Shown: positions 1-64,000 of the stretch, in pieces
Position numbering within the stretch: the first letter of the stretch is position 1
How the letters are laid out: each line of letters begins with the position of its first letter
Source of the DNA: Actinacidiphila acididurans
GTDB taxonomy: Bacteria > Actinomycetota > Actinomycetes > Streptomycetales > Streptomycetaceae
Assembly: GCF_016918855.1 (NCBI RefSeq)
Contig: NZ_JADKYB010000017.1
Coordinates: 1-64,000 of the forward strand
DNA length: 64,000 bases
Direction of reading: 5' to 3'
Notes under the pieces: model-generated
Told to the model about the DNA's origin: nothing
Seen by the model: only the letters and a program-made list of their open reading frames with translations
The model's database searches: none
Made by a program: the position numbers and the translations under genes

Positions 1-45
1 CCCCCCGCCCGCTCAGTACCGGCGCAGGGCCCGCTCAGTGCTCGC

Positions 46-738
46 TCAGTGCTCACCGCCGGGCGCCACGAGCCCCGACTCGTAGGCGGCGACGACCAGT
101 TGGGCCCGGTCACGCGCACCCAGCTTGCCCATGATCCGGCTGACGTGCGTCTTGGCGGTGAGCGGACTCAGGCCCAGCGCCTCCCCCACCTCCGCGTTGT
201 TCAGGCCCCGGGCCACCATGGTGAGCACCTGCCGCTCCCGCTCGGACAGCCCCGCGAGCCCGGCCGGCACCGACCCACCGGCCGGCGGCCGGTCCGGCAG
301 CCGCAGCACCCGCGCGATCAGCCGGGCGGTGGGTCCGGGCGACAGCAACGAGTCCCCGGCGGCGACCGTGCGTATCGCCGCCAGCATCTCGGCCGGCCGG
401 GTGTCCTTCACCAGGAACCCGGACGCCCCCGCCCGCAGCGCCGCCACCACGTTCTCATCGTCGTCGTACGTGGTCAGCACCAGGATGCGCACCCCCGCCA
501 AGTCGTCGTCCGCCGCGATCCGCCGGGTGGCCGCGATGCCGTCCATCTCCGGCATCCGGATGTCCATCACGACCACGTCGGCCCGAGCGCTGCGGGCCAG
601 CTCCACCGCTTCCCGGCCGTCTCCCGCCTGCCCCACCACCTCCATGTCCCGCGCGGACTCCACGAGCATCGCGAACGCGGCCCGCACCAACGTCTGATCG
701 TCGGCCAGCACCACCCGGATCGACTCCTCCCGGGTCAT
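46..738 (-). CDS. LuxR/NarL-family response regulator
   Basis: A 230-aa cytoplasmic DNA-binding response regulator. The receiver domain occupies about residues 6-125, with the acidic pair near D13/D14, the phospho-acceptor Asp at about D59 in VVMDIRMPEMDG and the conserved Lys at about K111 in FLVKD. A LuxR-type helix-turn-helix follows at about 168-225 (LSERERQVL, then NNAEVGEALGLS and TAKTHVSRIMGKL). Its start codon overlaps the stop of the upstream histidine kinase in an ATGA overlap, so the two are translationally coupled and are almost certainly partners. The family activates or represses promoters when phosphorylated. Targets cannot be read from the sequence; the adjacent MMPL exporter is one candidate. 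Confidence 0.95.
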   Translation of the reverse strand: MTREESIRVVLADDQTLVRAAFAMLVESARDMEVVGQAGDGREAVELARSARADVVVMDIRMPEMDGIAATRRIAADDDLAGVRILVLTTYDDDENVVAALRAGASGFLVKDTRPAEMLAAIRTVAAGDSLLSPGPTARLIARVLRLPDRPPAGGSVPAGLAGLSERERQVLTMVARGLNNAEVGEALGLSPLTAKTHVSRIMGKLGARDRAQLVVAAYESGLVAPGGEH

Positions 739-2234
739 CCCCTCCCTCCCGTGTCGGCTGTTTTCCTTGTCGTGACGTCCGATGTGGCTGCCCCGGGTTC
801 GGCCGGCCCAAGTCCGGTGGGCCCGGACCCGGTGGAACTGGGTGCCGTGGGCCCGGGTGCCGGCGCTTCCGCCGGCCCGGGTTCGGGGCCGGGCCGACCG
901 TCCGGTCCCGCCTGGCCCGGGAAGGGCAGGTCCGCGGTCACCTTGAACCCGGGGCCGTCCGCGCGTGGGCCCGCGGTCAGGGTGCCGCCCACGCTGCGGG
1001 CCCGCTCCCGCATCCCGACGATGCCGAAGCCTTCGCCGCGTGCGGGCCCACCGGGTATGACGGCCCCTGCCGGCGCCGCGCCCGCCGGGGCGGCACCCCC
1101 GCGCCCGGGTGCGGACCCCACTGAGGCGGACGGCACGCCCGTCGCAGGACCGGGGCTGCCCCCGTCGTCGCGTATCAGCAGCCGCAGGGCAGGCCCGGCT
1201 CGGCGTACTGCGACCGTGACGCCGGGGCCGGCCGCCTCCGCGTGCCGTACGGCGTTCGTCAAGGACTCCTGCACGATCCGGTACGCGGCGGCCCCCACCG
1301 CGGGCGGCACCGGCCCCGGGCCCGCGTCCAGGGCGAGCTCCACCCGGGCGCCTGCTGCTTCGGCGGCCTGGACGAGGGCGGGTATGCCCGCCAGGTCCGG
1401 GAGCGGCCCGTTCTCGTCGGCCCGCAGCACCCGCAGGGTGGTGCGCAGTTCGACGCGGGCCTCCCGGCAGGTCTCGGCGATCGCGTCGAGGGCGTCCGCG
1501 ACGGCCGCGCGGTCCAGCCGGTCGGGGTCGGCGACCAGGACGTGCGCGGCCACCGAGGTCTGCACGCCGATCAGCGTGATGCTGTGGGCCAGCAGGTCGT
1601 GCAGGTCGCGGGCGATCCGCAGCCGTTCCTCGGCGACCCGGCGCGCGGCCTCCTCCTCACGGGTGCGTTCGGCCCGCTCGGCCCGCTCCACGACGGCTGC
1701 CAGGTATGCGCGGTGCACGCGGACCACTTCGCCGACCACCGCGACCGCGATGATCCAGCCGCCGCTCTGCAACGCGTCGGTGCCCGTGTGCGGCCGGCCC
1801 ATCGTGGCCATCACCACGGCCATCATGATCACCATGCTGGGCACGACCAGGAAGGTGCGCAGCGGCGGCCCGGCGAGGGCCAGCGAATACAGCGCGACCA
1901 TGCTGGACGGTATGACCGCGACCTGGATGTTCTCCAGGTAGTGATACGGCGCCACCGCCGCGACCATGCCGATCAGGCAGGCCATCGGATAGCGGCGCCG
2001 CCACACCAGTACGGCCGCGCCCGCCGTGAGCAGCAGCCAGCCCGCCGAGTCCGGGCGATTGCTGCCCGGGCCCTCGGGGAGCAGCAGCGCCAAGGCGGCC
2101 TCCACCACGAGCACGAGCGCGGCCAGAGCCACGTCGTGCGGGGCCACCCGCGCGGTGCGGGTCGCCTGCGCGGCGGGTGTTGAAGGTGCCGCGAGCGGTA
2201 CGGGGGCTCGTCTGAGCGCGATGCCGATGGACAT
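735..2234 (-). CDS. sensor histidine kinase (HisKA_3/NarX-DesK type)
   Basis: A membrane sensor kinase of 499 aa. Hydrophobic segments between about residues 35 and 180 give a 4-6 helix membrane domain. The dimerisation/phospho-acceptor motif RIARDLHDLLAHSI places the His at about H212, followed by a HATPase_c domain (IVQESLTNAVRHA as N box, GFGIVGMRERARSVGG as G box). The segment between the N and G boxes and the C-terminal tail are rich in Gly, Pro and Ala. I start at the ATG at 2234 rather than the longer upstream frame because the membrane domain begins there and a purine-rich AGGATGGAG lies just upstream. Family members autophosphorylate and pass phosphate to a NarL-type regulator, here the overlapping downstream gene. 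Confidence 0.92.
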   Translation of the reverse strand: MSIGIALRRAPVPLAAPSTPAAQATRTARVAPHDVALAALVLVVEAALALLLPEGPGSNRPDSAGWLLLTAGAAVLVWRRRYPMACLIGMVAAVAPYHYLENIQVAVIPSSMVALYSLALAGPPLRTFLVVPSMVIMMAVVMATMGRPHTGTDALQSGGWIIAVAVVGEVVRVHRAYLAAVVERAERAERTREEEAARRVAEERLRIARDLHDLLAHSITLIGVQTSVAAHVLVADPDRLDRAAVADALDAIAETCREARVELRTTLRVLRADENGPLPDLAGIPALVQAAEAAGARVELALDAGPGPVPPAVGAAAYRIVQESLTNAVRHAEAAGPGVTVAVRRAGPALRLLIRDDGGSPGPATGVPSASVGSAPGRGGAAPAGAAPAGAVIPGGPARGEGFGIVGMRERARSVGGTLTAGPRADGPGFKVTADLPFPGQAGPDGRPGPEPGPAEAPAPGPTAPSSTGSGPTGLGPAEPGAATSDVTTRKTADTGGRG

Positions 2235-2484
2235 GGCTCCATCCTGGGGGATTTGCGAGGGTCTGTGGGGTGAGCGAATTCGGCCTGTGGATAACTCAGC
2301 GGTGCGGCGGGATGACCTGCGGAAATGTCGTGCGGGGTCTGCCCGGAGTGGGCCGGGGCGGCACCGGAAGGGGGTGGTCCGGTTCGCTGCCGAGTGACGG
2401 TCCTTCGTGGCAGGTCGCGCCCGCACGGCGCCGGCCGCGCATCGGGCCCAGCACCCCGCCCCTTCGAGCACGGCGCCTCCCGGG

Positions 2485-4767
2485 TCACCTCACCACCGCA
2501 TCCCCCCGCCGTTCCCTTCCCCCCACCCCGGCCCCTTCCTTCCCAGAAACCCAGGACGGGTCGGCCAACGGCCGCGACGGCCACCAGAGGCGCGAGCCGA
2601 TGAGCGTGGTGGCGGAAGGAACGAGGAACGTGCGGACGACGAACGTGTCGAGGAGGACGCCGAGGGCGATGGCGAGGCCGAGTTCGACCATCATCACGAG
2701 GGGGAGGGTGGCGAGGACGGTGAAGGTCGCGGCGAGAACGACGCCGGCGGAGGCGATGACGCCGCCGGTGGCTTCGAGGGCGGTGACGGTGGAGCGGCGG
2801 GGGCCGGCGCCGTGGAGGGTCTCCTCGCGCATGCGGTGCATGAGGAAGATGCCGTAGTCGACGCCGAGGGCGACGAGGAAGACGAAGCTGAGCAGGGGGA
2901 GGCCGGGGTCCATGCCGTGCAGGCCGAGGACAGGGCCGAACAGGTAGCCGCCGATGCCGAGGGCGGCGGCCCAGACGGCGACGGTGGCCGCGGTGAGGAC
3001 CAGCGGTGCGACCAGGCTGCGCAGCAGGGCGGCGAGCAGGAGGAAGACCGCGCCCAGGACCAGGGGGATCACGATCTTCTGGTCCCTGGAGGAGGTCGCC
3101 GCCGTGTCCATGCGCTGGGCGCCGGCCCCGCCGACCAGGCCGTCGTCGGGGGCGGTGACGGCCCGCAGCCGGTGGATCAGGGCGTGTTCGGCGTGGCTGT
3201 CCGGGCGGGCCGCCGGGTAGACGGAGATCTCGGTCCAGCCGCCGCCAGTACGTCCGGTGACGGCCCCGGCGACCCCCGCGGTGGCCCGTACCGCCGCGGC
3301 GGCGTGCACGCCCCGCGCGCTCGGCACGACCACGGCGAGCGCCTGCGTGCTGCGGTCCGGGAAGGCCCGGTGCAGCACCTGCTCGGCGGTGACCGACTCC
3401 GGGGTGACGGTGAAGCTGTCGTCCTGCCGCAGCGCGCCCGGCAGGTTGCCGATGCCCAGCGCCAGTACGGCGACGGCGGCGCCCGTCACCGCCAGAACCA
3501 CCACCGGCCTGCGGACGACGATCGCGCCGATCCGCCCGTACACACCGCGTCCTCGCGGCCCCCGCCGACCCGGGTCCGCCCCGTCGTCGCTCGCCGTACC
3601 GGCCGGGCGCGACGACGACCCGCCGCGCCCGTGCCCGTCCTCGCGCCCCGCACCCCTCCTGAGCAGGCCACGGACAAGGCGTCCTCCACCCCCGCGGGCC
3701 TGACTCCCGTACTCCGGCACCAGCGGCCAGAAGACGCGGCGCCCGAGCAGCACCAAGGCCGCGGGCAGCAGTGTGGTCATCGCGGCGAGCGAGCAGATGA
3801 TGCCCACCGCGCCGACCGGGCCGAGGCCGCGGCTGCTGTTGAGGTCGGCGGCCAGCAGGCAGAGCAGTCCGGCGACGACGGTCGCGGCCGAGGTGAGGAC
3901 GGCGGGGCCGACGCCGCGCAGGGCGGCGCGCATCGCGTCGTACGGCTCGGCGGTGCGGCGCAGTTCGTCGCGGTAGCGGGAGATCAGCAGCAGGGCGTAG
4001 TCGGTGCCGGCGCCGAAGATCAGGACGGTCATCACCGAGGAGCTCATGTTGGACACGGTCAGCCCGAAGGCCTCGACCAGGCCGTAGACCAGGGCGGTCG
4101 CGGTGCCGGCGGCCACCCCGACGACGAGCAGTGGCACCAGCCACAGCACGGGGCTGCGGTAGGTGAGGATCAGGAGGAGGGCGACCACGGCGGCGGTGGA
4201 CAGCAGCAAGGTGCCGTCGATGCTCGAGAAGACGTCCTGTGCGTCGGCGTCGGCGGCCCCCGCCCCGCCGACCAGCACCGTGAGCCCGGCCGGCCGGTCC
4301 CGGTCGACGCGGGCACGGATCGCCTTGACGACGTCCTGCGAGGTGCCGTTGTCCTCCGCGACGGCCAGCGGCACCATGAGCGTGGCGCCGTCCGACGCGG
4401 CGACGGGGCGCGGGGCCGGCCCCACCAGGTGGTAGGCCGCGTCCAGGGCGGCGGTTGTGTGCTGGACGGCGGTGCGGTCGGCCGCGGTCAGGCCGCCGGG
4501 GCGGCGGTAGACCAGCACCAGGTCGGTGGCGCCGCCGCCGGGCAGGGTCTGCTCGATCCGGGCGACCTGCGTGGACTGGGCGCCGGCCGGCAGGTAGTCG
4601 ACGTTGTCGTCGTGTTTCACGCCGCCCAGGCGGCCGGCGAAGGGCACGGCCACGGCCAGCACGGCGATCCACAGGGCGAGCACGGCCCAGGGCAGGGAAC
4701 GGCGGCGGCCTGCGGTGGGTGGCAGGCGCAGGACGCGCCGCCACCTGGGCGCGTTGGAACTGGACAT
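2485..4767 (-). CDS. MMPL-family (RND-like) membrane transporter
   Basis: A 760-aa integral membrane protein with the duplicated MMPL/SSD layout: one helix at about 30-50, a large extracellular loop, five helices, then the same pattern again. Motifs include GAGTDYALLLISRYRDEL in the first half and its counterpart ALGVDYGIFLMHRMREE in the second, which carry the Asp-Tyr pair that relays protons in this family. Actinobacterial members export lipids, siderophores or drugs. The start at ATG 4767 is set by a GGGGGA ribosome site; an in-frame ATG 36 bases upstream lacks one. The gene is followed on the same strand by the two-component system at 735-2234, after a 250-base gap that contains no other gene I can support. 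Confidence 0.92.
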   Translation of the reverse strand: MSSSNAPRWRRVLRLPPTAGRRRSLPWAVLALWIAVLAVAVPFAGRLGGVKHDDNVDYLPAGAQSTQVARIEQTLPGGGATDLVLVYRRPGGLTAADRTAVQHTTAALDAAYHLVGPAPRPVAASDGATLMVPLAVAEDNGTSQDVVKAIRARVDRDRPAGLTVLVGGAGAADADAQDVFSSIDGTLLLSTAAVVALLLILTYRSPVLWLVPLLVVGVAAGTATALVYGLVEAFGLTVSNMSSSVMTVLIFGAGTDYALLLISRYRDELRRTAEPYDAMRAALRGVGPAVLTSAATVVAGLLCLLAADLNSSRGLGPVGAVGIICSLAAMTTLLPAALVLLGRRVFWPLVPEYGSQARGGGGRLVRGLLRRGAGREDGHGRGGSSSRPAGTASDDGADPGRRGPRGRGVYGRIGAIVVRRPVVVLAVTGAAVAVLALGIGNLPGALRQDDSFTVTPESVTAEQVLHRAFPDRSTQALAVVVPSARGVHAAAAVRATAGVAGAVTGRTGGGWTEISVYPAARPDSHAEHALIHRLRAVTAPDDGLVGGAGAQRMDTAATSSRDQKIVIPLVLGAVFLLLAALLRSLVAPLVLTAATVAVWAAALGIGGYLFGPVLGLHGMDPGLPLLSFVFLVALGVDYGIFLMHRMREETLHGAGPRRSTVTALEATGGVIASAGVVLAATFTVLATLPLVMMVELGLAIALGVLLDTFVVRTFLVPSATTLIGSRLWWPSRPLADPSWVSGKEGAGVGGRERRGDAVVR

Positions 4768-4881
4768 CGGGTCCCCCTTTGGAACTGCTGGTGTCAGGGG
4801 CACCAGATTTCCGTCCCGAAGGGGCCCTTCTCGTCGCGCCGGAGACCGAAAACGGCGCTACTCCCGCCGTACCGTCCCGGC

Positions 4882-4909
4882 CCTGGTTACTCCCCGGGGA
4901 GTAGCCAGG
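4882..4909. promoter_or_regulatory. 28-bp near-perfect palindrome upstream of the MMPL gene
   Basis: Two 14-base arms (4882-4895 and 4896-4909) meet without a loop, reading CCTGGTTACTCCCC against GGGGAGTAGCCAGG with a single mismatch. It lies 115 bases upstream of the MMPL start and 57 bases downstream of the TerB-like gene stop. The lack of a loop and of a U-tract argues against an intrinsic terminator, so an operator for a dimeric regulator is plausible. No local regulator is implicated apart from the two-component system. Confidence 0.4.
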
Positions 4910-4965
4910 CAGCGGTCATGGGCAGCCGACCTCGCAGCAGCCGCCCCCGAACCCCCGCCCCGCCC

Positions 4966-5676
4966 TCATGACGCCGTCGCGGCAGCGGCAGCCAGCAGTC
5001 GGTCGATGTCGTTCTGCGGCAGCGACAGGCAGCGCCCCACCGCTTCGAGCACCTCGCGTTCGGCGGGCAGGTACGGTCCGTCGGCAAGGGCGATGTGGGC
5101 GCCTTGAAGGAGGACGCGTTCGCGGCCCTGCGGCAGGAGGTGGTCGGTGAGGGGTTCCAGCGCCTCGTGCAGCTCGATGGACAGCCAGCTTCCGCAGCCG
5201 TCGACCGGTTCGCCGAAGGAGTCCGGGCCGAGTTCGTCCGAGGCCCGGTAGCGGCCCTCGTCGGCGACGATCGCGGCGAGCAGGCCCAGCAGTTGGTCCT
5301 CGGTGCAGTCGGTGAAGCCGGCCGAGCGGACCGCCTCCACGGCGGCTTCCCGGGCGGGGCGGCCCGCCGCGCCGCCGGCGGTGAGCACGGCGAGCGCAAT
5401 GGTGTGTACGGCGTCGCGCAGCATCGCCGAGAAGCGCGTGGTGGTGGGCTGGAGGAGCGCGTCGGCGCCGAACTGCCGGTGGCAGGAGGTGCACTCGATG
5501 ACGGTGCCGGCCGGGCCGCGGGTCAGCAGCGGCACGTTGAGCACGGTCAGCCTGCGGGTGCCGGTTCTGCGGTGGTAGGCACGGTCGCCGCCGCAGTCGG
5601 CGCAGAAGAACTCACCGTCGTCCTCGGTGTGCCAGGTGGTTCGCACACCCCAGATACACAGCCCCGGCTTCTTCAC
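4966..5676 (-). CDS. TerB-like protein with N-terminal zinc-ribbon cysteines
   Basis: A 236-aa cytoplasmic protein. Two CxxC pairs (C25-C28 in FCADC and C62-C65 in ECTSC) look like one zinc ribbon. An all-helical C-terminal domain (about 85-235) resembles TerB/DjlA-like tellurite-resistance domains, with acidic stretches such as FTDCTEDQLLGLLAAIVADEG and a VLEAVGRCLSL helix. The start is the GTG at 5676, preceded by GGAGGG; the longer frame upstream is arginine-rich and implausible. TerB domains are linked to metal and stress responses in ter clusters, but no other ter gene is nearby. The biochemical role is unknown. Confidence 0.75.
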   Translation of the reverse strand: MKKPGLCIWGVRTTWHTEDDGEFFCADCGGDRAYHRRTGTRRLTVLNVPLLTRGPAGTVIECTSCHRQFGADALLQPTTTRFSAMLRDAVHTIALAVLTAGGAAGRPAREAAVEAVRSAGFTDCTEDQLLGLLAAIVADEGRYRASDELGPDSFGEPVDGCGSWLSIELHEALEPLTDHLLPQGRERVLLQGAHIALADGPYLPAEREVLEAVGRCLSLPQNDIDRLLAAAAATAS

Positions 5677-5988
5677 GCTGCACCCTCCGGCCGTCTTCGT
5701 CCCGGTACGCACCACGTAGCGGCCCGCACGCGCGCGAAGGAAGGCCCGGCCACGGTGCCGTACTGCCGTGATGTTAGCCACACCGGTGGGCGGAGTCAGT
5801 ACCGCGTACGGGGGCAATTCGGGCTCGTTCCGGGCGCGGCCGAAAGCCGGGCGCCAACAGGAGGTCAACGCGGCGGTGCACAATGGCCGGTCTCGATCGG
5901 TACGGCGACCGCATCCGCCCACTTCGGCCCGCTTCACGGGGCGCCAGCACGCGGCAGGGCGCACGTGGGCACGCCTCGGCGCGCGTAG

Positions 5989-6038
5989 GGGCGTACCCCC
6001 GCGGCCGTCCCGGGAAGGGACAAGCCGGGGGTACGCCC
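5989..6038. terminator. nested hairpin, terminator-like
   Basis: The outer arms at 5989-6001 (GGGCGTACCCCCG) and 6026-6038 (CGGGGGTACGCCC) are a perfect 13-bp inverted repeat. The intervening sequence contains a second short stem, GTCCC against GGGAC. There is no U-tract, which is usual for Streptomyces terminators. It lies beyond the leuA terminator and may back it up. Confidence 0.45.
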
Positions 6039-6053
6039 GTACGGCGTTGGTCG

Positions 6054-6119
6054 CGGGTGCGACGGATTCACCCGGTCGCCGGACCGGTGACGTCATTTGG
6101 AGACCGGCGACCGCACCCG
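6054..6119 (-). terminator. probable leuA terminator
   Basis: An inner 9-bp stem (GGTCGCCGG at 6074-6082, CCGGCGACC at 6104-6112) is flanked by a further 7-bp pairing (CGGGTGC 6054-6060 with GCACCCG 6113-6119). It begins about 11 bases past the leuA stop codon in the direction of leuA transcription. Confidence 0.5.
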
Positions 6120-6129
6120 AAAGAAGACG

Positions 6130-8050
<1,921 letters not shown>

Positions 8051-8201
8051 GACCGCGCCGCGATCACGCAGGCGCGTCGTAGTTCCTCTCAGTATGCAAG
8101 ACGACGCCCGCTGTCCAGCAAAACCCCGATGCTTCCTTCCTTTTCGTCAACGAGCCGCCAAAAACGGTGACAGTGGGTACGAGTCGTGCCACATTACGTA
8201 T

Positions 8202-9308
8202 ATGGGAGTCTTCTGCACGATCGTGCCACCGCATGTACTCGACAGGCTCGCCAGGGCCCAGGACCCGGACCTGTCCACCGCCGCCCGCCGCACGCTGGAG
8301 CACGACGCCCGCGAGCGTACCCGTCGCCGGCTGACCACCGTCCTGGGCCCCACCGTCTCCGCCCAGGGCACCGCGTCGGACACGCCGCAGCGGACCGTGG
8401 ACGACGCGAAGCACCACGACACGCTGCCCGGCCGCAAAGTGCGCGGCGAGGGCGACAAGCCGAGCAAGGACGTCACCGTCAACCGGGCGTACGACGGGCT
8501 CGGCGCGACCTTCGAGACGTACCTGAAGGCGTACGGCCGGCACTCCATCGACGGCGCCGGGCTGCCGCTGATCGCCAGCGTCCACTACTTGCAGGGCTAC
8601 AACAACGCCTTCTGGAACGGCGAGCAGATGGTGTTCGGCGACGGGGACGGCCGGATCTTCCTCGACTTCACCATTCCGGTGGACGTGATCGGCCACGAGT
8701 TGACGCACGGCGTCACCCAGTACACGGCGAACCTCGATTACTTCGGCCAGTCCGGCGCGCTCAACGAGTCGGTGTCGGACGTCTTCGGCAGCCTGATCAA
8801 GCAGTACACGCTCGGGCAGAGCACCGAGCAGGCCGACTGGCTGATCGGCGCCGGGCTGCTGGCGCCCGGCGTGAACGGCCACGCCCTGCGTTCGATGAAG
8901 GAGCCCGGCACCGCCTACGACGACCCGCAGCTCGGCAAGGACCCGCAGCCGGGCACCATGGCCGGATACGTGTCCACCTCGCAGGACAACGGCGGCGTGC
9001 ACGTCAACTCCGGCATCCCCAACCACGCCTTCTACCTGCTGGCCACCGCCCTCGGCGGCAACGCCTGGGAGCAGGCCGGGCAGATCTGGTACGACACCCT
9101 GACCGGCGGTTCGCTCGCCACCGGCGCCCAGTTCGCCGATTTCGCCGCCGCCACCGCGGCCGCCGCCAAGGCGCGCTACGGCGAGGGCGAGCAGCTCGCC
9201 GCGGTGCTCCACGCCTGGGGTCAGGTGGGGGTCCAGGTGCCGGCCGGCGGCAGCGCCGCGCCGACCGGTGTGCCGCGCCAACAGCCGGGCCAGCCGCAGC
9301 AGGCGTGA
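8202..9308 (+). CDS. protealysin-like M4 (thermolysin-family) metalloprotease
   Basis: A 368-aa zinc endopeptidase. The N-terminus CTIVPPHVLDRLA resembles the short PPxL-type propeptide of protealysin-like proteases, and no secretion signal is visible, which fits that mainly intracellular subgroup. The zinc site HELTH is at about 165-169 and the third ligand Glu at about E189 in GALNESVSDVFG. A catalytic-His region GIPNHAFYLLA lies near 275. I start at the ATG at 8202; the longer frame upstream has low-complexity non-homologous sequence. Forty bases downstream is an emfourin-like inhibitor gene, the standard partner of these proteases. Confidence 0.9.
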   Translation: MGVFCTIVPPHVLDRLARAQDPDLSTAARRTLEHDARERTRRRLTTVLGPTVSAQGTASDTPQRTVDDAKHHDTLPGRKVRGEGDKPSKDVTVNRAYDGLGATFETYLKAYGRHSIDGAGLPLIASVHYLQGYNNAFWNGEQMVFGDGDGRIFLDFTIPVDVIGHELTHGVTQYTANLDYFGQSGALNESVSDVFGSLIKQYTLGQSTEQADWLIGAGLLAPGVNGHALRSMKEPGTAYDDPQLGKDPQPGTMAGYVSTSQDNGGVHVNSGIPNHAFYLLATALGGNAWEQAGQIWYDTLTGGSLATGAQFADFAAATAAAAKARYGEGEQLAAVLHAWGQVGVQVPAGGSAAPTGVPRQQPGQPQQA

Positions 9309-9348
9309 ACACCGTGGCCGCGGACGTACCCGTGGTTATCGTGGTGGG

Positions 9349-9615
9349 GTGCGCATCGAAGTGAGCCGCAGCGGCGGCTTCGCCGGGATCGGCCGCCGCG
9401 CGGCCCTGGACACCGCGGGCCGCGCCGACGGCGCGCGCCTGGAGGAGCTGGCCCGGGAGGTCGCCGCCCAGGCCCCGCGCTCGGGTGCGCACGGGGTCCC
9501 GGACGGCTTCCACTACGAAATCACGATCGACGGGCGCACCGTGGAGTGCGCCGATCCGCATCTGACCCCGGCCCAGCGGGAGCTGGTGCAGGCGGTGCTG
9601 GGCGAGGGGGCGTAA
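9349..9615 (+). CDS. emfourin-like protealysin inhibitor
   Basis: An 88-aa protein beginning MRIEVSRSGGFAG (GTG start) and containing DGFHYEITIDGR and DPHLTPAQRELV. This matches the pattern of emfourin, the proteinaceous inhibitor encoded beside protealysin-like M4 proteases. It should bind and silence the protease from 8202-9308 inside the cell. The 40-base spacing and shared strand indicate a bicistronic operon. The ribosome site is weak (GGTGGG directly before the GTG), which could set a protease:inhibitor ratio. Confidence 0.8.
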   Translation: MRIEVSRSGGFAGIGRRAALDTAGRADGARLEELAREVAAQAPRSGAHGVPDGFHYEITIDGRTVECADPHLTPAQRELVQAVLGEGA

Positions 9616-9622
9616 CCCGAGC

Positions 9623-10189
9623 TCAGGCCGGCGGAGCGGTCTTGCGGAGCAGTTCCACGAAGGCGCGCATCCAGCCCGGGTGGTCCGGCCAGGCGCGGGC
9701 GGACACCAGCTGACCGTCGGTGACCGCGTCGCTGTTCTCGTACGTGGCGCCCGCGGCCTGCACGTCGGGCTCCACCGCGGGGTAGGAGGCGGTGCGCCGC
9801 CCGTCCAGCACCCCGGCGGCCGCCGAGATCAGCGGGCCGTGGCAGATCTGGGCCACCGGCTTGCTCTGGCCGAAGAAGTGCTCGACGATGCGCCGCACAT
9901 CGGGGTCGTTGCGCAGATACTCCGGCGCCCGGCCCCCGGGAATCACCAGCGCCACGTACTGCGTCGGGTCCACCTCCGAAAAAGCGAGGTCGGCGGGCCA
10001 GGTGTACCCCGGCTTCTCGGTGTACGTGTCGAAGCCGTCCTCGAAGTCGTGCACCACGAACCGAAGCTTCTTGCGCGTGGGAGCCGCGATCTCGACCGTG
10101 TACCCCTCCTCGAGCAACCGCTGATACGGGTACATGACCTCGAGCGACTCCGCCGCGTCCCCGGTCACGAACAGAATCTTCACCGTCAT
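9623..10189 (-). CDS. DJ-1/PfpI-family protein
   Basis: A 188-aa class I glutamine amidotransferase-like fold. The nucleophile elbow AQICHGP places the reactive Cys at about C116, followed directly by His as in PfpI/YhbO-type members. LVIPGGRAPEYL near residue 82 carries the oxyanion-region Gly-Gly and the conserved acidic residue. Family members act as deglycases, glyoxalases or stress chaperones; the exact activity cannot be assigned. The ATG at 10189 is chosen because family homology starts at MTVKILFVTGD; a GAGAGGA lies about 12 bases upstream. Convergent with the emfourin gene. Confidence 0.88.
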   Translation of the reverse strand: MTVKILFVTGDAAESLEVMYPYQRLLEEGYTVEIAAPTRKKLRFVVHDFEDGFDTYTEKPGYTWPADLAFSEVDPTQYVALVIPGGRAPEYLRNDPDVRRIVEHFFGQSKPVAQICHGPLISAAAGVLDGRRTASYPAVEPDVQAAGATYENSDAVTDGQLVSARAWPDHPGWMRAFVELLRKTAPPA

Positions 10190-10456
10190 CGTCCGGTCCG
10201 TCCTCTCTGTCTCGCCAGACTCCGATGAGCTGATCACGGCGCACCGCGCGGCCTACGATGCCGCATCCGGCCCACGAAAGCGGCCCACTCACCCTGAACG
10301 GCCGAATTCAGCCACCGCGGACCCCGACCGATTGCCTTCGGCCAATTCCGGCATCGACCCGTCCCGGTAATGGCCGGTTCCGGCGGTGTGCCCATTGCCA
10401 CTCCGGGTAACATGTTTCCATACGTTCCGTGACATATGGGGTGCCCGGAGGCAGCC

Positions 10457-10726
10457 ATGGCTCGCGCGTGGGAGGCCGATCCGTCGGCGTTATTCGTACG
10501 ACGGTTGGGGAAGTCTGCACAAGAGCTCGGCAACTCGAACGGAGACGACGAGTGCCCGGACATCTGGCAGCTCGACAACGGTGACATCGCCGTGATCGGC
10601 CGCGATCTGACCTCCGCGCTCACCGCACGCCTTCCGGAGGGCGTGCGGCTGGGACCGGACGAGCGGCTGGTCGTCATTCCGGGCAACATGCTCAGCGCCG
10701 CGAAGACGGACATCCCCGATGCTTGA
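10457..10726 (+). CDS. small hypothetical protein, first gene of STAND module
   Basis: An 89-aa acidic protein with no domain I recognise. ATG 10457 follows GGAGG at ideal spacing. The sequence includes DDECPDIWQLDNGDIAVIGRDLT and VRLGPDERLVVIPGNML, suggesting a small beta-rich fold. Codon 12 is TTA (10490-10492), the rare Leu codon read by bldA tRNA in Streptomyces. It overlaps the DUF6879 gene by 8 bases, so the two are translationally coupled. Upstream DNA (about 10390-10440) is noticeably AT-richer than the surroundings and probably holds the promoter. Confidence 0.8.
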   Translation: MARAWEADPSALFVRRLGKSAQELGNSNGDDECPDIWQLDNGDIAVIGRDLTSALTARLPEGVRLGPDERLVVIPGNMLSAAKTDIPDA

Positions 10727-11342
10727 TCTCCGCGCCCCCACCCTTCCGCACGAGCTCGGCGAATACCTCGCCCGGGCCGACTACAAGCGCGACTTCCGCG
10801 AACGGCGCGTTGCGCTCCGCAACAGCGCCTCCTGGAAACTGGAGCGACTGCAGCACTTCGAGGAGATCGGCGACGCCAGCCGGGACGCACTGCGCCGCGG
10901 TGACTGGCAGGGCGCGCTGCGGCTGTTCGATGCACGGCGTGACGCGCTGGTCGCGAGCGCCGCGGACGACGCCCGGCGGGGCTCCGCGTTCAACCGGTTA
11001 CGGATCGTCGAGGAGCCCCTGACGCCGTATGTGCAATGGGAATTGCACTGGCTCCGGCTGAGCGCGGAGTGCGGGCACCATGTGCGGGTGCTTCCCGCCT
11101 CTGCCGTCGCCGCGTCCGAGACGGAGGGCATGCTGCCCGAACTGACCATCCTGGGCGGGCGGGTGCTGTATCGCGTGGTGTACACCGAATCCGGCACGCC
11201 CGACGGCGCCATGCGTTTCACGGATCCCGAAACGGTGGGCCGCTGGGCGGCGTTCATCAGCGACGCGTACGCGACCGCGGACGATGTGCGACGTTATTTC
11301 ACCCGGGTGGTGGAGCCACTTCCCCCGCCACAGGCGGCGTAA
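10719..11342 (+). CDS. DUF6879-family protein
   Basis: A 207-aa protein with the DUF6879 pattern: an early SWKLERLQHFEE helix followed by SRDALRRGDW, and a C-terminal beta-rich half with YVQWELHWLRLSAECGH, VLYRVVYTESG and the ending DDVRRYFTRVVEP. These proteins are common in actinomycetes next to HTH, DUF397 or STAND regulators; their biochemical role is unknown. Its start overlaps the upstream 89-aa gene by 8 bases, and its stop is only 19 bases before the probable start of the STAND NTPase. Codon 94 is TTA (10998-11000). Confidence 0.85.
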   Translation: MLDLRAPTLPHELGEYLARADYKRDFRERRVALRNSASWKLERLQHFEEIGDASRDALRRGDWQGALRLFDARRDALVASAADDARRGSAFNRLRIVEEPLTPYVQWELHWLRLSAECGHHVRVLPASAVAASETEGMLPELTILGGRVLYRVVYTESGTPDGAMRFTDPETVGRWAAFISDAYATADDVRRYFTRVVEPLPPPQAA

Positions 11343-11361
11343 AGCGAACCAGGAGCACACG

Positions 11362-13779
11362 ATTAGCACTTCCGACCCACAGGGCGGTACCCCGGGAGAG
11401 TCCCGCAATGACCTCTCGGGGTCGTCCCGCGATGTCGTCCAGGCCGGAAATGTCTCGGGGGGAATCCATTTCCACCACGGCCTCGCCCCCGGCGGCAGCG
11501 GGCCGGTTCCCCGCCAGTTACCCGCCGACGTGCCCGGATTCGTCAACCGCGTCGCGGAACTGCGGCAATTGGACGCCGTACTGACCGACCGGGACGGCGC
11601 CGAGGTCGTGGTGACCGTCAACGTGGTGGCGGGTACGGCCGGTGCGGGCAAGACCTCGCTCGTGCTGCACTGGGCACACCAGATCAAGCACCGCTTTCCC
11701 GACGGGCAGTTGTTCGTCAATCTGCGCGGGTACGACCCCGGCGAGCCGGTCACCGCCGACCAGGCGCTGCGCGGCTTCCTGCGCGGCTTGGGAGTGCCCA
11801 CCGCCGAGATCCCGCGCGACATCGACACCGCCGCCGCCCTCTACCGCTCGCTGCTGGCCGAGCGCCGGGTGCTGGTCCTGCTGGACAACGCGGCGACGGT
11901 GGGGCAGGTACGGCCGCTGCTACCCGGCACCGGCAACAGCCTGGTCGTGGTCACCAGCCGCAGCCGCCTGTCGAGCCTGGCCGTCCGGGACGGGGCGCGA
12001 CGGCTGACGCTCGGCGTCCTGCCGGAGCCGGAGGCCGTCGCTTTACTGCGGGCGGTCACCAGCGGATACCGTCCCGAGGACGACACCGCCAAGCTGACGG
12101 AGCTGGCCCGGTTGTGCGCGCAGTTGCCGCTGGCCCTGCGGATAGCCGCTGAGCGCGCCGCGAGCCACCCGCACATGCGGCTGGACGACCTGATCGCCGA
12201 GCTCCGCGACGAATCGGCGCTCTGGGACGCCCTCAGCACGGGCTCCGACGAGGAGGCCGAAGCGGTCCGCACGGTGTTCGCCTGGTCGTACCGGGCCCTG
12301 CCCGAGCAGGCCGCCCGGCTGTTCCGGCTCCTCGGCCTGCACCCCGGGGCGGAATTCAGCCTGTCTGCGGCAGCCGCTCTCGCCGATCTGCCGCCGCACC
12401 GCGTACGGCAGCTTCTCGACGATCTCGTCGGGGCCCACCTGCTGGAGCAGACGGCGCCGGACCGCTACCAGTTCCACGATCTACTGCGCGCGTACGCCAC
12501 CGGCCAGGCCCAGACCGACGAGCCCGAGGAACACCGGGAAGCGGCGCTGCGGCGCGTGCTGGAGTGGTATCTGCTGAGCGCGGACGCCGCCCAGGGACAC
12601 ATCAGCCCCGCCGCCGAACACCTCGCGCTGGACGACGCGTCGGCGCCGGCCGCGCCCGTCCCGGAGTTCGCCGACTACCACGCCGCCGTGGACTGGGCGG
12701 AACGCGAACAGGGCGTCTTCCCGCACCTGGTAAGGGCCGCCACCGTGGCCGGTCTGGACGAACTCGCCTGGAAGCTGGCAGCGGCGCTCTGGAACGCGAG
12801 GCCGCCCTCCATGCCGGAGAACGACTGGCTCGGGCTGGGACATCTGGGGCTCGAGGCGGCCGAACGGCTCGGCGACATACGGGCCCAGGTCCTGCTCCGT
12901 ACCGACCTGGGCCGGGCGTACCGGACGGTCAACCGGTTCGCCGAGGGGCTCGACCACCTGGAAGCGGCCCTTCGCCTGGTCCGCGACGGCGGCAGCCGGC
13001 TCGACGAGGCCCGCATCCTCAATCTGATCGGCCTGACCCACCTGCGGCTGCGCCGGCTGGACAGCGCCGCCGACGCCATCGGCGAGGCCGCGGCGATCTT
13101 CCAGGACGCGGGCGAACCGCTGTGGGCGGCCAATGCGACCGCCAATACGGCCAGTACGCATCTGAGCGCCGGGCGGCTGCCGGAGGCGGAGGCCGCAGCC
13201 GAGCGGGCCCTGGCCGCCCACCGGGCGCTGAACCACCGCCGCGGGGAAGGCAACGCCCTGCGCATCACGGCCGCGCTCCACCTCGAACAGGGCCGCGTGG
13301 CGCAGGCCCGGCAGGCCGCGGAGGAAGCCCTGGAGATCGCCCTGAACCTCAGGGACCACGCGCTGGAGGGCTTCTGGCTACTGACCCTGGGCGACGTGCA
13401 GCGCGCCGCGGGGCAGCATGCCGACGCCCTTACGTCGTATCAGCGGTCCGCGATGCTGCACCGCCGCCTGGCCGACCGCAGCCGTGAGGCGCTGGCCTGG
13501 CGCGGTACGGGGCAGACGTACACCGCGTTGGAACGCCCCGACGAGGCGGCCGACTTCCACCGCCGCGCCGCGGCCGTGCACCGCGAACTGGACGACACCT
13601 GGCAGCACGCCGTCGAACTGGACCACCTCGCCGACGCGATCGCCGCCAAGGACCCGGAGCAGGCGCGGGCGCACTGGGCCGAGGCGCTGGCCCTGCTCGC
13701 GCCGTACACCGATCCCCGGGCGCTGGAGGTGCGGCGCCGGATCGAGGAGCGCTTGGCCGCCGGGGACCGGGCCGGGTGA
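11362..13779 (+). CDS. STAND (NB-ARC) NTPase with C-terminal TPRs
   Basis: About 805 aa. After a Gly-rich leader with VVQAGNVSGGIHFH at about 25-38, an NB-ARC ATPase domain carries the P-loop GTAGAGKTSL (about 91-100), the Walker B-like RVLVLLDNA, a sensor region VVVTSRSRLSSL and the GLP-like segment LCAQLPLALRIAAERAA. A winged-helix region follows, then TPR repeats from about 480 to the end. The DNA-binding/BTAD N-terminus of AfsR-type regulators is absent. TTA codons occur at 11518-11520 and 12043-12045. The start is unusual: the best ribosome site (AGGAG, 11351-11355) precedes an ATT at 11362; the only upstream alternative is ATG 11284, which lacks a site and overlaps DUF6879. Confidence 0.85.
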   Translation: MSTSDPQGGTPGESRNDLSGSSRDVVQAGNVSGGIHFHHGLAPGGSGPVPRQLPADVPGFVNRVAELRQLDAVLTDRDGAEVVVTVNVVAGTAGAGKTSLVLHWAHQIKHRFPDGQLFVNLRGYDPGEPVTADQALRGFLRGLGVPTAEIPRDIDTAAALYRSLLAERRVLVLLDNAATVGQVRPLLPGTGNSLVVVTSRSRLSSLAVRDGARRLTLGVLPEPEAVALLRAVTSGYRPEDDTAKLTELARLCAQLPLALRIAAERAASHPHMRLDDLIAELRDESALWDALSTGSDEEAEAVRTVFAWSYRALPEQAARLFRLLGLHPGAEFSLSAAAALADLPPHRVRQLLDDLVGAHLLEQTAPDRYQFHDLLRAYATGQAQTDEPEEHREAALRRVLEWYLLSADAAQGHISPAAEHLALDDASAPAAPVPEFADYHAAVDWAEREQGVFPHLVRAATVAGLDELAWKLAAALWNARPPSMPENDWLGLGHLGLEAAERLGDIRAQVLLRTDLGRAYRTVNRFAEGLDHLEAALRLVRDGGSRLDEARILNLIGLTHLRLRRLDSAADAIGEAAAIFQDAGEPLWAANATANTASTHLSAGRLPEAEAAAERALAAHRALNHRRGEGNALRITAALHLEQGRVAQARQAAEEALEIALNLRDHALEGFWLLTLGDVQRAAGQHADALTSYQRSAMLHRRLADRSREALAWRGTGQTYTALERPDEAADFHRRAAAVHRELDDTWQHAVELDHLADAIAAKDPEQARAHWAEALALLAPYTDPRALEVRRRIEERLAAGDRAG

Positions 13780-13810
13780 GGCACGCCCGTGCCCCGGCCA
13801 CCCCGGGGGC

Positions 13811-15268
13811 TCAGCGCGAGGTGCCCGAGGTCGTCGGGGACTCCTGGGGCGGGATGCGGTCCGACGGGGAGGGGGACGAGGTCGGCGGGGGTTCGTGGGT
13901 GGGGTTGCGGACCAGGGTGAGGACGATGAGGGCGCCGAGGAGGCCGGCGGCCGCGGCGTAGAGGGAGATGCGGTCGAGGCCGGCGGCGTAGGCGGCGTGG
14001 GGGGTGGCGCCCTTGGCAAGGGTGTCGCGCAGGCGGGCGGAGAAGATGGCGCCGAAGAGGGCGATGCCCAGGGTCATGCCGAGTTGGCGGAAGGTGTTGA
14101 TCGCGCCGCCGGCCATGCCCGCGCGCTGCGGGGGGACGGCGGCGACGGCGGCCGAGACCAGGACGGGGGTGGACAGGCCGACGCCGATGCCGATGACGGC
14201 GAAGCCGGCGAAGAGGGAGGTCTGGCCCGCGGAGCCGGATATCTGGGCCCACAGCAGCAGGGAACCGGCGCCGATGAGGGCGATGCCGATGCCGATCGGC
14301 CAGCGCGGCGCGACGCGGTGGGTGAAGCGGCCCGCGAGGGCTGCCACCACGAACGCCCCGCCGGCCAGCGGCATCAGGGCCAGGCCGCTGCGGATCGGGC
14401 TGAGGTGCAGGATGTTCTGCAGCCACAGCGTGGTGTAGACGAGGCCGCTGAAGGCCGACGCCTGGAGCAGCAGGGCGCCGCCGAGCAGGCCGGCGAAGGA
14501 CGGGCGGCGCAGCAGGGCGGGGTCGAGCATGGGGTGCGAGGAGCGCGCCTCGACGGCCCCGAAGGCGATGGCAGCGACCCCGGCCAGCACGAAGGAGCCG
14601 ATGGTGAGGCTGCCCGACCAGCCGTGCTCGCCGCCGCGGATCAGGGCGTACGTCACGGCGGCCGCGGCCACGGTGAAGGTGAGGGCGCCCGGCACGTCGA
14701 GGCGGCCGCGGCCGACCGCGCCGGCCGGCAGCACCCGCAGGGTCAGCGCCACGGCGACGACCGCGATCGGCAGGTTGACCAGGAAGATGGCCTGCCAGCC
14801 CAGTCCCTGGGTGAGCAGTCCGCCGATGATGGGACCGGCTGCGGCGGCGGCGCCGTTGACCGCGCCCCACACGCCGAAGGCGATCCCGCGGTCGCGCCCC
14901 TGGTAGGTGAGGGAGACCAGCGCGGCAGAGGTGGCGAACATCGCGGCCCCGCCGGCGCCCTGGACGGCCCGGGCGGCGATGAGCGCGCCGGCGTTGGGCG
15001 ACAGGGCGGAGGCCAGCGAGGCGAGGGCGAAGACGATCAGACCGGCCGCGTACAGCCGCCGGTGGCCGAACCGGTCGGCGAGCGACCCCGCGGCCAGCAG
15101 CAGGGCGGCGAGCGCGAGGGCGTACATGTCCATCACCCACTGGAGTGAGGAGAAGGACGCGTGGAGGTCGTCGGCCATGGAGGGCAGGGCGACGTTCACG
15201 ATGGTGACGTCGACGAGCAGGATGAAGGCGCCCAGGCAGATCGCCACGAGGGGCAGCCATTTGCGCAT
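13811..15268 (-). CDS. MFS drug:H+ antiporter, DHA2 (14-TM) family
   Basis: A 485-aa inner-membrane exporter. About 14 hydrophobic helices are visible, with the DHA2 signature LVDVTIVNVALPSMADDL in helix 1, ADRFGHRRLYAAG as motif A and an antiporter-type motif C region GAVNGAAAAAGPIIGGLL. The C-terminal tail is Pro/Ser-rich. The start at ATG 15268 follows a GGAG; longer frames upstream overlap the divergent regulator. It is divergently transcribed from the Lrp-type gene at 15434, which probably controls it. The substrate is unknown. Confidence 0.93.
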   Translation of the reverse strand: MRKWLPLVAICLGAFILLVDVTIVNVALPSMADDLHASFSSLQWVMDMYALALAALLLAAGSLADRFGHRRLYAAGLIVFALASLASALSPNAGALIAARAVQGAGGAAMFATSAALVSLTYQGRDRGIAFGVWGAVNGAAAAAGPIIGGLLTQGLGWQAIFLVNLPIAVVAVALTLRVLPAGAVGRGRLDVPGALTFTVAAAAVTYALIRGGEHGWSGSLTIGSFVLAGVAAIAFGAVEARSSHPMLDPALLRRPSFAGLLGGALLLQASAFSGLVYTTLWLQNILHLSPIRSGLALMPLAGGAFVVAALAGRFTHRVAPRWPIGIGIALIGAGSLLLWAQISGSAGQTSLFAGFAVIGIGVGLSTPVLVSAAVAAVPPQRAGMAGGAINTFRQLGMTLGIALFGAIFSARLRDTLAKGATPHAAYAAGLDRISLYAAAAGLLGALIVLTLVRNPTHEPPPTSSPSPSDRIPPQESPTTSGTSR

Positions 15269-15433
15269 GGGTGGGGCTCCGTTTCCGGTTCGGGAACGTG
15301 CGACTGCGGTGCGCGCACGGACGAACGTACGAGGACGGTTCATGAGTTCCGGTCCAGGTTCGGCGACACGCCCGGTCCTACCACAGCCCGCACGGGTTTC
15401 GTGGCGGAATCCGACAGGGCATAGCCTGGGGAG

Positions 15434-16480
15434 ATGAAATCCGACACCGACTGGTCGCCGCTGGACGTTCTCGACGAGCTGGACCAGAAGGTCGTGCACG
15501 CGCTCCAGGTCGACGGCCGGGCCCCCTTCCGCCGGATCGGCGAGGTGCTGGGGGTGTCCGACCAGACCGTGGCCCGCCGCTACACCCGCTTGCGCGCCTC
15601 GGGGACGGTGCGGGTGCTGGGGCTGGTGGACCCGCTGCGGGTGGGGCTGACGCCGTGGTTCCTGCGGGTGCGGTGCACGCCGGACGCGTCGGCGTCGATC
15701 GGCGAGGCGATGGCCCGGCGCACCGACACCCGCTGTGTGAGCCTGCTGTCCGGGGGCACGGAGATCTTCTGCCTGACGCACGCGGCGACGCCCGGCGAGC
15801 AGGAGGACACCCTGCTGCTCCAGAAGCTGCCGCACACCCCGCGCGTGGTCCAGGTGACCGCGCACGCCCTGCTGCACGTCTTCTTCGGGCAGGACCTGAG
15901 CCCGGTGACCCGCTCGGGCCCCCTGGACCCGGAGCAGCTCGCCGCGCTGGTACCGGCCGACGCGCCCACCCGCCGGCCCCCGTTCGCGCAGCCGCCCGAG
16001 CCCACCCCGCTGAACCTGGGCCCCGGCGACGCCAGGCTGCTGGACGCGCTCGCCCGGGACGGCCGGACGCCGGCGGCCGAACTCGCCGCGGTGACAGGCT
16101 GGTCGCAGTCGACGGTACGGCGCCGGCTGTCGGAACTGCGCTCCTGCGGGGCGCTCTACTACGACCTGGACTTCGACCACGCGGTGATGCCGGATCTGCG
16201 GGCCGCGCTGTGGCTGGAGGTGGAGCCGGCCAGGCTGGCGGAGGTGGGCACCGCGCTGGCCGCGCACTCGGCGGTGGCCTTCGCCGGCGCGATCACGGGT
16301 ACGGCCAATGTGTTCGCCTCGCTCCAGGTCCGCGACGCGGGCGCGCTCTACCGCTATCTGACCGGCCCGGTCGCCGCGCTCCCCGGCATCCGCCGCACCG
16401 AGACCGCGCCGTACCACCGCACGCTGAAGGCCGCGAGCCCGTACTGGGAACCGGCCCGCACCCGGCCAGGGACCCGCTGA
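15434..16480 (+). CDS. Lrp/AsnC-family regulator with two AsnC units
   Basis: A 348-aa protein built from two tandem Lrp-like units. Unit 1 (about 12-150) has LDELDQKVVHALQVDGR and the HTH IGEVLGVSDQTVARRYTRL. Unit 2 (about 195-335) has DARLLDALARDGRTPAAELAAVTGWSQSTVRRRLSEL. Each HTH is followed by an effector-binding RAM-like region. Double-unit members are frequent in Streptomyces and often control divergent exporters, here the DHA2 gene. A TAGCCT hexamer at 15422-15427, six bases before the ATG, suggests a leaderless transcript, although the intervening GGGGAG also resembles a ribosome site. Confidence 0.9.
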   Translation: MKSDTDWSPLDVLDELDQKVVHALQVDGRAPFRRIGEVLGVSDQTVARRYTRLRASGTVRVLGLVDPLRVGLTPWFLRVRCTPDASASIGEAMARRTDTRCVSLLSGGTEIFCLTHAATPGEQEDTLLLQKLPHTPRVVQVTAHALLHVFFGQDLSPVTRSGPLDPEQLAALVPADAPTRRPPFAQPPEPTPLNLGPGDARLLDALARDGRTPAAELAAVTGWSQSTVRRRLSELRSCGALYYDLDFDHAVMPDLRAALWLEVEPARLAEVGTALAAHSAVAFAGAITGTANVFASLQVRDAGALYRYLTGPVAALPGIRRTETAPYHRTLKAASPYWEPARTRPGTR

Positions 16481-16568
16481 TCGCGGGGCGCCCTCAGGAT
16501 CTCGCCGTCCCGGGCCCCAGGACCTGGCGACAACCTGCGACCGAAGGACCCGGGGACCACCGGCCCGC

Positions 16569-17510
16569 TCAGAACCCCAGCCTGCGCAACTGCTTGGGAT
16601 CGCGCTGCCAGTCCTTGGCCACCTTCACGTGCAGGTCGAGGAAGACCGGCGTGCCGAGCAGCGCCTCGATCTGCTGCCGGGACTTGGAGCCGACCTCCTT
16701 CAGCCGCGCGCCCTTGGGGCCGATGACGATGCCCTTCTGGCTGGGGCGCTCGATGTAGAGGTTGGCGTGGATGTCGACCAGGGGGCGGTCGGCGGGGCGG
16801 CCCTCGCGCGGGGCCATCTCCTCGACGACGACCGCGATGGAGTGCGGCAGTTCGTCGCGCACGCCTTCCAGCGCGGCCTCGCGGATCAGCTCCGCGACCA
16901 TGACCTGCTCGGGCTCGTCGGTGAGGTCGCCCTCGGCGTACAGCGCGGGCCCCTCGGGCAGCAGCGGGACCAGCAGGTCGGCCAGCAGCGCGACCTGGTC
17001 GCCGGCCACCGCGGAGACCGGCACGATCTCGGCCCACTCGATGCCCAGGTCCTGGCCGAGCTTGTCGACGGCGATGAGCTGCTGGGCGAGCTGCTGGGCG
17101 TCCACCAGGTCGGTCTTGGTGACGACGGCGACCTTGGGGGTCTTCTTGATCCCGGCCAGTTCGCGCGCGATGTACGTGTCGCCGGGGCCGATCTTCTGGT
17201 CCGCGGGCAGGCAGAAGCCGATCACGTCGACCTCGGCCCAGGTGGTGCGGACCACGTCGTTGAGCCGCTCCCCCAGCAGGGTGCGGGGCTTGTGCAGGCC
17301 GGGGGTGTCCACGAGCACGAGCTGCGCGTCGGGCCGGTGGACGATGCCGCGCACGCTGTGCCGGGTGGTCTGCGGCCGGTTGGAGGTGATGGCGACCTTC
17401 TGGCCCACCAGAGCGTTCGTGAGAGTGGACTTCCCGGCGTTGGGCCGGCCGACGAAACAGGCGAAACCGGACCGATGCGAGGTCCCGGTGGCGGGAGTAC
17501 GAGCGCTCAT
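16569..17510 (-). CDS. era: GTPase Era
   Basis: A 313-aa essential GTPase that binds the 3' end of 16S rRNA during 30S maturation. The GTPase motifs are G1 GRPNAGKST (about 21-29), G2 Thr in QTTRHSVRG, G3 DTPGLH and G4 TKTD, followed by a KH domain with GIVIGPKGARLKEVG near the C-terminus. ATG 17510 is preferred (GGGGAG about 10 bases upstream); ATG 17519 is in frame but too close to that site. It is separated from the era-linked cytidine-deaminase-like gene by the oppositely oriented amtB-glnK pair. Confidence 0.95.
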   Translation of the reverse strand: MSARTPATGTSHRSGFACFVGRPNAGKSTLTNALVGQKVAITSNRPQTTRHSVRGIVHRPDAQLVLVDTPGLHKPRTLLGERLNDVVRTTWAEVDVIGFCLPADQKIGPGDTYIARELAGIKKTPKVAVVTKTDLVDAQQLAQQLIAVDKLGQDLGIEWAEIVPVSAVAGDQVALLADLLVPLLPEGPALYAEGDLTDEPEQVMVAELIREAALEGVRDELPHSIAVVVEEMAPREGRPADRPLVDIHANLYIERPSQKGIVIGPKGARLKEVGSKSRQQIEALLGTPVFLDLHVKVAKDWQRDPKQLRRLGF

Positions 17511-17676
17511 GGCGTTCATTCTCCCCGATGAGCAGGGGGGCGCGGGCACGCCTGCCGGGCCGTGAGGGTCCGGAAACTCCGACGCAACATGAAACACCAC
17601 GGAAACACGCAGGTCCACATTCGGAAACGCGCACCCCTGACGCTCAAGTGCTGTCGCCGACCGAAGGGACCCCTCC

Positions 17677-19456
<1,780 letters not shown>

Positions 19457-19517
19457 GCACGGTGGGGTGAAAAGGTCCGTACGGTCCGGGTAGCCGGCTC
19501 GGGGCGGTCGGCGCCGG

Positions 19518-19883
19518 TCAGCCCGCCGTGACCGTCGTCGTCACTTGGCCGTCCGGGCCGGCGAGTATCAGCGGGGTGGCCGGGCCGCCCAGGTCACGGA
19601 CGGCCGCGCGGTCCGCGTCCGCCGGGGACTGGGCGGTGGTGACCACGGCGGCCGCCTCCAGGGAGGTCGCGCCGCTGGCCACCGCCATGGCGACGGCGGT
19701 CTGCAGGGCGGTGAGCTTCAGGGAGGCCAGGTCCACGCTGCCGGCGACGTACGTACGGCCGGTCTCGTCCCGTACGGCGGCGCCCTCGGGCACGGCGTTG
19801 CGGGCGCGGGCGGACCGGGCCAGCGTGACGAGCTTGCGGTCCTCGGGGTCGAGGTCGGCGGCGGACTGCGGCTCTTGGCTCAT
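19518..19883 (-). CDS. cytidine deaminase-like protein lacking zinc ligands
   Basis: A 121-aa protein of the type annotated as cytidine deaminase beside era in Streptomyces. It has GRTYVAGSVDLASLKLTALQTAVAMAVASGATSLEAA, the region aligned with the deaminase core, but neither the HAE/CAE nor the PCxxC zinc motif is present; there is no Cys at all in the protein. It is therefore unlikely to deaminate nucleosides and may be a structural or regulatory relic. ATG 19883 is the natural start. Convergent with glnK. Confidence 0.75.
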   Translation of the reverse strand: MSQEPQSAADLDPEDRKLVTLARSARARNAVPEGAAVRDETGRTYVAGSVDLASLKLTALQTAVAMAVASGATSLEAAAVVTTAQSPADADRAAVRDLGGPATPLILAGPDGQVTTTVTAG

Positions 19884-19924
19884 AGCCGTTGATCATAGGG
19901 CGTCCGCCCGAACCCCTGCGCGGG

Positions 19925-19933
19925 TTGTCCACA
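19925..19933. promoter_or_regulatory. TTGTCCACA, DnaA-box-like
   Basis: Exact match to the Streptomyces DnaA-box consensus TTGTCCACA, in the 87-base gap between the deaminase-like gene and the 64-aa membrane protein. A single box is weak evidence for function. Confidence 0.35.
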
Positions 19934-19970
19934 GGGCGCGGCGGCGGGCAGCGGCCCGCAGGAAGCGGCG

Positions 19971-20165
19971 CTAAAGACCGAGCTGGCCGATCATGCCGAA
20001 GAGATCGGCACTGGCCGCGTGGATGGAACCGGCGAAGCTGGTGTCGGCAAGGTAGAAGCCGAAGGCGCCGCAGGCCAGGCCGTGGGTGGGTTTCATCGAG
20101 CCCTTGCGGTGCAGGAACAGGGTTATCGCGGCGAGGGCGATGACGACGGGGACATGGAAGAGCAC
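19971..20165 (-). CDS. small membrane protein (64 aa)
   Basis: A 64-aa protein with a GTG start at 20165 behind GAGGTGATC. It has two hydrophobic segments: about 3-18 (FHVPVVIALAAITLFL) and about 29-43 (GLACGAFGFYLADTSF). The positively charged HRKGSMK between them suggests an internal loop. No family recognised. The composition matches its neighbours. Neither regulation nor function can be inferred. Confidence 0.65.
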   Translation of the reverse strand: MLFHVPVVIALAAITLFLHRKGSMKPTHGLACGAFGFYLADTSFAGSIHAASADLFGMIGQLGL

Positions 20166-20417
20166 GGCGGATCACCTCGAAGTCGCCTCGGAATACTCCG
20201 AATACGGAGGTTTCACCGCTCAGGCTAGGCGAGGGTCGCGCCCCGCGCATGTCCGGTCACCCCTGGTCACGGATGCGTCGGCCCGTACGGCTCCGGCGGC
20301 GGGCCGCGGTCGGCGCGGCCTGCGCCGCCGCGGGCTTCGCGCCCCGGGCCGCCTCAGAGGCGGACGATCCGGAGGTGCTGCCCGCGCCGGCGGCGCAGGG
20401 CCGACGGCCGGGAGCGG

Positions 20418-20972
20418 TCAGCGGGTGACGGCGTTGCCCGCGGTGTTCACCACGAACCACTGGGCGCCGAACTGGGTGAGGCCCTGGCCCGTGGAGTCGC
20501 CCGCCTTGGAGTCGCCGGAGAACATGTACAGCGGGTGCTTGTTGTACGTCACCTGGGTGCCGCCGTCGGACCGCATGCTGGTGCCCAGCAGCCCGGACTG
20601 CACGCCCTGGCCCTGCTTGGCCTTGCCGGTGGTGAGCAGCGGCGGCCAGGCGACCGCGCAGCCGTCGTTGCAGGTGGACTTGCTGGTGGTGTCGGCCTTG
20701 AAGAGGTAGAGGGTGCGGCCCCTGCCGTCGACCAGGACCGTGCCGAGGTTGCCCACCGCGCGGGTGGTCACGGTGGCCTGGGTGGAGGCGGTCGGGCTGC
20801 CGGAGGCGGTGGCCGCGGCCTCCTGGGTGGACGGGGACGCTGACGAGCCGGCCGAGGCGGTGTCGCTGGCCTGCGAGGAGGCGGACGACGACTTGGTGCT
20901 GCCGCACCCGCTCAGGGCGGTCGTCAGCAGGAGCGTGGCCGCGCAGACGGCCACTGGGAAAGCGCGTTTCAT
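20418..20972 (-). CDS. secreted lipoprotein of the COG4315 type
   Basis: A 184-aa lipoprotein. The signal peptide MKRAFPVAVCAATLLLTT ends in a lipobox LSGC with the acylated Cys at about C23. A Ser/Thr/Ala-rich linker follows (about 25-75). The mature domain has the COG4315 pattern LVDGRGRTLYLFKAD, CNDGCAVAWPPL (two Cys that could form a disulfide) and a second DGGTQVTYNKHPLYMFSGD repeat. Members are anchored outside the membrane; their role is unknown. ATG 20972 is chosen because the signal peptide begins there. Confidence 0.9.
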   Translation of the reverse strand: MKRAFPVAVCAATLLLTTALSGCGSTKSSSASSQASDTASAGSSASPSTQEAAATASGSPTASTQATVTTRAVGNLGTVLVDGRGRTLYLFKADTTSKSTCNDGCAVAWPPLLTTGKAKQGQGVQSGLLGTSMRSDGGTQVTYNKHPLYMFSGDSKAGDSTGQGLTQFGAQWFVVNTAGNAVTR

Positions 20973-21164
20973 CGGTACTCCGGGAGCAGGAAGGGGCTGA
21001 CGGGACCCCGCGGGCCGCGGCCCGGCCGGGGTGCCCACTGTCGCCGCCCGCAGGTCCGCCGCGCGCCAGCACACGCCAGCAAGGGCCCGCCGTAACCCGT
21101 CCGGCGCACGTACGGCAATCCGCCGGGCCCAGTCCCGGCCACCGGGACCGGTGCGCCGGACGGC

Positions 21165-22541
21165 TCAGTCCTCGCGGTCGTCCCTCGCCTCGCCGCCCTC
21201 CGCCGAGGGCCCGGCCCCGGACGCGCCCTCGCCGTCCGCGGAACCCGCCTCCGTACCGCCGTCGTCCTCGCCGACCGGCTCGACCAGGACCGTGCCGATG
21301 CGGTTGCGGCGGCCGGCCTGGGTCTCGGCGGTCAGCCGCAGGGCAGCCGGGTGGGTGCCGGAGCCGTCCTCGGGGAGCGGGACGACGGCAGTGGCGCCCG
21401 GGATCGGCACCCGGCCCAGCGCCTTGGCCAGCAGGCCGCCGACGGTCTCCACGTCGTCGTCGTCCAGCAGCACCCCGTACAGCTCCCCCAGGTCGCCGAT
21501 GTCGAGGCGGGCGGTGACCCGGAAGTGGCCGCGGCCGAGTTCGTCCACCGGCGGGGTCTCCCGGTCGTACTCGTCGGTGATCTCGCCGACGATCTCCTCC
21601 AGGATGTCCTCGATGGTGACGATGCCGGCCGTGCCGCCGTATTCGTCGACGACGACCGCGACGTGGTTGCGGTCGTGCTGCATCTCGCGCAGCAGGTCCC
21701 CGGCGTTCTTCGTGTCGGGGACGAAGGCGGCCGGGCGCATCAGCGAGGAGACCGGGTCGGACTCCGCCTCGCGGTTGATGTGGACGCGGCGGGCGAGGTC
21801 CTTGAGGTAGACGATGCCGACCACGTCGTCCTCGCTCTCGCCGGTGACCGGAATCCGCGAGAAGCCGCTGCGCAGGGCCAGGGTCATGGCCTGCCGGACG
21901 GTCTTGAACCGCTCGATCATCACCAGGTCGGTGCGCGGCACCATCACCTCGCGCACCAGGGTGTCGCCGAGTTCGAAGATCGAGTGCACCATGCGCCGTT
22001 CCTCGTCCTCGATCAGCGACTCGGACTCGGCGAGGTCGACCATGGCCCGCAGTTCTGCCTCACTGGCGAACGGGCCGCGTTTGAAGCCCTTGCCGGGAGT
22101 GAGCGCGTTGCCCAGCAGGATCAGCAGGCCGGGAATCGGGCCCATCACCCGGGCCAGCGGCAGCAGGACGTACGAGGCCGCGGTCGCGGTGTTCATCGGG
22201 TGCTGGCGGCCGATGGTGCGCGGCGAGACGCCCACCGCCACGTAGGACACGAGCACCATGACGCCGATGGCGACCGCGAGCACCTGCCAGGTGCGGTCGA
22301 AGGTGCGGTCGCACACCACGGTGATCAGGACGGCGGCGGCGGTCTCGCACCCCACCCGGACCAGCAGTGCGACGTTGAGGTAGCGGGTGGGGTCGGAGCT
22401 GACGGCGAGCAGGTTGGCGGCGCCGCGGCGGCCGGAACGCAGCGCGTCCTCGGCGCGGAAGCGGGAGACGCGGGCGATGCCGGCCTCGGCGCACGCGGCC
22501 AGCCAGGCGACGATCACCAGCAGGACTGCGGAGACGATCAT
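21165..22541 (-). CDS. CNNM/CBS transporter-associated protein (hemolysin C-like)
   Basis: A 458-aa membrane protein. A DUF21/CNNM domain with 3-4 helices covers about 1-140. Two CBS domains follow at about 190-310 (REVMVPRTDLVMIE, then VDEYGGTAGIVTIEDILEEIVGE), and a CorC/HlyC domain at about 335-425. The tail is acidic and low in complexity. Relatives are tied to Mg2+ or Co2+ handling; the hemolysin name is historical. The stop of ybeY is 30 bases upstream, so phoH, ybeY and this gene form one operon. Confidence 0.92.
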   Translation of the reverse strand: MIVSAVLLVIVAWLAACAEAGIARVSRFRAEDALRSGRRGAANLLAVSSDPTRYLNVALLVRVGCETAAAVLITVVCDRTFDRTWQVLAVAIGVMVLVSYVAVGVSPRTIGRQHPMNTATAASYVLLPLARVMGPIPGLLILLGNALTPGKGFKRGPFASEAELRAMVDLAESESLIEDEERRMVHSIFELGDTLVREVMVPRTDLVMIERFKTVRQAMTLALRSGFSRIPVTGESEDDVVGIVYLKDLARRVHINREAESDPVSSLMRPAAFVPDTKNAGDLLREMQHDRNHVAVVVDEYGGTAGIVTIEDILEEIVGEITDEYDRETPPVDELGRGHFRVTARLDIGDLGELYGVLLDDDDVETVGGLLAKALGRVPIPGATAVVPLPEDGSGTHPAALRLTAETQAGRRNRIGTVLVEPVGEDDGGTEAGSADGEGASGAGPSAEGGEARDDRED

Positions 22542-22571
22542 GCGCGGGTCTTTCTGTGCCTCGCCCCGCCG

Positions 22572-23066
22572 TCAGTGGGTGGTGGGGGCGGGCGAGGGCC
22601 CCAGCAGGCCGCGCTCGGTGCGCCAGTCGTCGAGGATGGCCTTCTGCAGGCCGAACATCTCGGCCTTCTCGTCCGCCTCGTCGTGGTCGTAGCCGAGCAG
22701 GTGGAGGACGCCGTGCACGGTCAGGAGCTGGAGCTCCTCATCCATGGAGTGCTTGGTCGGCGCCTCCTCCCCCTGCTTCTTCGCGACCTCCGGACACAGC
22801 ACGATGTCGCCGAGCAGGCCCTGTGCGGGCTCCTCGTCCTCCTTGCCGGGCCGCAGCTCGTCCATGGGGAAGGACATCACGTCGGTGGGCCCGGGCAGGT
22901 CCATCCACTGAAGGTGCAACTGCTCCATCGCCTCCGCGTCCACCACGATCACCGACAGCTCGGAGAGCGGGTGGATGCGCATGCGCTGGAGGGCGTAGCG
23001 GGCGGCGTCGAGCACCGCCTGTTCGTCGATATCCCAGCCGGACTCGTTGTTGACGTCGATCGCCAT
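22572..23066 (-). CDS. ybeY: endoribonuclease YbeY
   Basis: A 164-aa zinc-dependent RNase for 16S rRNA 3'-end processing and ribosome quality control. The metal motif [11 protein letters not shown] (HxxxHxxxxxH) is at about 115-125, preceded by the conserved [13 protein letters not shown] 23066 begins the family-typical [10 protein letters not shown]. It lies 12 bases after phoH, a linkage conserved in bacteria. Confidence 0.96.
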
Positions 23067-23078
23067 GGGGGTGGTCGG

Positions 23079-24146
23079 CTACTTTCGGTCGGTCCTGGCG
23101 CGGCTGCCGTCGCGGTGGTCCCCGCCGCCGTCGGCGGTGGCGTTGTCGTACCGCTCGTAGGCGTCCACGATGCGTCCGACCAGCTTATGGCGGACCACGT
23201 CGGTGCTGGTGAGCCGGGAGAAGTGGACGTCGTCGACGTCCTTGAGGATGTCCTGCACCTGGCGCAGGCCGCTCTTGACGCCGCCGGGCAGGTCCACCTG
23301 CGTGATGTCGCCGGTGACCACGATCTTGGAGTCGAAGCCGAGCCGGGTCAGGAACATCTTCATCTGCTCGGCGCTGGTGTTCTGCGCCTCGTCCAGGATG
23401 ATGAACGCGTCGTTGAGGGTACGGCCGCGCATGTACGCCAGCGGCGCGACCTCGATGGTGCCGGCCGCCATCAGCCGCGGGATCGAGTCGGGATCCACCA
23501 TGTCGTGCAGCGCGTCGTACAGCGGGCGCAGGTACGGGTCGATCTTCTCGTAGAGGGTGCCGGGCAGGAAGCCCAGCCGCTCGCCGGCCTCGACCGCGGG
23601 GCGGGTCAGGATGATCCGGTTGACCTGCTTGGACTGCAGCGCCTGGACCGCCTTGGCCATCGCCAGATACGTCTTGCCGGTGCCGGCCGGGCCGATGCCG
23701 AAGACGATGGTGTGGTGGTCGATCGCGTCCACGTACCGCTTCTGGTTGAGCGTCTTGGGGCGGATCGTGCGGCCGCGGCTGGACAGGATGTTCTGGGTGA
23801 GGACCTGGGCGGGGGTCTCCGCGCCCTCGGCACCGGCGGCGGCGCCCGCCCGCAGCATGGCGATCGACCGTTCGACCGCGTCCTCCGTCATCGGCTGACC
23901 GGTCCGCAGCACCAGCATCATCTCGTCGAACAGGCGCTGGACCAGGGCCACATCGGGGGCGTCGCCCACCGCGCTGATCTCGTTGCCCCGGACGTGGATG
24001 TCGACCGCCGGGAAGGCGTTCTCGATCACGCGGAGGAGGGCGTCCCCCGAACCCAGGACGGTCACCATGGGGTGCTTGGCCGGAACGACGAAATGGGCCC
24101 GCGCCTGCGGCGGCTGCGGCTGCTGCTTCGTGGGTGTCTGAGTCAT
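23079..24146 (-). CDS. PhoH-family ATPase (PhoH-L)
   Basis: A 355-aa cytoplasmic P-loop ATPase. It has an N-terminal KH-like region with a [26 protein letters not shown] stretch broken by loops. The Walker A is [11 protein letters not shown] (about 150) and the Walker B is [10 protein letters not shown] (about 245). [10 protein letters not shown] follows. PhoH-like proteins accompany ybeY and are thought to act in RNA metabolism, possibly as helicases. First gene of the phoH-ybeY-CNNM operon. Confidence 0.94.
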
Positions 24147-24460
24147 GGGCCGGCGCTAGGGCCTGCTCATCCCGCCTTCTGGTGGTCGGTGCGCCCGGGG
24201 TGGGCCTTGGTTTTCCAAGGGTACGACCTCGGCCCGTCCCGGCCGAGGGGATTGTCCACAGGAACGCACGGGCGCAAGGAGGCCCCGGCGGCCGGACCGG
24301 ACGGCGTCGGCGGGGGTTGACGGAGGCGTCGCCGGGGGTTCAGCGACGGGGAGTTCTTGAGACCGCGCGGTCGGCTCTTGAGAAGACCCGGGCTCGGGAA
24401 GGCGTCGGGCTCACGAAGGACCCGGACTCAGGCAGGCGCCTTCCTCAACAAGGCATGGGC
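24147..24460. other. 314-bp gap between sugar kinase and phoH
   Basis: No credible gene. A TTGTCCACA sequence (24252-24260, DnaA-box-like) lies about 105 bases upstream of phoH. The left half is G/A-rich with degenerate repeated words such as CTTGAGA. The phoH promoter should be here, but I cannot point to it. Confidence 0.5.
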
Positions 24461-25576
24461 TCAGGAGGGCGCCGGGCGGAAGCCGATCGTGGGGACCGCG
24501 CGGCGCAGCGGCCAGGGGCGGGTGCCGGCCGGCAGCAGGTCCTCCAGGAACCGGTAGCGGGCCAGCGCCTCCAGGCCGGTGGGCACCTCCCCCGCGTACG
24601 CCTTGGCCTGCGTCCACCAGCTGGCGATCTCGATCCAGCCGGGCGCGGACAGCGAGCCGCCGAACTCCTGGACGGACAGCGCCGCGCACAGGGAGGCGAA
24701 GGCCAGCCGGTCGGTGAGCGGCCAGCCGGCCAGCGTGCCGGTGACGAAGCCGGCCACGAAGACGTCGCCGGCCCCGGTCGGGTCCAGGGCCGCGACGTCC
24801 AGGGCGGGCACCTCGGCGGTCTCCCCGGTGGCCGAGTCCACCGCGCAGGCGCCGTCGGTGCCGAGGGTGACCACGGCCAGCGGCACGAGTTCGGCGAGCC
24901 GGCGGGCGGCCTGCCGCGGGGTGGTGGTGCGGGTGTAGTTCATGGCCTCGGCCGCGTTGGGCAGGAAGGCGGCGCAATGGCGCAGGCCGGCCAGGTCCTC
25001 GGGGTCCCAGCGGCCGGTCTCGTCCCAGCCGACGTCGGCGAAGATCAGCGTGCCCGAGGAGGCCGCGTCGGCGATCCAGTCCGGGTCGCCCTCGCCCTCG
25101 TGCCCGCGGTGCCCGAGCGCGGCCACCGCGGCCCGGGCCGGCGGCGGGCAGGTCGGCACGGCCTCCTCCGGCGGCGGCGCCTGGTGGCCGTGGCTGACCA
25201 TGGTGCGCTCGCCCTCGTACGCCATCGAGACGGTCACGGGGGAGTGCCAGCCCGGCACCCGGCGCGAGAGGGTCAGGTCGATGCCCTCGCCATTGCGGAG
25301 GCTGTCCCAGCAGTAGTCGCCGTACATGTCGTCGCCGAAAGCCGCGGCCAGTGTGGTGCGCAGGCCCAGCCGGGCCAGCGCGGTGGCCATGTTGGCGATC
25401 CCGCCGGGGCTGGAACCCATGCCGCGCGCCCAGGACTCGGTGCCGCGCACCGGCGCGCGGTCCAGGCCGGTGAAGATGATGTCGAGGAAAACGGTGCCGG
25501 TCAGGTAGACGTCGGTCGCCGGGTCTCCCAGGACGCGGAGAGCCGCCAGTGGGTCGAGCACGGGCTGGTCGTCCAT
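24461..25576 (-). CDS. PfkB-family carbohydrate kinase
   Basis: A 371-aa ribokinase-family sugar or nucleoside kinase. The first PfkB signature is seen as GSSPGGIANMATALARLG near residue 54 and the second as DPTGAGDVFVAGFVTG (about 265-280), with the catalytic Asp in GAGD and an anion hole from the Gly residues. It phosphorylates a small sugar using ATP; the substrate is not evident. It is divergent from the GH4 glycosidase gene, which suggests a shared sugar pathway. Confidence 0.9.
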   Translation of the reverse strand: MDDQPVLDPLAALRVLGDPATDVYLTGTVFLDIIFTGLDRAPVRGTESWARGMGSSPGGIANMATALARLGLRTTLAAAFGDDMYGDYCWDSLRNGEGIDLTLSRRVPGWHSPVTVSMAYEGERTMVSHGHQAPPPEEAVPTCPPPARAAVAALGHRGHEGEGDPDWIADAASSGTLIFADVGWDETGRWDPEDLAGLRHCAAFLPNAAEAMNYTRTTTPRQAARRLAELVPLAVVTLGTDGACAVDSATGETAEVPALDVAALDPTGAGDVFVAGFVTGTLAGWPLTDRLAFASLCAALSVQEFGGSLSAPGWIEIASWWTQAKAYAGEVPTGLEALARYRFLEDLLPAGTRPWPLRRAVPTIGFRPAPS

Positions 25577-25763
25577 GCTTCACACTCTCACGGATGGCTG
25601 CCGCCGGGCGCTCGTCAGTGGCATGTGTGCGCCGGGGGGCGCACGGGTGCGCGGGCGGCCGGGACCGTGCGCCGGTGGACGCGGGGCGCGGCAGACTGCT
25701 CCTGGGCCGGACACCGGGATCGGCCGCGATCGCGACGCGCGCTGGACGCGGGCGGAAGCGGTC

Positions 25764-25859
25764 GGACACGGACCGAACGCGGATCGAACGCGGACGGAGG
25801 CGGTCGGATGTGGACCGGACGGGCACGGGACAGGATCGGATGAGGACCGGATGAGGCTC
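25764..25859. repeat. degenerate 11-bp tandem repeat before the GH4 gene
   Basis: About nine units of 10-11 bases close to GGANGNGGACC run through the intergenic region into the first codons of the GH4 gene. Examples: GGACACGGACC, GAACGCGGATC, GGATGTGGACC, GGATGAGGACC. The ribosome site and start codon of the GH4 gene lie within the last two units. Confidence 0.6.
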
Positions 25860-27179
25860 ACGGTGATCGGCGGCGGCGGGTTCCGGGTGCCGCTGGTGTA
25901 CGGCGCGCTGCGGAACGAGCCCGAGGTGCGCGAGGTGGTGCTGTACGACACCGACGCCCGCCGGGTGCGGGTGGTCGCCGGGGTGCTGGCCGCCATGCGG
26001 CGCGCGGCGGACGGCGCCGGGCCGCCGGTACGGGTGGCCGGCGGGCTGGACGAGGCGCTGCGGGACACGGACTTCGTGTTCTCGGCGATCCGGGTGGGCG
26101 GCACCGCGGGCCGGATGCGCGACGAGCGGGTGCCGCTGGCCGAAGGGGTGCTCGGTCAGGAGACGGTGGGCGCCGGCGGGGTGCTGTACGGCCTGCGCAC
26201 GCTGCCGGTGGCGGTGGCCCTGGCCGAACGCGTCCGGGCGGTCGCACCCGGCGCCTGGGTGATCAACTTCACCAACCCGGCCGGGATGGTCACCGAGGCG
26301 ATGGCCCGGGTGCTCGGCCCGCGGGTGATCGGCATCTGCGACTCCCCGGTGGGCCTGATCCGGCGGGCCGCCCGCGCGGCGGGCGCCGACCCGGACGCCC
26401 CGGACCTGAGCTACGACTACCTGGGCCTGAACCACCTGGGCTGGCTGCGGCGGCTGACCGTCGGCGGCCGCGACCTGCTGCCGGGCCTGCTGGCCGACCC
26501 CGGCGCACTGGCCGGCTTCGAGGAGGGCCGGCTGTTCGGCGCCCCCTTCCTCGCCGCACTCGGCAGCCTGCCCAACGAGTACCTGCACTACTACTACTTC
26601 CGGCGCGAGACCCTGCACGCGGTGCGCTCGGCGGCGGCCACCCGCGGGGAGTTCCTGGACCGGCAGCAGGGCGGCTTCTTCGCCGAGGCCGACGGGCTGC
26701 CGGAGGACGAGGCGTACGCGCTGTGGCAGCGGGTGCGGCACGAGCGCGAGGCGACGTACCTGGCGGAGAACCGGGCGGCCAGCGGCGGCTGGCAGCGCGA
26801 CGCCCAGGACCTGGACGGCGGCGGCTACGAGAACGTGGCGCTCGCCCTGATGCGGGCCATCGCCCACGACCGACCCGCCACCTTGGTGCTCAACGTTCCG
26901 GGTGGCGGCGCCGTGCCCGTCCTCGACGCGGACGCCGTGGTCGAAGTGCCCTGCGAGGTGGGCGCTTTCGGTGCCCGGCCGCTGCCCGTGGCCCCGCCCG
27001 ACGACCACCAGGCCGGCCTCATGCTGACCGTGAAAGCGGTCGAACGCGCGGCCATTGACGCGGCGAGCACCGGTTCGCGCGCCGCCGCCCTGCGCGCCCT
27101 CGCCCTGCACCCCCTGGTCGACACCGCCTCGGCCGCCGCTCGCATCCTGGACGCCGCGGGCTGGCCGGCCCGGGGCTGA
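25851..27179 (+). CDS. GH4-family glycosidase (6-phospho-beta-glucosidase-like)
   Basis: A 442-aa NAD+- and Mn2+-dependent glycosidase. The Rossmann motif TVIGGGGFRVPLVYGAL is at the N-terminus. WVINFTNPAGMVTEA and GICDSPVGLI supply the metal-binding Cys region; GLNHLGWLR supplies the metal-binding His. The family classically cleaves 6-phospho-glycosides made by PTS uptake, but no PTS gene is near; the neighbouring PfkB kinase could provide phosphorylated sugars instead. ATG 25851 follows GAGGACCGG; longer frames upstream run through the 11-bp repeat and are not homologous. Confidence 0.9.
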   Translation: MRLTVIGGGGFRVPLVYGALRNEPEVREVVLYDTDARRVRVVAGVLAAMRRAADGAGPPVRVAGGLDEALRDTDFVFSAIRVGGTAGRMRDERVPLAEGVLGQETVGAGGVLYGLRTLPVAVALAERVRAVAPGAWVINFTNPAGMVTEAMARVLGPRVIGICDSPVGLIRRAARAAGADPDAPDLSYDYLGLNHLGWLRRLTVGGRDLLPGLLADPGALAGFEEGRLFGAPFLAALGSLPNEYLHYYYFRRETLHAVRSAAATRGEFLDRQQGGFFAEADGLPEDEAYALWQRVRHEREATYLAENRAASGGWQRDAQDLDGGGYENVALALMRAIAHDRPATLVLNVPGGGAVPVLDADAVVEVPCEVGAFGARPLPVAPPDDHQAGLMLTVKAVERAAIDAASTGSRAAALRALALHPLVDTASAAARILDAAGWPARG

Positions 27180-27189
27180 GGAGCGCCTC

Positions 27190-28095
27190 TCAGCGGCGTT
27201 TCGGGACCGGGACCCGCATCAGGTCCTCGGCGACGGTGAGGTCGCCGGTGAAGCCGGCGGCCCGGGCCTGGGCCGCGAAGGGCTCCGGGCTCGGATAGCG
27301 CTGCGAGAAGTGGGTGAGGACGAGGTGCCGCACCCCGGCGTCGCGGGCGACGGCGGCGGCCTGCCCGGCCGTCAGGTGGCCGTGATCGGCGGCCAGCCCG
27401 GCGTCCTCGTCCAGGAACGTGGCCTCGATGACGAGCAGGTCGCAGCCCTCGGCGAGTTGCGGCACCCCCGGGCACATCCGGGTGTCCATGATGAACGCGA
27501 AGCTCTGGCCCGGGCGCGGCTCGCTGACGTCGGCCAGGGCCACACCGCGCAGCATGCCCTCGCGCTGGAGCCGCCCGATGTCGGGGCCGGCGATGCCGTG
27601 CGCGGCCAGCTTCTCCGGCAGCAGGCGGCGGCCGTCCGGTTCGTCCAGCCGGTAGCCGTACGCCTCCACGGGGTGCGACAGGCGCACCGCGGACAGCGTG
27701 AACGACGCGGTGGTGGCGAGCGGGCCGTCGTCCGTGACCGGGTCCTCGCGCAGGTCGGCGGACTCATGGTACGCGGTGGCGTACCGCAGTCGGTCGAAGT
27801 ACGGCTGCCCGCTCGCCGGATAGTGCGCGGTCACCGGGTGCGGGACCCGGTCGAGGTTGATCCGCTGGACGACCCCGGCCAGCCCCAGGCTGTGGTCGCC
27901 GTGGAAGTGGGTGACACAGATCCGGGTGAGGTCGTGCGCGGCGACCCCGGCGTACAGCATCTGGCGCTGGCTGCCCTCGCCGGGGTCGAACAGGATGCCC
28001 TCGCCGTCCCAGCGCAGCACGTAGCCGTTGTGGTTGCGCTGCCGGGTGGGGACCTGGCTGGCGGTGCCCAGGACGATCAGTTCGCGCGCGGACAT
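27190..28095 (-). CDS. rnz: ribonuclease Z
   Basis: A 301-aa metallo-beta-lactamase-fold nuclease that trims tRNA 3' ends. The signature [11 protein letters not shown] (about 62-72) holds the zinc ligands. The later His ligands fall in [10 protein letters not shown] and LTHFSQRY. The length matches the short RNase Z form. The ATG at 28095 starts the conserved [17 protein letters not shown]. The HIT gene ends 22 bases upstream on the same strand. Confidence 0.95.
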
Positions 28096-28117
28096 CGGGT
28101 ACGGGGGCCGTCCGCGG

Positions 28118-28474
28118 TCAGACCAGGCGCTGCAGGTCGCGGCCGCCCAGGACGTGGGCGTGGGCGTGGAAGACCGTCTGGCCGGCGCCCGGGCCGGTGT
28201 TGAAGACGATGCGGTAACCGGTGGTATCCACCTTCTCCTGGATCGCCACCTCGCCCGCTTCGCGGAGGACGTCGGCGGTCACCTGGGGTTCCGCCGCGGC
28301 CAGCGACAGCGCGTCGGGGTAGTGGACGCGCGGGATCACCAGCACGTGCGTGGGTGCCTGGGGGTTGATGTCGCGGAACGCCACGGTGGTGTTCGTTTCC
28401 CGGACGATGGTGGCCGGCACCTCACCCTCGGCGATTTTGCAGAACAGGCAGTCGGCTTGGGGTTCTCCCGCCAT
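28118..28474 (-). CDS. HIT (histidine triad) family protein
   Basis: A 118-aa HINT-type nucleotide hydrolase. The N-terminal [13 protein letters not shown] carries the zinc-type Cys pair seen in many HIT proteins. The triad reads [13 protein letters not shown] at about 101-113. Relatives cleave AMP-lysine or AMP-amide bonds. An AAAGG precedes ATG 28474. Probably co-transcribed with rnz downstream. Confidence 0.94.
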
Positions 28475-28660
28475 CGGGGGACCTTTCCGGGATGGGGTCG
28501 GGGTTCGTTCCGCATGCTACCCGGGGTGGGCGCGCATGATCGTACGGCTCCTTTCGCTTGGGCGGGAACGAGCTCGGGGGGGTTCTGTTTCTTGCCGGGT
28601 GCGCGTTCGTTGTGGTTGATCGCGCTCACGCGGCGCCAGCCGCATATCAGGCACAGCCCC

Positions 28661-28738
28661 GCGCCCCTGGCGGGGCGCTGCTCTCCCCGCACCCGTCCAC
28701 CCGCGCCCCTCGGGGCGCCCCGCGTCAGGGGCGCCCCC
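28661..28738. terminator. cluster of GC-rich hairpins after the tricorn gene
   Basis: At least two perfect 7-bp stems occur: GCGCCCC 28661-28667 with GGGGCGC 28672-28678, and GCGCCCC 28703-28709 with GGGGCGC 28712-28718. More GGGGCGCCCC words follow. The cluster lies 18-95 bases past the stop of the tricorn-type protease in its direction of transcription. Similar GCGCCCC/GGGGCGC elements recur between Streptomyces genes, so this may be a dispersed repeat as well as a terminator. The rest of 28475-28755 holds no gene. Confidence 0.5.
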
Positions 28739-28755
28739 GTCTCCGGTTCGGCTGA

Positions 28756-31700
28756 TTACGGCAGCTCGGGCGGGGTTTTGGCCGGGTGGGTGGTGAGGGT
28801 GGTGAGGGCGAGGGTGATGGCGGCGTCGAGTTGGGGGTCGCGGGAGGCGGCCCAGTCCTGGGGGGCGGGGACGACTTCGACGTCGGGGTCGACGCCGTGG
28901 TTCTCGAGGGCGAAGCCGAAGCCGTCGAGCCAGATGGCGTACTTGGGCTGCGTGACGCCGGTGCCGTCGACCAGTTCGTAGCGGCTGTCGATGCCGATGA
29001 CGCCGCCCCAGGTGCGGGTGCCGACGACGGGGCCGATGCCGAGGGCGCGGACGGCGGCGTTGACGATGTCGCCGTCGGAGCCGGAGAACTCGTTGGCGAC
29101 CGCCACCACGGGGCCGCGGGGGGCGTCCTGGGGGTAGCTGAAGGGGCGGGCGCCGCGCGGCAGTTCCCAGCCGACGATGCGCCGGGCCAGCTTCTCCACG
29201 ACCAGTTGGGAGGTGTGGCCGCCGCGGTTCTCGCGGACGTCGACGACCAGGCCCTCGCGGGCCACCTCGACCCGCAGGTCACGGTGGAGCTGGGCCCAGC
29301 CGCTGCCGACCATGTCGGGCACGTGGAGGTAGCCGAGCCGGCCGCCGGATTCCCGGTGGACGTGGGCCCGGCGGTCGGCCACCCAGTCGTGGTAGCGCAG
29401 CGGCTCCTCGTCGGCGAGGGGCACGGCGACCACGTGCCGGACCGGGCCGCCGGCGGCGGGCGCCACGGTCAGCTCGACGGGCTTGCCGGCGGTGCCGACC
29501 AGCAGCGGGCCGGGTCCGGTGACGGGGTCCACCGGGTGGCCGTCCACCGCGAGCAGCGTGTCCCCGGCCTTGATCGCGACGCCGGGCGCGGCCAGCGGGG
29601 AGCGGGCCTGCGGGTCGGAGGACTCGCCGGGCAGCACCCGGTCGATCCGCCAGGTGCCGTCCTCGGCCCGGGACAGGTCCGCGCCGAGCAGACCCTGGCG
29701 GCGCAGCGGGTCGCGCCAGGTGCCGGGCGGGGAGACGTACGCGTGCGAGGTGCGCAGTTCGCCGTGCAGTTCCCACAGCAGGTCGACCAGGTCGTCGTGG
29801 GTGGCGACGCGGTCCAGCAGGGGGCGGTAGCGGTCCCCGGCGGCGGCCCAGTCGACGCCTCCCATGTCGGCCCGCCAGAAGTTGTCCCGCATCAGCCGGT
29901 GCGTCTCGTCGTACATCTGCCGCCACTCCTCGACAGGGCGCACGGTGACGCGGATCCGGCTGAGGTCGACGGTGACGGAACTGTCGGACTCCTCGCCGGT
30001 CTTGGTGTCGGCGGGGGCGATCCGCAGCGTGCCGCCGTTGCCGATCAGCACCTTGTTGCCGTCGCCGGTGACGGAGAAGTCGTCGGCGTCGCCCGCGATC
30101 TCCTCGATACGGAGCTGCACGAGGTCGTAGCGCTCCAGCGCGGTGCCGGGCGGGCGCGCGTCGGGTCCGGACAGGGCCGCGCCCAGGGTGCCGACCAGCG
30201 GGTGGCGCAGCCACAGCACGCCGCCCTTGGCCGCGCGCAGGCCGGAGTAGCGCCCGGCCTCGACCGGGAAGGCCACGATCCGGTCGGCGATCCCCTCGGC
30301 GTCCACGGTGGTGACCGGGGTGCGCGGCCGTTCCGCGCCCTCGCCGCCGCTTTCCGCCTCGGACGCCCTCTCGGTGTCCTCTGCCGCGCTCTCCGGCTCG
30401 TCGTCGCTGTCGTACGGCCGCCCGTGCCGCTGCGGCCCGAACGGGGACGGGGTGGCGGCGGCGAGCGTGATCAGGTACGGGCGGCAGGCGTTGGGGAAGG
30501 ACAGGTCGAAGACGTGCGCGTCGTAGACCGGGTCGAAGGCCCGCTCGGACAGGAACGCCAGGTGCCGGCCGTCGGCGGTGAAGGCCGGCGCGAAGTCGGT
30601 GAACCGCAGCGGGGTGGCATCCACCACTGTCAGGTCGGCGGTCGCGGCGAGCCTGATCTGCCGCAGCGAGCCGGGCCCGGGGTGCGACCAGGCCAGCCAC
30701 GCCGAGTCGGGCGAGAAGGCGAGCCCGGAGGCGTCGCCGTCGTCCCCCTCGGCCACCTGGCGCACCTCACCGGTCTGCGTGCCGACCAGCAGCACGCGGC
30801 CGTCGTGGGAGGCGACGGCGATGTGGTGACCGTCCGGGGAGACCTCGATGTCGTGCACCCGGCCGAGCCGTCCCGCGGCCAGCCGGCGCGGCGCGGTGCC
30901 GGCCGCCGGCCCGACCGCCGGGGCGACCTCCAGCGCGTCGTCGCCCTCCGCGTCGGTCACCCACACCACGTGCTGGTCGTCGCCCTGCGAGAACACCCGC
31001 GGGTGCCGGGTGCGCACGCCGGGCGCGGCGGCCAGTGCCCGGGCGGGGCCGCCGCGGTGGGTGATCCAGTGGGTGGTGCCGCGGATCTCCACCGCGCTGC
31101 CCCGGCCGGTGTGGTCGGGGCGGGCCTCGCCGAGGTACTGGGAGGCGCGCACCGGGTGCGGCTGGAGATCGGTGCGCTGGCCGCCCAGGGTCACCGTCAG
31201 CTCGTACGGCTCGGCGTCCGGGTCGTCCAGCCCGTCCAGCAGGTGGATGCGGCCGCCGGCCACGTACGCGACGCGGGTGCCGTCGGTGGCGGCCTGGCGG
31301 GCGTACCAGCCGCCGAGCGGGCTGTGCCGGCGCAGGTCGGTGCCGTCGGGCAGACTGGAGTAGAGGGCGCCCTCGCCCTCGTGGTCGGACAGGAACGCGA
31401 TCCGCTCCCCCACCCACATCGGGCACTCGATGTTGCCGTCGAGACCGGCGTGCACCCGCTCGAAGCCGCCCTCGCCGGTGGCGTCCAGCCACAGCTTGCC
31501 CGCGGTGCCGCCGCGGTAACGCTTCCAGTACGCGGCCTCACGGCTCATCGTGGCCGACTGGAGCAGCACCGCGCCGCCGGGCCCGTACGCGACGTCGCCC
31601 ACCGGCCCGTACGGCAGCTTGACCGCGGGCCCGCCGTCCAGCGGCAGCCGCCGGGCCCAGGTGCGCCGCAGCGACGCCTCCCCGGCGGCCGAGGTCGCCA

Positions 31701-32079
31701 CCAGGTCGCCGTCCGGCGTCCAGCAGCGCACGGCCGTCCTGACGTTCCCCCAGTACGTCAGCCGTCGCGACGGCCCGCCGTCCAGCGGCGCCAGATGCAC
31801 CTCGGGGGCGCCGTCCCGGGCCGACGTCCACGCCACCAGCTCGCCGTCCGGCGACACCCGGGGCCGGCCCACCGGCATGTTGTCCGCGCTGACCCGCCAG
31901 GCCCGCCCGCCGTCCAGCGGCGCCACCCACACGTCGTCCTCGGCGGTGAAGGCGATCAGCCCGCCGTGCGGGTGCGGATTGCGCAGGTACGAGGGGTGCG
32001 GCCGGCGCTGGGCCCGCACTGCGGGCTGCTCCGCCGCGGCCGGCGACGGAGACGACGAAGAGGGCGAAGGGTGCGTCAC
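28756..32079 (-). CDS. tricorn-type S41 protease
   Basis: A 1107-aa cytoplasmic protease. The N-terminal half (about 30-680) is beta-propeller sequence with repeated units such as RPRVSPDGELVAWTSARDG and DIEVSPDGHHIAVASHDGR. An S41 core follows, with a PDZ-like region (GVAIKAGDTLLAVDGHPV, about 860) and the nucleophile region VANEFSGSDGDIV (about 1010). A late ENHGVDPDVEVVPAP motif is typical. Tricorn proteases degrade oligopeptides released by the proteasome. The GTG start at 32079 begins a Ser/Pro-rich leader of about 25 residues. An acidic linker of about 30 residues joins two propeller parts. Confidence 0.92.
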   Translation of the reverse strand: MTHPSPSSSSPSPAAAEQPAVRAQRRPHPSYLRNPHPHGGLIAFTAEDDVWVAPLDGGRAWRVSADNMPVGRPRVSPDGELVAWTSARDGAPEVHLAPLDGGPSRRLTYWGNVRTAVRCWTPDGDLVATSAAGEASLRRTWARRLPLDGGPAVKLPYGPVGDVAYGPGGAVLLQSATMSREAAYWKRYRGGTAGKLWLDATGEGGFERVHAGLDGNIECPMWVGERIAFLSDHEGEGALYSSLPDGTDLRRHSPLGGWYARQAATDGTRVAYVAGGRIHLLDGLDDPDAEPYELTVTLGGQRTDLQPHPVRASQYLGEARPDHTGRGSAVEIRGTTHWITHRGGPARALAAAPGVRTRHPRVFSQGDDQHVVWVTDAEGDDALEVAPAVGPAAGTAPRRLAAGRLGRVHDIEVSPDGHHIAVASHDGRVLLVGTQTGEVRQVAEGDDGDASGLAFSPDSAWLAWSHPGPGSLRQIRLAATADLTVVDATPLRFTDFAPAFTADGRHLAFLSERAFDPVYDAHVFDLSFPNACRPYLITLAAATPSPFGPQRHGRPYDSDDEPESAAEDTERASEAESGGEGAERPRTPVTTVDAEGIADRIVAFPVEAGRYSGLRAAKGGVLWLRHPLVGTLGAALSGPDARPPGTALERYDLVQLRIEEIAGDADDFSVTGDGNKVLIGNGGTLRIAPADTKTGEESDSSVTVDLSRIRVTVRPVEEWRQMYDETHRLMRDNFWRADMGGVDWAAAGDRYRPLLDRVATHDDLVDLLWELHGELRTSHAYVSPPGTWRDPLRRQGLLGADLSRAEDGTWRIDRVLPGESSDPQARSPLAAPGVAIKAGDTLLAVDGHPVDPVTGPGPLLVGTAGKPVELTVAPAAGGPVRHVVAVPLADEEPLRYHDWVADRRAHVHRESGGRLGYLHVPDMVGSGWAQLHRDLRVEVAREGLVVDVRENRGGHTSQLVVEKLARRIVGWELPRGARPFSYPQDAPRGPVVAVANEFSGSDGDIVNAAVRALGIGPVVGTRTWGGVIGIDSRYELVDGTGVTQPKYAIWLDGFGFALENHGVDPDVEVVPAPQDWAASRDPQLDAAITLALTTLTTHPAKTPPELP

Positions 32080-32127
32080 GTCGCCACCCTAACCAGGATC
32101 AACTCCCCGTCGAAGTACGGACTGCGG

Positions 32128-32142
32128 ACGTACGACGTACGT
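32128..32142. promoter_or_regulatory. 15-bp palindrome upstream of the tricorn gene
   Basis: ACGTACG and CGTACGT flank a single central A. It is 49 bases upstream of the tricorn start codon, within a stretch rich in GTACG words. The position suits an operator; no binding protein is indicated. Confidence 0.35.
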
Positions 32143-32281
32143 GCGACGCGCGACCCTCCGGAATGCGGGTCGCACACGGGTCCGCGGATCGCACGGGCGT
32201 GCGCCACGTCCGGGCGACGTGGGGCTGGGTACGCCGGAGGCGCCGGACAGGTACGTCGCGTCCGGTACGTGGCATCTCCCA

Positions 32282-32452
32282 TCACCTGCGCCCCCGGATC
32301 GCACGGACCACCTCGGCGACTCCGGCCAGGATCCGGGCCCGGTCGGCGCTCGAGGTGCCTGCCAGGGCGTACCGCACGATCAGTACGGCCGCGGTCGCCA
32401 CCACGACCAGGCCCGTCACCGCCAGGCCGCCGATCACCGCTGCTGTCGGCAT
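32282..32452 (-). CDS. 56-aa single-helix membrane protein
   Basis: A short frame with a good ribosome site (AAGGGGG about 9 bases before ATG 32452). It encodes one hydrophobic segment, AVIGGLAVTGLVVVATAAVLIV (about residues 5-26), followed by an amphipathic basic tail ending VVRAIRGRR. Codon third positions are GC-rich, as in real genes here. It is divergent from the HTH-repeat regulator (197 bases between starts), so the two may share control. No family recognised. Confidence 0.6.
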   Translation of the reverse strand: MPTAAVIGGLAVTGLVVVATAAVLIVRYALAGTSSADRARILAGVAEVVRAIRGRR

Positions 32453-32589
32453 CGTCCTGCCCCCTTTCCGGTCCGCGGGTCCCGTGGCCGGGGCCCTGCC
32501 GGAACCGTGCCGGAGGCGCGGGCGGCGGCGCTCGGCCGGTTCGCCGTTGTCGCCGCGTCCGCGCCGGTCAGGGCGCTACGGTGAATCCT

Positions 32590-32616
32590 CCGAGTCGGCC
32601 GACTCGCCCGACTCGG
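32590..32616. promoter_or_regulatory. palindromes before the HTH-repeat regulator
   Basis: CGAGTCGGCCGACTCG at 32591-32606 is a perfect 16-bp palindrome. A second arm CCGACTCGG (32608-32616) pairs equally with CCGAGTCGG (32590-32598). The site is 33-60 bases upstream of the regulator's GTG and could be an autoregulatory operator, also affecting the divergent 56-aa gene. Confidence 0.45.
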
Positions 32617-32649
32617 ACAGGCCGGGGTGGGCGTGGGCGAGGAGCTGGG

Positions 32650-33957
32650 GTGGCGGAGCACGGCGAGCGGGAGCGGGAGCGGCGGGAGTTCACCCGGCTG
32701 CTGGGGAAACTGCACGAGGCGGCGGGCGCACCCAGCACCGCGTCCCTGGCGGCCCGTTCGGAACCGCTGGCGCATGGCGGTGAATACGGCGGTGCGGCGC
32801 TCAAGCCGCACACGATCGACGGCTGGCTGAAGGGCACGTCCCGGCCGCGCTCGCTGGACTCGCTGCACTTGCTGATCGCGGTGTACGCCCGGCTCCCGGC
32901 GGGCGCCCCGGCGGCGGCTTTGGCTGCGCCCCGGCTGGAGAAGCTGTGGGGGTCCTCCGCCGCGAAACCGGCGCAAGGTGACGGCAAAAGCCCGTCACCA
33001 GGCGACGGGAAACCCGACCGCTGGGAGGCGCTGGCCGCCGGGTCCCCGGTGTGGCAGCGGCTCGGGCCGGAGTGGACCGCGGAGCCGCTGCGGGACCGCG
33101 CGACCGATGCCGTACGGCAGTTGGCCGCGCTGCGGGACCGGCAGCGTGCCGCGCTGGCCGACGACCCCTGGCGGGACGGCACCTTTGACAAATTCGCGCC
33201 CTGGGTGGACGAACGCGAACCGGTTTCGCCAAGTGTGCCGGTCGTTGCCGCACACCGCTTCGGAATTCCGTTCCGGGAAGTGGTGGAAAGACTTCGGAGG
33301 CTGGGACCAGCCGTTCCTGGGAACACGGAAGAACCGCAGGACATCGCAGCGGAGGCAGCCCTGCTGAGCGAGAAGGCGGAGGGCAAGCACCCATTGCTGC
33401 CACGCGAGGGAATTGTCAGCCTTTACACAGTGTACGAACGCAGCGATCAACTCGGCCAGGATCCCCGCACCATAGCGCACAGGTTGTCGGCCTACGGATA
33501 TACCTGTGCCGAAGAACTGCCGGCGCCAAGCCCACACGACACGATCCTGCTGGCTCGAGCAGAGAGTGAGTATGAGTATAGGCGGGCCATCCCGCGCGCA
33601 TTTCTCCGCCTCGTTCCCCTCACTCGAGCATTCATCAGCGAAGAGAGCCGGGTACTCGGCATTCCGCCGGAGGAGGTAGCCAACTGGTTGGTGGCCCATC
33701 ATTTCGCGGTCGAGGACGGCCCGTTGCCGGACCCCAGGGACGACTGGAGCCTGCGATTACTCAAGGACACGAGCCGCCGCCCGCTAACCCGTACCGGAAC
33801 CATCGCCCTCGCCCATCTCCTCCACCTCAGCCGCGAATCCGGCCGCCCCCTGCGCGAGATCTACGACCGCTGCGTCGAACTCGCCCTCCCGGTCCCCACC
33901 GCCGAGACCGTACCAGAGGCGCTGGACCGGGTACCGCGCCCTTACACCGTCGAGTGA
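32650..33957 (+). CDS. HTH regulator-like protein with winged-helix-type repeats
   Basis: About 435 aa. The N-terminus (about 1-85) resembles an XRE-like domain of Streptomyces regulators (FTRLLGKLHEAAG, then KPHTIDGWLKGTSRPRSLDSLHLL). After a linker, four related units of 50-70 aa follow, each with a helix-turn-helix look: AAHRFGIPFREVVERLRRLG, TVYERSDQLGQDPRTIAHRLSAYGY, FISEESRVLGIPPEEVANWLV and LLHLSRESGRPLREIYDRCVEL. Codon 370 is TTA (33757-33759). GC content drops over about 33180-33700, suggesting transfer. The GTG at 32650 has a GAGGAG site. Function unknown; it may sense a ligand or belong to a conflict system. Confidence 0.75.
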   Translation: MAEHGERERERREFTRLLGKLHEAAGAPSTASLAARSEPLAHGGEYGGAALKPHTIDGWLKGTSRPRSLDSLHLLIAVYARLPAGAPAAALAAPRLEKLWGSSAAKPAQGDGKSPSPGDGKPDRWEALAAGSPVWQRLGPEWTAEPLRDRATDAVRQLAALRDRQRAALADDPWRDGTFDKFAPWVDEREPVSPSVPVVAAHRFGIPFREVVERLRRLGPAVPGNTEEPQDIAAEAALLSEKAEGKHPLLPREGIVSLYTVYERSDQLGQDPRTIAHRLSAYGYTCAEELPAPSPHDTILLARAESEYEYRRAIPRAFLRLVPLTRAFISEESRVLGIPPEEVANWLVAHHFAVEDGPLPDPRDDWSLRLLKDTSRRPLTRTGTIALAHLLHLSRESGRPLREIYDRCVELALPVPTAETVPEALDRVPRPYTVE

Positions 33958-33967
33958 ACGGAAAAGC

Positions 33968-34711
33968 TCAGCCCCACCGCCCGGTCCGCGTCAGCAGGAG
34001 AGCCGTCGCCGCCACACCGGCCGTGGACGTGCGCAGAACGGTCGGCCCGAGGCGATAAGCAGGCGCACCGGCGGAGCCGAAGGCGGTGAGTTCGTCGGGG
34101 GCGATGCCGCCTTCGGGGCCGACGACGAGGACGAGGGTGCCGGTGGGGGGGAGGGGGGCAGTGGCCAGGGGGGCGGCGCCCTCTTCGTGGAGGACGCCTG
34201 CGAAGTCGGCGGCGGCGAGGAGGGCGGCGACCTGGGGGGTGGTCATGGGGCCGGTGACCTCGGGGAAGCGGAGGCGGCGGGCCTGCTTGGCCGCTTCCCG
34301 GGCGGTGGCGCGCCACTTCGTGAGGGATTTGTCACCGCGTTCGCCGCGCCATTGGGTGACGCAACGGGCGGCGGGCCAGGGCACGATCGTGTCGACACCG
34401 GCCTCGGTCATGGTCTCGACGGCGAGTTCGCCGCGGTCGCCCTTGGGGAGGGCCTGGACGACGGTGATCCGGCAGGCGGGTTCGGGCTCGTCGCGGACCT
34501 CGTGGACGTCGACCTCGAGAGTGTCCTTGCCCTCCACGGCGGCGACCGTGCCCAGGGCGCCGCGGCCGGCCCCGTCGGAGAGGACGATCTCCTCGCCGGG
34601 GCGCAGCCGGCGTACCGAGACCGCGTGCCGCCCCTCGGGGCCGGTGAGGGCGATCCGGGCGGGCGAGCCGGTCAGGGCGGCGGGGTCGACCAGGAAGACA
34701 GGGGCGGTCAC
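33968..34711 (-). CDS. rsmE: 16S rRNA m3U1498 methyltransferase RsmE
   Basis: A 247-aa SPOUT-fold methyltransferase. An N-terminal PUA-like region (about 18-75; GPEGRHAVSVRRLRPGEEIVLSDGAG) precedes the knotted SAM domain with VVQALPKGDRGELAVETMTEAGVDTIVPW and the C-terminal LVVGPEGGIAPDEL. Its GTG start overlaps the stop of the nitronate monooxygenase-like gene (GTGA), giving translational coupling. Convergent with the HTH-repeat gene. Confidence 0.95.
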   Translation of the reverse strand: MTAPVFLVDPAALTGSPARIALTGPEGRHAVSVRRLRPGEEIVLSDGAGRGALGTVAAVEGKDTLEVDVHEVRDEPEPACRITVVQALPKGDRGELAVETMTEAGVDTIVPWPAARCVTQWRGERGDKSLTKWRATAREAAKQARRLRFPEVTGPMTTPQVAALLAAADFAGVLHEEGAAPLATAPLPPTGTLVLVVGPEGGIAPDELTAFGSAGAPAYRLGPTVLRTSTAGVAATALLLTRTGRWG

Positions 34712-35763
34712 GCGGAGGGCTCCCGGGCGGCGTGGAGTTCGGCGGCGAGGGTTTCCACCAGGGCGCCGGCGGACAGCTCACGGGCCAGCCGGTGGCCCTG
34801 GCCGACCCACAGCGCCATGGCCTGCGGGTCGCCCGCGGCCGCGGCCGCCTTGCGCAGGCCCGAGGTGAGGTGGTGGATCTGCGGGTAGCCGGGCGGGGCG
34901 TACGGGCCGTGCTCGCGGATGAAGCGGTTGAGCAGGCCGCGGGCCGGGCGGCCGGTGAAGGCCCGGGTCAGCACCGTACGCGTGTACACCGGGTCGGTGA
35001 CGGCCTGCTTGTGCAGTGGGCTCGCGCCGGACTCGGGGGTGACGAGGAAGGCGGTGCCGAGCGCCGCCGCGTCGGCGCCCGCGGCCAGCACCGCGGCGAT
35101 CTGGCCGCCGCGCATCAGGCCGCCGGCGGCGATCAGCGGCAGCGGGACGGTCTCCCGGATCTGCGCGACCAGTGTGAGCAGGCCCACTCCGGCGCCGTCG
35201 AGCTGCGGGTCGTCGCGGTGCGTGCCCTGGTGGCCGCCGGCCTCCACGCCCTGCACGCACAAGGCGTCCGCGCCCGCCCACTGGGCGGCCTGCGCCTCGG
35301 CCGGGGAGGTCACGGTCACCACGGTGTACGTGCCGGCCTTCGCGAACGCCTTGAGCACCGCGCGGTCCGGGCAGCCGAAGGTGAAGCTCACGACCGGGAC
35401 CGGGTCCTCCAGCAGGATCGCCACCTTGGCGTCGAAGGCGTCGTCGTTGCCCTGGTCGGGGTCGCCGAGCGCGGTGGCGTACCAGGCGGCCTCTCCGGCG
35501 AGCTGCTCGGCGTAGACGGCGATCGCCGAGCGGTCGGCCGTGCCCGGCTGCGGCATGAACAGGTTCACCCCGAAGGGGCGCGAGGTCAGGTCCCGCAGGT
35601 GCCGGATCTCCTCGTACATCGCCTCCGGCGTCTTGTACCCGGCGGCCAGGAACCCCAGGCCTCCCGCGGTACCCACGGCAGCCGCGAGCTGCGCGTTCGA
35701 CGCGCCGCCGGCCATCGGCGCCTGAATGATCGGGTACGTCGAGAAGTCTTCCAGAGCCGGCAT
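34708..35763 (-). CDS. nitronate monooxygenase-like FMN protein
   Basis: A 351-aa TIM-barrel flavoprotein of the NMO/2-nitropropane dioxygenase family. It has PIIQAPMAGGASNAQLAAAVGTAGGLGFLAAG at the N-terminus (FMN site), VQGVEAGGHQGTH in mid-protein with the catalytic-type His, and PLIAAGGLMRGGQIAAVLAAGADAAALGTAFL for phosphate binding. The real substrate may differ from nitronates. It lies between dnaJ2 and rsmE on one strand, separated from dnaJ2 by about 90 bases. Confidence 0.88.
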   Translation of the reverse strand: MPALEDFSTYPIIQAPMAGGASNAQLAAAVGTAGGLGFLAAGYKTPEAMYEEIRHLRDLTSRPFGVNLFMPQPGTADRSAIAVYAEQLAGEAAWYATALGDPDQGNDDAFDAKVAILLEDPVPVVSFTFGCPDRAVLKAFAKAGTYTVVTVTSPAEAQAAQWAGADALCVQGVEAGGHQGTHRDDPQLDGAGVGLLTLVAQIRETVPLPLIAAGGLMRGGQIAAVLAAGADAAALGTAFLVTPESGASPLHKQAVTDPVYTRTVLTRAFTGRPARGLLNRFIREHGPYAPPGYPQIHHLTSGLRKAAAAAGDPQAMALWVGQGHRLARELSAGALVETLAAELHAAREPSA

Positions 35764-35851
35764 GGCTCCACCCTATAGATCTCGGACCCCACGCCGTTCA
35801 GCGCCGTCGCGGCGGAGCCGGGGGACGGTCCCGCCCCCGGCTCCGGAACGG

Positions 35852-36991
35852 TCAGCGACCGTTGAACGCGTCCTTCAGGCGGGAGAAGAGGCCCTGCTGG
35901 CCCGGGGCGAACTGGCCGGTGGGGCGCTCCTCGCCGCGGAGCTTGGCGAGGCGGCGCAGGAGCTCTTCCTGTTCGGCGTCGAGCTTGGACGGGGTGACCA
36001 CCTCGACGTGGACGATGAGGTCGCCGCGGCCGCCACCGCGCAGGTGGGTGATGCCGCGCTGGTGGAGGGGGATGGACTGGCCGGACTGGGTGCCCGGGCG
36101 GATGTCGACCTCCTCCATGCCGTCCAGGGTCTCCAGCGGACACTTGGTGCCCAGGGAGGCGGCGGTCATCGGGATGGTGACCGTGCAGTGCAGGTCGTCG
36201 CCGCGCCGCTGGAAGACCGGGTGCGGCACCTCACGGATCTCGACGTAGAGGTCACCGGCCGGCCCGCCGCCGGGCCCGACCTCGCCCTCGCCGGCGAGCT
36301 GGATCCGGGTCCCGTTGTCGACACCCGCCGGGATCTTGACGGTGAGGGTGCGCCGGGAGCGGACCCGTCCGTCGCCCGCGCACTCCGGGCACGGCGTGGG
36401 CACCACGGTGCCGAAGCCCTGGCACTGCGGGCACGGCCGCGAGGTCATGACCTGGCCGAGGAAGGACCGCGTGACCTGGGAGACCTCGCCGCGTCCGCGG
36501 CACATGTCGCAGGTCTGCGCGGAGGTGCCGGGCGCGGCCCCCTCGCCGTTGCAGGTGCCGCAGGTCACGGCGGTGTCCACCTGGATGTCCTTGGTGGTGC
36601 CGAACGCGGCCTCGTCGAGCTCGATCTCCAGCCGGATCATGGCGTCCTGGCCGCGGCGGGTGCGCGATCGCGGCCCGCGCTGCGAGGACTGCCCGAAGAA
36701 GGCGTCCATGATGTCGCTGAAGTTGCCGAAGCCCGCGCCGAAGCCGCCGGCTCCCGCGCCCGCGCCGCCCGCGGCGGACAGCGGATCGCCGCCGAGGTCG
36801 TAGACCTGCTTCTTCTGCGGGTCGGAGAGCACCTCGTAGGCGGCGTTGATCTCCTTGAACCGCTCCTGCGTCTTCGGGTCCGGGTTCACGTCCGGGTGCA
36901 GTTCTCGGGCCAGCCGGCGGAACGCCTTCTTGATCTCGTCCGGTCCGGCGTCCCGGCGCACTCCGAGGACGGCGTAGTAGTCGGTGGCCAC
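35852..36991 (-). CDS. dnaJ2: chaperone DnaJ (second copy type)
   Basis: A 379-aa Hsp40 co-chaperone. The J-domain (about 1-68) holds the HPD motif in [11 protein letters not shown] Gly/Phe/Ala-rich linker follows (about 75-105). The four zinc-finger repeats of CxxCxGxG type start at about 143 ([32 protein letters not shown]). The C-terminal substrate-binding domain completes it. The GTG start directly follows the hrcA stop (TAA-GTG), so it shares the CIRCE/HrcA-controlled transcript. Confidence 0.96.
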
Positions 36992-38008
36992 TTACGACTC
37001 CGCCAGGATCTGTCCGACGTAACGTGCCACTGCGCGTACCGCTCCCATCGTTCCCGGGTAGTCCATGCGGGTCGGTCCGACCACGCCGAGTTTGGCGACT
37101 GCCTCGTCGCCGGAACCGTAGCCGACCGCCACCACGGAAGTGGAATTGAGTCCCTCGTGAAAGTTCTCGTGCCCGATGCGTACCGTCATGGTCGAGTCCT
37201 TGGCCTCGCCGAGCAGCTTCAGGAGCACCATCTGCTCCTCCAGGGCTTCCAGCACCGGCCGGATGGTCAGCGGGAAGTCGTGGTTGAAGCGGGTGAGATT
37301 GGCCGCGCCGCCCAGCATGATCCGTTCCTCGGTCTCCTCGACGAGGGTCTCGAGCAGGGTCGCCAGGACACCGGAGACGGCCGGCCGGTCGTCGACCTCG
37401 AAGCTCTCCGGCAGGTCCTGGACCAGCGGCGGTACGTCGGCGAAGCGGCGGCCGACGACCCGGCTGTTGAGCCGGGCACGCAGGTCGGCCAGCACGGTCT
37501 CGCCGACCGGTGCCAGGCAGTCGATGTTGCGCTGTTCCACGCGTCCGGTATCGGTGATGAGCACCAGCATGATCCGGGCCGGCGCCAGCGGCAACAGCTC
37601 CACGTGCCGCACCGAGGAACGGGTCAGCGACGGGTACTGCACCACCGCGACCTGGCGGGTGAGCTGGGCCAGCAGCCGTACCGTACGGCCGACCACGTCG
37701 TCGAGGTCGACCGCGCCGTCCAGGAAGTTCTGAATGGCCCGGCGCTCGGCCGCGGACAGCGGCTTGACGCCGGCCAGCTTGTCGACGAACAGCCGGTAGC
37801 CCTTGTCGGTCGGGATGCGGCCCGCGCTGGTGTGCGGCTGGGCGATGTAGCCCTCTTCCTCCAGGACCGCCATGTCGTTGCGTACCGTGGCCGGCGACAC
37901 GCCGAGCTTGTGCCGCTCGGTGAGCGCCTTGGACCCGACCGGCTCCTCGGTGCCGACGTAGTCCTGAACGATGGCACGCAGCACTTCGAGTCTGCGTTCG
38001 CTCAGCAT
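36992..38008 (-). CDS. hrcA: heat-inducible repressor HrcA
   Basis: A 338-aa transcriptional repressor. An N-terminal winged HTH ([27 protein letters not shown], about 27-52) is followed by the GAF-like HrcA domain. It binds CIRCE operators until heat stress titrates GroEL. GGAGG precedes ATG 38008. A perfect CIRCE element lies 47 bases upstream, so it represses its own operon with dnaJ2. Confidence 0.96.
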
Positions 38009-38054
38009 CGCGCACCTCCAGCCTTGCGCTTCCTCGGGCCCTGACGCCCCTGGC

Positions 38055-38081
38055 CTGGCACTCTTCCGTTTCGAGTGCCAG
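38055..38081. promoter_or_regulatory. CIRCE operator
   Basis: Perfect 9-9-9 arrangement: CTGGCACTC (38055-38063), a nine-base spacer, GAGTGCCAG (38073-38081). The known bacterial consensus is TTAGCACTC-N9-GAGTGCTAA. It is upstream of hrcA-dnaJ2 and is the expected HrcA binding site. Confidence 0.93.
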
Positions 38082-38316
38082 CTTTCCGAGAGTCAGTGTA
38101 CGGCGAGGCGCCAAGGGCAGGGCAAGACCGACTGCCGAACGGCCGTTGCCGGGCCGGGTGCACGGGGCCGTGCGGGCGTGTGCCGGCCGTGTGCCGGGCC
38201 GGACTGGAGGCACGGATGAGGCCCGCGGGAGCCGGGTGACGGCCCCGTGGAATCCCGGGCACGGCACGGGGGAGGCGAGGCGGGCATCGGGCCGCGGGGG
38301 CCGATAGCGTCGCCCT

Positions 38317-39066
38317 GTGGAATCTGCGGAGAACGCCGGGGAGCACGCCTCCCCGGCCTCGGTCTGGGAGCACCTGGCTCCCGGGGTCGCCCGCCGCCGG
38401 CTGCCCCACCTGGACGTGACGATCGGTCTCGTCGTCGGCGCGGAGGGCGTACTGCTGGTCGACACCGGGTCCACCCTGCGCGAGGGCGCGGAGCTGCGCG
38501 CCCAGGCCGAGGCGCTGACCGGCCGCGAGGTCACGCACCTGGTGCTCACCCACGGCCACTTCGACCATGTCTTCGGGGCCGCCGCCTTCCCGGGCGCGCG
38601 GGTGTACGGGCAGCGCGGGCTCGACGACTACCTGCTGCGGGAGCGCGAGGCGCTGCGGGAGAGCGCCGTGCGATACGGCACCGATCCGGCGCAGGCCCAG
38701 GAGGCCGCGGCGGCGCTGGTACGGCCCACCGACCCGGTCGGCGGCGAACTCACCCTGGACCTGGGCGACCGGCCGGTGCGCCTGGTGCACCCGGGCGCCG
38801 GGCACACCGCGCACGACCTGGTAGTGGTCGTTCCCGGCGCCGGTGCCAGCGACCCGGTGGTGATGTTCTGCGGCGACCTGGTCGAGGAGTCGGGCGAGCC
38901 GCAGGCCGACGCCGACGCGGTGCCCGCCGCTTGGCCCGCCGCCCTGGACGCACTGCTGGCGATCGGCGGCGAAACCGGGCGCTATGTGCCGGGGCACGGC
39001 GCGGTGGTCGACGCCCGGTTCGTACGGGCCCAGCGGGCGGCCCTGGCGGAGCGGTTCGCCTCCTAG
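38317..39066 (+). CDS. metallo-beta-lactamase-fold hydrolase
   Basis: A 249-aa MBL-fold protein. The zinc motif LVLTHGHFDHVFG is at about 74-86. Later ligands fall in HPGAGHTAHDL, MFCGDLVEESG (bridging Asp) and VPGHGAVV. The substrate is not identifiable; relatives include glyoxalase II and quorum-quenching lactonases. The GTG start at 38317 lies six bases after a TAGCGT (38305-38310) and has no ribosome site, which suggests a leaderless transcript. Confidence 0.88.
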   Translation: MESAENAGEHASPASVWEHLAPGVARRRLPHLDVTIGLVVGAEGVLLVDTGSTLREGAELRAQAEALTGREVTHLVLTHGHFDHVFGAAAFPGARVYGQRGLDDYLLREREALRESAVRYGTDPAQAQEAAAALVRPTDPVGGELTLDLGDRPVRLVHPGAGHTAHDLVVVVPGAGASDPVVMFCGDLVEESGEPQADADAVPAAWPAALDALLAIGGETGRYVPGHGAVVDARFVRAQRAALAERFAS

Positions 39067-39105
39067 GCGGCGGCTTCGCAGGGCGTCGGCTCTGCAGGGC
39101 GTCGT

Positions 39106-39152
39106 TTCGCGGCGCTCGATTCGTACTGCTTCGATTCGCGGCGCTCGATTCG
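39106..39152. repeat. 18-bp direct repeat
   Basis: TTCGCGGCGCTCGATTCG occurs at 39106-39123 and again at 39135-39152. The flanking bases 39070-39190 hold further partial copies of GGCGTCG and TTCG words. Noncoding, between two plus-strand genes. Confidence 0.6.
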
Positions 39153-39282
39153 CCTCGCGTCGTAAGGCGTCGCATTCCGCGCCTCGCCCGGTGGCGCCCG
39201 GGCCGCCGGCACTGTCGCCTGTGGCACTCGACTTCGCGGCGCTTCGGCCCGCGGCGGGGGGCCGGCCCCTACGATCTGCGGT

Positions 39283-40110
39283 ATGCGCAGCAGGAGCTAC
39301 GACCCCGATCTGACGCCGCCGTGGAAGAAGTCGGCGCCGCCTCCGGAGGTCGCCGCCGAGGCGGGGCTGGTGATCGAGGAGGTGGACACCGGCTTCTGCG
39401 GGGCGGTGACGCGGGTGGAGCGGACCCCGGAGGGCTTCACGGTCACGCTGGAGGACCGGCACGGGAAGCTGCGGGTGTTCCCGATGACGCCGCGCGGCTT
39501 CATGATCGACGGCGAGGTCGTCACTCTGGTGCGCCCCTCGGCCGCACCCGCCCCGCGCGGCCCGCTGCTGTCGGCCTCCGGGTCGATCGCGGTGACCGGC
39601 GCCAAGGCGCGGGTGGCCCGGGCGGGGCGCATCTACGTGGAGGGCCGCCACGACGCCGAGCTGGTCGAACGCGTCTGGGGCCACGATCTGCGGGTCGAGG
39701 GCGTGGTCGTGGAGTACCTGGAGGGCGTGGACGACCTGCCCGCCCTGGTCGCCGCCTTCTCCCCCGCGCCCGGCGCCCGGCTGGGCGTCCTGGTCGACCA
39801 CCTGGTGCCGGGTTCCAAGGAGTCGCGGATCGCGGCCTCGGTCACCGGCTCGGACGTGCTGGTCGTCGGGCACCCCTTCATCGACGTGTGGGAGGCGGTC
39901 AAGCCGTCCTCGCTGGGCATCCGGGAGTGGCCGCGCGTCCCCCGCGGCCAGGACTGGAAGACCGGCGTCTGCCGGGCCCTGGGCTGGGACGACCTGACCA
40001 CGGGCGAGGCGTGGCAGCGCATCCTGGGGGCGGTGCACTCGTACAAGGACCTCCAGCCGGAGCTACTGGGGCGGGTCGAGGAGCTGATCGACTTCGTCAC
40101 CGAGGCCTGA
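39283..40110 (+). CDS. DUF3097-family protein
   Basis: A 275-aa actinobacterial protein of the DUF3097 family. An N-terminal beta-rich region (GAVTRVERTPEGFTVTLEDRHGK) precedes a Toprim-like half with RIYVEGRHDAELVERVWG and LGVLVDHLVPGSKESRIA. The EGxxD and DH residues resemble metal-binding acidic positions of Toprim domains, but this is my inference. No activity is known. TACGAT (39270-39275) seven bases before ATG 39283 suggests a leaderless transcript. Confidence 0.88.
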   Translation: MRSRSYDPDLTPPWKKSAPPPEVAAEAGLVIEEVDTGFCGAVTRVERTPEGFTVTLEDRHGKLRVFPMTPRGFMIDGEVVTLVRPSAAPAPRGPLLSASGSIAVTGAKARVARAGRIYVEGRHDAELVERVWGHDLRVEGVVVEYLEGVDDLPALVAAFSPAPGARLGVLVDHLVPGSKESRIAASVTGSDVLVVGHPFIDVWEAVKPSSLGIREWPRVPRGQDWKTGVCRALGWDDLTTGEAWQRILGAVHSYKDLQPELLGRVEELIDFVTEA

Positions 40111-40112
40111 AG

Positions 40113-41366
40113 TCACCGGGCCGAGTCACCGGGGGCGACCGGCGACCGAGGGTTGCGCGGGCCGGGGACGCCTCCTCCGGCTCGGTGGGCGCGGCGCCGG
40201 TCGGTCCGCCGGACCGGCCACAGCAGGACGTAGGCGCTGGAGACCACGACGAAGGCGAGCCGTACGAAGCCGCGGGCCGAGGCGGAGGGGATCAGCAGGG
40301 TCCCGCCGTAGAGGGACACGAAGGCGATCCAGCTCCACCAGGGCACCAGGCGCCGCTGGCCGACCGCGTCCCACAGCAGGGTGCCCAGCAGTACGGAGGC
40401 GGTGTAGTACGTGTAGACGCTCGGGTCCAGCAGGATGCGTACGTCGGCGCCGAGCAGCACCACGGCGGCCCAGCGGCCGCGGCGGACGGCGATCGCGCCC
40501 AGCAGCATGCCGAAGGCGAACTGCGCCGGGCGGTCCCACCAGGGGGTGGCCGGGTCCGAGACGCCCAGCCAGCGCAGCGCGGAGGCGGGCTGGTTCGGGA
40601 TGGTGAATTTGGCCGCCGCCATGGTGCTCAGATTGCCGAGGTAGAACGGCAGCCAGGCGGCGGCTATGAGCGCCACGCAGCACAGCAGGGTCCGGGCCCA
40701 CAGGCGGCGCGGGAGGGCCAGGGCGAGCGGCAGGAAGCCGAGCGCCCAGGGCTTGGAGTCCACGGCCAGCGCCAGGAAGACGCCCACCGCGAGCGGACGG
40801 CCGCGGGCCAGGGCGTGGACGGCGAGGGTCGTGAAGAACAGGGCGAGCACGTCGTCCAGGTGGCCGAAACGGACCGAGACCTCCACCCACATGGGGATGA
40901 AGGCCAGGCCCGCCACCAGGATGCGCTGCTGGAGCCGGCGGTGGTTGGTGCCGGTGCCGCGCTGGTCCCAGGCGGCGGTGCGGCCCACCAGGACGAGCAT
41001 GACCAGGCCCAGCGCGGACATGGTGACCTCGGCCAGGAGCCGGCCGAGGTGGTCGGGGAAGGGCGCGAAGAGCCGGGCGACGAGCAGGCTGACCGGGCCG
41101 ATCTGGAGTTCGGGGTGGTGGGCGTAGAGCGACAGGCCGCCGCCCGGGCCGCCGTCGAACAGCAGTTGCTGGCCCTGGCGCAGGTAGTGCCAGGAGACGC
41201 CGCCGCTGGGTTCGACGATCAGGAACCACAGGACCGTCCATGCGGTGAGCAGCACCAGGTGGCGGCGGATCGCCGGGCGCGCGCCACGGGGCGTACCGAG
41301 ATCGGTACCGAGGGTGGTGGAGTCGTCGGCCGTGCCGCCGTCGTGTCCGCCGCCCGCTTCGCGCAC
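40113..41366 (-). CDS. multi-spanning glycosyltransferase-like membrane protein
   Basis: About 417 aa with roughly ten hydrophobic helices, beginning near LVLLTAWTVLWFLIVE. The layout resembles GT-C type, polyprenyl-phosphate-using mannosyltransferases (GT87/DUF2029-like): an early luminal loop, ALAVDSKPWALGFLPLALALP, and a tail WPVRRTDRRRAHRAGG. No catalytic residue can be named with confidence. Two GTG starts are possible, 41366 and 41387; I prefer 41366 because of the purine-rich GGGGAAGAAGCGGAG before it. It ends two bases from the DUF3097 stop, in convergent orientation. Confidence 0.75.
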   Translation of the reverse strand: MREAGGGHDGGTADDSTTLGTDLGTPRGARPAIRRHLVLLTAWTVLWFLIVEPSGGVSWHYLRQGQQLLFDGGPGGGLSLYAHHPELQIGPVSLLVARLFAPFPDHLGRLLAEVTMSALGLVMLVLVGRTAAWDQRGTGTNHRRLQQRILVAGLAFIPMWVEVSVRFGHLDDVLALFFTTLAVHALARGRPLAVGVFLALAVDSKPWALGFLPLALALPRRLWARTLLCCVALIAAAWLPFYLGNLSTMAAAKFTIPNQPASALRWLGVSDPATPWWDRPAQFAFGMLLGAIAVRRGRWAAVVLLGADVRILLDPSVYTYYTASVLLGTLLWDAVGQRRLVPWWSWIAFVSLYGGTLLIPSASARGFVRLAFVVVSSAYVLLWPVRRTDRRRAHRAGGGVPGPRNPRSPVAPGDSAR

Positions 41367-41542
41367 CGCTCCGCTTCTTCCCCTCACCCACGCCCCGCGT
41401 GCGTCTGTGCGACGCCGGAGCGCTGAGTAAGAGCGGCAACCGGGGTGCCGGGTTCCGTCCGGGCGTATCCGTCGCCAGGCGGCGGGTTTCGGGCGGCGCG
41501 CTTCGTACCGCTTCGTACGTGCTCGGGGTACGGCCGGGGCGG

Positions 41543-42775
41543 TCAGTCCACCAGGTCGCGTACGACGGCGTCGGCGAGCAACCGGCCGCGCAGGGTGAGC
41601 ACGGCGCGCCCCTCGGCGTAAGGAGCGGGCTCCAGGAGGCCGTCCCTTACCGCGCGGGCCGCGGCGCGGGCGCCCTCGGGCTTGAGGAGGTCCAGCGGGC
41701 AGCCGTCGGCGAGCCGCAGTTCCAGCAGGACGCGCTCGACGCGGCGGTCCTCGGGGTCGAGGATCTCCCGGCCCACGCCCGGGGAGCGGCCCTCGGCGAG
41801 GGCCTGGGCGTAGGCGCCGGGGTGCTTGGCGTTCCACCAGCGCACCCCGCCGACGTGGCTGTGCGCGCCGGGTCCGGCGCCCCACCAGTCCGCGCCGGTC
41901 CAGTACAGCTCGTTGTGGCGGCAGCGCCCGGCGTCCGTGGTGGCCCAGTTGGACACCTCGTACCAGGAGTAGCCGGCCGCAGCCAGCACCTCGTCGGCGA
42001 TCAGGTAGCGGTCGGCGTGCACGTCGTCGTCGGTCATCGGCACCTCGCCGCGCCTGATCCGCCGGGCCAGTTGGGTGCCCTCCTCCACGATCAGGGCGTA
42101 CGCCGAGACGTGGTCGGGCCCGGCGCCTGTTGCCGCGTCCAGGGAGGCGCGCCAGTCCGCGTCGGACTCTCCGGGCGTGCCGTAGATCAGGTCGAGGTTG
42201 ACGTGCTCGAAGCCGGCCGCGCGGGCCTCGGCGACGCATGCCTCGGGGCGGCCGGGGGTGTGGGTGCGGTCGAGCACTTTCAGGACGTGCGGGCTGGCGC
42301 TCTGCATGCCGAACGAGACCCGGGTGAAGCCGGCCGCCCGCAGCCCGGCGAGGTAGGCCGGGTCCACCGACTCCGGGTTGGCCTCGGTGGTCACCTCGGC
42401 GTCCGGTGCGAGCCCGAATTCCGCCGCAATTGCGCCCAGCATCCGCCCGAGGTCCGCGGCCGGCAGCAGCGTGGGCGTACCGCCGCCGACGAAGACCGTC
42501 CGCACCGGCCTGGGGTCGTCCCCGAGCACCTTGCGGGCCAGCCGGACCTCCTCGATCAGCACGTCGGCGTAATTCTCCCGCGCCGCGAGCGCCCCGCCCG
42601 AGCCGCGCAGCTCGGTCGCGGTGTAGGTGTTGAAGTCGCAGTAGCCGCAGCGGGTCGCGCAGTAGGGCACATGCAGGTAGAAGCCGAGCGGCCGGTCGGC
42701 CGCCCCGTCCAGCGCCTGCGCCGGCAGGGCGCCGTCGGCGGGCACGGGTTCACCGTCGGGCAGTACGGAAGGCAT
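41543..42775 (-). CDS. hemW: radical SAM protein HemW
   Basis: A 410-aa protein with the radical SAM motif HVPYCATRCGYCDFNTYT (CxxxCxxC) near residues 34-51. It also has FVGGGTPTLLP, ANPESVDPAYLAGLRAAGFTRVSFGMQS and the C-terminal HemN-like domain. Long annotated as oxygen-independent coproporphyrinogen oxidase, HemW is a heme-binding chaperone. The HNELYWTGADWWGAGPGAHS motif is typical of HemW. Confidence 0.94.
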   Translation of the reverse strand: MPSVLPDGEPVPADGALPAQALDGAADRPLGFYLHVPYCATRCGYCDFNTYTATELRGSGGALAARENYADVLIEEVRLARKVLGDDPRPVRTVFVGGGTPTLLPAADLGRMLGAIAAEFGLAPDAEVTTEANPESVDPAYLAGLRAAGFTRVSFGMQSASPHVLKVLDRTHTPGRPEACVAEARAAGFEHVNLDLIYGTPGESDADWRASLDAATGAGPDHVSAYALIVEEGTQLARRIRRGEVPMTDDDVHADRYLIADEVLAAAGYSWYEVSNWATTDAGRCRHNELYWTGADWWGAGPGAHSHVGGVRWWNAKHPGAYAQALAEGRSPGVGREILDPEDRRVERVLLELRLADGCPLDLLKPEGARAAARAVRDGLLEPAPYAEGRAVLTLRGRLLADAVVRDLVD

Positions 42776-42907
42776 TTCTCCAGTATCCGGTACGGCCGCG
42801 GGTGCGCGGGCCGCGGCCGGTACGGATCCGGTACGGGCCCGGGGCGCCGCCGTGCTCCGTGGCCGTCGCCGTACGCCGGGGGCGGCACCACACGCCGCGG
42901 GCGACCG

Positions 42908-44626
42908 TCACTGGGCCCGCAGCACCAGGAGCGCGAGGTCGTCCGTGGGGGGCGCGTCGTCGTAGTCGTACACCGCCTGCCGGATCCTTTCGGCAACCTT
43001 CTCGGCGCTCAGGCCGGCGCAGCCGCGCAGTACGGCGGCCAGGCCGTCGTCGTCGTCGAATTGGCGCCGGCCGCGGCGCCGCTCGGTGACCCCGTCGGTG
43101 ACGCACAGCAGGGTGTCGCCGGGCGCCAGGTCGAAGGACTCGCTGGTGTAGCGGGCATTGTCGGAGATGCCGAGCAGCATCTGGGGCGCCGCGGCGGTGC
43201 GGACCGCGCCGTCGGGGCGCAGCGCCAGCGGCAGCGGGTGGCCGGCCGAGGCGAGGGTGCAGCGGGCGCCGTAACCGGGCGCATAGGGGACGATCTCGCC
43301 GTAGAGCAGGGACAGGAAGCGCGGCGGGCCACCGTCCCAGGCGGCGGTCTCGCCGATCAGCGCGGTGGCGGCCTCGTCGGCGAGCGCCTTGTTGAGGCGG
43401 TCCAGGACGTCGGAGACGCCGTAGCCCTCGCGGGCCAGCAGCCGCAGCACCGGGCGGGCGATGCCGGTCAGGGAGGCGGCCTCGGGGCCGTTGCCGCAGA
43501 CGTCGCCGAGGGCGAAGCACCAGCGGCCGTCGCCGGCCGGGAACAGGTCGTAGAAGTCGCCGCCGACCCAGTCGCCGGCCAGCGGCTCGTAGATCACCGC
43601 GTGCTCCACGCCGGGGATCCGGCCCGTCGCGGGCGGCAGCAGGCCGCGCTGCAGCACCGTACTGATCATGGCCTGGCGGGCGTACTGCCGCGCGGTACTC
43701 AGCGCGAGGGCGACCCTGCGGCCGAAGTCCTCCACGAAGTGGATCAGGTCGTCGGACAGGCCCTCCTGCCCGGCGCGGCCCAGCAGCAGGGTGCCGTGGC
43801 AGCGGCCGGCGGCGATCAGCGGCACGGTCAGCGCGCCGCCCTCCTCGTCCGGCGCGTCCTCGGCCGCGGGCCAGTCGGTGCGCCGGGCGCCGGGTCTGGT
43901 GGTCGGTTCCGGCGGGGCCTTCTCCAGGGCGGTGTGCAGGGCGTCGATACGGGCCTCCGAGCAGTGCCAGACCCGGGACAGCCGGGGCACGCCGCCGGTC
44001 GGGTGCAGCCATACCGCGGACCAGTCGGCCAGCCGCGGCACCAGGAGCTGGGCGGCGAGCGAGGCGACGTTGTCCTCGTCCAGCTGGCCGGCCAGCAGGT
44101 CGGACGCCTCGGCGAGGAAGGAGGCCGAGCCGCGGCTGATCCACTCGGCGTCGCTGCGGCTGCGGGCCGGCACCAGGGCGGGCGCCAGCAGCTGCGCCTC
44201 CGGCGCCCGCCGCGGGGGTACGACCGCCGTCTCCTCCTCCTCGTGGTCCAGGTCGATGCGGCACCAGACCGTCTTGCGGTCCCGGCGGTAGGTGATGCCC
44301 CACTCGTCGGAGAGCGCCGCCACCAGGTGCAGGCCGCGGCCGCCCTCGTCCCCCCGGTCCTCCCGGACCACCCGCGCCGGATGATGATCCGACACTTCTA
44401 TGACCAGTCCGGCGTCCAGGCGGCACACCACGTCCACGGACGTGCCGGCATGCACGACGGCATTCGTCACCAGCTCGCTGATCAGCAGGGTGCCGTCGTC
44501 CACCACCCGCTCCCCGAAGCACGGCGCCGCCCACGCGGCCAGCGTGCTCCGCAAAAACCTCCGTGCCTCGCCCGCGGCCTTCTCATTGCCCCGCAGACTT
44601 GTCCTGCTAACGGTGGGTGGGCTCAC
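42908..44626 (-). CDS. ATP-binding / GAF / SpoIIE-type PP2C phosphatase
   Basis: A 572-aa signalling protein. An N-terminal HATPase of the anti-sigma-factor kinase type (LLISELVTNAVVHAG, about 50-64; GRGLHLVAALSDEWG) precedes a GAF-like domain (about 165-320) and a SpoIIE phosphatase domain (about 345-570; VGGDFYDLF, ALGDVCGNGPEAA, TDGVTER and DDLALLVL metal-binding motifs). Such proteins control partner-switching of sigma factors by phosphorylating or dephosphorylating anti-sigma antagonists. No sigma factor gene is nearby. The GTG start at 44626 has no obvious ribosome site. Confidence 0.92.
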   Translation of the reverse strand: MSPPTVSRTSLRGNEKAAGEARRFLRSTLAAWAAPCFGERVVDDGTLLISELVTNAVVHAGTSVDVVCRLDAGLVIEVSDHHPARVVREDRGDEGGRGLHLVAALSDEWGITYRRDRKTVWCRIDLDHEEEETAVVPPRRAPEAQLLAPALVPARSRSDAEWISRGSASFLAEASDLLAGQLDEDNVASLAAQLLVPRLADWSAVWLHPTGGVPRLSRVWHCSEARIDALHTALEKAPPEPTTRPGARRTDWPAAEDAPDEEGGALTVPLIAAGRCHGTLLLGRAGQEGLSDDLIHFVEDFGRRVALALSTARQYARQAMISTVLQRGLLPPATGRIPGVEHAVIYEPLAGDWVGGDFYDLFPAGDGRWCFALGDVCGNGPEAASLTGIARPVLRLLAREGYGVSDVLDRLNKALADEAATALIGETAAWDGGPPRFLSLLYGEIVPYAPGYGARCTLASAGHPLPLALRPDGAVRTAAAPQMLLGISDNARYTSESFDLAPGDTLLCVTDGVTERRRGRRQFDDDDGLAAVLRGCAGLSAEKVAERIRQAVYDYDDAPPTDDLALLVLRAQ

Positions 44627-44965
44627 ATCGCCGAGCGTGACACACCGTCCCGCCCCGCGTGCGCTCAGTTACGCCCGGGCCCCTCATCCGCGTGAATTAC
44701 CCCCGACCCGTGCGATTTCTCCTTACGGGGTGGGTTACGGTTCACCTTTTTCCGCCTGTGCGGCCCTGGCGGGGCGCGGCCCCGCACGCGACGGGGCCCG
44801 CGGGGGCGGCAGCCCCCGTGAACCGCCGCGACGGCGGGAAGCCCCGCGGCGGGGACCGGCGGTGCCGAACCCGCCCCCACCACCGGACAGTTCACCCGGG
44901 AAGAAGCCGAGCGAGAGGACGAACCCAAGCCGGGAAGGACGGCGACGCAACGGAAAAGCGAACCG
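44627..44965. other. 339-bp gap with GC-rich hairpins
   Basis: No credible gene; short frames here are Arg/Pro/Gly-rich. A perfect stem CGGGGGC (44801-44807) with GCCCCCG (44812-44818) lies about 150 bases past the acyl-CoA ligase stop and may terminate it. An AT-richer block at 44690-44750 should hold the promoter of the SpoIIE-type gene. Confidence 0.5.
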
Positions 44966-46846
<1,881 letters not shown>

Positions 46847-46983
46847 GCCAACCTCCGCGCACGGGCGTTCTTAACTCACCAGTAACTATCCGCCGGATCA
46901 GCGTAGAGGGCCAGTGGCGAGCACGTAAGAGGGTGAGGCCGTCGCATTTGCCCGATGTCGCGCGTACGGGTGATCCGTACACA

Positions 46984-47033
46984 CCACGGGCCCACGGCGC
47001 GTACAGAATCTGCACACATCGTGGGCCCGGTGG
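46984..47033 (-). terminator. hairpin downstream of lepA
   Basis: CGGGCCCACG (46987-46996) and CGTGGGCCCG (47020-47029) form a perfect 10-bp stem, extendable by a few CCA/TGG pairs across a one-base bulge. It starts about 43 bases after the lepA stop. No U-tract. Confidence 0.5.
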
Positions 47034-47075
47034 CCGGATTCGGCGGGTGGCGCCTCCCCGAGTCTCCCGTCCTGG

Positions 47076-48962
<1,887 letters not shown>

Positions 48963-49040
48963 GCAGGGTCCAGTTTCTAGAGGTTTCTTCAGACGCGTGT
49001 GTCGCTTCCCATAGTCCCATGGCGCGGGCCCTGCGCCGGT

Positions 49041-49070
49041 TTGGGAGGGGCCGAGCACGGCTGGTAACCT
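49041..49070 (+). promoter_or_regulatory. candidate rpsT promoter
   Basis: TTGGGA (49041-49046), 18-base spacer, TAACCT (49065-49070), close to the vegetative TTGACA-N17/18-TANNNT pattern. It is about 107 bases upstream of rpsT, leaving room for a 5' UTR. Confidence 0.5.
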
Positions 49071-49177
49071 GAGCTGCTGCGCCTGGTGGCTCCCTGTGCC
49101 CGCTCCCCGAGCGGCCGGGGGCCGGCTCGTTCGAGGCGCGCTCACCGTGACCGTAGACCAATCGATGAGGCTCTTTC

Positions 49178-49444
49178 GTGGCGAACATCAAGTCCCAGAT
49201 CAAGCGGAACAAGACCAATGAGAAGGCCCGCCAGCGCAACAAGGCGGTCAAGTCCGAGCTGAAGACGGCGATCCGCCGTACCCGCGAGGCCGTGGCCACC
49301 GGCGACGCCGAGAAGGCCACCGCCGCCGCCCGCCTGGCCGCCAAGAAGCTCGACAAGGCCGTGAGCAAGGGCGTGATCCACAAGAACCAGGCCGCCAACA
49401 AGAAGTCGGCGCTGGCTCAGTCGGTCTCCGCGCTCCAGGGCTGA
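49178..49444 (+). CDS. rpsT: 30S ribosomal protein S20
   Basis: An 88-aa basic helical ribosomal protein that binds 16S r[24 protein letters not shown] and the ending [12 protein letters not shown] are family-typical. GTG start at 49178 behind GATGAGG. A strong terminator follows at 49685. The pairing with divergent lepA is conserved in actinobacteria. Confidence 0.97.
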
Positions 49445-49855
49445 TCCTTCTTCTCCTTTCTTCAGTTCCTCCAGGTCTTTCCCCCGGGTCCTGCTCTCTC
49501 AGGTCCCCGGGCCCTTCCTCGGGCCACCCCCACGGGTCGGCACCGCCGGAAACCGGATTCAGCGGCCCCTCTACCGCCCGGACCGGCATCGCCCGGCCAG
49601 CCAGTTGCGCGCCGCACGCGGACGTTCGCCACGCGTGCTTGCGGCGTTCGGGGGGAGCCGGGGGAGGGTGACAGGAGCTCCTCCGTTGCCCGCCCGGGTT
49701 CGCCCGGGCGGGCAACGGTGTTTTCCGGGTGCTTTCCGGGGTTGCCGCGGCCCCGGCCGGTCCCGCCCGCCCGGCCGCCGGTCCGGCTCGGCTCCCGCGG
49801 CCCCAATTCCCTTGTGACAAGGGCTTGTCGGGGGTGGCGGGGCTACTCTCGGCTC
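49445..49855. other. 411-bp gap after rpsT
   Basis: No credible gene. The first 60 bases are C/T-rich (CTTCTTCTCC). The terminator at 49685-49716 is the main feature. The right end carries the candidate -10 TACTCT (49844-49849) of the next gene. Reading frames on either strand are Arg/Gly/Pro-rich shadows. Confidence 0.55.
49685..49716 (+). terminator. strong intrinsic terminator after rpsT
   Basis: A perfect 14-bp stem (GTTGCCCGCCCGGG 49685-49698; CCCGGGCGGGCAAC 49703-49716) closes on a UUCG tetraloop and is followed by GGTGTTTT. It lies about 240 bases after the rpsT stop, so transcripts would have a long 3' UTR. Confidence 0.85.
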
Positions 49856-50827
49856 ATGTCGACTCCGCCTGACCAGCCGAGCGCGTCTTCGTCGTCCTCC
49901 TCGCCCTCGTCACCGTCCTCGTCGCCGTCGCCGTCCGGCGCACCCGGGTCGCCGCCGCCGGGGCCCGCGCCGTCGCCGTACTCCGCGCCGGGTGGGTACG
50001 GAGCGCCGGTACCGGCCCAGCACAATCCGTACGCGCAGGACAATCCGTACGCGCCGCAGGACGGCGCCTACGGCCCCCAGGACAGTCCGTACAGGTCGCA
50101 GGGCTATTACGGAGCAGCGCCGCCGTCGGGCGGGTCCGGTACGCCGGGGATGCCCGGGTGGCCCGCGCCGACCGCGGGCGCGCCGGCGGGCGGTGGCCGG
50201 GGACGGCGGGCGGTGCTGTGGGCGCTTGCCGGCGCCCTGGTGGCGTCGGCGGCGTGGGGCGGCGGGGTGCTGCTCACCCGCAACGACTCGGGCTCGTCGG
50301 CGGACCTGCGCGGCTACACCCTCAAGAACGACCTGTGCGCGACCGCCGACGTGTCCGCCTTCCGCGCAAAGTACCCGCAGGCCGACAACTCCCCCACCAC
50401 GTACACCGCCAAGGGAGACACGCTTGACGAGATGTCGTGCAACGAGGGGCTGGAGATGTCCGGGTCCAGCTACTCCGACGCCTACCTCTCCATCCAGGTC
50501 GACCTGCACAAGAAGACCGACCCGGCACCGGAGTTCGCCGACACCTGGCTCGGCTGGAAGCAACACGGCACGTCGTACGACGTCGTCCCGGTCAGCGGCT
50601 TCGGCGACGAGGCGTATCTGGTCACCGAGGACACCGTGGACTCCTCCGGCTCCGGCGACCGCTACGTCACCCTCGCCGTGCGGGACGGCTGGATGACGTA
50701 CTCCATGAACTGGAGCGTCTACGCCACCTCGTACGACACCGGCGCCGGCAAGACCCCGCCCAGCATCGACGATGGGACGGACTGGGTGAAGACCTCGACC
50801 CGGGCGACGCTGGCCAAGCTGAAGTAG
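49856..50827 (+). CDS. membrane-anchored hypothetical protein with Pro/Ser-rich N-terminus
   Basis: About 323 aa. The N-terminal 110 residues are low-complexity (Ser/Pro-rich, with YAQDNPYAPQDGAYG-type repeats) and probably cytoplasmic. A single helix follows (AVLWALAGALVASAAWGGGVLL, about 121-142), then an extracellular domain of about 180 aa with an early CATADVSAFRAKYP and later MSCNEGLEMSGSSYSD; two Cys could form a disulfide. Relatives in Streptomyces are unnamed. The ATG lies six bases after TACTCT, suggesting leaderless expression. Confidence 0.82.
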   Translation: MSTPPDQPSASSSSSSPSSPSSSPSPSGAPGSPPPGPAPSPYSAPGGYGAPVPAQHNPYAQDNPYAPQDGAYGPQDSPYRSQGYYGAAPPSGGSGTPGMPGWPAPTAGAPAGGGRGRRAVLWALAGALVASAAWGGGVLLTRNDSGSSADLRGYTLKNDLCATADVSAFRAKYPQADNSPTTYTAKGDTLDEMSCNEGLEMSGSSYSDAYLSIQVDLHKKTDPAPEFADTWLGWKQHGTSYDVVPVSGFGDEAYLVTEDTVDSSGSGDRYVTLAVRDGWMTYSMNWSVYATSYDTGAGKTPPSIDDGTDWVKTSTRATLAKLK

Positions 50828-50927
50828 TCCTGGCGGCCGATCCCCGCTCTCCGTGTACGGCGCCGGGCCCGCGTCACCGGGCCGCCGCCGTACCTGCCGT
50901 CGTGCCTGCCGGTCGTGCCTGCAGCTC

Positions 50928-51908
50928 TCAGCTACGGGCGGCGCGGGCGATGGTGACGACCGCCTTCTCCAGGGCGTAGGCGGGATCGGCGCCGCCGCCC
51001 TTGACGGCCGCGTCGGCCTCGGCGACCGCGCGCAGTGCGACCGAGACGCCGTCCGCGCTCCAGCCGCGCATCTGCTGCCGCACCCGGTCGATCTTCCACG
51101 GCGGCATGCCCAGCTCCCGGGCGAGCTGGCCGGGGTTGGCGCCGCGGGGGGCGGAGGCGAGCTTGCCGATGGCGCGGACACCGGAGGCCAGGGCGAAGGT
51201 GATACCGGGCGCGGGCTGGCCGACGGACAGCGCCCAGCGCAGCCGCTCCAGCGCCTCGGCGGCCCGGCCGGTCACCGCCAGGTCGGCGACCTCGAACCCG
51301 GTGGCCTCTGCCCGGCCCGTGTAGTAGCGGGCGACCACCGCCACATCGACCGTGCCCTCGGTGTCGGCCACCAACTGGGCGCAGGCGCTGGCGAGTTCCC
51401 GCAGGTCGCTGCCGATGGCGTCGACCAGCGCCTGCGCGGCCTCGGGCGTGACCGACCTGCCGAGCGTACGGAACTCCGCCCGCACGAACGCCAGCCGGTC
51501 CGCCGGCTTGGTCATCTTCGGGCACGCCACCTCCCGCGCCCCGGCCTTGCGGGCGGCGTCCAGCAGCGCCTTGCCCTTGGCCCCGCCGGCGTGCAGCAGC
51601 ACCACGATGATCTCCTCGGCGGGAGCACCCAGGTATGCCTTGACCTCCTTGACCGTGTCCGCGGACAGGTCCTGGGAGTTCCGCACCACAATGACCTTGC
51701 GCTCGGCGAACAGCGACGGGCTGGTGATCTCCGCCAGCGAACCGGGCTGCAGCGTCTCGGGTGTCAGGTCCCGTACGTCCGTGTCCGCGTCGACGGCCCG
51801 GGCAGCCGTCACCACCTCGCGCACGGCACGGTCGAGCAGCAGGTCCTCCTGCCCCACCGCAAGCGTGAGCGGGGCGAGCAGGTCGTCGGGGGCGGTCTTC
51901 CTGGCCAT
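50928..51908 (-). CDS. holA: DNA polymerase III subunit delta
   Basis: A 326-aa clamp-loader subunit. It has an N-terminal region LTLAVGQEDLLLDRAVREVV, ITSPSLFAERKVIVVRNSQDL, an AAA-like region with LLHAGGAKGKALLDAARKAGA, and the helical C-terminal collar (ALASGVRAIGKLASA, ARELGMPPWKIDRVRQQMRGW). Delta opens the sliding clamp. The ATG at 51908 has a weak GGACGG site. A heptanucleotide repeat sits 46 bases upstream of the start. Confidence 0.92.
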   Translation of the reverse strand: MARKTAPDDLLAPLTLAVGQEDLLLDRAVREVVTAARAVDADTDVRDLTPETLQPGSLAEITSPSLFAERKVIVVRNSQDLSADTVKEVKAYLGAPAEEIIVVLLHAGGAKGKALLDAARKAGAREVACPKMTKPADRLAFVRAEFRTLGRSVTPEAAQALVDAIGSDLRELASACAQLVADTEGTVDVAVVARYYTGRAEATGFEVADLAVTGRAAEALERLRWALSVGQPAPGITFALASGVRAIGKLASAPRGANPGQLARELGMPPWKIDRVRQQMRGWSADGVSVALRAVAEADAAVKGGGADPAYALEKAVVTIARAARS

Positions 51909-51953
51909 CGCCGTCCAGCATCCCACGGGCGTACGACACCGGGAGCCCGGGGC

Positions 51954-51995
51954 GGCGTCGGGCGTCGGGCGTCGGGCGTCGGGCGTCGGGCGTCG
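51954..51995. repeat. six tandem copies of GGCGTCG
   Basis: Six perfect 7-base units cover 42 bases in the gap between holA and the 79-aa gene. Perfect units suggest recent slippage. It lies in the region expected to hold the holA promoter or the 3' end of the upstream transcript. Confidence 0.9.
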
Positions 51996-52066
51996 GATCC
52001 AGGATGACGGGCCCGGCGTCGGCGGAGGCAGGCCGACCGACAGGTACCGCGGGGATACGAAGCCGG

Positions 52067-52306
52067 CTACTCCAGCCAGCCGTCGAAGTCCGCCGCTATG
52101 GCGTCGAGGTCTGCGGGGGACAGCACGTCGCGCGGGTCCTCCAGCACGATCAGCCACTGGGCGTCCTCCGCGTCGTCCTCCCCGGCGAGCGCGTCGCGGA
52201 CCAGGAGCGGCTCGGTGTCCAGAGTGAAGCGGGCGGCGAGCAGGTCGGCGACCTCCTCGGCGGCGTCGCGGTCGGGCAGCACCAGGACATGGGTCGTATC
52301 GCGCAC
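52067..52306 (-). CDS. small conserved hypothetical protein (79 aa)
   Basis: A 79-aa acidic protein: MRDTTHVLVLPDRDAAEEVADLL, then LLVRDALAGEDDAEDAQWLIVLED and a helical ending LDAIAADFDGWLE. The pattern resembles a small ferredoxin-like alpha/beta fold. No known domain. GTG start at 52306; no strong ribosome site. It lies between holA and the MFS pseudogene on the same strand. Confidence 0.7.
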   Translation of the reverse strand: MRDTTHVLVLPDRDAAEEVADLLAARFTLDTEPLLVRDALAGEDDAEDAQWLIVLEDPRDVLSPADLDAIAADFDGWLE

Positions 52307-52376
52307 CCGGCCATTGTCCCTGGGCGTCCCCCTCGCCCCGACGCCCTGGCGTCCCGCCGGCCGTGACGCCGGGCCG

Positions 52377-53673
52377 CTACGCGGACTGCGGCGCGGGCTG
52401 CCACGACTCCCCCGGGTCGTCCTCCCGGCCCTGGCTCTCCGCGACCGGCAGTTCGCGTATGCGCGGGATGGGCGACGGCAGCAGCCACAGGACGCCGAGC
52501 ACACCCCCGACGGTGGCGATCCACAGGGTGGGGCGCAGGCCCAGGCTGCTGCCGAGCAGGCCCCCGACCGCCGCGCCGAGCGGGCGCATCCCGTAGTTCA
52601 CGGTCCGGAACGCGCCGCTCACCCGCGACCGCAGCGCCCCCGGCACCACGGCGGCCTGCAACGACCCACTGGCTATGTCCAGGAACATCACCCCGAGGCC
52701 GGACAGGAACTCCGAGCCGAAGAACGCCGCCCAGATCAGCGGCTCCGGCCCGCCCGCCAGCGGCACCAGGATCAGTGGTGCGGGGAAGCCGACGAAGCCG
52801 AGCACAATGCCGGCGTACCACCCGGCCGCTGACCAGCGCGCCGAGCACTCCTCCGACCGCGCCCGCGCCCAGCACCACACCCAGCGTTCCGGCACTCAGA
52901 CCGAGCTCGCGCACCGCGTAGAGCACCACCAGGGTGTGGAAGACGAAGTTGAAGAAGTTCACGGTGGCCGCCGACGCCACCAGCGCGCGCAGCACCGGGG
53001 AACGGCCGATGAAACGCAACCCCGCCGTGAAGTGCCCCTTGCTCGGGGCAGCGGCCTCCGGCTCCACCGGGGCGATCCTGGACAACTGCCCCGCCGACAC
53101 CAGATACGAGGCCGCGTCGACCGCCAGCGCCACGGGTGCGGCCAGCACCTGTACCAGCAGGCCGCCGACGCTCGGTCCGGCCACGAACGAGAACGCCCTG
53201 TTGCCGTTCGTCAGCGCGTTGCCCTACACATAGCTCTCGGGCCGGATCAGCGACACGAACAGGGTCGCGTCGCACACGTCGAAGGCCACTGCCAGCGTGC
53301 CGACCGCGAACGCCACCACGTACACCTGCGGGAGCGTCAGGTGACCGAGCCCGTAGGCGATGGGTACCGACGCCATCAGCGCTGCCCGGCCGAGGTCGGC
53401 GGCGATCATGATGTGCCGGCGCCGGCCGCGGCGGTCCGCCCAGGCCCCCGCGGGCAGCGAGAACAGCAACGCAGGCAGCAGCCCCGCCGTCGACAGCCAG
53501 CCCATCTGCGCGGGCCCGGCGTGCAGCACCAGCACGGCGGCCAGCGGGAGCGCCAGGAAGGTGACCTGGTCGCCGAGCAGCGAAACGCCTTGCCCGGTCC
53601 AATAGCGCCGGAACTGCGTCTCCCTCAGCAACAGCGGCACCCGGGCGCCCAGGACCCGAACCGCGGCCTTCAC
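52377..53673 (-). pseudogene. MFS exporter, disrupted by an in-frame stop and a frameshift
   Basis: The intact gene would encode an MFS exporter of about 430 aa. The first part (GTG 53673, LLLRETQFRRYWTGQGVSLLGDQVTFLALP, motif A AGAWADRRGRRR) ends at a TAG (53224-53226) after RPESYV. The same frame resumes at once with GNALTNGNRAFSFVAGPSVGGLLVQ and continues to GALVSGRVVRR. Homology then moves to another frame near 52806-52820 with GIVLGFVGFPAPLILVPLAGG and runs to 52377. Two independent lesions make a functional product unlikely. Its start overlaps the ArsR-type gene (GTGA), showing it was coupled to that regulator. Confidence 0.85.
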
Positions 53674-54284
53674 GACCGCTCCTCCGGCCCGTCCTTGTCC
53701 GGTGTCTCGAGGTCGACGTAGGCGATCTGCAGATACGGCACCCTCCGCGCCCCCTCCGGCCGCAGCGACGGATCGGTGGCCCGGTCGATGTACTCCGCCA
53801 CCAGGGCGTCGACCCGTTGCCCGAGGCCGACCAACTCCTCCGGGGTGAGGTACAGCGTCACGTCGCTGAACCGCTCGGCCTCCTGCCACTGCCTGGACAG
53901 GCCCCGGCGGGCTTCCAGGGCCCTGGTCATGCGGTGGAAGTAGTTCTCGGCGACGGCGAGGGTGAGCGCCTCGGCCGCCTGGGCCACCGCCGGGTCCGCG
54001 GAATAACCGGGCCAGTCCGTGAACTCCGCGGTGGCCCGCCACGGCTTCTCCCGTCCCGGCCCCTCCGGGTCCGCCTCCTCCACCAGCCCGTACTTCGCCA
54101 GCATCCGCAAGTGGTACGAACAGCTCGCCACCGACTCCCCCGTCAGCTCCGCCGCCCGCGTCGCCGTGAACGGCCCCTCCCGCCTGAGCAGCCCCACCAA
54201 CGCCATCCGCGTCGGATGCGCGTACGCCCGCAGCGCGCGCGGATCGGTCAGTCGTACCTGTCGGTTCCCGGGCTTGTCCGTCAT
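53670..54284 (-). CDS. ArsR-family HTH regulator
   Basis: About 204 aa. A winged HTH at about 12-75 (RALRAYAHPTRMALVGLLRREGPFTATRAAELTG, then SVASCSYHLRMLAKYGLVEE) is followed by a helical C-terminal half. No CxC metal site is visible, so it is not a classical metal sensor. The start could be ATG 54284 or TTG 54293; the AGAAAGG site spaces better for the TTG. It overlaps the MFS pseudogene downstream and appears intact. Confidence 0.85.
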   Translation of the reverse strand: MTDKPGNRQVRLTDPRALRAYAHPTRMALVGLLRREGPFTATRAAELTGESVASCSYHLRMLAKYGLVEEADPEGPGREKPWRATAEFTDWPGYSADPAVAQAAEALTLAVAENYFHRMTRALEARRGLSRQWQEAERFSDVTLYLTPEELVGLGQRVDALVAEYIDRATDPSLRPEGARRVPYLQIAYVDLETPDKDGPEERS

Positions 54285-54301
54285 GCATCTCAAGCTACCT
54301 T

Positions 54302-54333
54302 TCTAAAGACTCCTTTACAACGGTTTCTTTAGA
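54302..54333. promoter_or_regulatory. inverted repeat before the ArsR-type gene
   Basis: TCTAAAGA (54302-54309) and TCTTTAGA (54326-54333) are perfect 8-bp arms, 16 bases apart. They lie in an AT-rich island immediately upstream of the regulator start and probably form its own operator. Confidence 0.5.
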
Positions 54334-54340
54334 TGCCCTC

Positions 54341-56932
54341 TCATATGCCGCCGTGCCCGGCCACCACCGGCCGCAGCCCCGCCGGGCCGTCCCCCGCCAC
54401 CGCCACCGGACCGTCGGTGTCCGTCCGCAGCACCACCGCTCCCAGCGCCCGCAACTCCCCGACCGTGCGCACCGCCGGGTGCCCGTAGGGATTACCGGCC
54501 CCGACACTGATCAGCGCCAGTCGCGGGTGGAGCCGCGCCAGCAGCGCCGGGTCCTGGTACGCCGAACCGTGATGCGCGACCTTCAGCACGTCCACCCGTG
54601 GCAGGTCGGGCACCGTGGTGAGCAGTTCCTCCTGGGCGGGCGGTTCGAGGTCGCCCATCAGCAGCAGGGTCAGGCCACCGGTGCGGACCAGCAGGGCGAC
54701 GCTGGAGTCGTTCGGGCCGTCGTCGGGCAGGTCGTCCGCGGTGGGCGGCGGCCACAGGACCCGCCACTCCAGGGGGCCGAGTCGGCGCTGTTCACCGGCC
54801 GCCGCCTGGACCAGGGGGATCCGGGCCGCCACCGCCTCGCGCCGGACCTGGGCGGCCTGCGGTGCCGGTTCGGCGAGAACGGTGGTCTCGATCGCGCCCA
54901 CCCGCCGCCCGCGCAGCACCCCGAGCAGACCGTCGACATGGTCGGCATGGAAGTGGGTGAGGATCAGCAGCGGGATCGCAGTGACCCGCAGACGCCTGAG
55001 ACAACGGTCGGCCAGGACCGGATCGGGCCCCGTGTCCACCACCACCGCGGTGCCCGGCCCCGCCGCCAGCACCAGCGCGTCGCCCTGCCCGACGTCGCAC
55101 ATCGCCATCCGCCACCCCGTCGGCGGCCACCCCGAGGCCGGCAACGGCAGCGGCACCGGCCGGACCACCCACAGCAGCAGCACCAGCGCACCCACCACCA
55201 CCGCCCACGGCCGCCGCGCCACCCCGACGATCCGCCGCCCGCAGACCACCGCCGCAACGGTCACCACCACGAGCAGCGCAGCGCCCGGCCAGCCCCCGGG
55301 CCAGCGGATATCCGCGCCCGGCAGCGCCGCCCCGTGACGGGCCACCGCCGCGATCCACAGCGTCGGCCACCCCGCCGTCCAGGCCAGGACCTGCGCGACC
55401 GGCAGGGCGAACGGAGCCGCCGCCATCGCCGCGAACCCGATGACGGTGGCGGCCCCCACCGCCGGTTCGGCCAGCAGATTGCACGGGACCGCCACCAGAC
55501 TGAGCCGGGCCGACAGCAGCACGATCACCGGGCCGCACACCGCCTGCGCGGCGGCCGCCGTCGCCAGCGCCTCGGCCAGGCGGGGCCGCACCCCTCGGGC
55601 GCGCAGCGCCTGACTCCACCTGGGGGCCAGTGTCAGCAGGGAGCCGGTGGCGAGAACCGACAGCGCGAACCCGTACGACCTCGCCAGATCCGGGTCGTAG
55701 AGCACCAGCCCGATCACCGCCGTCAGCAGGGCCGGCAGCAGCGATCGACGGCGGCCCGTGGCGATCGCCAGCAGCGTGATCAGCCCGCAGGCCGCCGCGC
55801 GCAGCACACTCGGACCCGGCCGGCACACCAGGACGAAGGCGACGGTCAGCCCGACCCCCAGGAACGCCGTCCACCGCAGCGGCAACCCCAGCGCCGCGGC
55901 CAGTCCCCGCCGCTCCGCCAGGCTCGCCATCCCCGCTGGGCCGATCAGGAGCACCAGGATGATGGTGAGGTTCGCCCCGGAAACCGCCGTCAAATGCGCC
56001 AGATCGGTCGCTTTGAAGGCGTTCTTCAGCTCCGGTGTCACCGCGCTCGTGTCCCCCACCACCAGCCCCGGAAGCAGTGCCCGGGCGTCCTGCGGCAACG
56101 GCGTCGCCGCCGTCCGCAGCCCGGCCCGCAACCGGGCCGCGATCCCCTGCACGGCGCTCGGACCGGCCGTGATCCTCGGGGATCCCCGGGCCTGCAACGT
56201 GTTCGGCGGGGCCAAGCGTGCGTTCACCACCACCCGCGTGGACGGGACCAGGCGCAGCCAGGCATCGGCAGTGGCGCCTTGCGCGAACACCGTGACCGGG
56301 GTCCGGATTCGGGTCCTGCCCACTTTCCGGGCCACCGCCGGGATCACCACGGTACGCGGCGCCTTGACCGCCCCCAGCACATGCGGCCTGACCTCGAACG
56401 GGTCCCCCGTCACCGTGATCTCCGCCTCGGCGGTGGCCCGCGCCCGCGCCAGCCCGGGCAACGGTCCGCGCCGCGCGTCTGCCTCTTTCAGCACCGCCGC
56501 CCCGGCGCCCGCCGCCCCGCAGAACAGGGCTGCCGCTGCCGCCAGCGCCAGGCCCCTGCGCAGGCCGATCAGCACTGCCCCGAGCGCCACCACCGCACCC
56601 GCCACTGCCAGGACCCGTCCGGGGCCGAACCCGGGCGCCACCGCCGCCGCGGCCCATACCGACACGGCGGGTCCGACCAGCCGCCAGTCCGGCGGCCCTT
56701 CCTGCCGCGGATGCGACGCCCCGAGCGGGGAGGCGGCCTCCGCGTGCACCGCGGCCCGTGCCTCACCGGCGGTCGGCAGCGTCACCGTCCGGTGTCCCGG
56801 TCCCGGGGCGGCCTCGGCCGGGCGGACTGCTGAGCTGACGGGTGCAGTTCCAGTCATGCCGGGCCGTGGCGGAGCAATAAGGGTGCGTCTCTCGGCGCGC
56901 CGGCCGTCGCTGGGTCCAGTGCGGGCGTTCAT
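54341..56932 (-). CDS. comEC: ComEC/Rec2-family competence protein
   Basis: An 863-aa membrane protein. Two helices near residues 85-140 precede the OB-like DUF4131 region. The competence domain has about 8-10 helices (about 290-560; FKATDLAHLTAVSGANLTIILVLL). A C-terminal MBL domain (about 610-850) carries LILTHFHADHVDGLLG and KVAHHGSAYQDPALL. In competent bacteria it forms the DNA-uptake channel and nuclease; its role in Streptomyces is unclear. Its ATG overlaps the comEA stop (ATGA). Confidence 0.93.
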   Translation of the reverse strand: MNARTGPSDGRRAERRTLIAPPRPGMTGTAPVSSAVRPAEAAPGPGHRTVTLPTAGEARAAVHAEAASPLGASHPRQEGPPDWRLVGPAVSVWAAAAVAPGFGPGRVLAVAGAVVALGAVLIGLRRGLALAAAAALFCGAAGAGAAVLKEADARRGPLPGLARARATAEAEITVTGDPFEVRPHVLGAVKAPRTVVIPAVARKVGRTRIRTPVTVFAQGATADAWLRLVPSTRVVVNARLAPPNTLQARGSPRITAGPSAVQGIAARLRAGLRTAATPLPQDARALLPGLVVGDTSAVTPELKNAFKATDLAHLTAVSGANLTIILVLLIGPAGMASLAERRGLAAALGLPLRWTAFLGVGLTVAFVLVCRPGPSVLRAAACGLITLLAIATGRRRSLLPALLTAVIGLVLYDPDLARSYGFALSVLATGSLLTLAPRWSQALRARGVRPRLAEALATAAAAQAVCGPVIVLLSARLSLVAVPCNLLAEPAVGAATVIGFAAMAAAPFALPVAQVLAWTAGWPTLWIAAVARHGAALPGADIRWPGGWPGAALLVVVTVAAVVCGRRIVGVARRPWAVVVGALVLLLWVVRPVPLPLPASGWPPTGWRMAMCDVGQGDALVLAAGPGTAVVVDTGPDPVLADRCLRRLRVTAIPLLILTHFHADHVDGLLGVLRGRRVGAIETTVLAEPAPQAAQVRREAVAARIPLVQAAAGEQRRLGPLEWRVLWPPPTADDLPDDGPNDSSVALLVRTGGLTLLLMGDLEPPAQEELLTTVPDLPRVDVLKVAHHGSAYQDPALLARLHPRLALISVGAGNPYGHPAVRTVGELRALGAVVLRTDTDGPVAVAGDGPAGLRPVVAGHGGI

Positions 56933-58059
56933 GGGTGGACCAGGGGCTTGATGGTGCTGAACTTGCGGTCGCCGATGCCAGGGATCTGCCGGAGTTGCTG
57001 AAGCGAGGTGAAGGTGCCGTGCTGGGTACGGAAGTCGATGATGTGCTGGGCCAGCACGGGACCGACTCCGGGCAGTGCGTCGAGCTGGGCGGCCGTGGCT
57101 GTGTTGAGGTCGAGCGGCGTCGAGGGGGCGGCCCCAGCCTGTGGTTCGCCCGGTAGCGGGGCCGGGCCGGCAGCAGGCGGGGCGACACCGACCAGGATCT
57201 GTTCACCATCCGTGAGGGGGCGGGCCAGGTTGAGCATGGTCGTGTTCGCCCCCGGCAACGCTCCTCCCGCTGCTGTCAGCGCGTCGGCGACCCGGGAGCC
57301 CTTGGGCAGCTTGCGCAGGCCGGGCCTGGCGACCTTGCCCGCGACATCCACGGTGAGCTCCTGCGGAGCTGCGCGGGCCGCCTGCCTGGGCGGGGCGGGA
57401 GCGGCCAGCGGGGGTGGAACGGGAACGGTTCGCGGCCGGCCCGTCCAGTAGTGGTGAAAGGCCAGCCCTGCGGCCACCACCAGCACGACCGCGAGGGCCA
57501 GGACGGTCTTCAACTCCAGGCCGCACCGTACGTACAGCCACGCCCGCAGGCGGTCGAGCCGGGACCCACCGAACGTCGGCACACCGCTCAAGCGCGTGCC
57601 CGGTTGGTCCGCCTCCACCGCGGGCTCGGGCTCTCGCGGTGGCGCAGCGAGGCCCGACGGCGGCGGCACCGCCCCTGAATGACTCTGCGTATACGAGGCC
57701 TGTGTATATGGGGTCTCCGGGACCGGCTCCGGCGTCGCGACGTAGGTCCCCGCGCCCGTCAAGGGGTCAAGACGTGGTCGAAGCGATGGCGGGTCGGGGG
57801 GACGTGGCCCCACGAGTTCGTCGGGCGGGCGCGGTGGTCCGAACATCGCGGCCAGCCGGTCACGGGTGAGCGCCGCGGCGGCTTCCCGCCCGTGCCGACC
57901 GCGCCCGGGCGGGATCACGACCCGGGGAAAACCGGTGACCGCGACAGCCGGACCTGCCAGGTCGGTTGCCTCTGCCGAACCGGCCGCACCGGCCTGACCG
58001 CCCGGGCCCGCTGCGAGGACCGACGAGTCTGCCGAGTCCGATGAATTCCATGTGTTCAT
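56929..58059 (-). CDS. comEA: ComEA-family DNA-binding protein
   Basis: About 376 aa. A long Pro-rich cytoplasmic region leads to one helix (LKTVLALAVVLVVAAGLAFHHYW). A SLBB-like domain (TVDVAGKVARPGLRKLPKGSRVADALTAAGG) follows. The C-terminal helix-hairpin-helix domain reads LDLNTATAAQLDALPGVGPVLAQ and RQIPGIGDRKF. It binds DNA outside the membrane and hands it to ComEC. The start is uncertain: ATG 58059 is used here, ATG 58200 and GTG 58284 are in frame upstream, and none has a good ribosome site. Confidence 0.85.
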   Translation of the reverse strand: MNTWNSSDSADSSVLAAGPGGQAGAAGSAEATDLAGPAVAVTGFPRVVIPPGRGRHGREAAAALTRDRLAAMFGPPRPPDELVGPRPPDPPSLRPRLDPLTGAGTYVATPEPVPETPYTQASYTQSHSGAVPPPSGLAAPPREPEPAVEADQPGTRLSGVPTFGGSRLDRLRAWLYVRCGLELKTVLALAVVLVVAAGLAFHHYWTGRPRTVPVPPPLAAPAPPRQAARAAPQELTVDVAGKVARPGLRKLPKGSRVADALTAAGGALPGANTTMLNLARPLTDGEQILVGVAPPAAGPAPLPGEPQAGAAPSTPLDLNTATAAQLDALPGVGPVLAQHIIDFRTQHGTFTSLQQLRQIPGIGDRKFSTIKPLVHP

Positions 58060-58110
58060 GCAGTCGATGGTGGACCGCGCAAGACCCTCGGAACGATCTT
58101 GGTCGAGATC

Positions 58111-58137
58111 TGTGGACAACTCGGCCCTTGTGGATAA
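58111..58137. promoter_or_regulatory. two DnaA-box-like sites
   Basis: TGTGGACAA (58111-58119) is the reverse complement of TTGTCCACA. TGTGGATAA (58129-58137) is the reverse complement of the classical TTATCCACA. They are 18 bases apart in the same orientation, just upstream of comEA. Confidence 0.4.
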
Positions 58138-58350
58138 CTCGACCACTCGTTCGAGTGAGTTCGCTTCCGAGGTGGTGTGACTGTGTGTGATCGGGTGCAT
58201 GATCGAGACGTCGGATCGGACCGGGCCCGCCCCGGCCCGACCGCTCAAACGGGTCCGCGGGCGCGCAGACAAATGAGCGGACACGACAGTCCAGGGGGAG
58301 GTCGCCCTACCGGGCCGGCAGGGGAACGACAGGATCGGCCGGGAGCGGGG

Positions 58351-59196
58351 TCAGTACGGCGAGACCACCACGCCGAGCAGGCCCGGTCCCGCGTGGGCCC
58401 CGATCACGGCCCCCACTTCGCTGACGACGAGCGTGTCCAGGCCGGGGACGCGGTCGCGGAGGCGGTCGGCGAGGGTGGCGGCGCGATCGGGGGAGGCGAG
58501 GTGGTGGACCGCGAGGGCGACCCGGCGGGTGCCGGACTGCTCGACCACGACGTCTTCGAGCCGGGCGAGGGCCTTGGAGGCGGTGCGGACCTTTTCCAGC
58601 AACTCGATGCGGCCGTCGGCGAGACGAAGGAGGGGTTTGACGGCAAGAGCTGAGCCCACGAGGGCCTGGGCGGCACCGATGCGTCCGCCGCGGCGGAGGT
58701 AGTCGAGGGTGTCCACGTAGAAGACGGCCGAGGTGTCGGCCGCCCGCTTCTCGGCGGCGGCCACGACCTCGTCGGGAGTGCCACCGGCCTCCGCGGTCTC
58801 GGCCGCGGACAGGACGGTGAAGCCGAGGGCCATGGCCACCATTCCCGTGTCCACCACACTGACGGGCACCGGGGCGGACCTGGCGGCGACGCACGCGGCG
58901 TCGTACGTACCGGAGAAATCGGAGGAGAGATGAAGGGACACAATGGCGTCGGCACCCGAAGCCGCCACCGCCTCGTACGCGGCGGTGAACTCGGCCGGGG
59001 CCGGACGCGACGTGGTGACGGAATGCCGTCGCTGAAGGGCCCGGGCGACGGCCGGGGCGGAGATCTCCGTGCCCTCCTCAAGGGCCTCGTCGCCGATCAC
59101 CACGGTGAGCGGGACCACGGTGATGCCGTGGCGCTGGATGGCCTCCCGCCCCAGGTAGGCCGTGGAATCCGTGACGATGGCGACATGCGGGGACAT
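58351..59196 (-). CDS. DegV-family fatty acid-binding protein
   Basis: A 281-aa protein with the DegV fold. HVAIVTDSTAYLGREAI at the start and TTSRPAPAEFTAAYEA, IVSLHLSSDFSGTYDAA contact the lipid carboxylate in relatives (FakB-type). GAVIGAHAGPGLLGVVV is the typical C-terminus. Members deliver fatty acids to a FakA kinase, which is not nearby. ATG 59196 is chosen by homology; an in-frame ATG at 59223 is possible. Confidence 0.92.
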   Translation of the reverse strand: MSPHVAIVTDSTAYLGREAIQRHGITVVPLTVVIGDEALEEGTEISAPAVARALQRRHSVTTSRPAPAEFTAAYEAVAASGADAIVSLHLSSDFSGTYDAACVAARSAPVPVSVVDTGMVAMALGFTVLSAAETAEAGGTPDEVVAAAEKRAADTSAVFYVDTLDYLRRGGRIGAAQALVGSALAVKPLLRLADGRIELLEKVRTASKALARLEDVVVEQSGTRRVALAVHHLASPDRAATLADRLRDRVPGLDTLVVSEVGAVIGAHAGPGLLGVVVSPY

Positions 59197-59334
59197 GTGC
59201 GGGAGGTTACCCGGGAGGTTCATGAACGAACACTTCGGGCTTGCCCGCGCCGCCCGGCACGCGCTCGTGCGGGGCCGGACGCGGCCGCACGCGGGCCGGA
59301 CGGCCTCGGTGCCGGGGTGGCCCGGCGGGTCCGG

Positions 59335-59970
59335 TCACTCGCCCGGCGGCTTTTCCAGCTTGGGCCATTCCGCCGGGGCGGGCGTGGGGCCGAGCGGGTC
59401 GGGGCCGGGGACTGCGGGGCCGGCCGGGGGTACCCAGTGCCGCAGGGCGTCGGCTTCGATCTGGATGTCGCGGCTGAGGGCGGACAACTCGTCGTCGGCG
59501 AAGCGGCGGGCCCGGTCCTGGGCGGCCCAGCGCAGGGAGTCGGCGGCGTGGGTGATCCGGCGGACGCGTTTGGCCAGCGGGGGCAGGCGCTTGGCGAGGC
59601 GGGCCCGGTCGGGTTCGCGTTCGAGGAGCCGGAGCTCGTTGTCCAGGGCACGGGCGTGCTCGTTGAGGCGGGCGAAGAGCTGGCTGGCCTCGGAGAGGGA
59701 AGCGTCCTCGTCGCGCCGCTCCTCGAGGGCGGTGTAGGTGCTGTCGATGGAGGCGCGCAGGTCCAGGCGCAGCTGGACCAGCTCGCCGGCGGGCCCGGTG
59801 AGGGCGAGGCGGCGGGCGCGCAGTCTGCTGTCCTCCACCACACGGCGGGCCTGGGCACTGCCCCGGGAGATGGTGCGTCTGACCGTTCGGACGGTGCGGA
59901 CTGTCGCCACCACGGCCAGGGTGACGAAGGCGAGGAAGAACACGAGAGCGACCACGGCGGCGATGTCCAC
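59335..59970 (-). CDS. membrane-anchored coiled-coil hypothetical protein
   Basis: A 211-aa protein with a single N-terminal helix (IAAVVALVFFLAFVTLAVVATV), then basic and helical sequence with heptad character (about 30-175; LVQLRLDLRASIDSTYTALEERR, LNEHARALDNELRLLER), and a Pro-rich tail. GTG 59970 follows GAGGAG. Common in Streptomyces beside leuS; function unknown. Confidence 0.8.
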   Translation of the reverse strand: MDIAAVVALVFFLAFVTLAVVATVRTVRTVRRTISRGSAQARRVVEDSRLRARRLALTGPAGELVQLRLDLRASIDSTYTALEERRDEDASLSEASQLFARLNEHARALDNELRLLEREPDRARLAKRLPPLAKRVRRITHAADSLRWAAQDRARRFADDELSALSRDIQIEADALRHWVPPAGPAVPGPDPLGPTPAPAEWPKLEKPPGE

Positions 59971-60108
59971 GGGCGACTCCTCAGTATCGGCGGCACCTCG
60001 TGGGCGCCGGGCCCTGTTGTCCACGGTAACCGGACGGGAGCGGGCTCCGGGATCCGTTGGATCCCCGAACCCGCCCCGCAGGGCACCCCTAAGGGGCTGG
60101 AGTGCTGG

Positions 60109-62985
<2,877 letters not shown>

Positions 62986-63089
62986 CGTCCTCGGTACTCC
63001 ATCGATGTCATGACGGCTGCGGCCGGGAGCCTGCGCCCGTCTGCCTGGTCATTGCCCTGGTCAGCGGCCTTGCGGCGCCTCGCGGAAAC

Positions 63090-63115
63090 AAAAAAGCCCC
63101 TCGCGCAGGAGGGGT
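63090..63115 (-). terminator. intrinsic attenuator in the leuS leader
   Basis: On the minus strand a CCCCTC-GAGGGG stem (plus-strand arms 63097-63102 and 63109-63114; 6-base loop) is followed by CTTTTTTG. It is about 105 bases upstream of leuS and directly downstream of the leader peptide, making it a conditional terminator. A six-U tract is unusual for this GC-rich genome. Confidence 0.85.
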
Positions 63116-63118
63116 GCC

Positions 63119-63144
63119 GCACTGACGGTGTCCGTGGTCAGCGC
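63119..63144 (-). promoter_or_regulatory. pause/alternative hairpin of the leuS leader
   Basis: On the minus strand GCGCTGAC and GTCAGTGC (plus-strand 63137-63144 and 63119-63126) pair over 8 bp with one G-U. The left arm includes the leader stop codon, so a ribosome finishing the leader would disrupt it. It sits immediately before the attenuator. Confidence 0.6.
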
Positions 63145-63176
63145 GGCTCGCTAAGCAGGAGGCTCACAGCTCGCAT
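63138..63176 (-). CDS. leuS leader peptide with three consecutive Leu codons
   Basis: A 12-codon frame reads MRAVSLLLSEPR, with Leu codons CTC CTG CTT in a row. TAACCT (plus-strand 63183-63188 complement) lies six bases before the ATG, so the transcript may start at the ATG itself (leaderless). The following hairpins complete a ribosome-mediated attenuation layout for leuS. Confidence 0.8.
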   Translation of the reverse strand: MRAVSLLLSEPR

Positions 63177-63213
63177 GCGGTCAGGTTACAGCAGCGGTGC
63201 GGAGGGTCGCACC

Positions 63214-63250
63214 GAGGTTCCCCGGGCGGCGGAACCGCCCGGGGAACCTC
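63214..63250 (-). terminator. strong terminator after the sedolisin-like gene
   Basis: A perfect 16-bp stem (plus-strand arms 63214-63229 and 63235-63250) with a 5-base loop starts 14 bases past the protease stop codon. It isolates the protease from the leuS leader. Confidence 0.85.
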
Positions 63251-63264
63251 ACAGGTGGTGCGGA

Positions 63265-64000
63265 TCAGTGCTTGTGGAACGAGCCGTACGTCTGGACGTA
63301 GTGGCTGGTGGGCGTGCCCACACCGGTGACGTCGTCGTAACCGCGCGTGGCGGACAGCGAGGCGTCACGGCCGAGCAGCCGCAGCGAGGTGATGGTGCCG
63401 TCGCTCGCGTTCTCGCTGTTGGCGAAGTCGACGCGGACCTCGGAGAGCACCTGCGGACCGAACGGGTGGTCGGTCACGTCGTGGTAGGCCGAGGAGCCGT
63501 ACCGCGAGTAGATCAGCGGGTTGGCGAAGCCGATCGGCTGACCGTGCCGCGCCTCCTCGGTCAGCGCCTGGACGCCGGCGATCACCGGAGAGGCCAGCGA
63601 GGTGCCGCCGATGCGGTACTCGCCGTACTTGACGGACCCGTCCGAGAACGTCTGGGTCTGGCCCACCAGGAAGCCGGTGTTCGGGTCGGCGACCGCGGCG
63701 ATGTCAGGCTCGACACGCTGCTTGGTGGTGCCGCCGTTGGCCAGGGCCAGCGAGTTCGGCACGACGCCGCGCTGGTAGAACGGCTGCGCGTACAGGCTGC
63801 TGGTGCCGCCGCCCGCGCCCGAGGTGTAGGCCGGGGTGGTCCAGCTCTTGCCGTCGGCGGAGAGCACGCCCTTCTCGGTGCCCCAGCCGGTCTCGAACTC
63901 GTAGTTGTTGTTCTTTCCGACCGCCAGCGAGGTGCCGCCGACGGAGGTCGCCCACGGGGAGTTGCCGGGGGTGTCGGGCTGCTTCGTCCCGGTGGAAGCG
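63265..64000 (-). CDS. sedolisin-like (S53) serine protease, C-terminal part
   Basis: About 244 residues are visible; the gene continues past the right edge. Motifs are NSPWATSVGGTSLAVG, TKQRVEPDIAAVADP, the catalytic-Ser segment RIGGTSLASPVIAG and YDDVTGVGTPTSHY near the C-terminus, which resembles the Ca2+-binding end of S53 proteases. Family members are secreted, with an acid-active Ser-Glu-Asp triad; the Glu and Asp would lie outside the window. The frame is open to base 64000 with no start codon required here. Confidence 0.88.
   Translation of the reverse strand, partial: ASTGTKQPDTPGNSPWATSVGGTSLAVGKNNNYEFETGWGTEKGVLSADGKSWTTPAYTSGAGGGTSSLYAQPFYQRGVVPNSLALANGGTTKQRVEPDIAAVADPNTGFLVGQTQTFSDGSVKYGEYRIGGTSLASPVIAGVQALTEEARHGQPIGFANPLIYSRYGSSAYHDVTDHPFGPQVLSEVRVDFANSENASDGTITSLRLLGRDASLSATRGYDDVTGVGTPTSHYVQTYGSFHKH

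Follow-up and report, generated by a model that had tools for sequence, protein, structure and literature searches.

We propose, with slightly less than even confidence, that a three-gene module found in a 64-kb stretch of DNA (here called the window) from a 9.69-Mb genome encodes a streptomycete amyloid-type NLR signalosome held under two translational restraints, one exerted by the bldA tRNA and the other, by precedent, by IF3. The proposal draws on features discussed below, among them the linkage of the three genes, a putative amyloid-signaling motif at the NTPase N terminus, a probable non-canonical start codon just upstream of that motif and a conserved TTA codon near the start of gene 1.

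Three genes kept together across genomes

All three genes lie on the plus strand among ordinary core genes. Gene 1 (10457–10726; 89 aa), preceded by the Shine–Dalgarno sequence GGAGG 5 bases 5′ of its ATG, had no match in Pfam, NCBIfam or PADLOC and is the best-kept member of the module, with 75–85% identity. It overlaps gene 2 (10719–11342; 207 aa), encoding a DUF6879 protein (PF21806, E = 4.6e-33; 114.5 bits against a gathering score of 23.9), by 8 nt (ATGCTTGA, 10719–10726). This overlap is kept in nearly all modules, and translational coupling of genes 1 and 2 through it is expected. Gene 3 (11362–13779; 805 aa) encodes a STAND NTPase with NLR architecture, in which an NB-ARC domain with the P-loop GTAGAGKT (11632–11655) is followed by a TPR region (12931–13701); PF00931 scored 23.9 bits (cut-off, 23.5) and TPR_12 75.8 bits. 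In this it is similar to NLR-type immune sensors known from animals and fungi. The layout and the overlap agree, coordinates included, with a preliminary description of the locus.

That description had also regarded the three genes as a single functional unit, a view that held when other genomes were searched for the same gene order: homologs were linked, not scattered. A genome scan for DUF6879 returned 17 loci with gene 1 recognizable in all of them (partial in L025) and the NTPase downstream in 16, L025 being the exception; the NTPase was broken in a few, and the 8-nt overlap was kept. The module's close relatives in named records came from Streptomyces and Kitasatospora, which places the host among the streptomycetes. 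A wider search showed that 25 of the 35 genomes in the genus carry gene 1; family-wide, with a threshold of E < 1e-30, 71 of 395 do, a patchy distribution. Of 98 gene-1 copies that were read, 65 were followed by both DUF6879 and the NB-ARC/TPR NTPase and 21 by DUF6879 with the NTPase absent from the operon. DUF6879 and the NTPase are encoded as one open reading frame in a few Kitasatospora and Streptomyces genomes (L020, L021, L022 and L148) and on a Kitasatospora cathayae plasmid (WP_333493574.1), the fusion order being DUF6879–motif–NB-ARC–TPR. Such fusions are strong evidence that the two proteins act together, and with gene order and overlap kept across many genomes, we consider it practically certain that the three genes form a genuine unit. 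Scans for sigma-70 promoters and terminators yielded nothing beyond chance.

Modules occur in multiple copies, as broken copies and on plasmids. The window genome itself contains a second copy, at C12, in which DUF6879 is frameshifted.

A probable non-canonical start codon of the NTPase gene

The 19-base gap previously described between genes 2 and 3 exists only if gene 3 starts at an ATT (11362–11364, plus strand); with the ATG at 11284 chosen by the gene caller, the start falls inside gene 2 and the gap disappears. We rejected this ATG, which lies out of frame in DUF6879, lacks a Shine–Dalgarno sequence and belongs to a frame that is closed by stop codons in many relatives. From the end of gene 2 to a GTG at 11530, the gene 3 frame contains no ATG, GTG or TTG, and the GTG is located downstream of the conserved N-terminal motif; in other modules, the start site lies about 24 codons 5′ of the motif. 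A Shine–Dalgarno-like GGAG (11352–11355, plus strand) stands 6 nt 5′ of the ATT, the place of which is taken in relatives mostly by ATC and otherwise by ATG, TTG or GTG. Eighteen unique modules have no ATG, GTG or TTG in the 36 codons before the motif, and in the majority of these a stop codon interrupts the frame a few codons 5′ of the start site. In 12 of the 18, GGAG is found exactly 6 or 7 nt before ATC or ATT, often with the gene 2 stop between them, as in GGAG-TAG-GCG-ATC. These patterns argue for AUC or AUU as the non-AUG start of the NTPase, an assignment that we make with high confidence. Eight modules have a possible alternative start two codons past the ATC (seven ATC-GAC-GTG and one ATC-GGT-ATG), and in these translation may begin at the GTG or ATG instead.

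Production of a DUF6879–NTPase fusion by stop readthrough or frameshifting was considered and set aside in favor of re-initiation, since the relative frame of the two genes varies (0, +1 and +2). Gene 2 ends in TGA, TAG or TAA with no common context; readthrough may occur in the frame-0 modules.

Non-canonical starts have precedents in Streptomyces, where infC begins with ATC and sigR with GTC, the latter repressed by IF3 (PMC5472188). By analogy to this precedent, IF3 repression of NTPase synthesis would be expected from an AUC or AUU start. The NTPase start shares with sigR and infC a conserved non-canonical codon behind a good Shine–Dalgarno sequence and differs from them in belonging to an NLR-type accessory gene and in lying directly past an upstream stop codon. 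Gene callers limited to ATG, GTG and TTG would start the NTPase downstream and lose its signaling motif; if our assignment is true, NLR signaling motifs have probably been overlooked in annotation owing to non-canonical starts.

A probable RHIM/BASS3-like motif at the NTPase N terminus

The stretch behind the proposed start (11401–11481, plus strand; RNDLSGSSRDVVQAGNVSGGIHFHHG), with the core VVQAG from 11434, encodes an amyloid-signaling-like motif (SGSSRDVVQAGNVSGGIHFHH) that is conserved at the protein level in all 52 readable modules. Its V, Q, A, G, H and H residues (V-Q-A..G..H.H) are invariant, while the codons vary synonymously, which argues that the stretch is translated and under selection. 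All 52 modules also contain a VVQA(G/R) core of the RHIM-like V-Q-x-G type, as read by sequence alone; the Pfam RHIM model did not match the NTPase motif. We consider it likely that the motif is RHIM/BASS3-like and, by extension, that it may mediate amyloid assembly. BASS3 is the RHIM-like class of BASS (PMC7889193, PMC8086366), and the module resembles the BASS/Bell pairs of filamentous bacteria reported in these two studies in combining NB-ARC and TPRs with an N-terminal V-Q-x-G motif, in occurring in multicellular bacteria and in sharing the genome with Bell-like proteins that have a similar C-terminal motif. It differs from them in the missing adjacent Bell gene, in two extra conserved partner genes, one of which some genomes encode as a fusion with the NTPase, and in the AUC/AUU start and the conserved TTA codon of gene 1.

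Although no gene for a Bell-domain effector is found beside the module in the window, an unlinked 160-aa Bell-like protein encoded at C58 of the same genome has the core VVQAGNVSGG, identical to that of the NTPase, and was the best non-NTPase match to the motif in this genome. It is a candidate in-trans effector, and a rather doubtful one as the partner of the NTPase: motif matching gave inconsistent Bell partners across the genus, with poorer matches in other module-containing genomes and, in G012, which has the module, no Bell match at E ≤ 1e-4. In L079, L080, L082–L086, L090, L155, L159 and L164, gene 1–DUF6879 pairs that lack the third gene are divergent from a gene for a Bell-like protein, an NTPase gene or both, an arrangement reported for BASS systems (PMC7889193). 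In these pairs, the Bell-like protein and the NTPase have a common VYQA..DQH motif at their C and N termini, respectively, although it cannot be read at every locus.

The motif, the AUU/AUC start and the predicted fold of DUF6879 discussed below were absent from the preliminary description.

A conserved TTA codon in gene 1

Four in-frame TTA codons had been described in the module, and all were confirmed, one in gene 1 (10490–10492), one in gene 2 (10998–11000) and two in gene 3 (11518–11520 and 12043–12045), all on the plus strand. They account for 4 of 146 leucine codons, compared to 1 of 1,810 in the 52 other genes that our own gene caller predicted in the 64-kb window, which served as the sole background (Fisher P = 1.4e-4). 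The surrounding core genes are, unlike the module, almost free of TTA.

Comparison of 47 intact modules separated these codons. TTA made up 21 of 403 leucine codons in gene 1, 2 of 1,055 in gene 2 and 25 of 5,147 in gene 3. The proposal that every gene of the module carries TTA applies to the window and to no other of the 47 modules; any gene 2 TTA occurs in only two of them, and in neither gene 2 nor gene 3, where TTA is sporadic, did the codons prove to be a conserved trait. The bldA link stood for gene 1, the TTA of which, at codon 12, is kept among relatives. In a gap-free set of 58 unique triples, of which 31 have leucine at position 12, this leucine is encoded by TTA in 26, by TTG in five and by CTN in none. 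Every gene 1 TTA in the 58 triples falls on codon 12, and the eight other conserved leucine columns of the gene contain none. About half of the modules lack TTA12 and have Ser, Val or Pro at this codon. As TTA has been retained although CTG and CTC are the normal leucine codons, TTA12 is probably under selection, with common ancestry accounting for some of the pattern. In a phylogeny built from genes 1 and 2, the codon changed four times among Leu12 modules, against three to nine changes, mostly seven or more, at the other conserved leucine columns of gene 1, and its stability is not unique among gene 1 codons.

Between species, the majority of TTA codons show poor conservation (PMC10327506), and in streptomycetes their classical position is close to gene starts (PMC4255298). 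With an early in-frame TTA conserved in relatives, gene 1 has the features of a bldA-dependent gene, which suggests that it and the coupled operon are under bldA control.

Proposed mechanism

The preliminary description had suggested a sensor of a conflict or signaling system with two small partner proteins, an interpretation that we retain as such and that now includes a concrete signaling motif. In the signalosome that we propose, gene 1 and DUF6879 would be partners dedicated to the NTPase and would most likely form the input or licensing arm. On receiving a signal, the NTPase would oligomerize, and the RHIM/BASS3-like motif at its N terminus, now exposed, would act as an amyloid seed and template a motif-bearing effector encoded elsewhere, probably membrane active, the identity of which we infer. 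Whether the output is cell death is, in our estimate, evenly balanced. As the first restraint, the UUA at codon 12 of gene 1 would make the coupled operon dependent on the bldA tRNA and tie it to late or differentiating growth; as the second, the AUU or AUC start would, through IF3 repression, keep the dangerous component low.

If true, this arrangement would join amyloid NLR signaling in multicellular bacteria to bldA-based developmental gating and IF3-dependent, non-AUG control. It also makes a testable prediction: streptomycetes would carry cell-killing sensors safely by not synthesizing them before differentiation and by initiating their translation poorly. More tentatively still, the module may represent an undescribed family of amyloid-type bacterial NLRs, in which toxicity would be checked by an IF3-sensitive AUC/AUU start and a bldA-read UUA in a partner gene and in which the PLD-fold partner would be a new signaling or effector module. 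Systems of this kind are known; in the literature that we searched, we came across no account of this set of partners or of a double restraint on translation.

A predicted PLD-type fold in DUF6879

Searches of the PDB with sequence profiles of gene 1 and DUF6879 gave no meaningful match, and the AlphaFold2 model of gene 1 was poor (pLDDT 43). The model of DUF6879 was confident (pLDDT 89.7), and its matches in the PDB were mostly members of the phospholipase D (PLD) superfamily, including TrmBL2, TrmB, Nuc, NucT, PLD3/4, FAM83B and SauUSI (Foldseek E values of 7e-5 to 0.1, VIA Z of 8–10.5, TM of 0.35–0.43). The catalytic HKD motif (HxKxxxxD) is absent from the conserved columns of 14 and of 12 DUF6879 proteins, and the protein is predicted to be a single PLD-type fold without the catalytic motif. 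In its predicted fold it resembles TrmB/TrmBL2, FAM83 and other HKD-less PLD proteins; it differs from TrmB/TrmBL2 and FAM83 in having no sequence similarity that we could find and no DNA-binding domain. Its assignment to the input arm follows TrmB, which uses the PLD fold noncatalytically for ligand binding. A role in binding or as a scaffold, such as TrmB or FAM83 plays, appears likelier than catalysis, which the absolutely conserved polar residues K40, E42, R43, R93, R95, H110, E134 and E141 would make possible.

These residues, within a superfamily that includes nucleases and lipases, are also the starting point of an alternative that we regard as unlikely, namely that DUF6879 and gene 1 are an effector pair. 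The NTPase would then be the sensor, the PLD-fold protein, separate or N-terminally fused, would act on a target, gene 1 would be its inhibitor or cofactor and the amyloid motif would merely aid NTPase assembly. Two further observations fit: in the fused homologs, DUF6879 sits at the N terminus, the place of an effector, and gene 1 with DUF6879 occurs without the NTPase in the operon at the 21 loci mentioned above. However, without HKD at conserved columns no known PLD catalysis applies, the conserved residues could form a binding pocket, and pair-only loci often adjoin a Bell/NTPase system with an effector of its own.

Relation to regulatory and transferred genes

As previously noted, the NTPase does not conform to the standard AfsR type. 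The AfsR profile (NF053617) covered only the NB-ARC/TPR part, aligning from position 288 on (E = 1.5e-109; 367 bits against a cut-off of 1,430), and HaaT (NF041717), a TPR protein of cyclophane RiPP pathways, behaved similarly (E = 2.7e-104; 350 bits against 1,125). The NB-ARC and TPR core is alignable to both over about 650–715 residues; unlike them, the module NTPase scores far below the curated cut-offs and lacks a SARP domain, with no Pfam match to a SARP or helix-turn-helix DNA-binding domain at its N terminus, and no radical-SAM or precursor-peptide gene was noted beside the module. These sub-cut-off matches, the conserved TTA codon and a roughly tenfold density of DUF397 genes near modules (23 in the 1.02 Mb that lie no more than some 5 kb from modules, versus 22 in the 9.69-Mb window genome) would suit an AfsR/HaaT-like NB-ARC/TPR switch for development or antibiotic production under the usual bldA control. 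We consider such a regulatory module improbable, given that Pfam detected a DNA-binding domain in none of the three proteins, that the NTPase has an N-terminal RHIM-like motif and that the patchy occurrence in the family and the multiple, broken and plasmid-borne copies fit a conflict system better. PADLOC anti-phage models gave only a generic TPR match and one weak, short match, and neither PADLOC nor NCBIfam put a name to gene 1 or gene 2.

XRE–DUF397 (WhiJ/BldB/AbaA) pairs of Streptomyces likewise consist of a small protein and a larger partner, with some TTA genes associated, and are frequent neighbors of the modules, but have no profile homology to gene 1 or DUF6879. Equating gene 1 with DUF397 and DUF6879 with the WhiJ sensor domain, which look alike by eye, was rejected at hhalign probabilities of 0.2 and 0.15.

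Finally, the TTA codons and the odd start as nonregulatory traces of gene transfer and of drift by mutation, which the slightly lower GC content of genes 1 and 2 (0.66 and 0.69 versus 0.73), the sporadic TTA codons of genes 2 and 3 and the broken other copies might suggest, are very improbable in view of a TTA12 never replaced by CTN, the normal choice, of AUC/AUU starts kept with a fixed Shine–Dalgarno spacing in divergent modules and of the age of the chromosomal site. The age of that site shows in G012, the module of which adjoins the same MFS gene as the window module, and in G001 and G028, which have only gene 1 relics at this position.

Module copies and turnover

The A. acididurans genome carries another copy of the three-gene module (G000:C12:134996-136827, locus L063), in which the DUF6879 gene is frameshifted into 161 aa and a remainder. 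Gene 1 of this copy retains the bldA-type TTA at codon 12, and gene 3, encoding the NTPase, keeps GGAG six bases 5′ of an ATC but additionally contains an ATG 11 codons ahead of the RHIM/BASS3-like motif. Modules occur in tandem or head-to-head at L065 and L069, and the several broken copies that these arrays hold within one genome suggest rapid module turnover. At the chromosomal site corresponding to the window, gene 1 stands without its partners in one relative (L077, 5861-6130) and, with its stop codon lost, in another (L078, 5542-5847).

Variant architectures and neighboring genes

Where DUF6879 and NTPase genes are fused (L020-L022 and L148), an internal GGAG and GTG persist at the point where a separate NTPase would begin; a shorter NTPase product may, therefore, also be made from these fusions. 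In further loci, including L080, L083 and L086, the gene 1-DUF6879 pair is divergent from genes for a Bell-like protein and an NTPase with VYQA..DQH motifs, which looks like a canonical BASS pair accompanied by the same small partners. DUF397 genes are enriched about tenfold near modules; at L073, L075, L092, L144, L149 and L168, one lies at most about 200 bp 5′ of gene 1 and is encoded in the same orientation. The host genome also encodes a further NB-ARC protein with a RHIM-like motif (L101, 1-1800, G000:C10); here the motif is preceded by a helical domain and so does not form the extreme N-terminus.

Gene 1 of L149 and L151, and likewise that of L079 and L082, has its TTA not at codon 12 but at codon 17 or 14, and these early codons apparently arose independently. 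Among genes called in the window, the only TTA-bearing one outside the module encodes a 435-aa protein with unusual codon usage (32650-33957).

Follow-up and report, generated by a model that had tools for sequence, protein, structure and literature searches.

A leucine leader peptide, adjoining hairpin and terminator upstream of leuS are conserved through much of Actinomycetota and probably form a transcription attenuator

The stretch of DNA that we analysed (the window) comprises the first 64,000 nucleotides of contig NZ_JADKYB010000017.1 of Actinacidiphila acididurans. On its minus strand it carries a leuS gene whose product scores 888 bits against the TIGR00396 leuS_bact model (cutoff 548). 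About 104 nt separate leuS from the U tract of an intrinsic terminator, T, which is preceded by a first hairpin, P1, and a short leucine-rich open reading frame. The features are as follows:

63183..63188, minus strand: -10-like hexamer TAACCT, separated by 6 nt from the leader ATG (sequence)
63138..63176, minus strand: leader ORF of 12 codons, MRAVSLLLSEPR and stop (translation)
63153..63161, minus strand: Leu codons CTC CTG CTT, the conserved codon being the third, CTT (63155..63153)
63137..63147, minus strand: P1 5' arm GCCGCGCUGAC, which takes in the final codons and the UGA stop (predicted fold and covariation)
63116..63126, minus strand: P1 3' arm GUCAGUGCGGC, 1 base from the terminator (predicted fold and covariation)
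63097..63114, minus strand: stem-loop of the terminator T, CCCCTC-CTGCGC-GAGGGG (terminator scan and covariation)
63090..63095, minus strand: U tract TTTTTT of T (sequence and terminator scan)
60109..62985, minus strand: leuS, leucyl-tRNA synthetase, 958 aa (ORF and TIGR00396)

The initial annotation had described a 12-codon leader before leuS, a hairpin overlapping its stop, a CCCCTC/GAGGGG stem followed by six Us and a TAACCT six bases from the leader ATG, and all of these lie where the list places them. T (the stem-loop, then CTTTTTT) is the sole terminator-like site within the 500 nt scanned, where shuffled sequences would be expected to give 0.1. The folding energy of the leader RNA, taken as a single sequence, is ordinary (z = -0.73) and uninformative alone, and a search of the window against Rfam release 15 gave no match above the gathering cut-off. 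As in attenuators of the trp/leu type, the Leu codons (an LLL run) come just before the first stem, the first hairpin overlaps the end of the leader and an intrinsic terminator stands between leader and leuS.

Attenuation of leuS is known in Streptomyces. Attenuators were predicted for this gene in S. coelicolor and S. avermitilis (Seliverstov et al., 2005; PMC1262725), and the 2021 reannotation of S. lividans TK24 reported leuL2, encoding MRAVRLLLSEPR, as leaderless by RNA-seq, with a hairpin and a U stretch (PMC8079986). The element in the window is therefore not new in kind, and these two papers answer the uncertainty of the initial annotation as to how well it is described for leuS in Streptomyces. 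It has the same gene, a leader peptide with Leu codons and a poly-U terminator hairpin in common with the earlier predictions, which were termed classical candidates; those, however, concerned two species and included an antiterminator, whereas the present element reaches far beyond Streptomyces and a conserved antiterminator was not confirmed. The likeness to leuL2 is closer still, MRAVRLLLSEPR and MRAVSLLLSEPR being one residue apart and the leaderless start, hairpin and U stretch recurring, but leuL2 was described in one strain with a mapped transcript start and the start in the window is predicted. Our literature search (open-licence papers) found neither reports outside Streptomyces nor experimental tests of regulation by the leuS leader, and the main text of a Term-seq paper on S. 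clavuligerus makes no mention of leuS. What our analysis adds is taxonomic breadth, covariation, a fixed CUU codon and a negative result for the antiterminator.

We inspected the upstream regions of 80 named leuS loci, an uneven sample because they were picked as close relatives of the query. The leader peptide has the form MRAVRLLL..PR (mostly MRAVRLLL[S/T][E/G]PR) in all 40 Streptomycetaceae loci read. Variants occur elsewhere, for example MAGVFLLLTGPC (Micromonospora) and MTRRLLLARPC (Geodermatophilus). Thirty of these loci served to build a covariance model of P1 and T, which matches 60 of the 80, every time directly upstream of leuS and on the correct strand, and gives no further match at E<=1 in 544 kb. 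The element is present in Streptomycetaceae (40/40), Micromonosporaceae (9/9), Geodermatophilaceae (3/3), Jiangella (1/1), Occultella (1/1) and Pseudonocardiales (6/7); within the same set it is absent from Aeromicrobium, relatives of Cellulomonas, Actinomycetaceae, relatives of Rhodococcus and Mycolicibacterium, Actinomycetospora and two uncultured lineages. The comparison of upstream regions that the initial annotation had called for came out in its favour, in that Leu codons, short frame and stems are conserved in relatives.

Whole-genome searches extended this picture. All 150 genomes and all 17 genera searched in the window's family have the element, as do 125 of 296 genomes (52 of 106 genera) of its class; for the phylum the figure is 27/296 genomes, a count that includes the window's family and some cross-matches to ilvB and leuA. 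When the next gene was checked for 20 distant matches (20 families, one each), it was leuS in 18; of the other two matches, one has an ilvB-type leader (VRTRILVVMQRAG) and one an Ile leader (MTVRQIIF). Some of the 18 encode a LeuS just 38-44% identical to that of the window, and three elements from outside the class (L100, L102, L103) also precede leuS, with products 41-45% identical to the window's. On these sequence comparisons, the leuS leader element is conserved through much of Actinomycetota.

The same attenuator is common to LeuS proteins 38-45% identical and to LeuS proteins 61-83% identical to the window's (L100, L102, L103, L146, L147, L149-L152, L154, L156, L157, L159, L163, L165), as if the switch had stayed while leuS diverged or was replaced. 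Its presence before such deeply diverged types suggests that the switch outlasts changes of the gene that it would control.

This conservation bears on the simplest account of T, namely that it merely ends read-through from the sedolisin-like gene upstream, the short ORF being incidental. That gene is co-directional with leuS, and short ORFs and terminators are both common. The leader, CUU, P1 and the -10 are nevertheless conserved across families despite different upstream DNA, the corresponding transcript of S. lividans is leaderless (PMC8079986), and the upstream gene is already followed by a separate palindrome at 63215-63249 that lacks a U tract. We consider it very improbable that T has this role alone. 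The palindrome itself, AGGTTCCCCGGGCGG-cggaa-CCGCCCGGGGAACCT, is perfect, lies between the sedolisin-like protease gene and the leuS leader, and is likely to be the terminator of the former.

The last Leu codon of the leader is CTT in 58/60 loci, always 5 nt before the GCCG of P1, and in 45 of the 50 sequences of a wider set. CTT is otherwise rare: it does not occur among the 1286 Leu codons of 17 Streptomyces leuS coding sequences and occurs once among 415 in Micromonosporaceae. Where the stop comes early (CTT ACC TAG CCGCG; L105, L157), CUU keeps its distance from P1 though the stop has shifted, so that it seems to be the distance from codon to stem, rather than the position of the stop, that matters. 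With CUU in the A site, the footprint of a ribosome would be expected to extend over about five bases at the start of the P1 5' arm. The promoter signal is equally regular: in 58/60 loci a TANNNT ends with 6 or 7 nt between it and the leader start, whereas the background frequency in the upstream DNA is 0.22% of positions. Given this spacing, which is that of leaderless genes, the leuS transcript of the window is probably leaderless, with the leader ATG as its predicted start.

The case that the arrangement exceeds chance rests on comparison rather than on folding of the single sequence. Among 50 diverse sequences, 97.2% of cells are paired and 10 of the 16 stem pairs show compensatory changes on both sides; none of 500 shuffles matched this support, and sliding the partners by 1-3 columns lowers pairing to 40-59%. 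For P1, 95.6% of cells are paired and 5/10 modelled pairs have compensatory changes, and for T the values are 100% and 5/6. These figures come from an alignment fitted to the model, which hence favours the modelled structure; an independently made alignment (A1) has 8 of 30 sequences with a C-G to U-A exchange in P1. The outermost GCC/GGC of P1 is invariant (50/50), the spacing between P1 and T is near-constant at 1-3 nt, and every leuS element retains both T and its U tract. The T loop, CUGYGY with Y = C or U, is nearly invariant, although divergent leuS elements carry other loops (AUGCAC, CUUAUCC, CCUUGCGUGC) and ilvB leaders differ too. At the level of sequence, then, the leader, the position of CUU, P1, T, the leaderless promoter signal and the linkage to leuS are all conserved.

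The leuS leader is very probably a ribosome-mediated, leucine-responsive transcription attenuator. RNA polymerase would start at the leader AUG, and a 70S ribosome would translate the 12 codons of the leaderless message. With plentiful charged Leu-tRNA, or if the leader goes untranslated, P1 and the adjoining T would fold and transcription would stop before leuS. When charged Leu-tRNA is scarce, the ribosome would wait at the Leu codons, chiefly at the last, rare CUU, and would mask the outer portion of the P1 5' arm; P1 would then stay open, T would fail more often and more leuS would be made. The leucine response, the stalling at CUU and the action of P1 on T are what we infer from this anatomy. 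Published results on related leaders of S. coelicolor count against this reading: mutating leader codons had no effect in ilvB, and leuA leader mutations were at odds with classical attenuation (PMC1262725). Such an attenuator would be a direct handle on the synthetase in antibiotic producers, tying it to leucine supply and tRNA charging, and a single rare codon set at a constant distance from a stem that never varies offers a sharp anatomy for testing attenuation. To our knowledge, few attenuators of aminoacyl-tRNA synthetase genes are known outside Proteobacteria.

How P1 might act on T is less clear from the pairing tests. The equilibrium probability of T with 5' masking is near 1 in almost every leuS element, and since the E. 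coli trp leader behaves likewise, this test cannot discriminate and was dropped. In its place, the transcript was cut before the T 3' arm, with the E. coli trp leader (from NC_000913) as control. The known trp antiterminator was recovered (T 5' arm pairing of 0.31 without a ribosome, 0.62 stalled and 0.01 at the stop), while in leuS a ribosome stalled at the last Leu codon left the T 5' arm no more paired than before (means of 0.21 without a ribosome, 0.15 stalled and 0.30 at the stop). The leuS element thus shares with the E. coli trp, leu and phe attenuators a leader rich in the cognate codon, a stop in or beside the first hairpin and a U-tract terminator, but the cut-transcript test recovered a clear 2:3 antiterminator for trp and none for leuS, and the leuS leader is leaderless. 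The pairing tests used are of a kind that a kinetic or pseudoknotted antiterminator would escape. The claim of the initial annotation that a leaderless Leu leader and intrinsic terminator control leuS gains strong support from the conservation, the covariation and the two earlier reports (PMC1262725, PMC8079986); the classical antiterminator was not found.

When conserved helices were sought systematically from the leader to T, only P1, T and weak 5-bp helices between CGYGC and the loop GYGYG emerged; the latter accept every C/U change and thus have no evidential weight. One further helix deserves attention, in which the P1 3' arm (GCRCGG), once free, would pair with the leading half of the T loop (CUGYGY) ahead of synthesis of the T 3' arm and so delay T, as in classical 2:3 antitermination. 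The geometry suits a ribosome at CUU masking the P1 5' arm, 95.5% of cells are able to pair, the T loop is more often paired in the stalled state (mean 0.46 vs 0.31), and the leuS elements were described as classical attenuators with antiterminators by Seliverstov et al. (2005; PMC1262725). However, its covariation score lies below all 500 shuffles, the elements with GCACGG mostly have C where U would pair with A, and the T 5' arm is unpaired within the loop of this helix, so that T could still form. We regard antitermination by this route as possible but doubtful.

Alternatively, P1 could be a pause hairpin that halts RNA polymerase in the T loop until the leading ribosome melts it, P1 then timing the coupling of the two machines rather than competing by pairing. 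The UGYG of the T loop sits 11-12 nt after the base of P1, which is the geometry of class I pause hairpins such as those of E. coli his and trp. Pausing would also explain the conserved CUGYGY, whose near-invariance with a free Y suits a sequence signal better than pairing, and would be in agreement with the failure to find a base-paired antiterminator in the tests run. Against this stand the other T loops of divergent leuS elements and ilvB leaders noted above, and pausing alone leaves it unexplained how stalling would lower termination. We think it unlikely, though a live alternative. Our own tentative synthesis, which we would not rate as probable, is that of an old attenuator, widespread in Actinomycetota, in which no classical base-paired antiterminator takes part: waiting at the fixed, rare CUU, a ribosome would block the invariant GCC/GGC base of the hairpin abutting T, and this hairpin would act on the polymerase by pausing or coupling.

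The window also holds the leuA leader reported in the initial annotation, MRFGLLLLSCRGEGL at 8031..7984, which is LeuL1 of S. lividans letter for letter. It is doubtful that, as further claimed there, charged Leu-tRNA is sensed at leuA in the same manner. This leader has no typical terminator (PMC8079986), and leuA leader mutations in S. coelicolor gave results inconsistent with classical attenuation (PMC1262725); it is therefore unsafe to treat the leuA leader as the same sensor. The LEU element before leuA (PMC1262725) resembles the leuS leader in being a leaderless, Leu-rich leader that ends in CUUAGC and is followed by a GCCGCG stem, but it lacks a terminator and its Leu codons pair with the leuA Shine-Dalgarno. 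The leuS element falls outside the definition of a LEU element, having a terminator and running from P1 to T, not to a Shine-Dalgarno.

This kinship raises the question of whether the leader acts on leuS mainly via translation or mRNA stability, with T a minor player. Such action has been proposed for actinobacterial leuA LEU elements, the CUUAGC-N-GCCGCG core is common to leuA and leuS leaders, and our model weakly detects leuA/leuC leaders. Yet T with its U tract, absent from leuA elements, is found in every leuS element and shows covariation, and we find a mainly translational or stability effect quite improbable beside the attenuation of transcription favoured above.

Several minor observations concern related leaders. 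The leuS model also detects ilvB leaders (LVLIT and stop, with P1 abutting a terminator) and leuA/leuC LEU elements with CTTAGC-N-GCCGCG (L107, L108, L110, L115; L112, L116), which hints that leaders in Actinomycetota share a design. The match L161 (G576:C103) has a leader reading MTVRQIIF and stop, with P1 and a terminator, does not precede leuS, and is probably an Ile-responsive leader of another gene. Elsewhere in the genome of the window (G000:C22:409247-409382, plus strand; L084) we noted a candidate isoleucine leader with tandem ATT ATT, ending in ALIIGNRHAGPQ and a stop, on which our search of open-licence papers found no report. With its terminator, CCTCTCGC/GCGAGAGG-TTTTTT, it precedes a citramalate synthase gene (TIGR00977), and the core IIG[N/S/R]xHAGPQ with the terminator is conserved in 24/25 same-genus genomes searched (homologues L135-L144).

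Finally, the leuS ribosome-binding region (63002-62982, minus strand) is strikingly conserved in Streptomycetaceae (CGATGGAGCTTTGAGGATCATG) and contains a mini-ORF, ATGGAGCTTTGA (MEL and stop). In several species the leuS ATG is overlapped by the stop of the mini-ORF; this is also true of the window, where the version reads MEYRGR and stop, and such an overlap could provide translational coupling.
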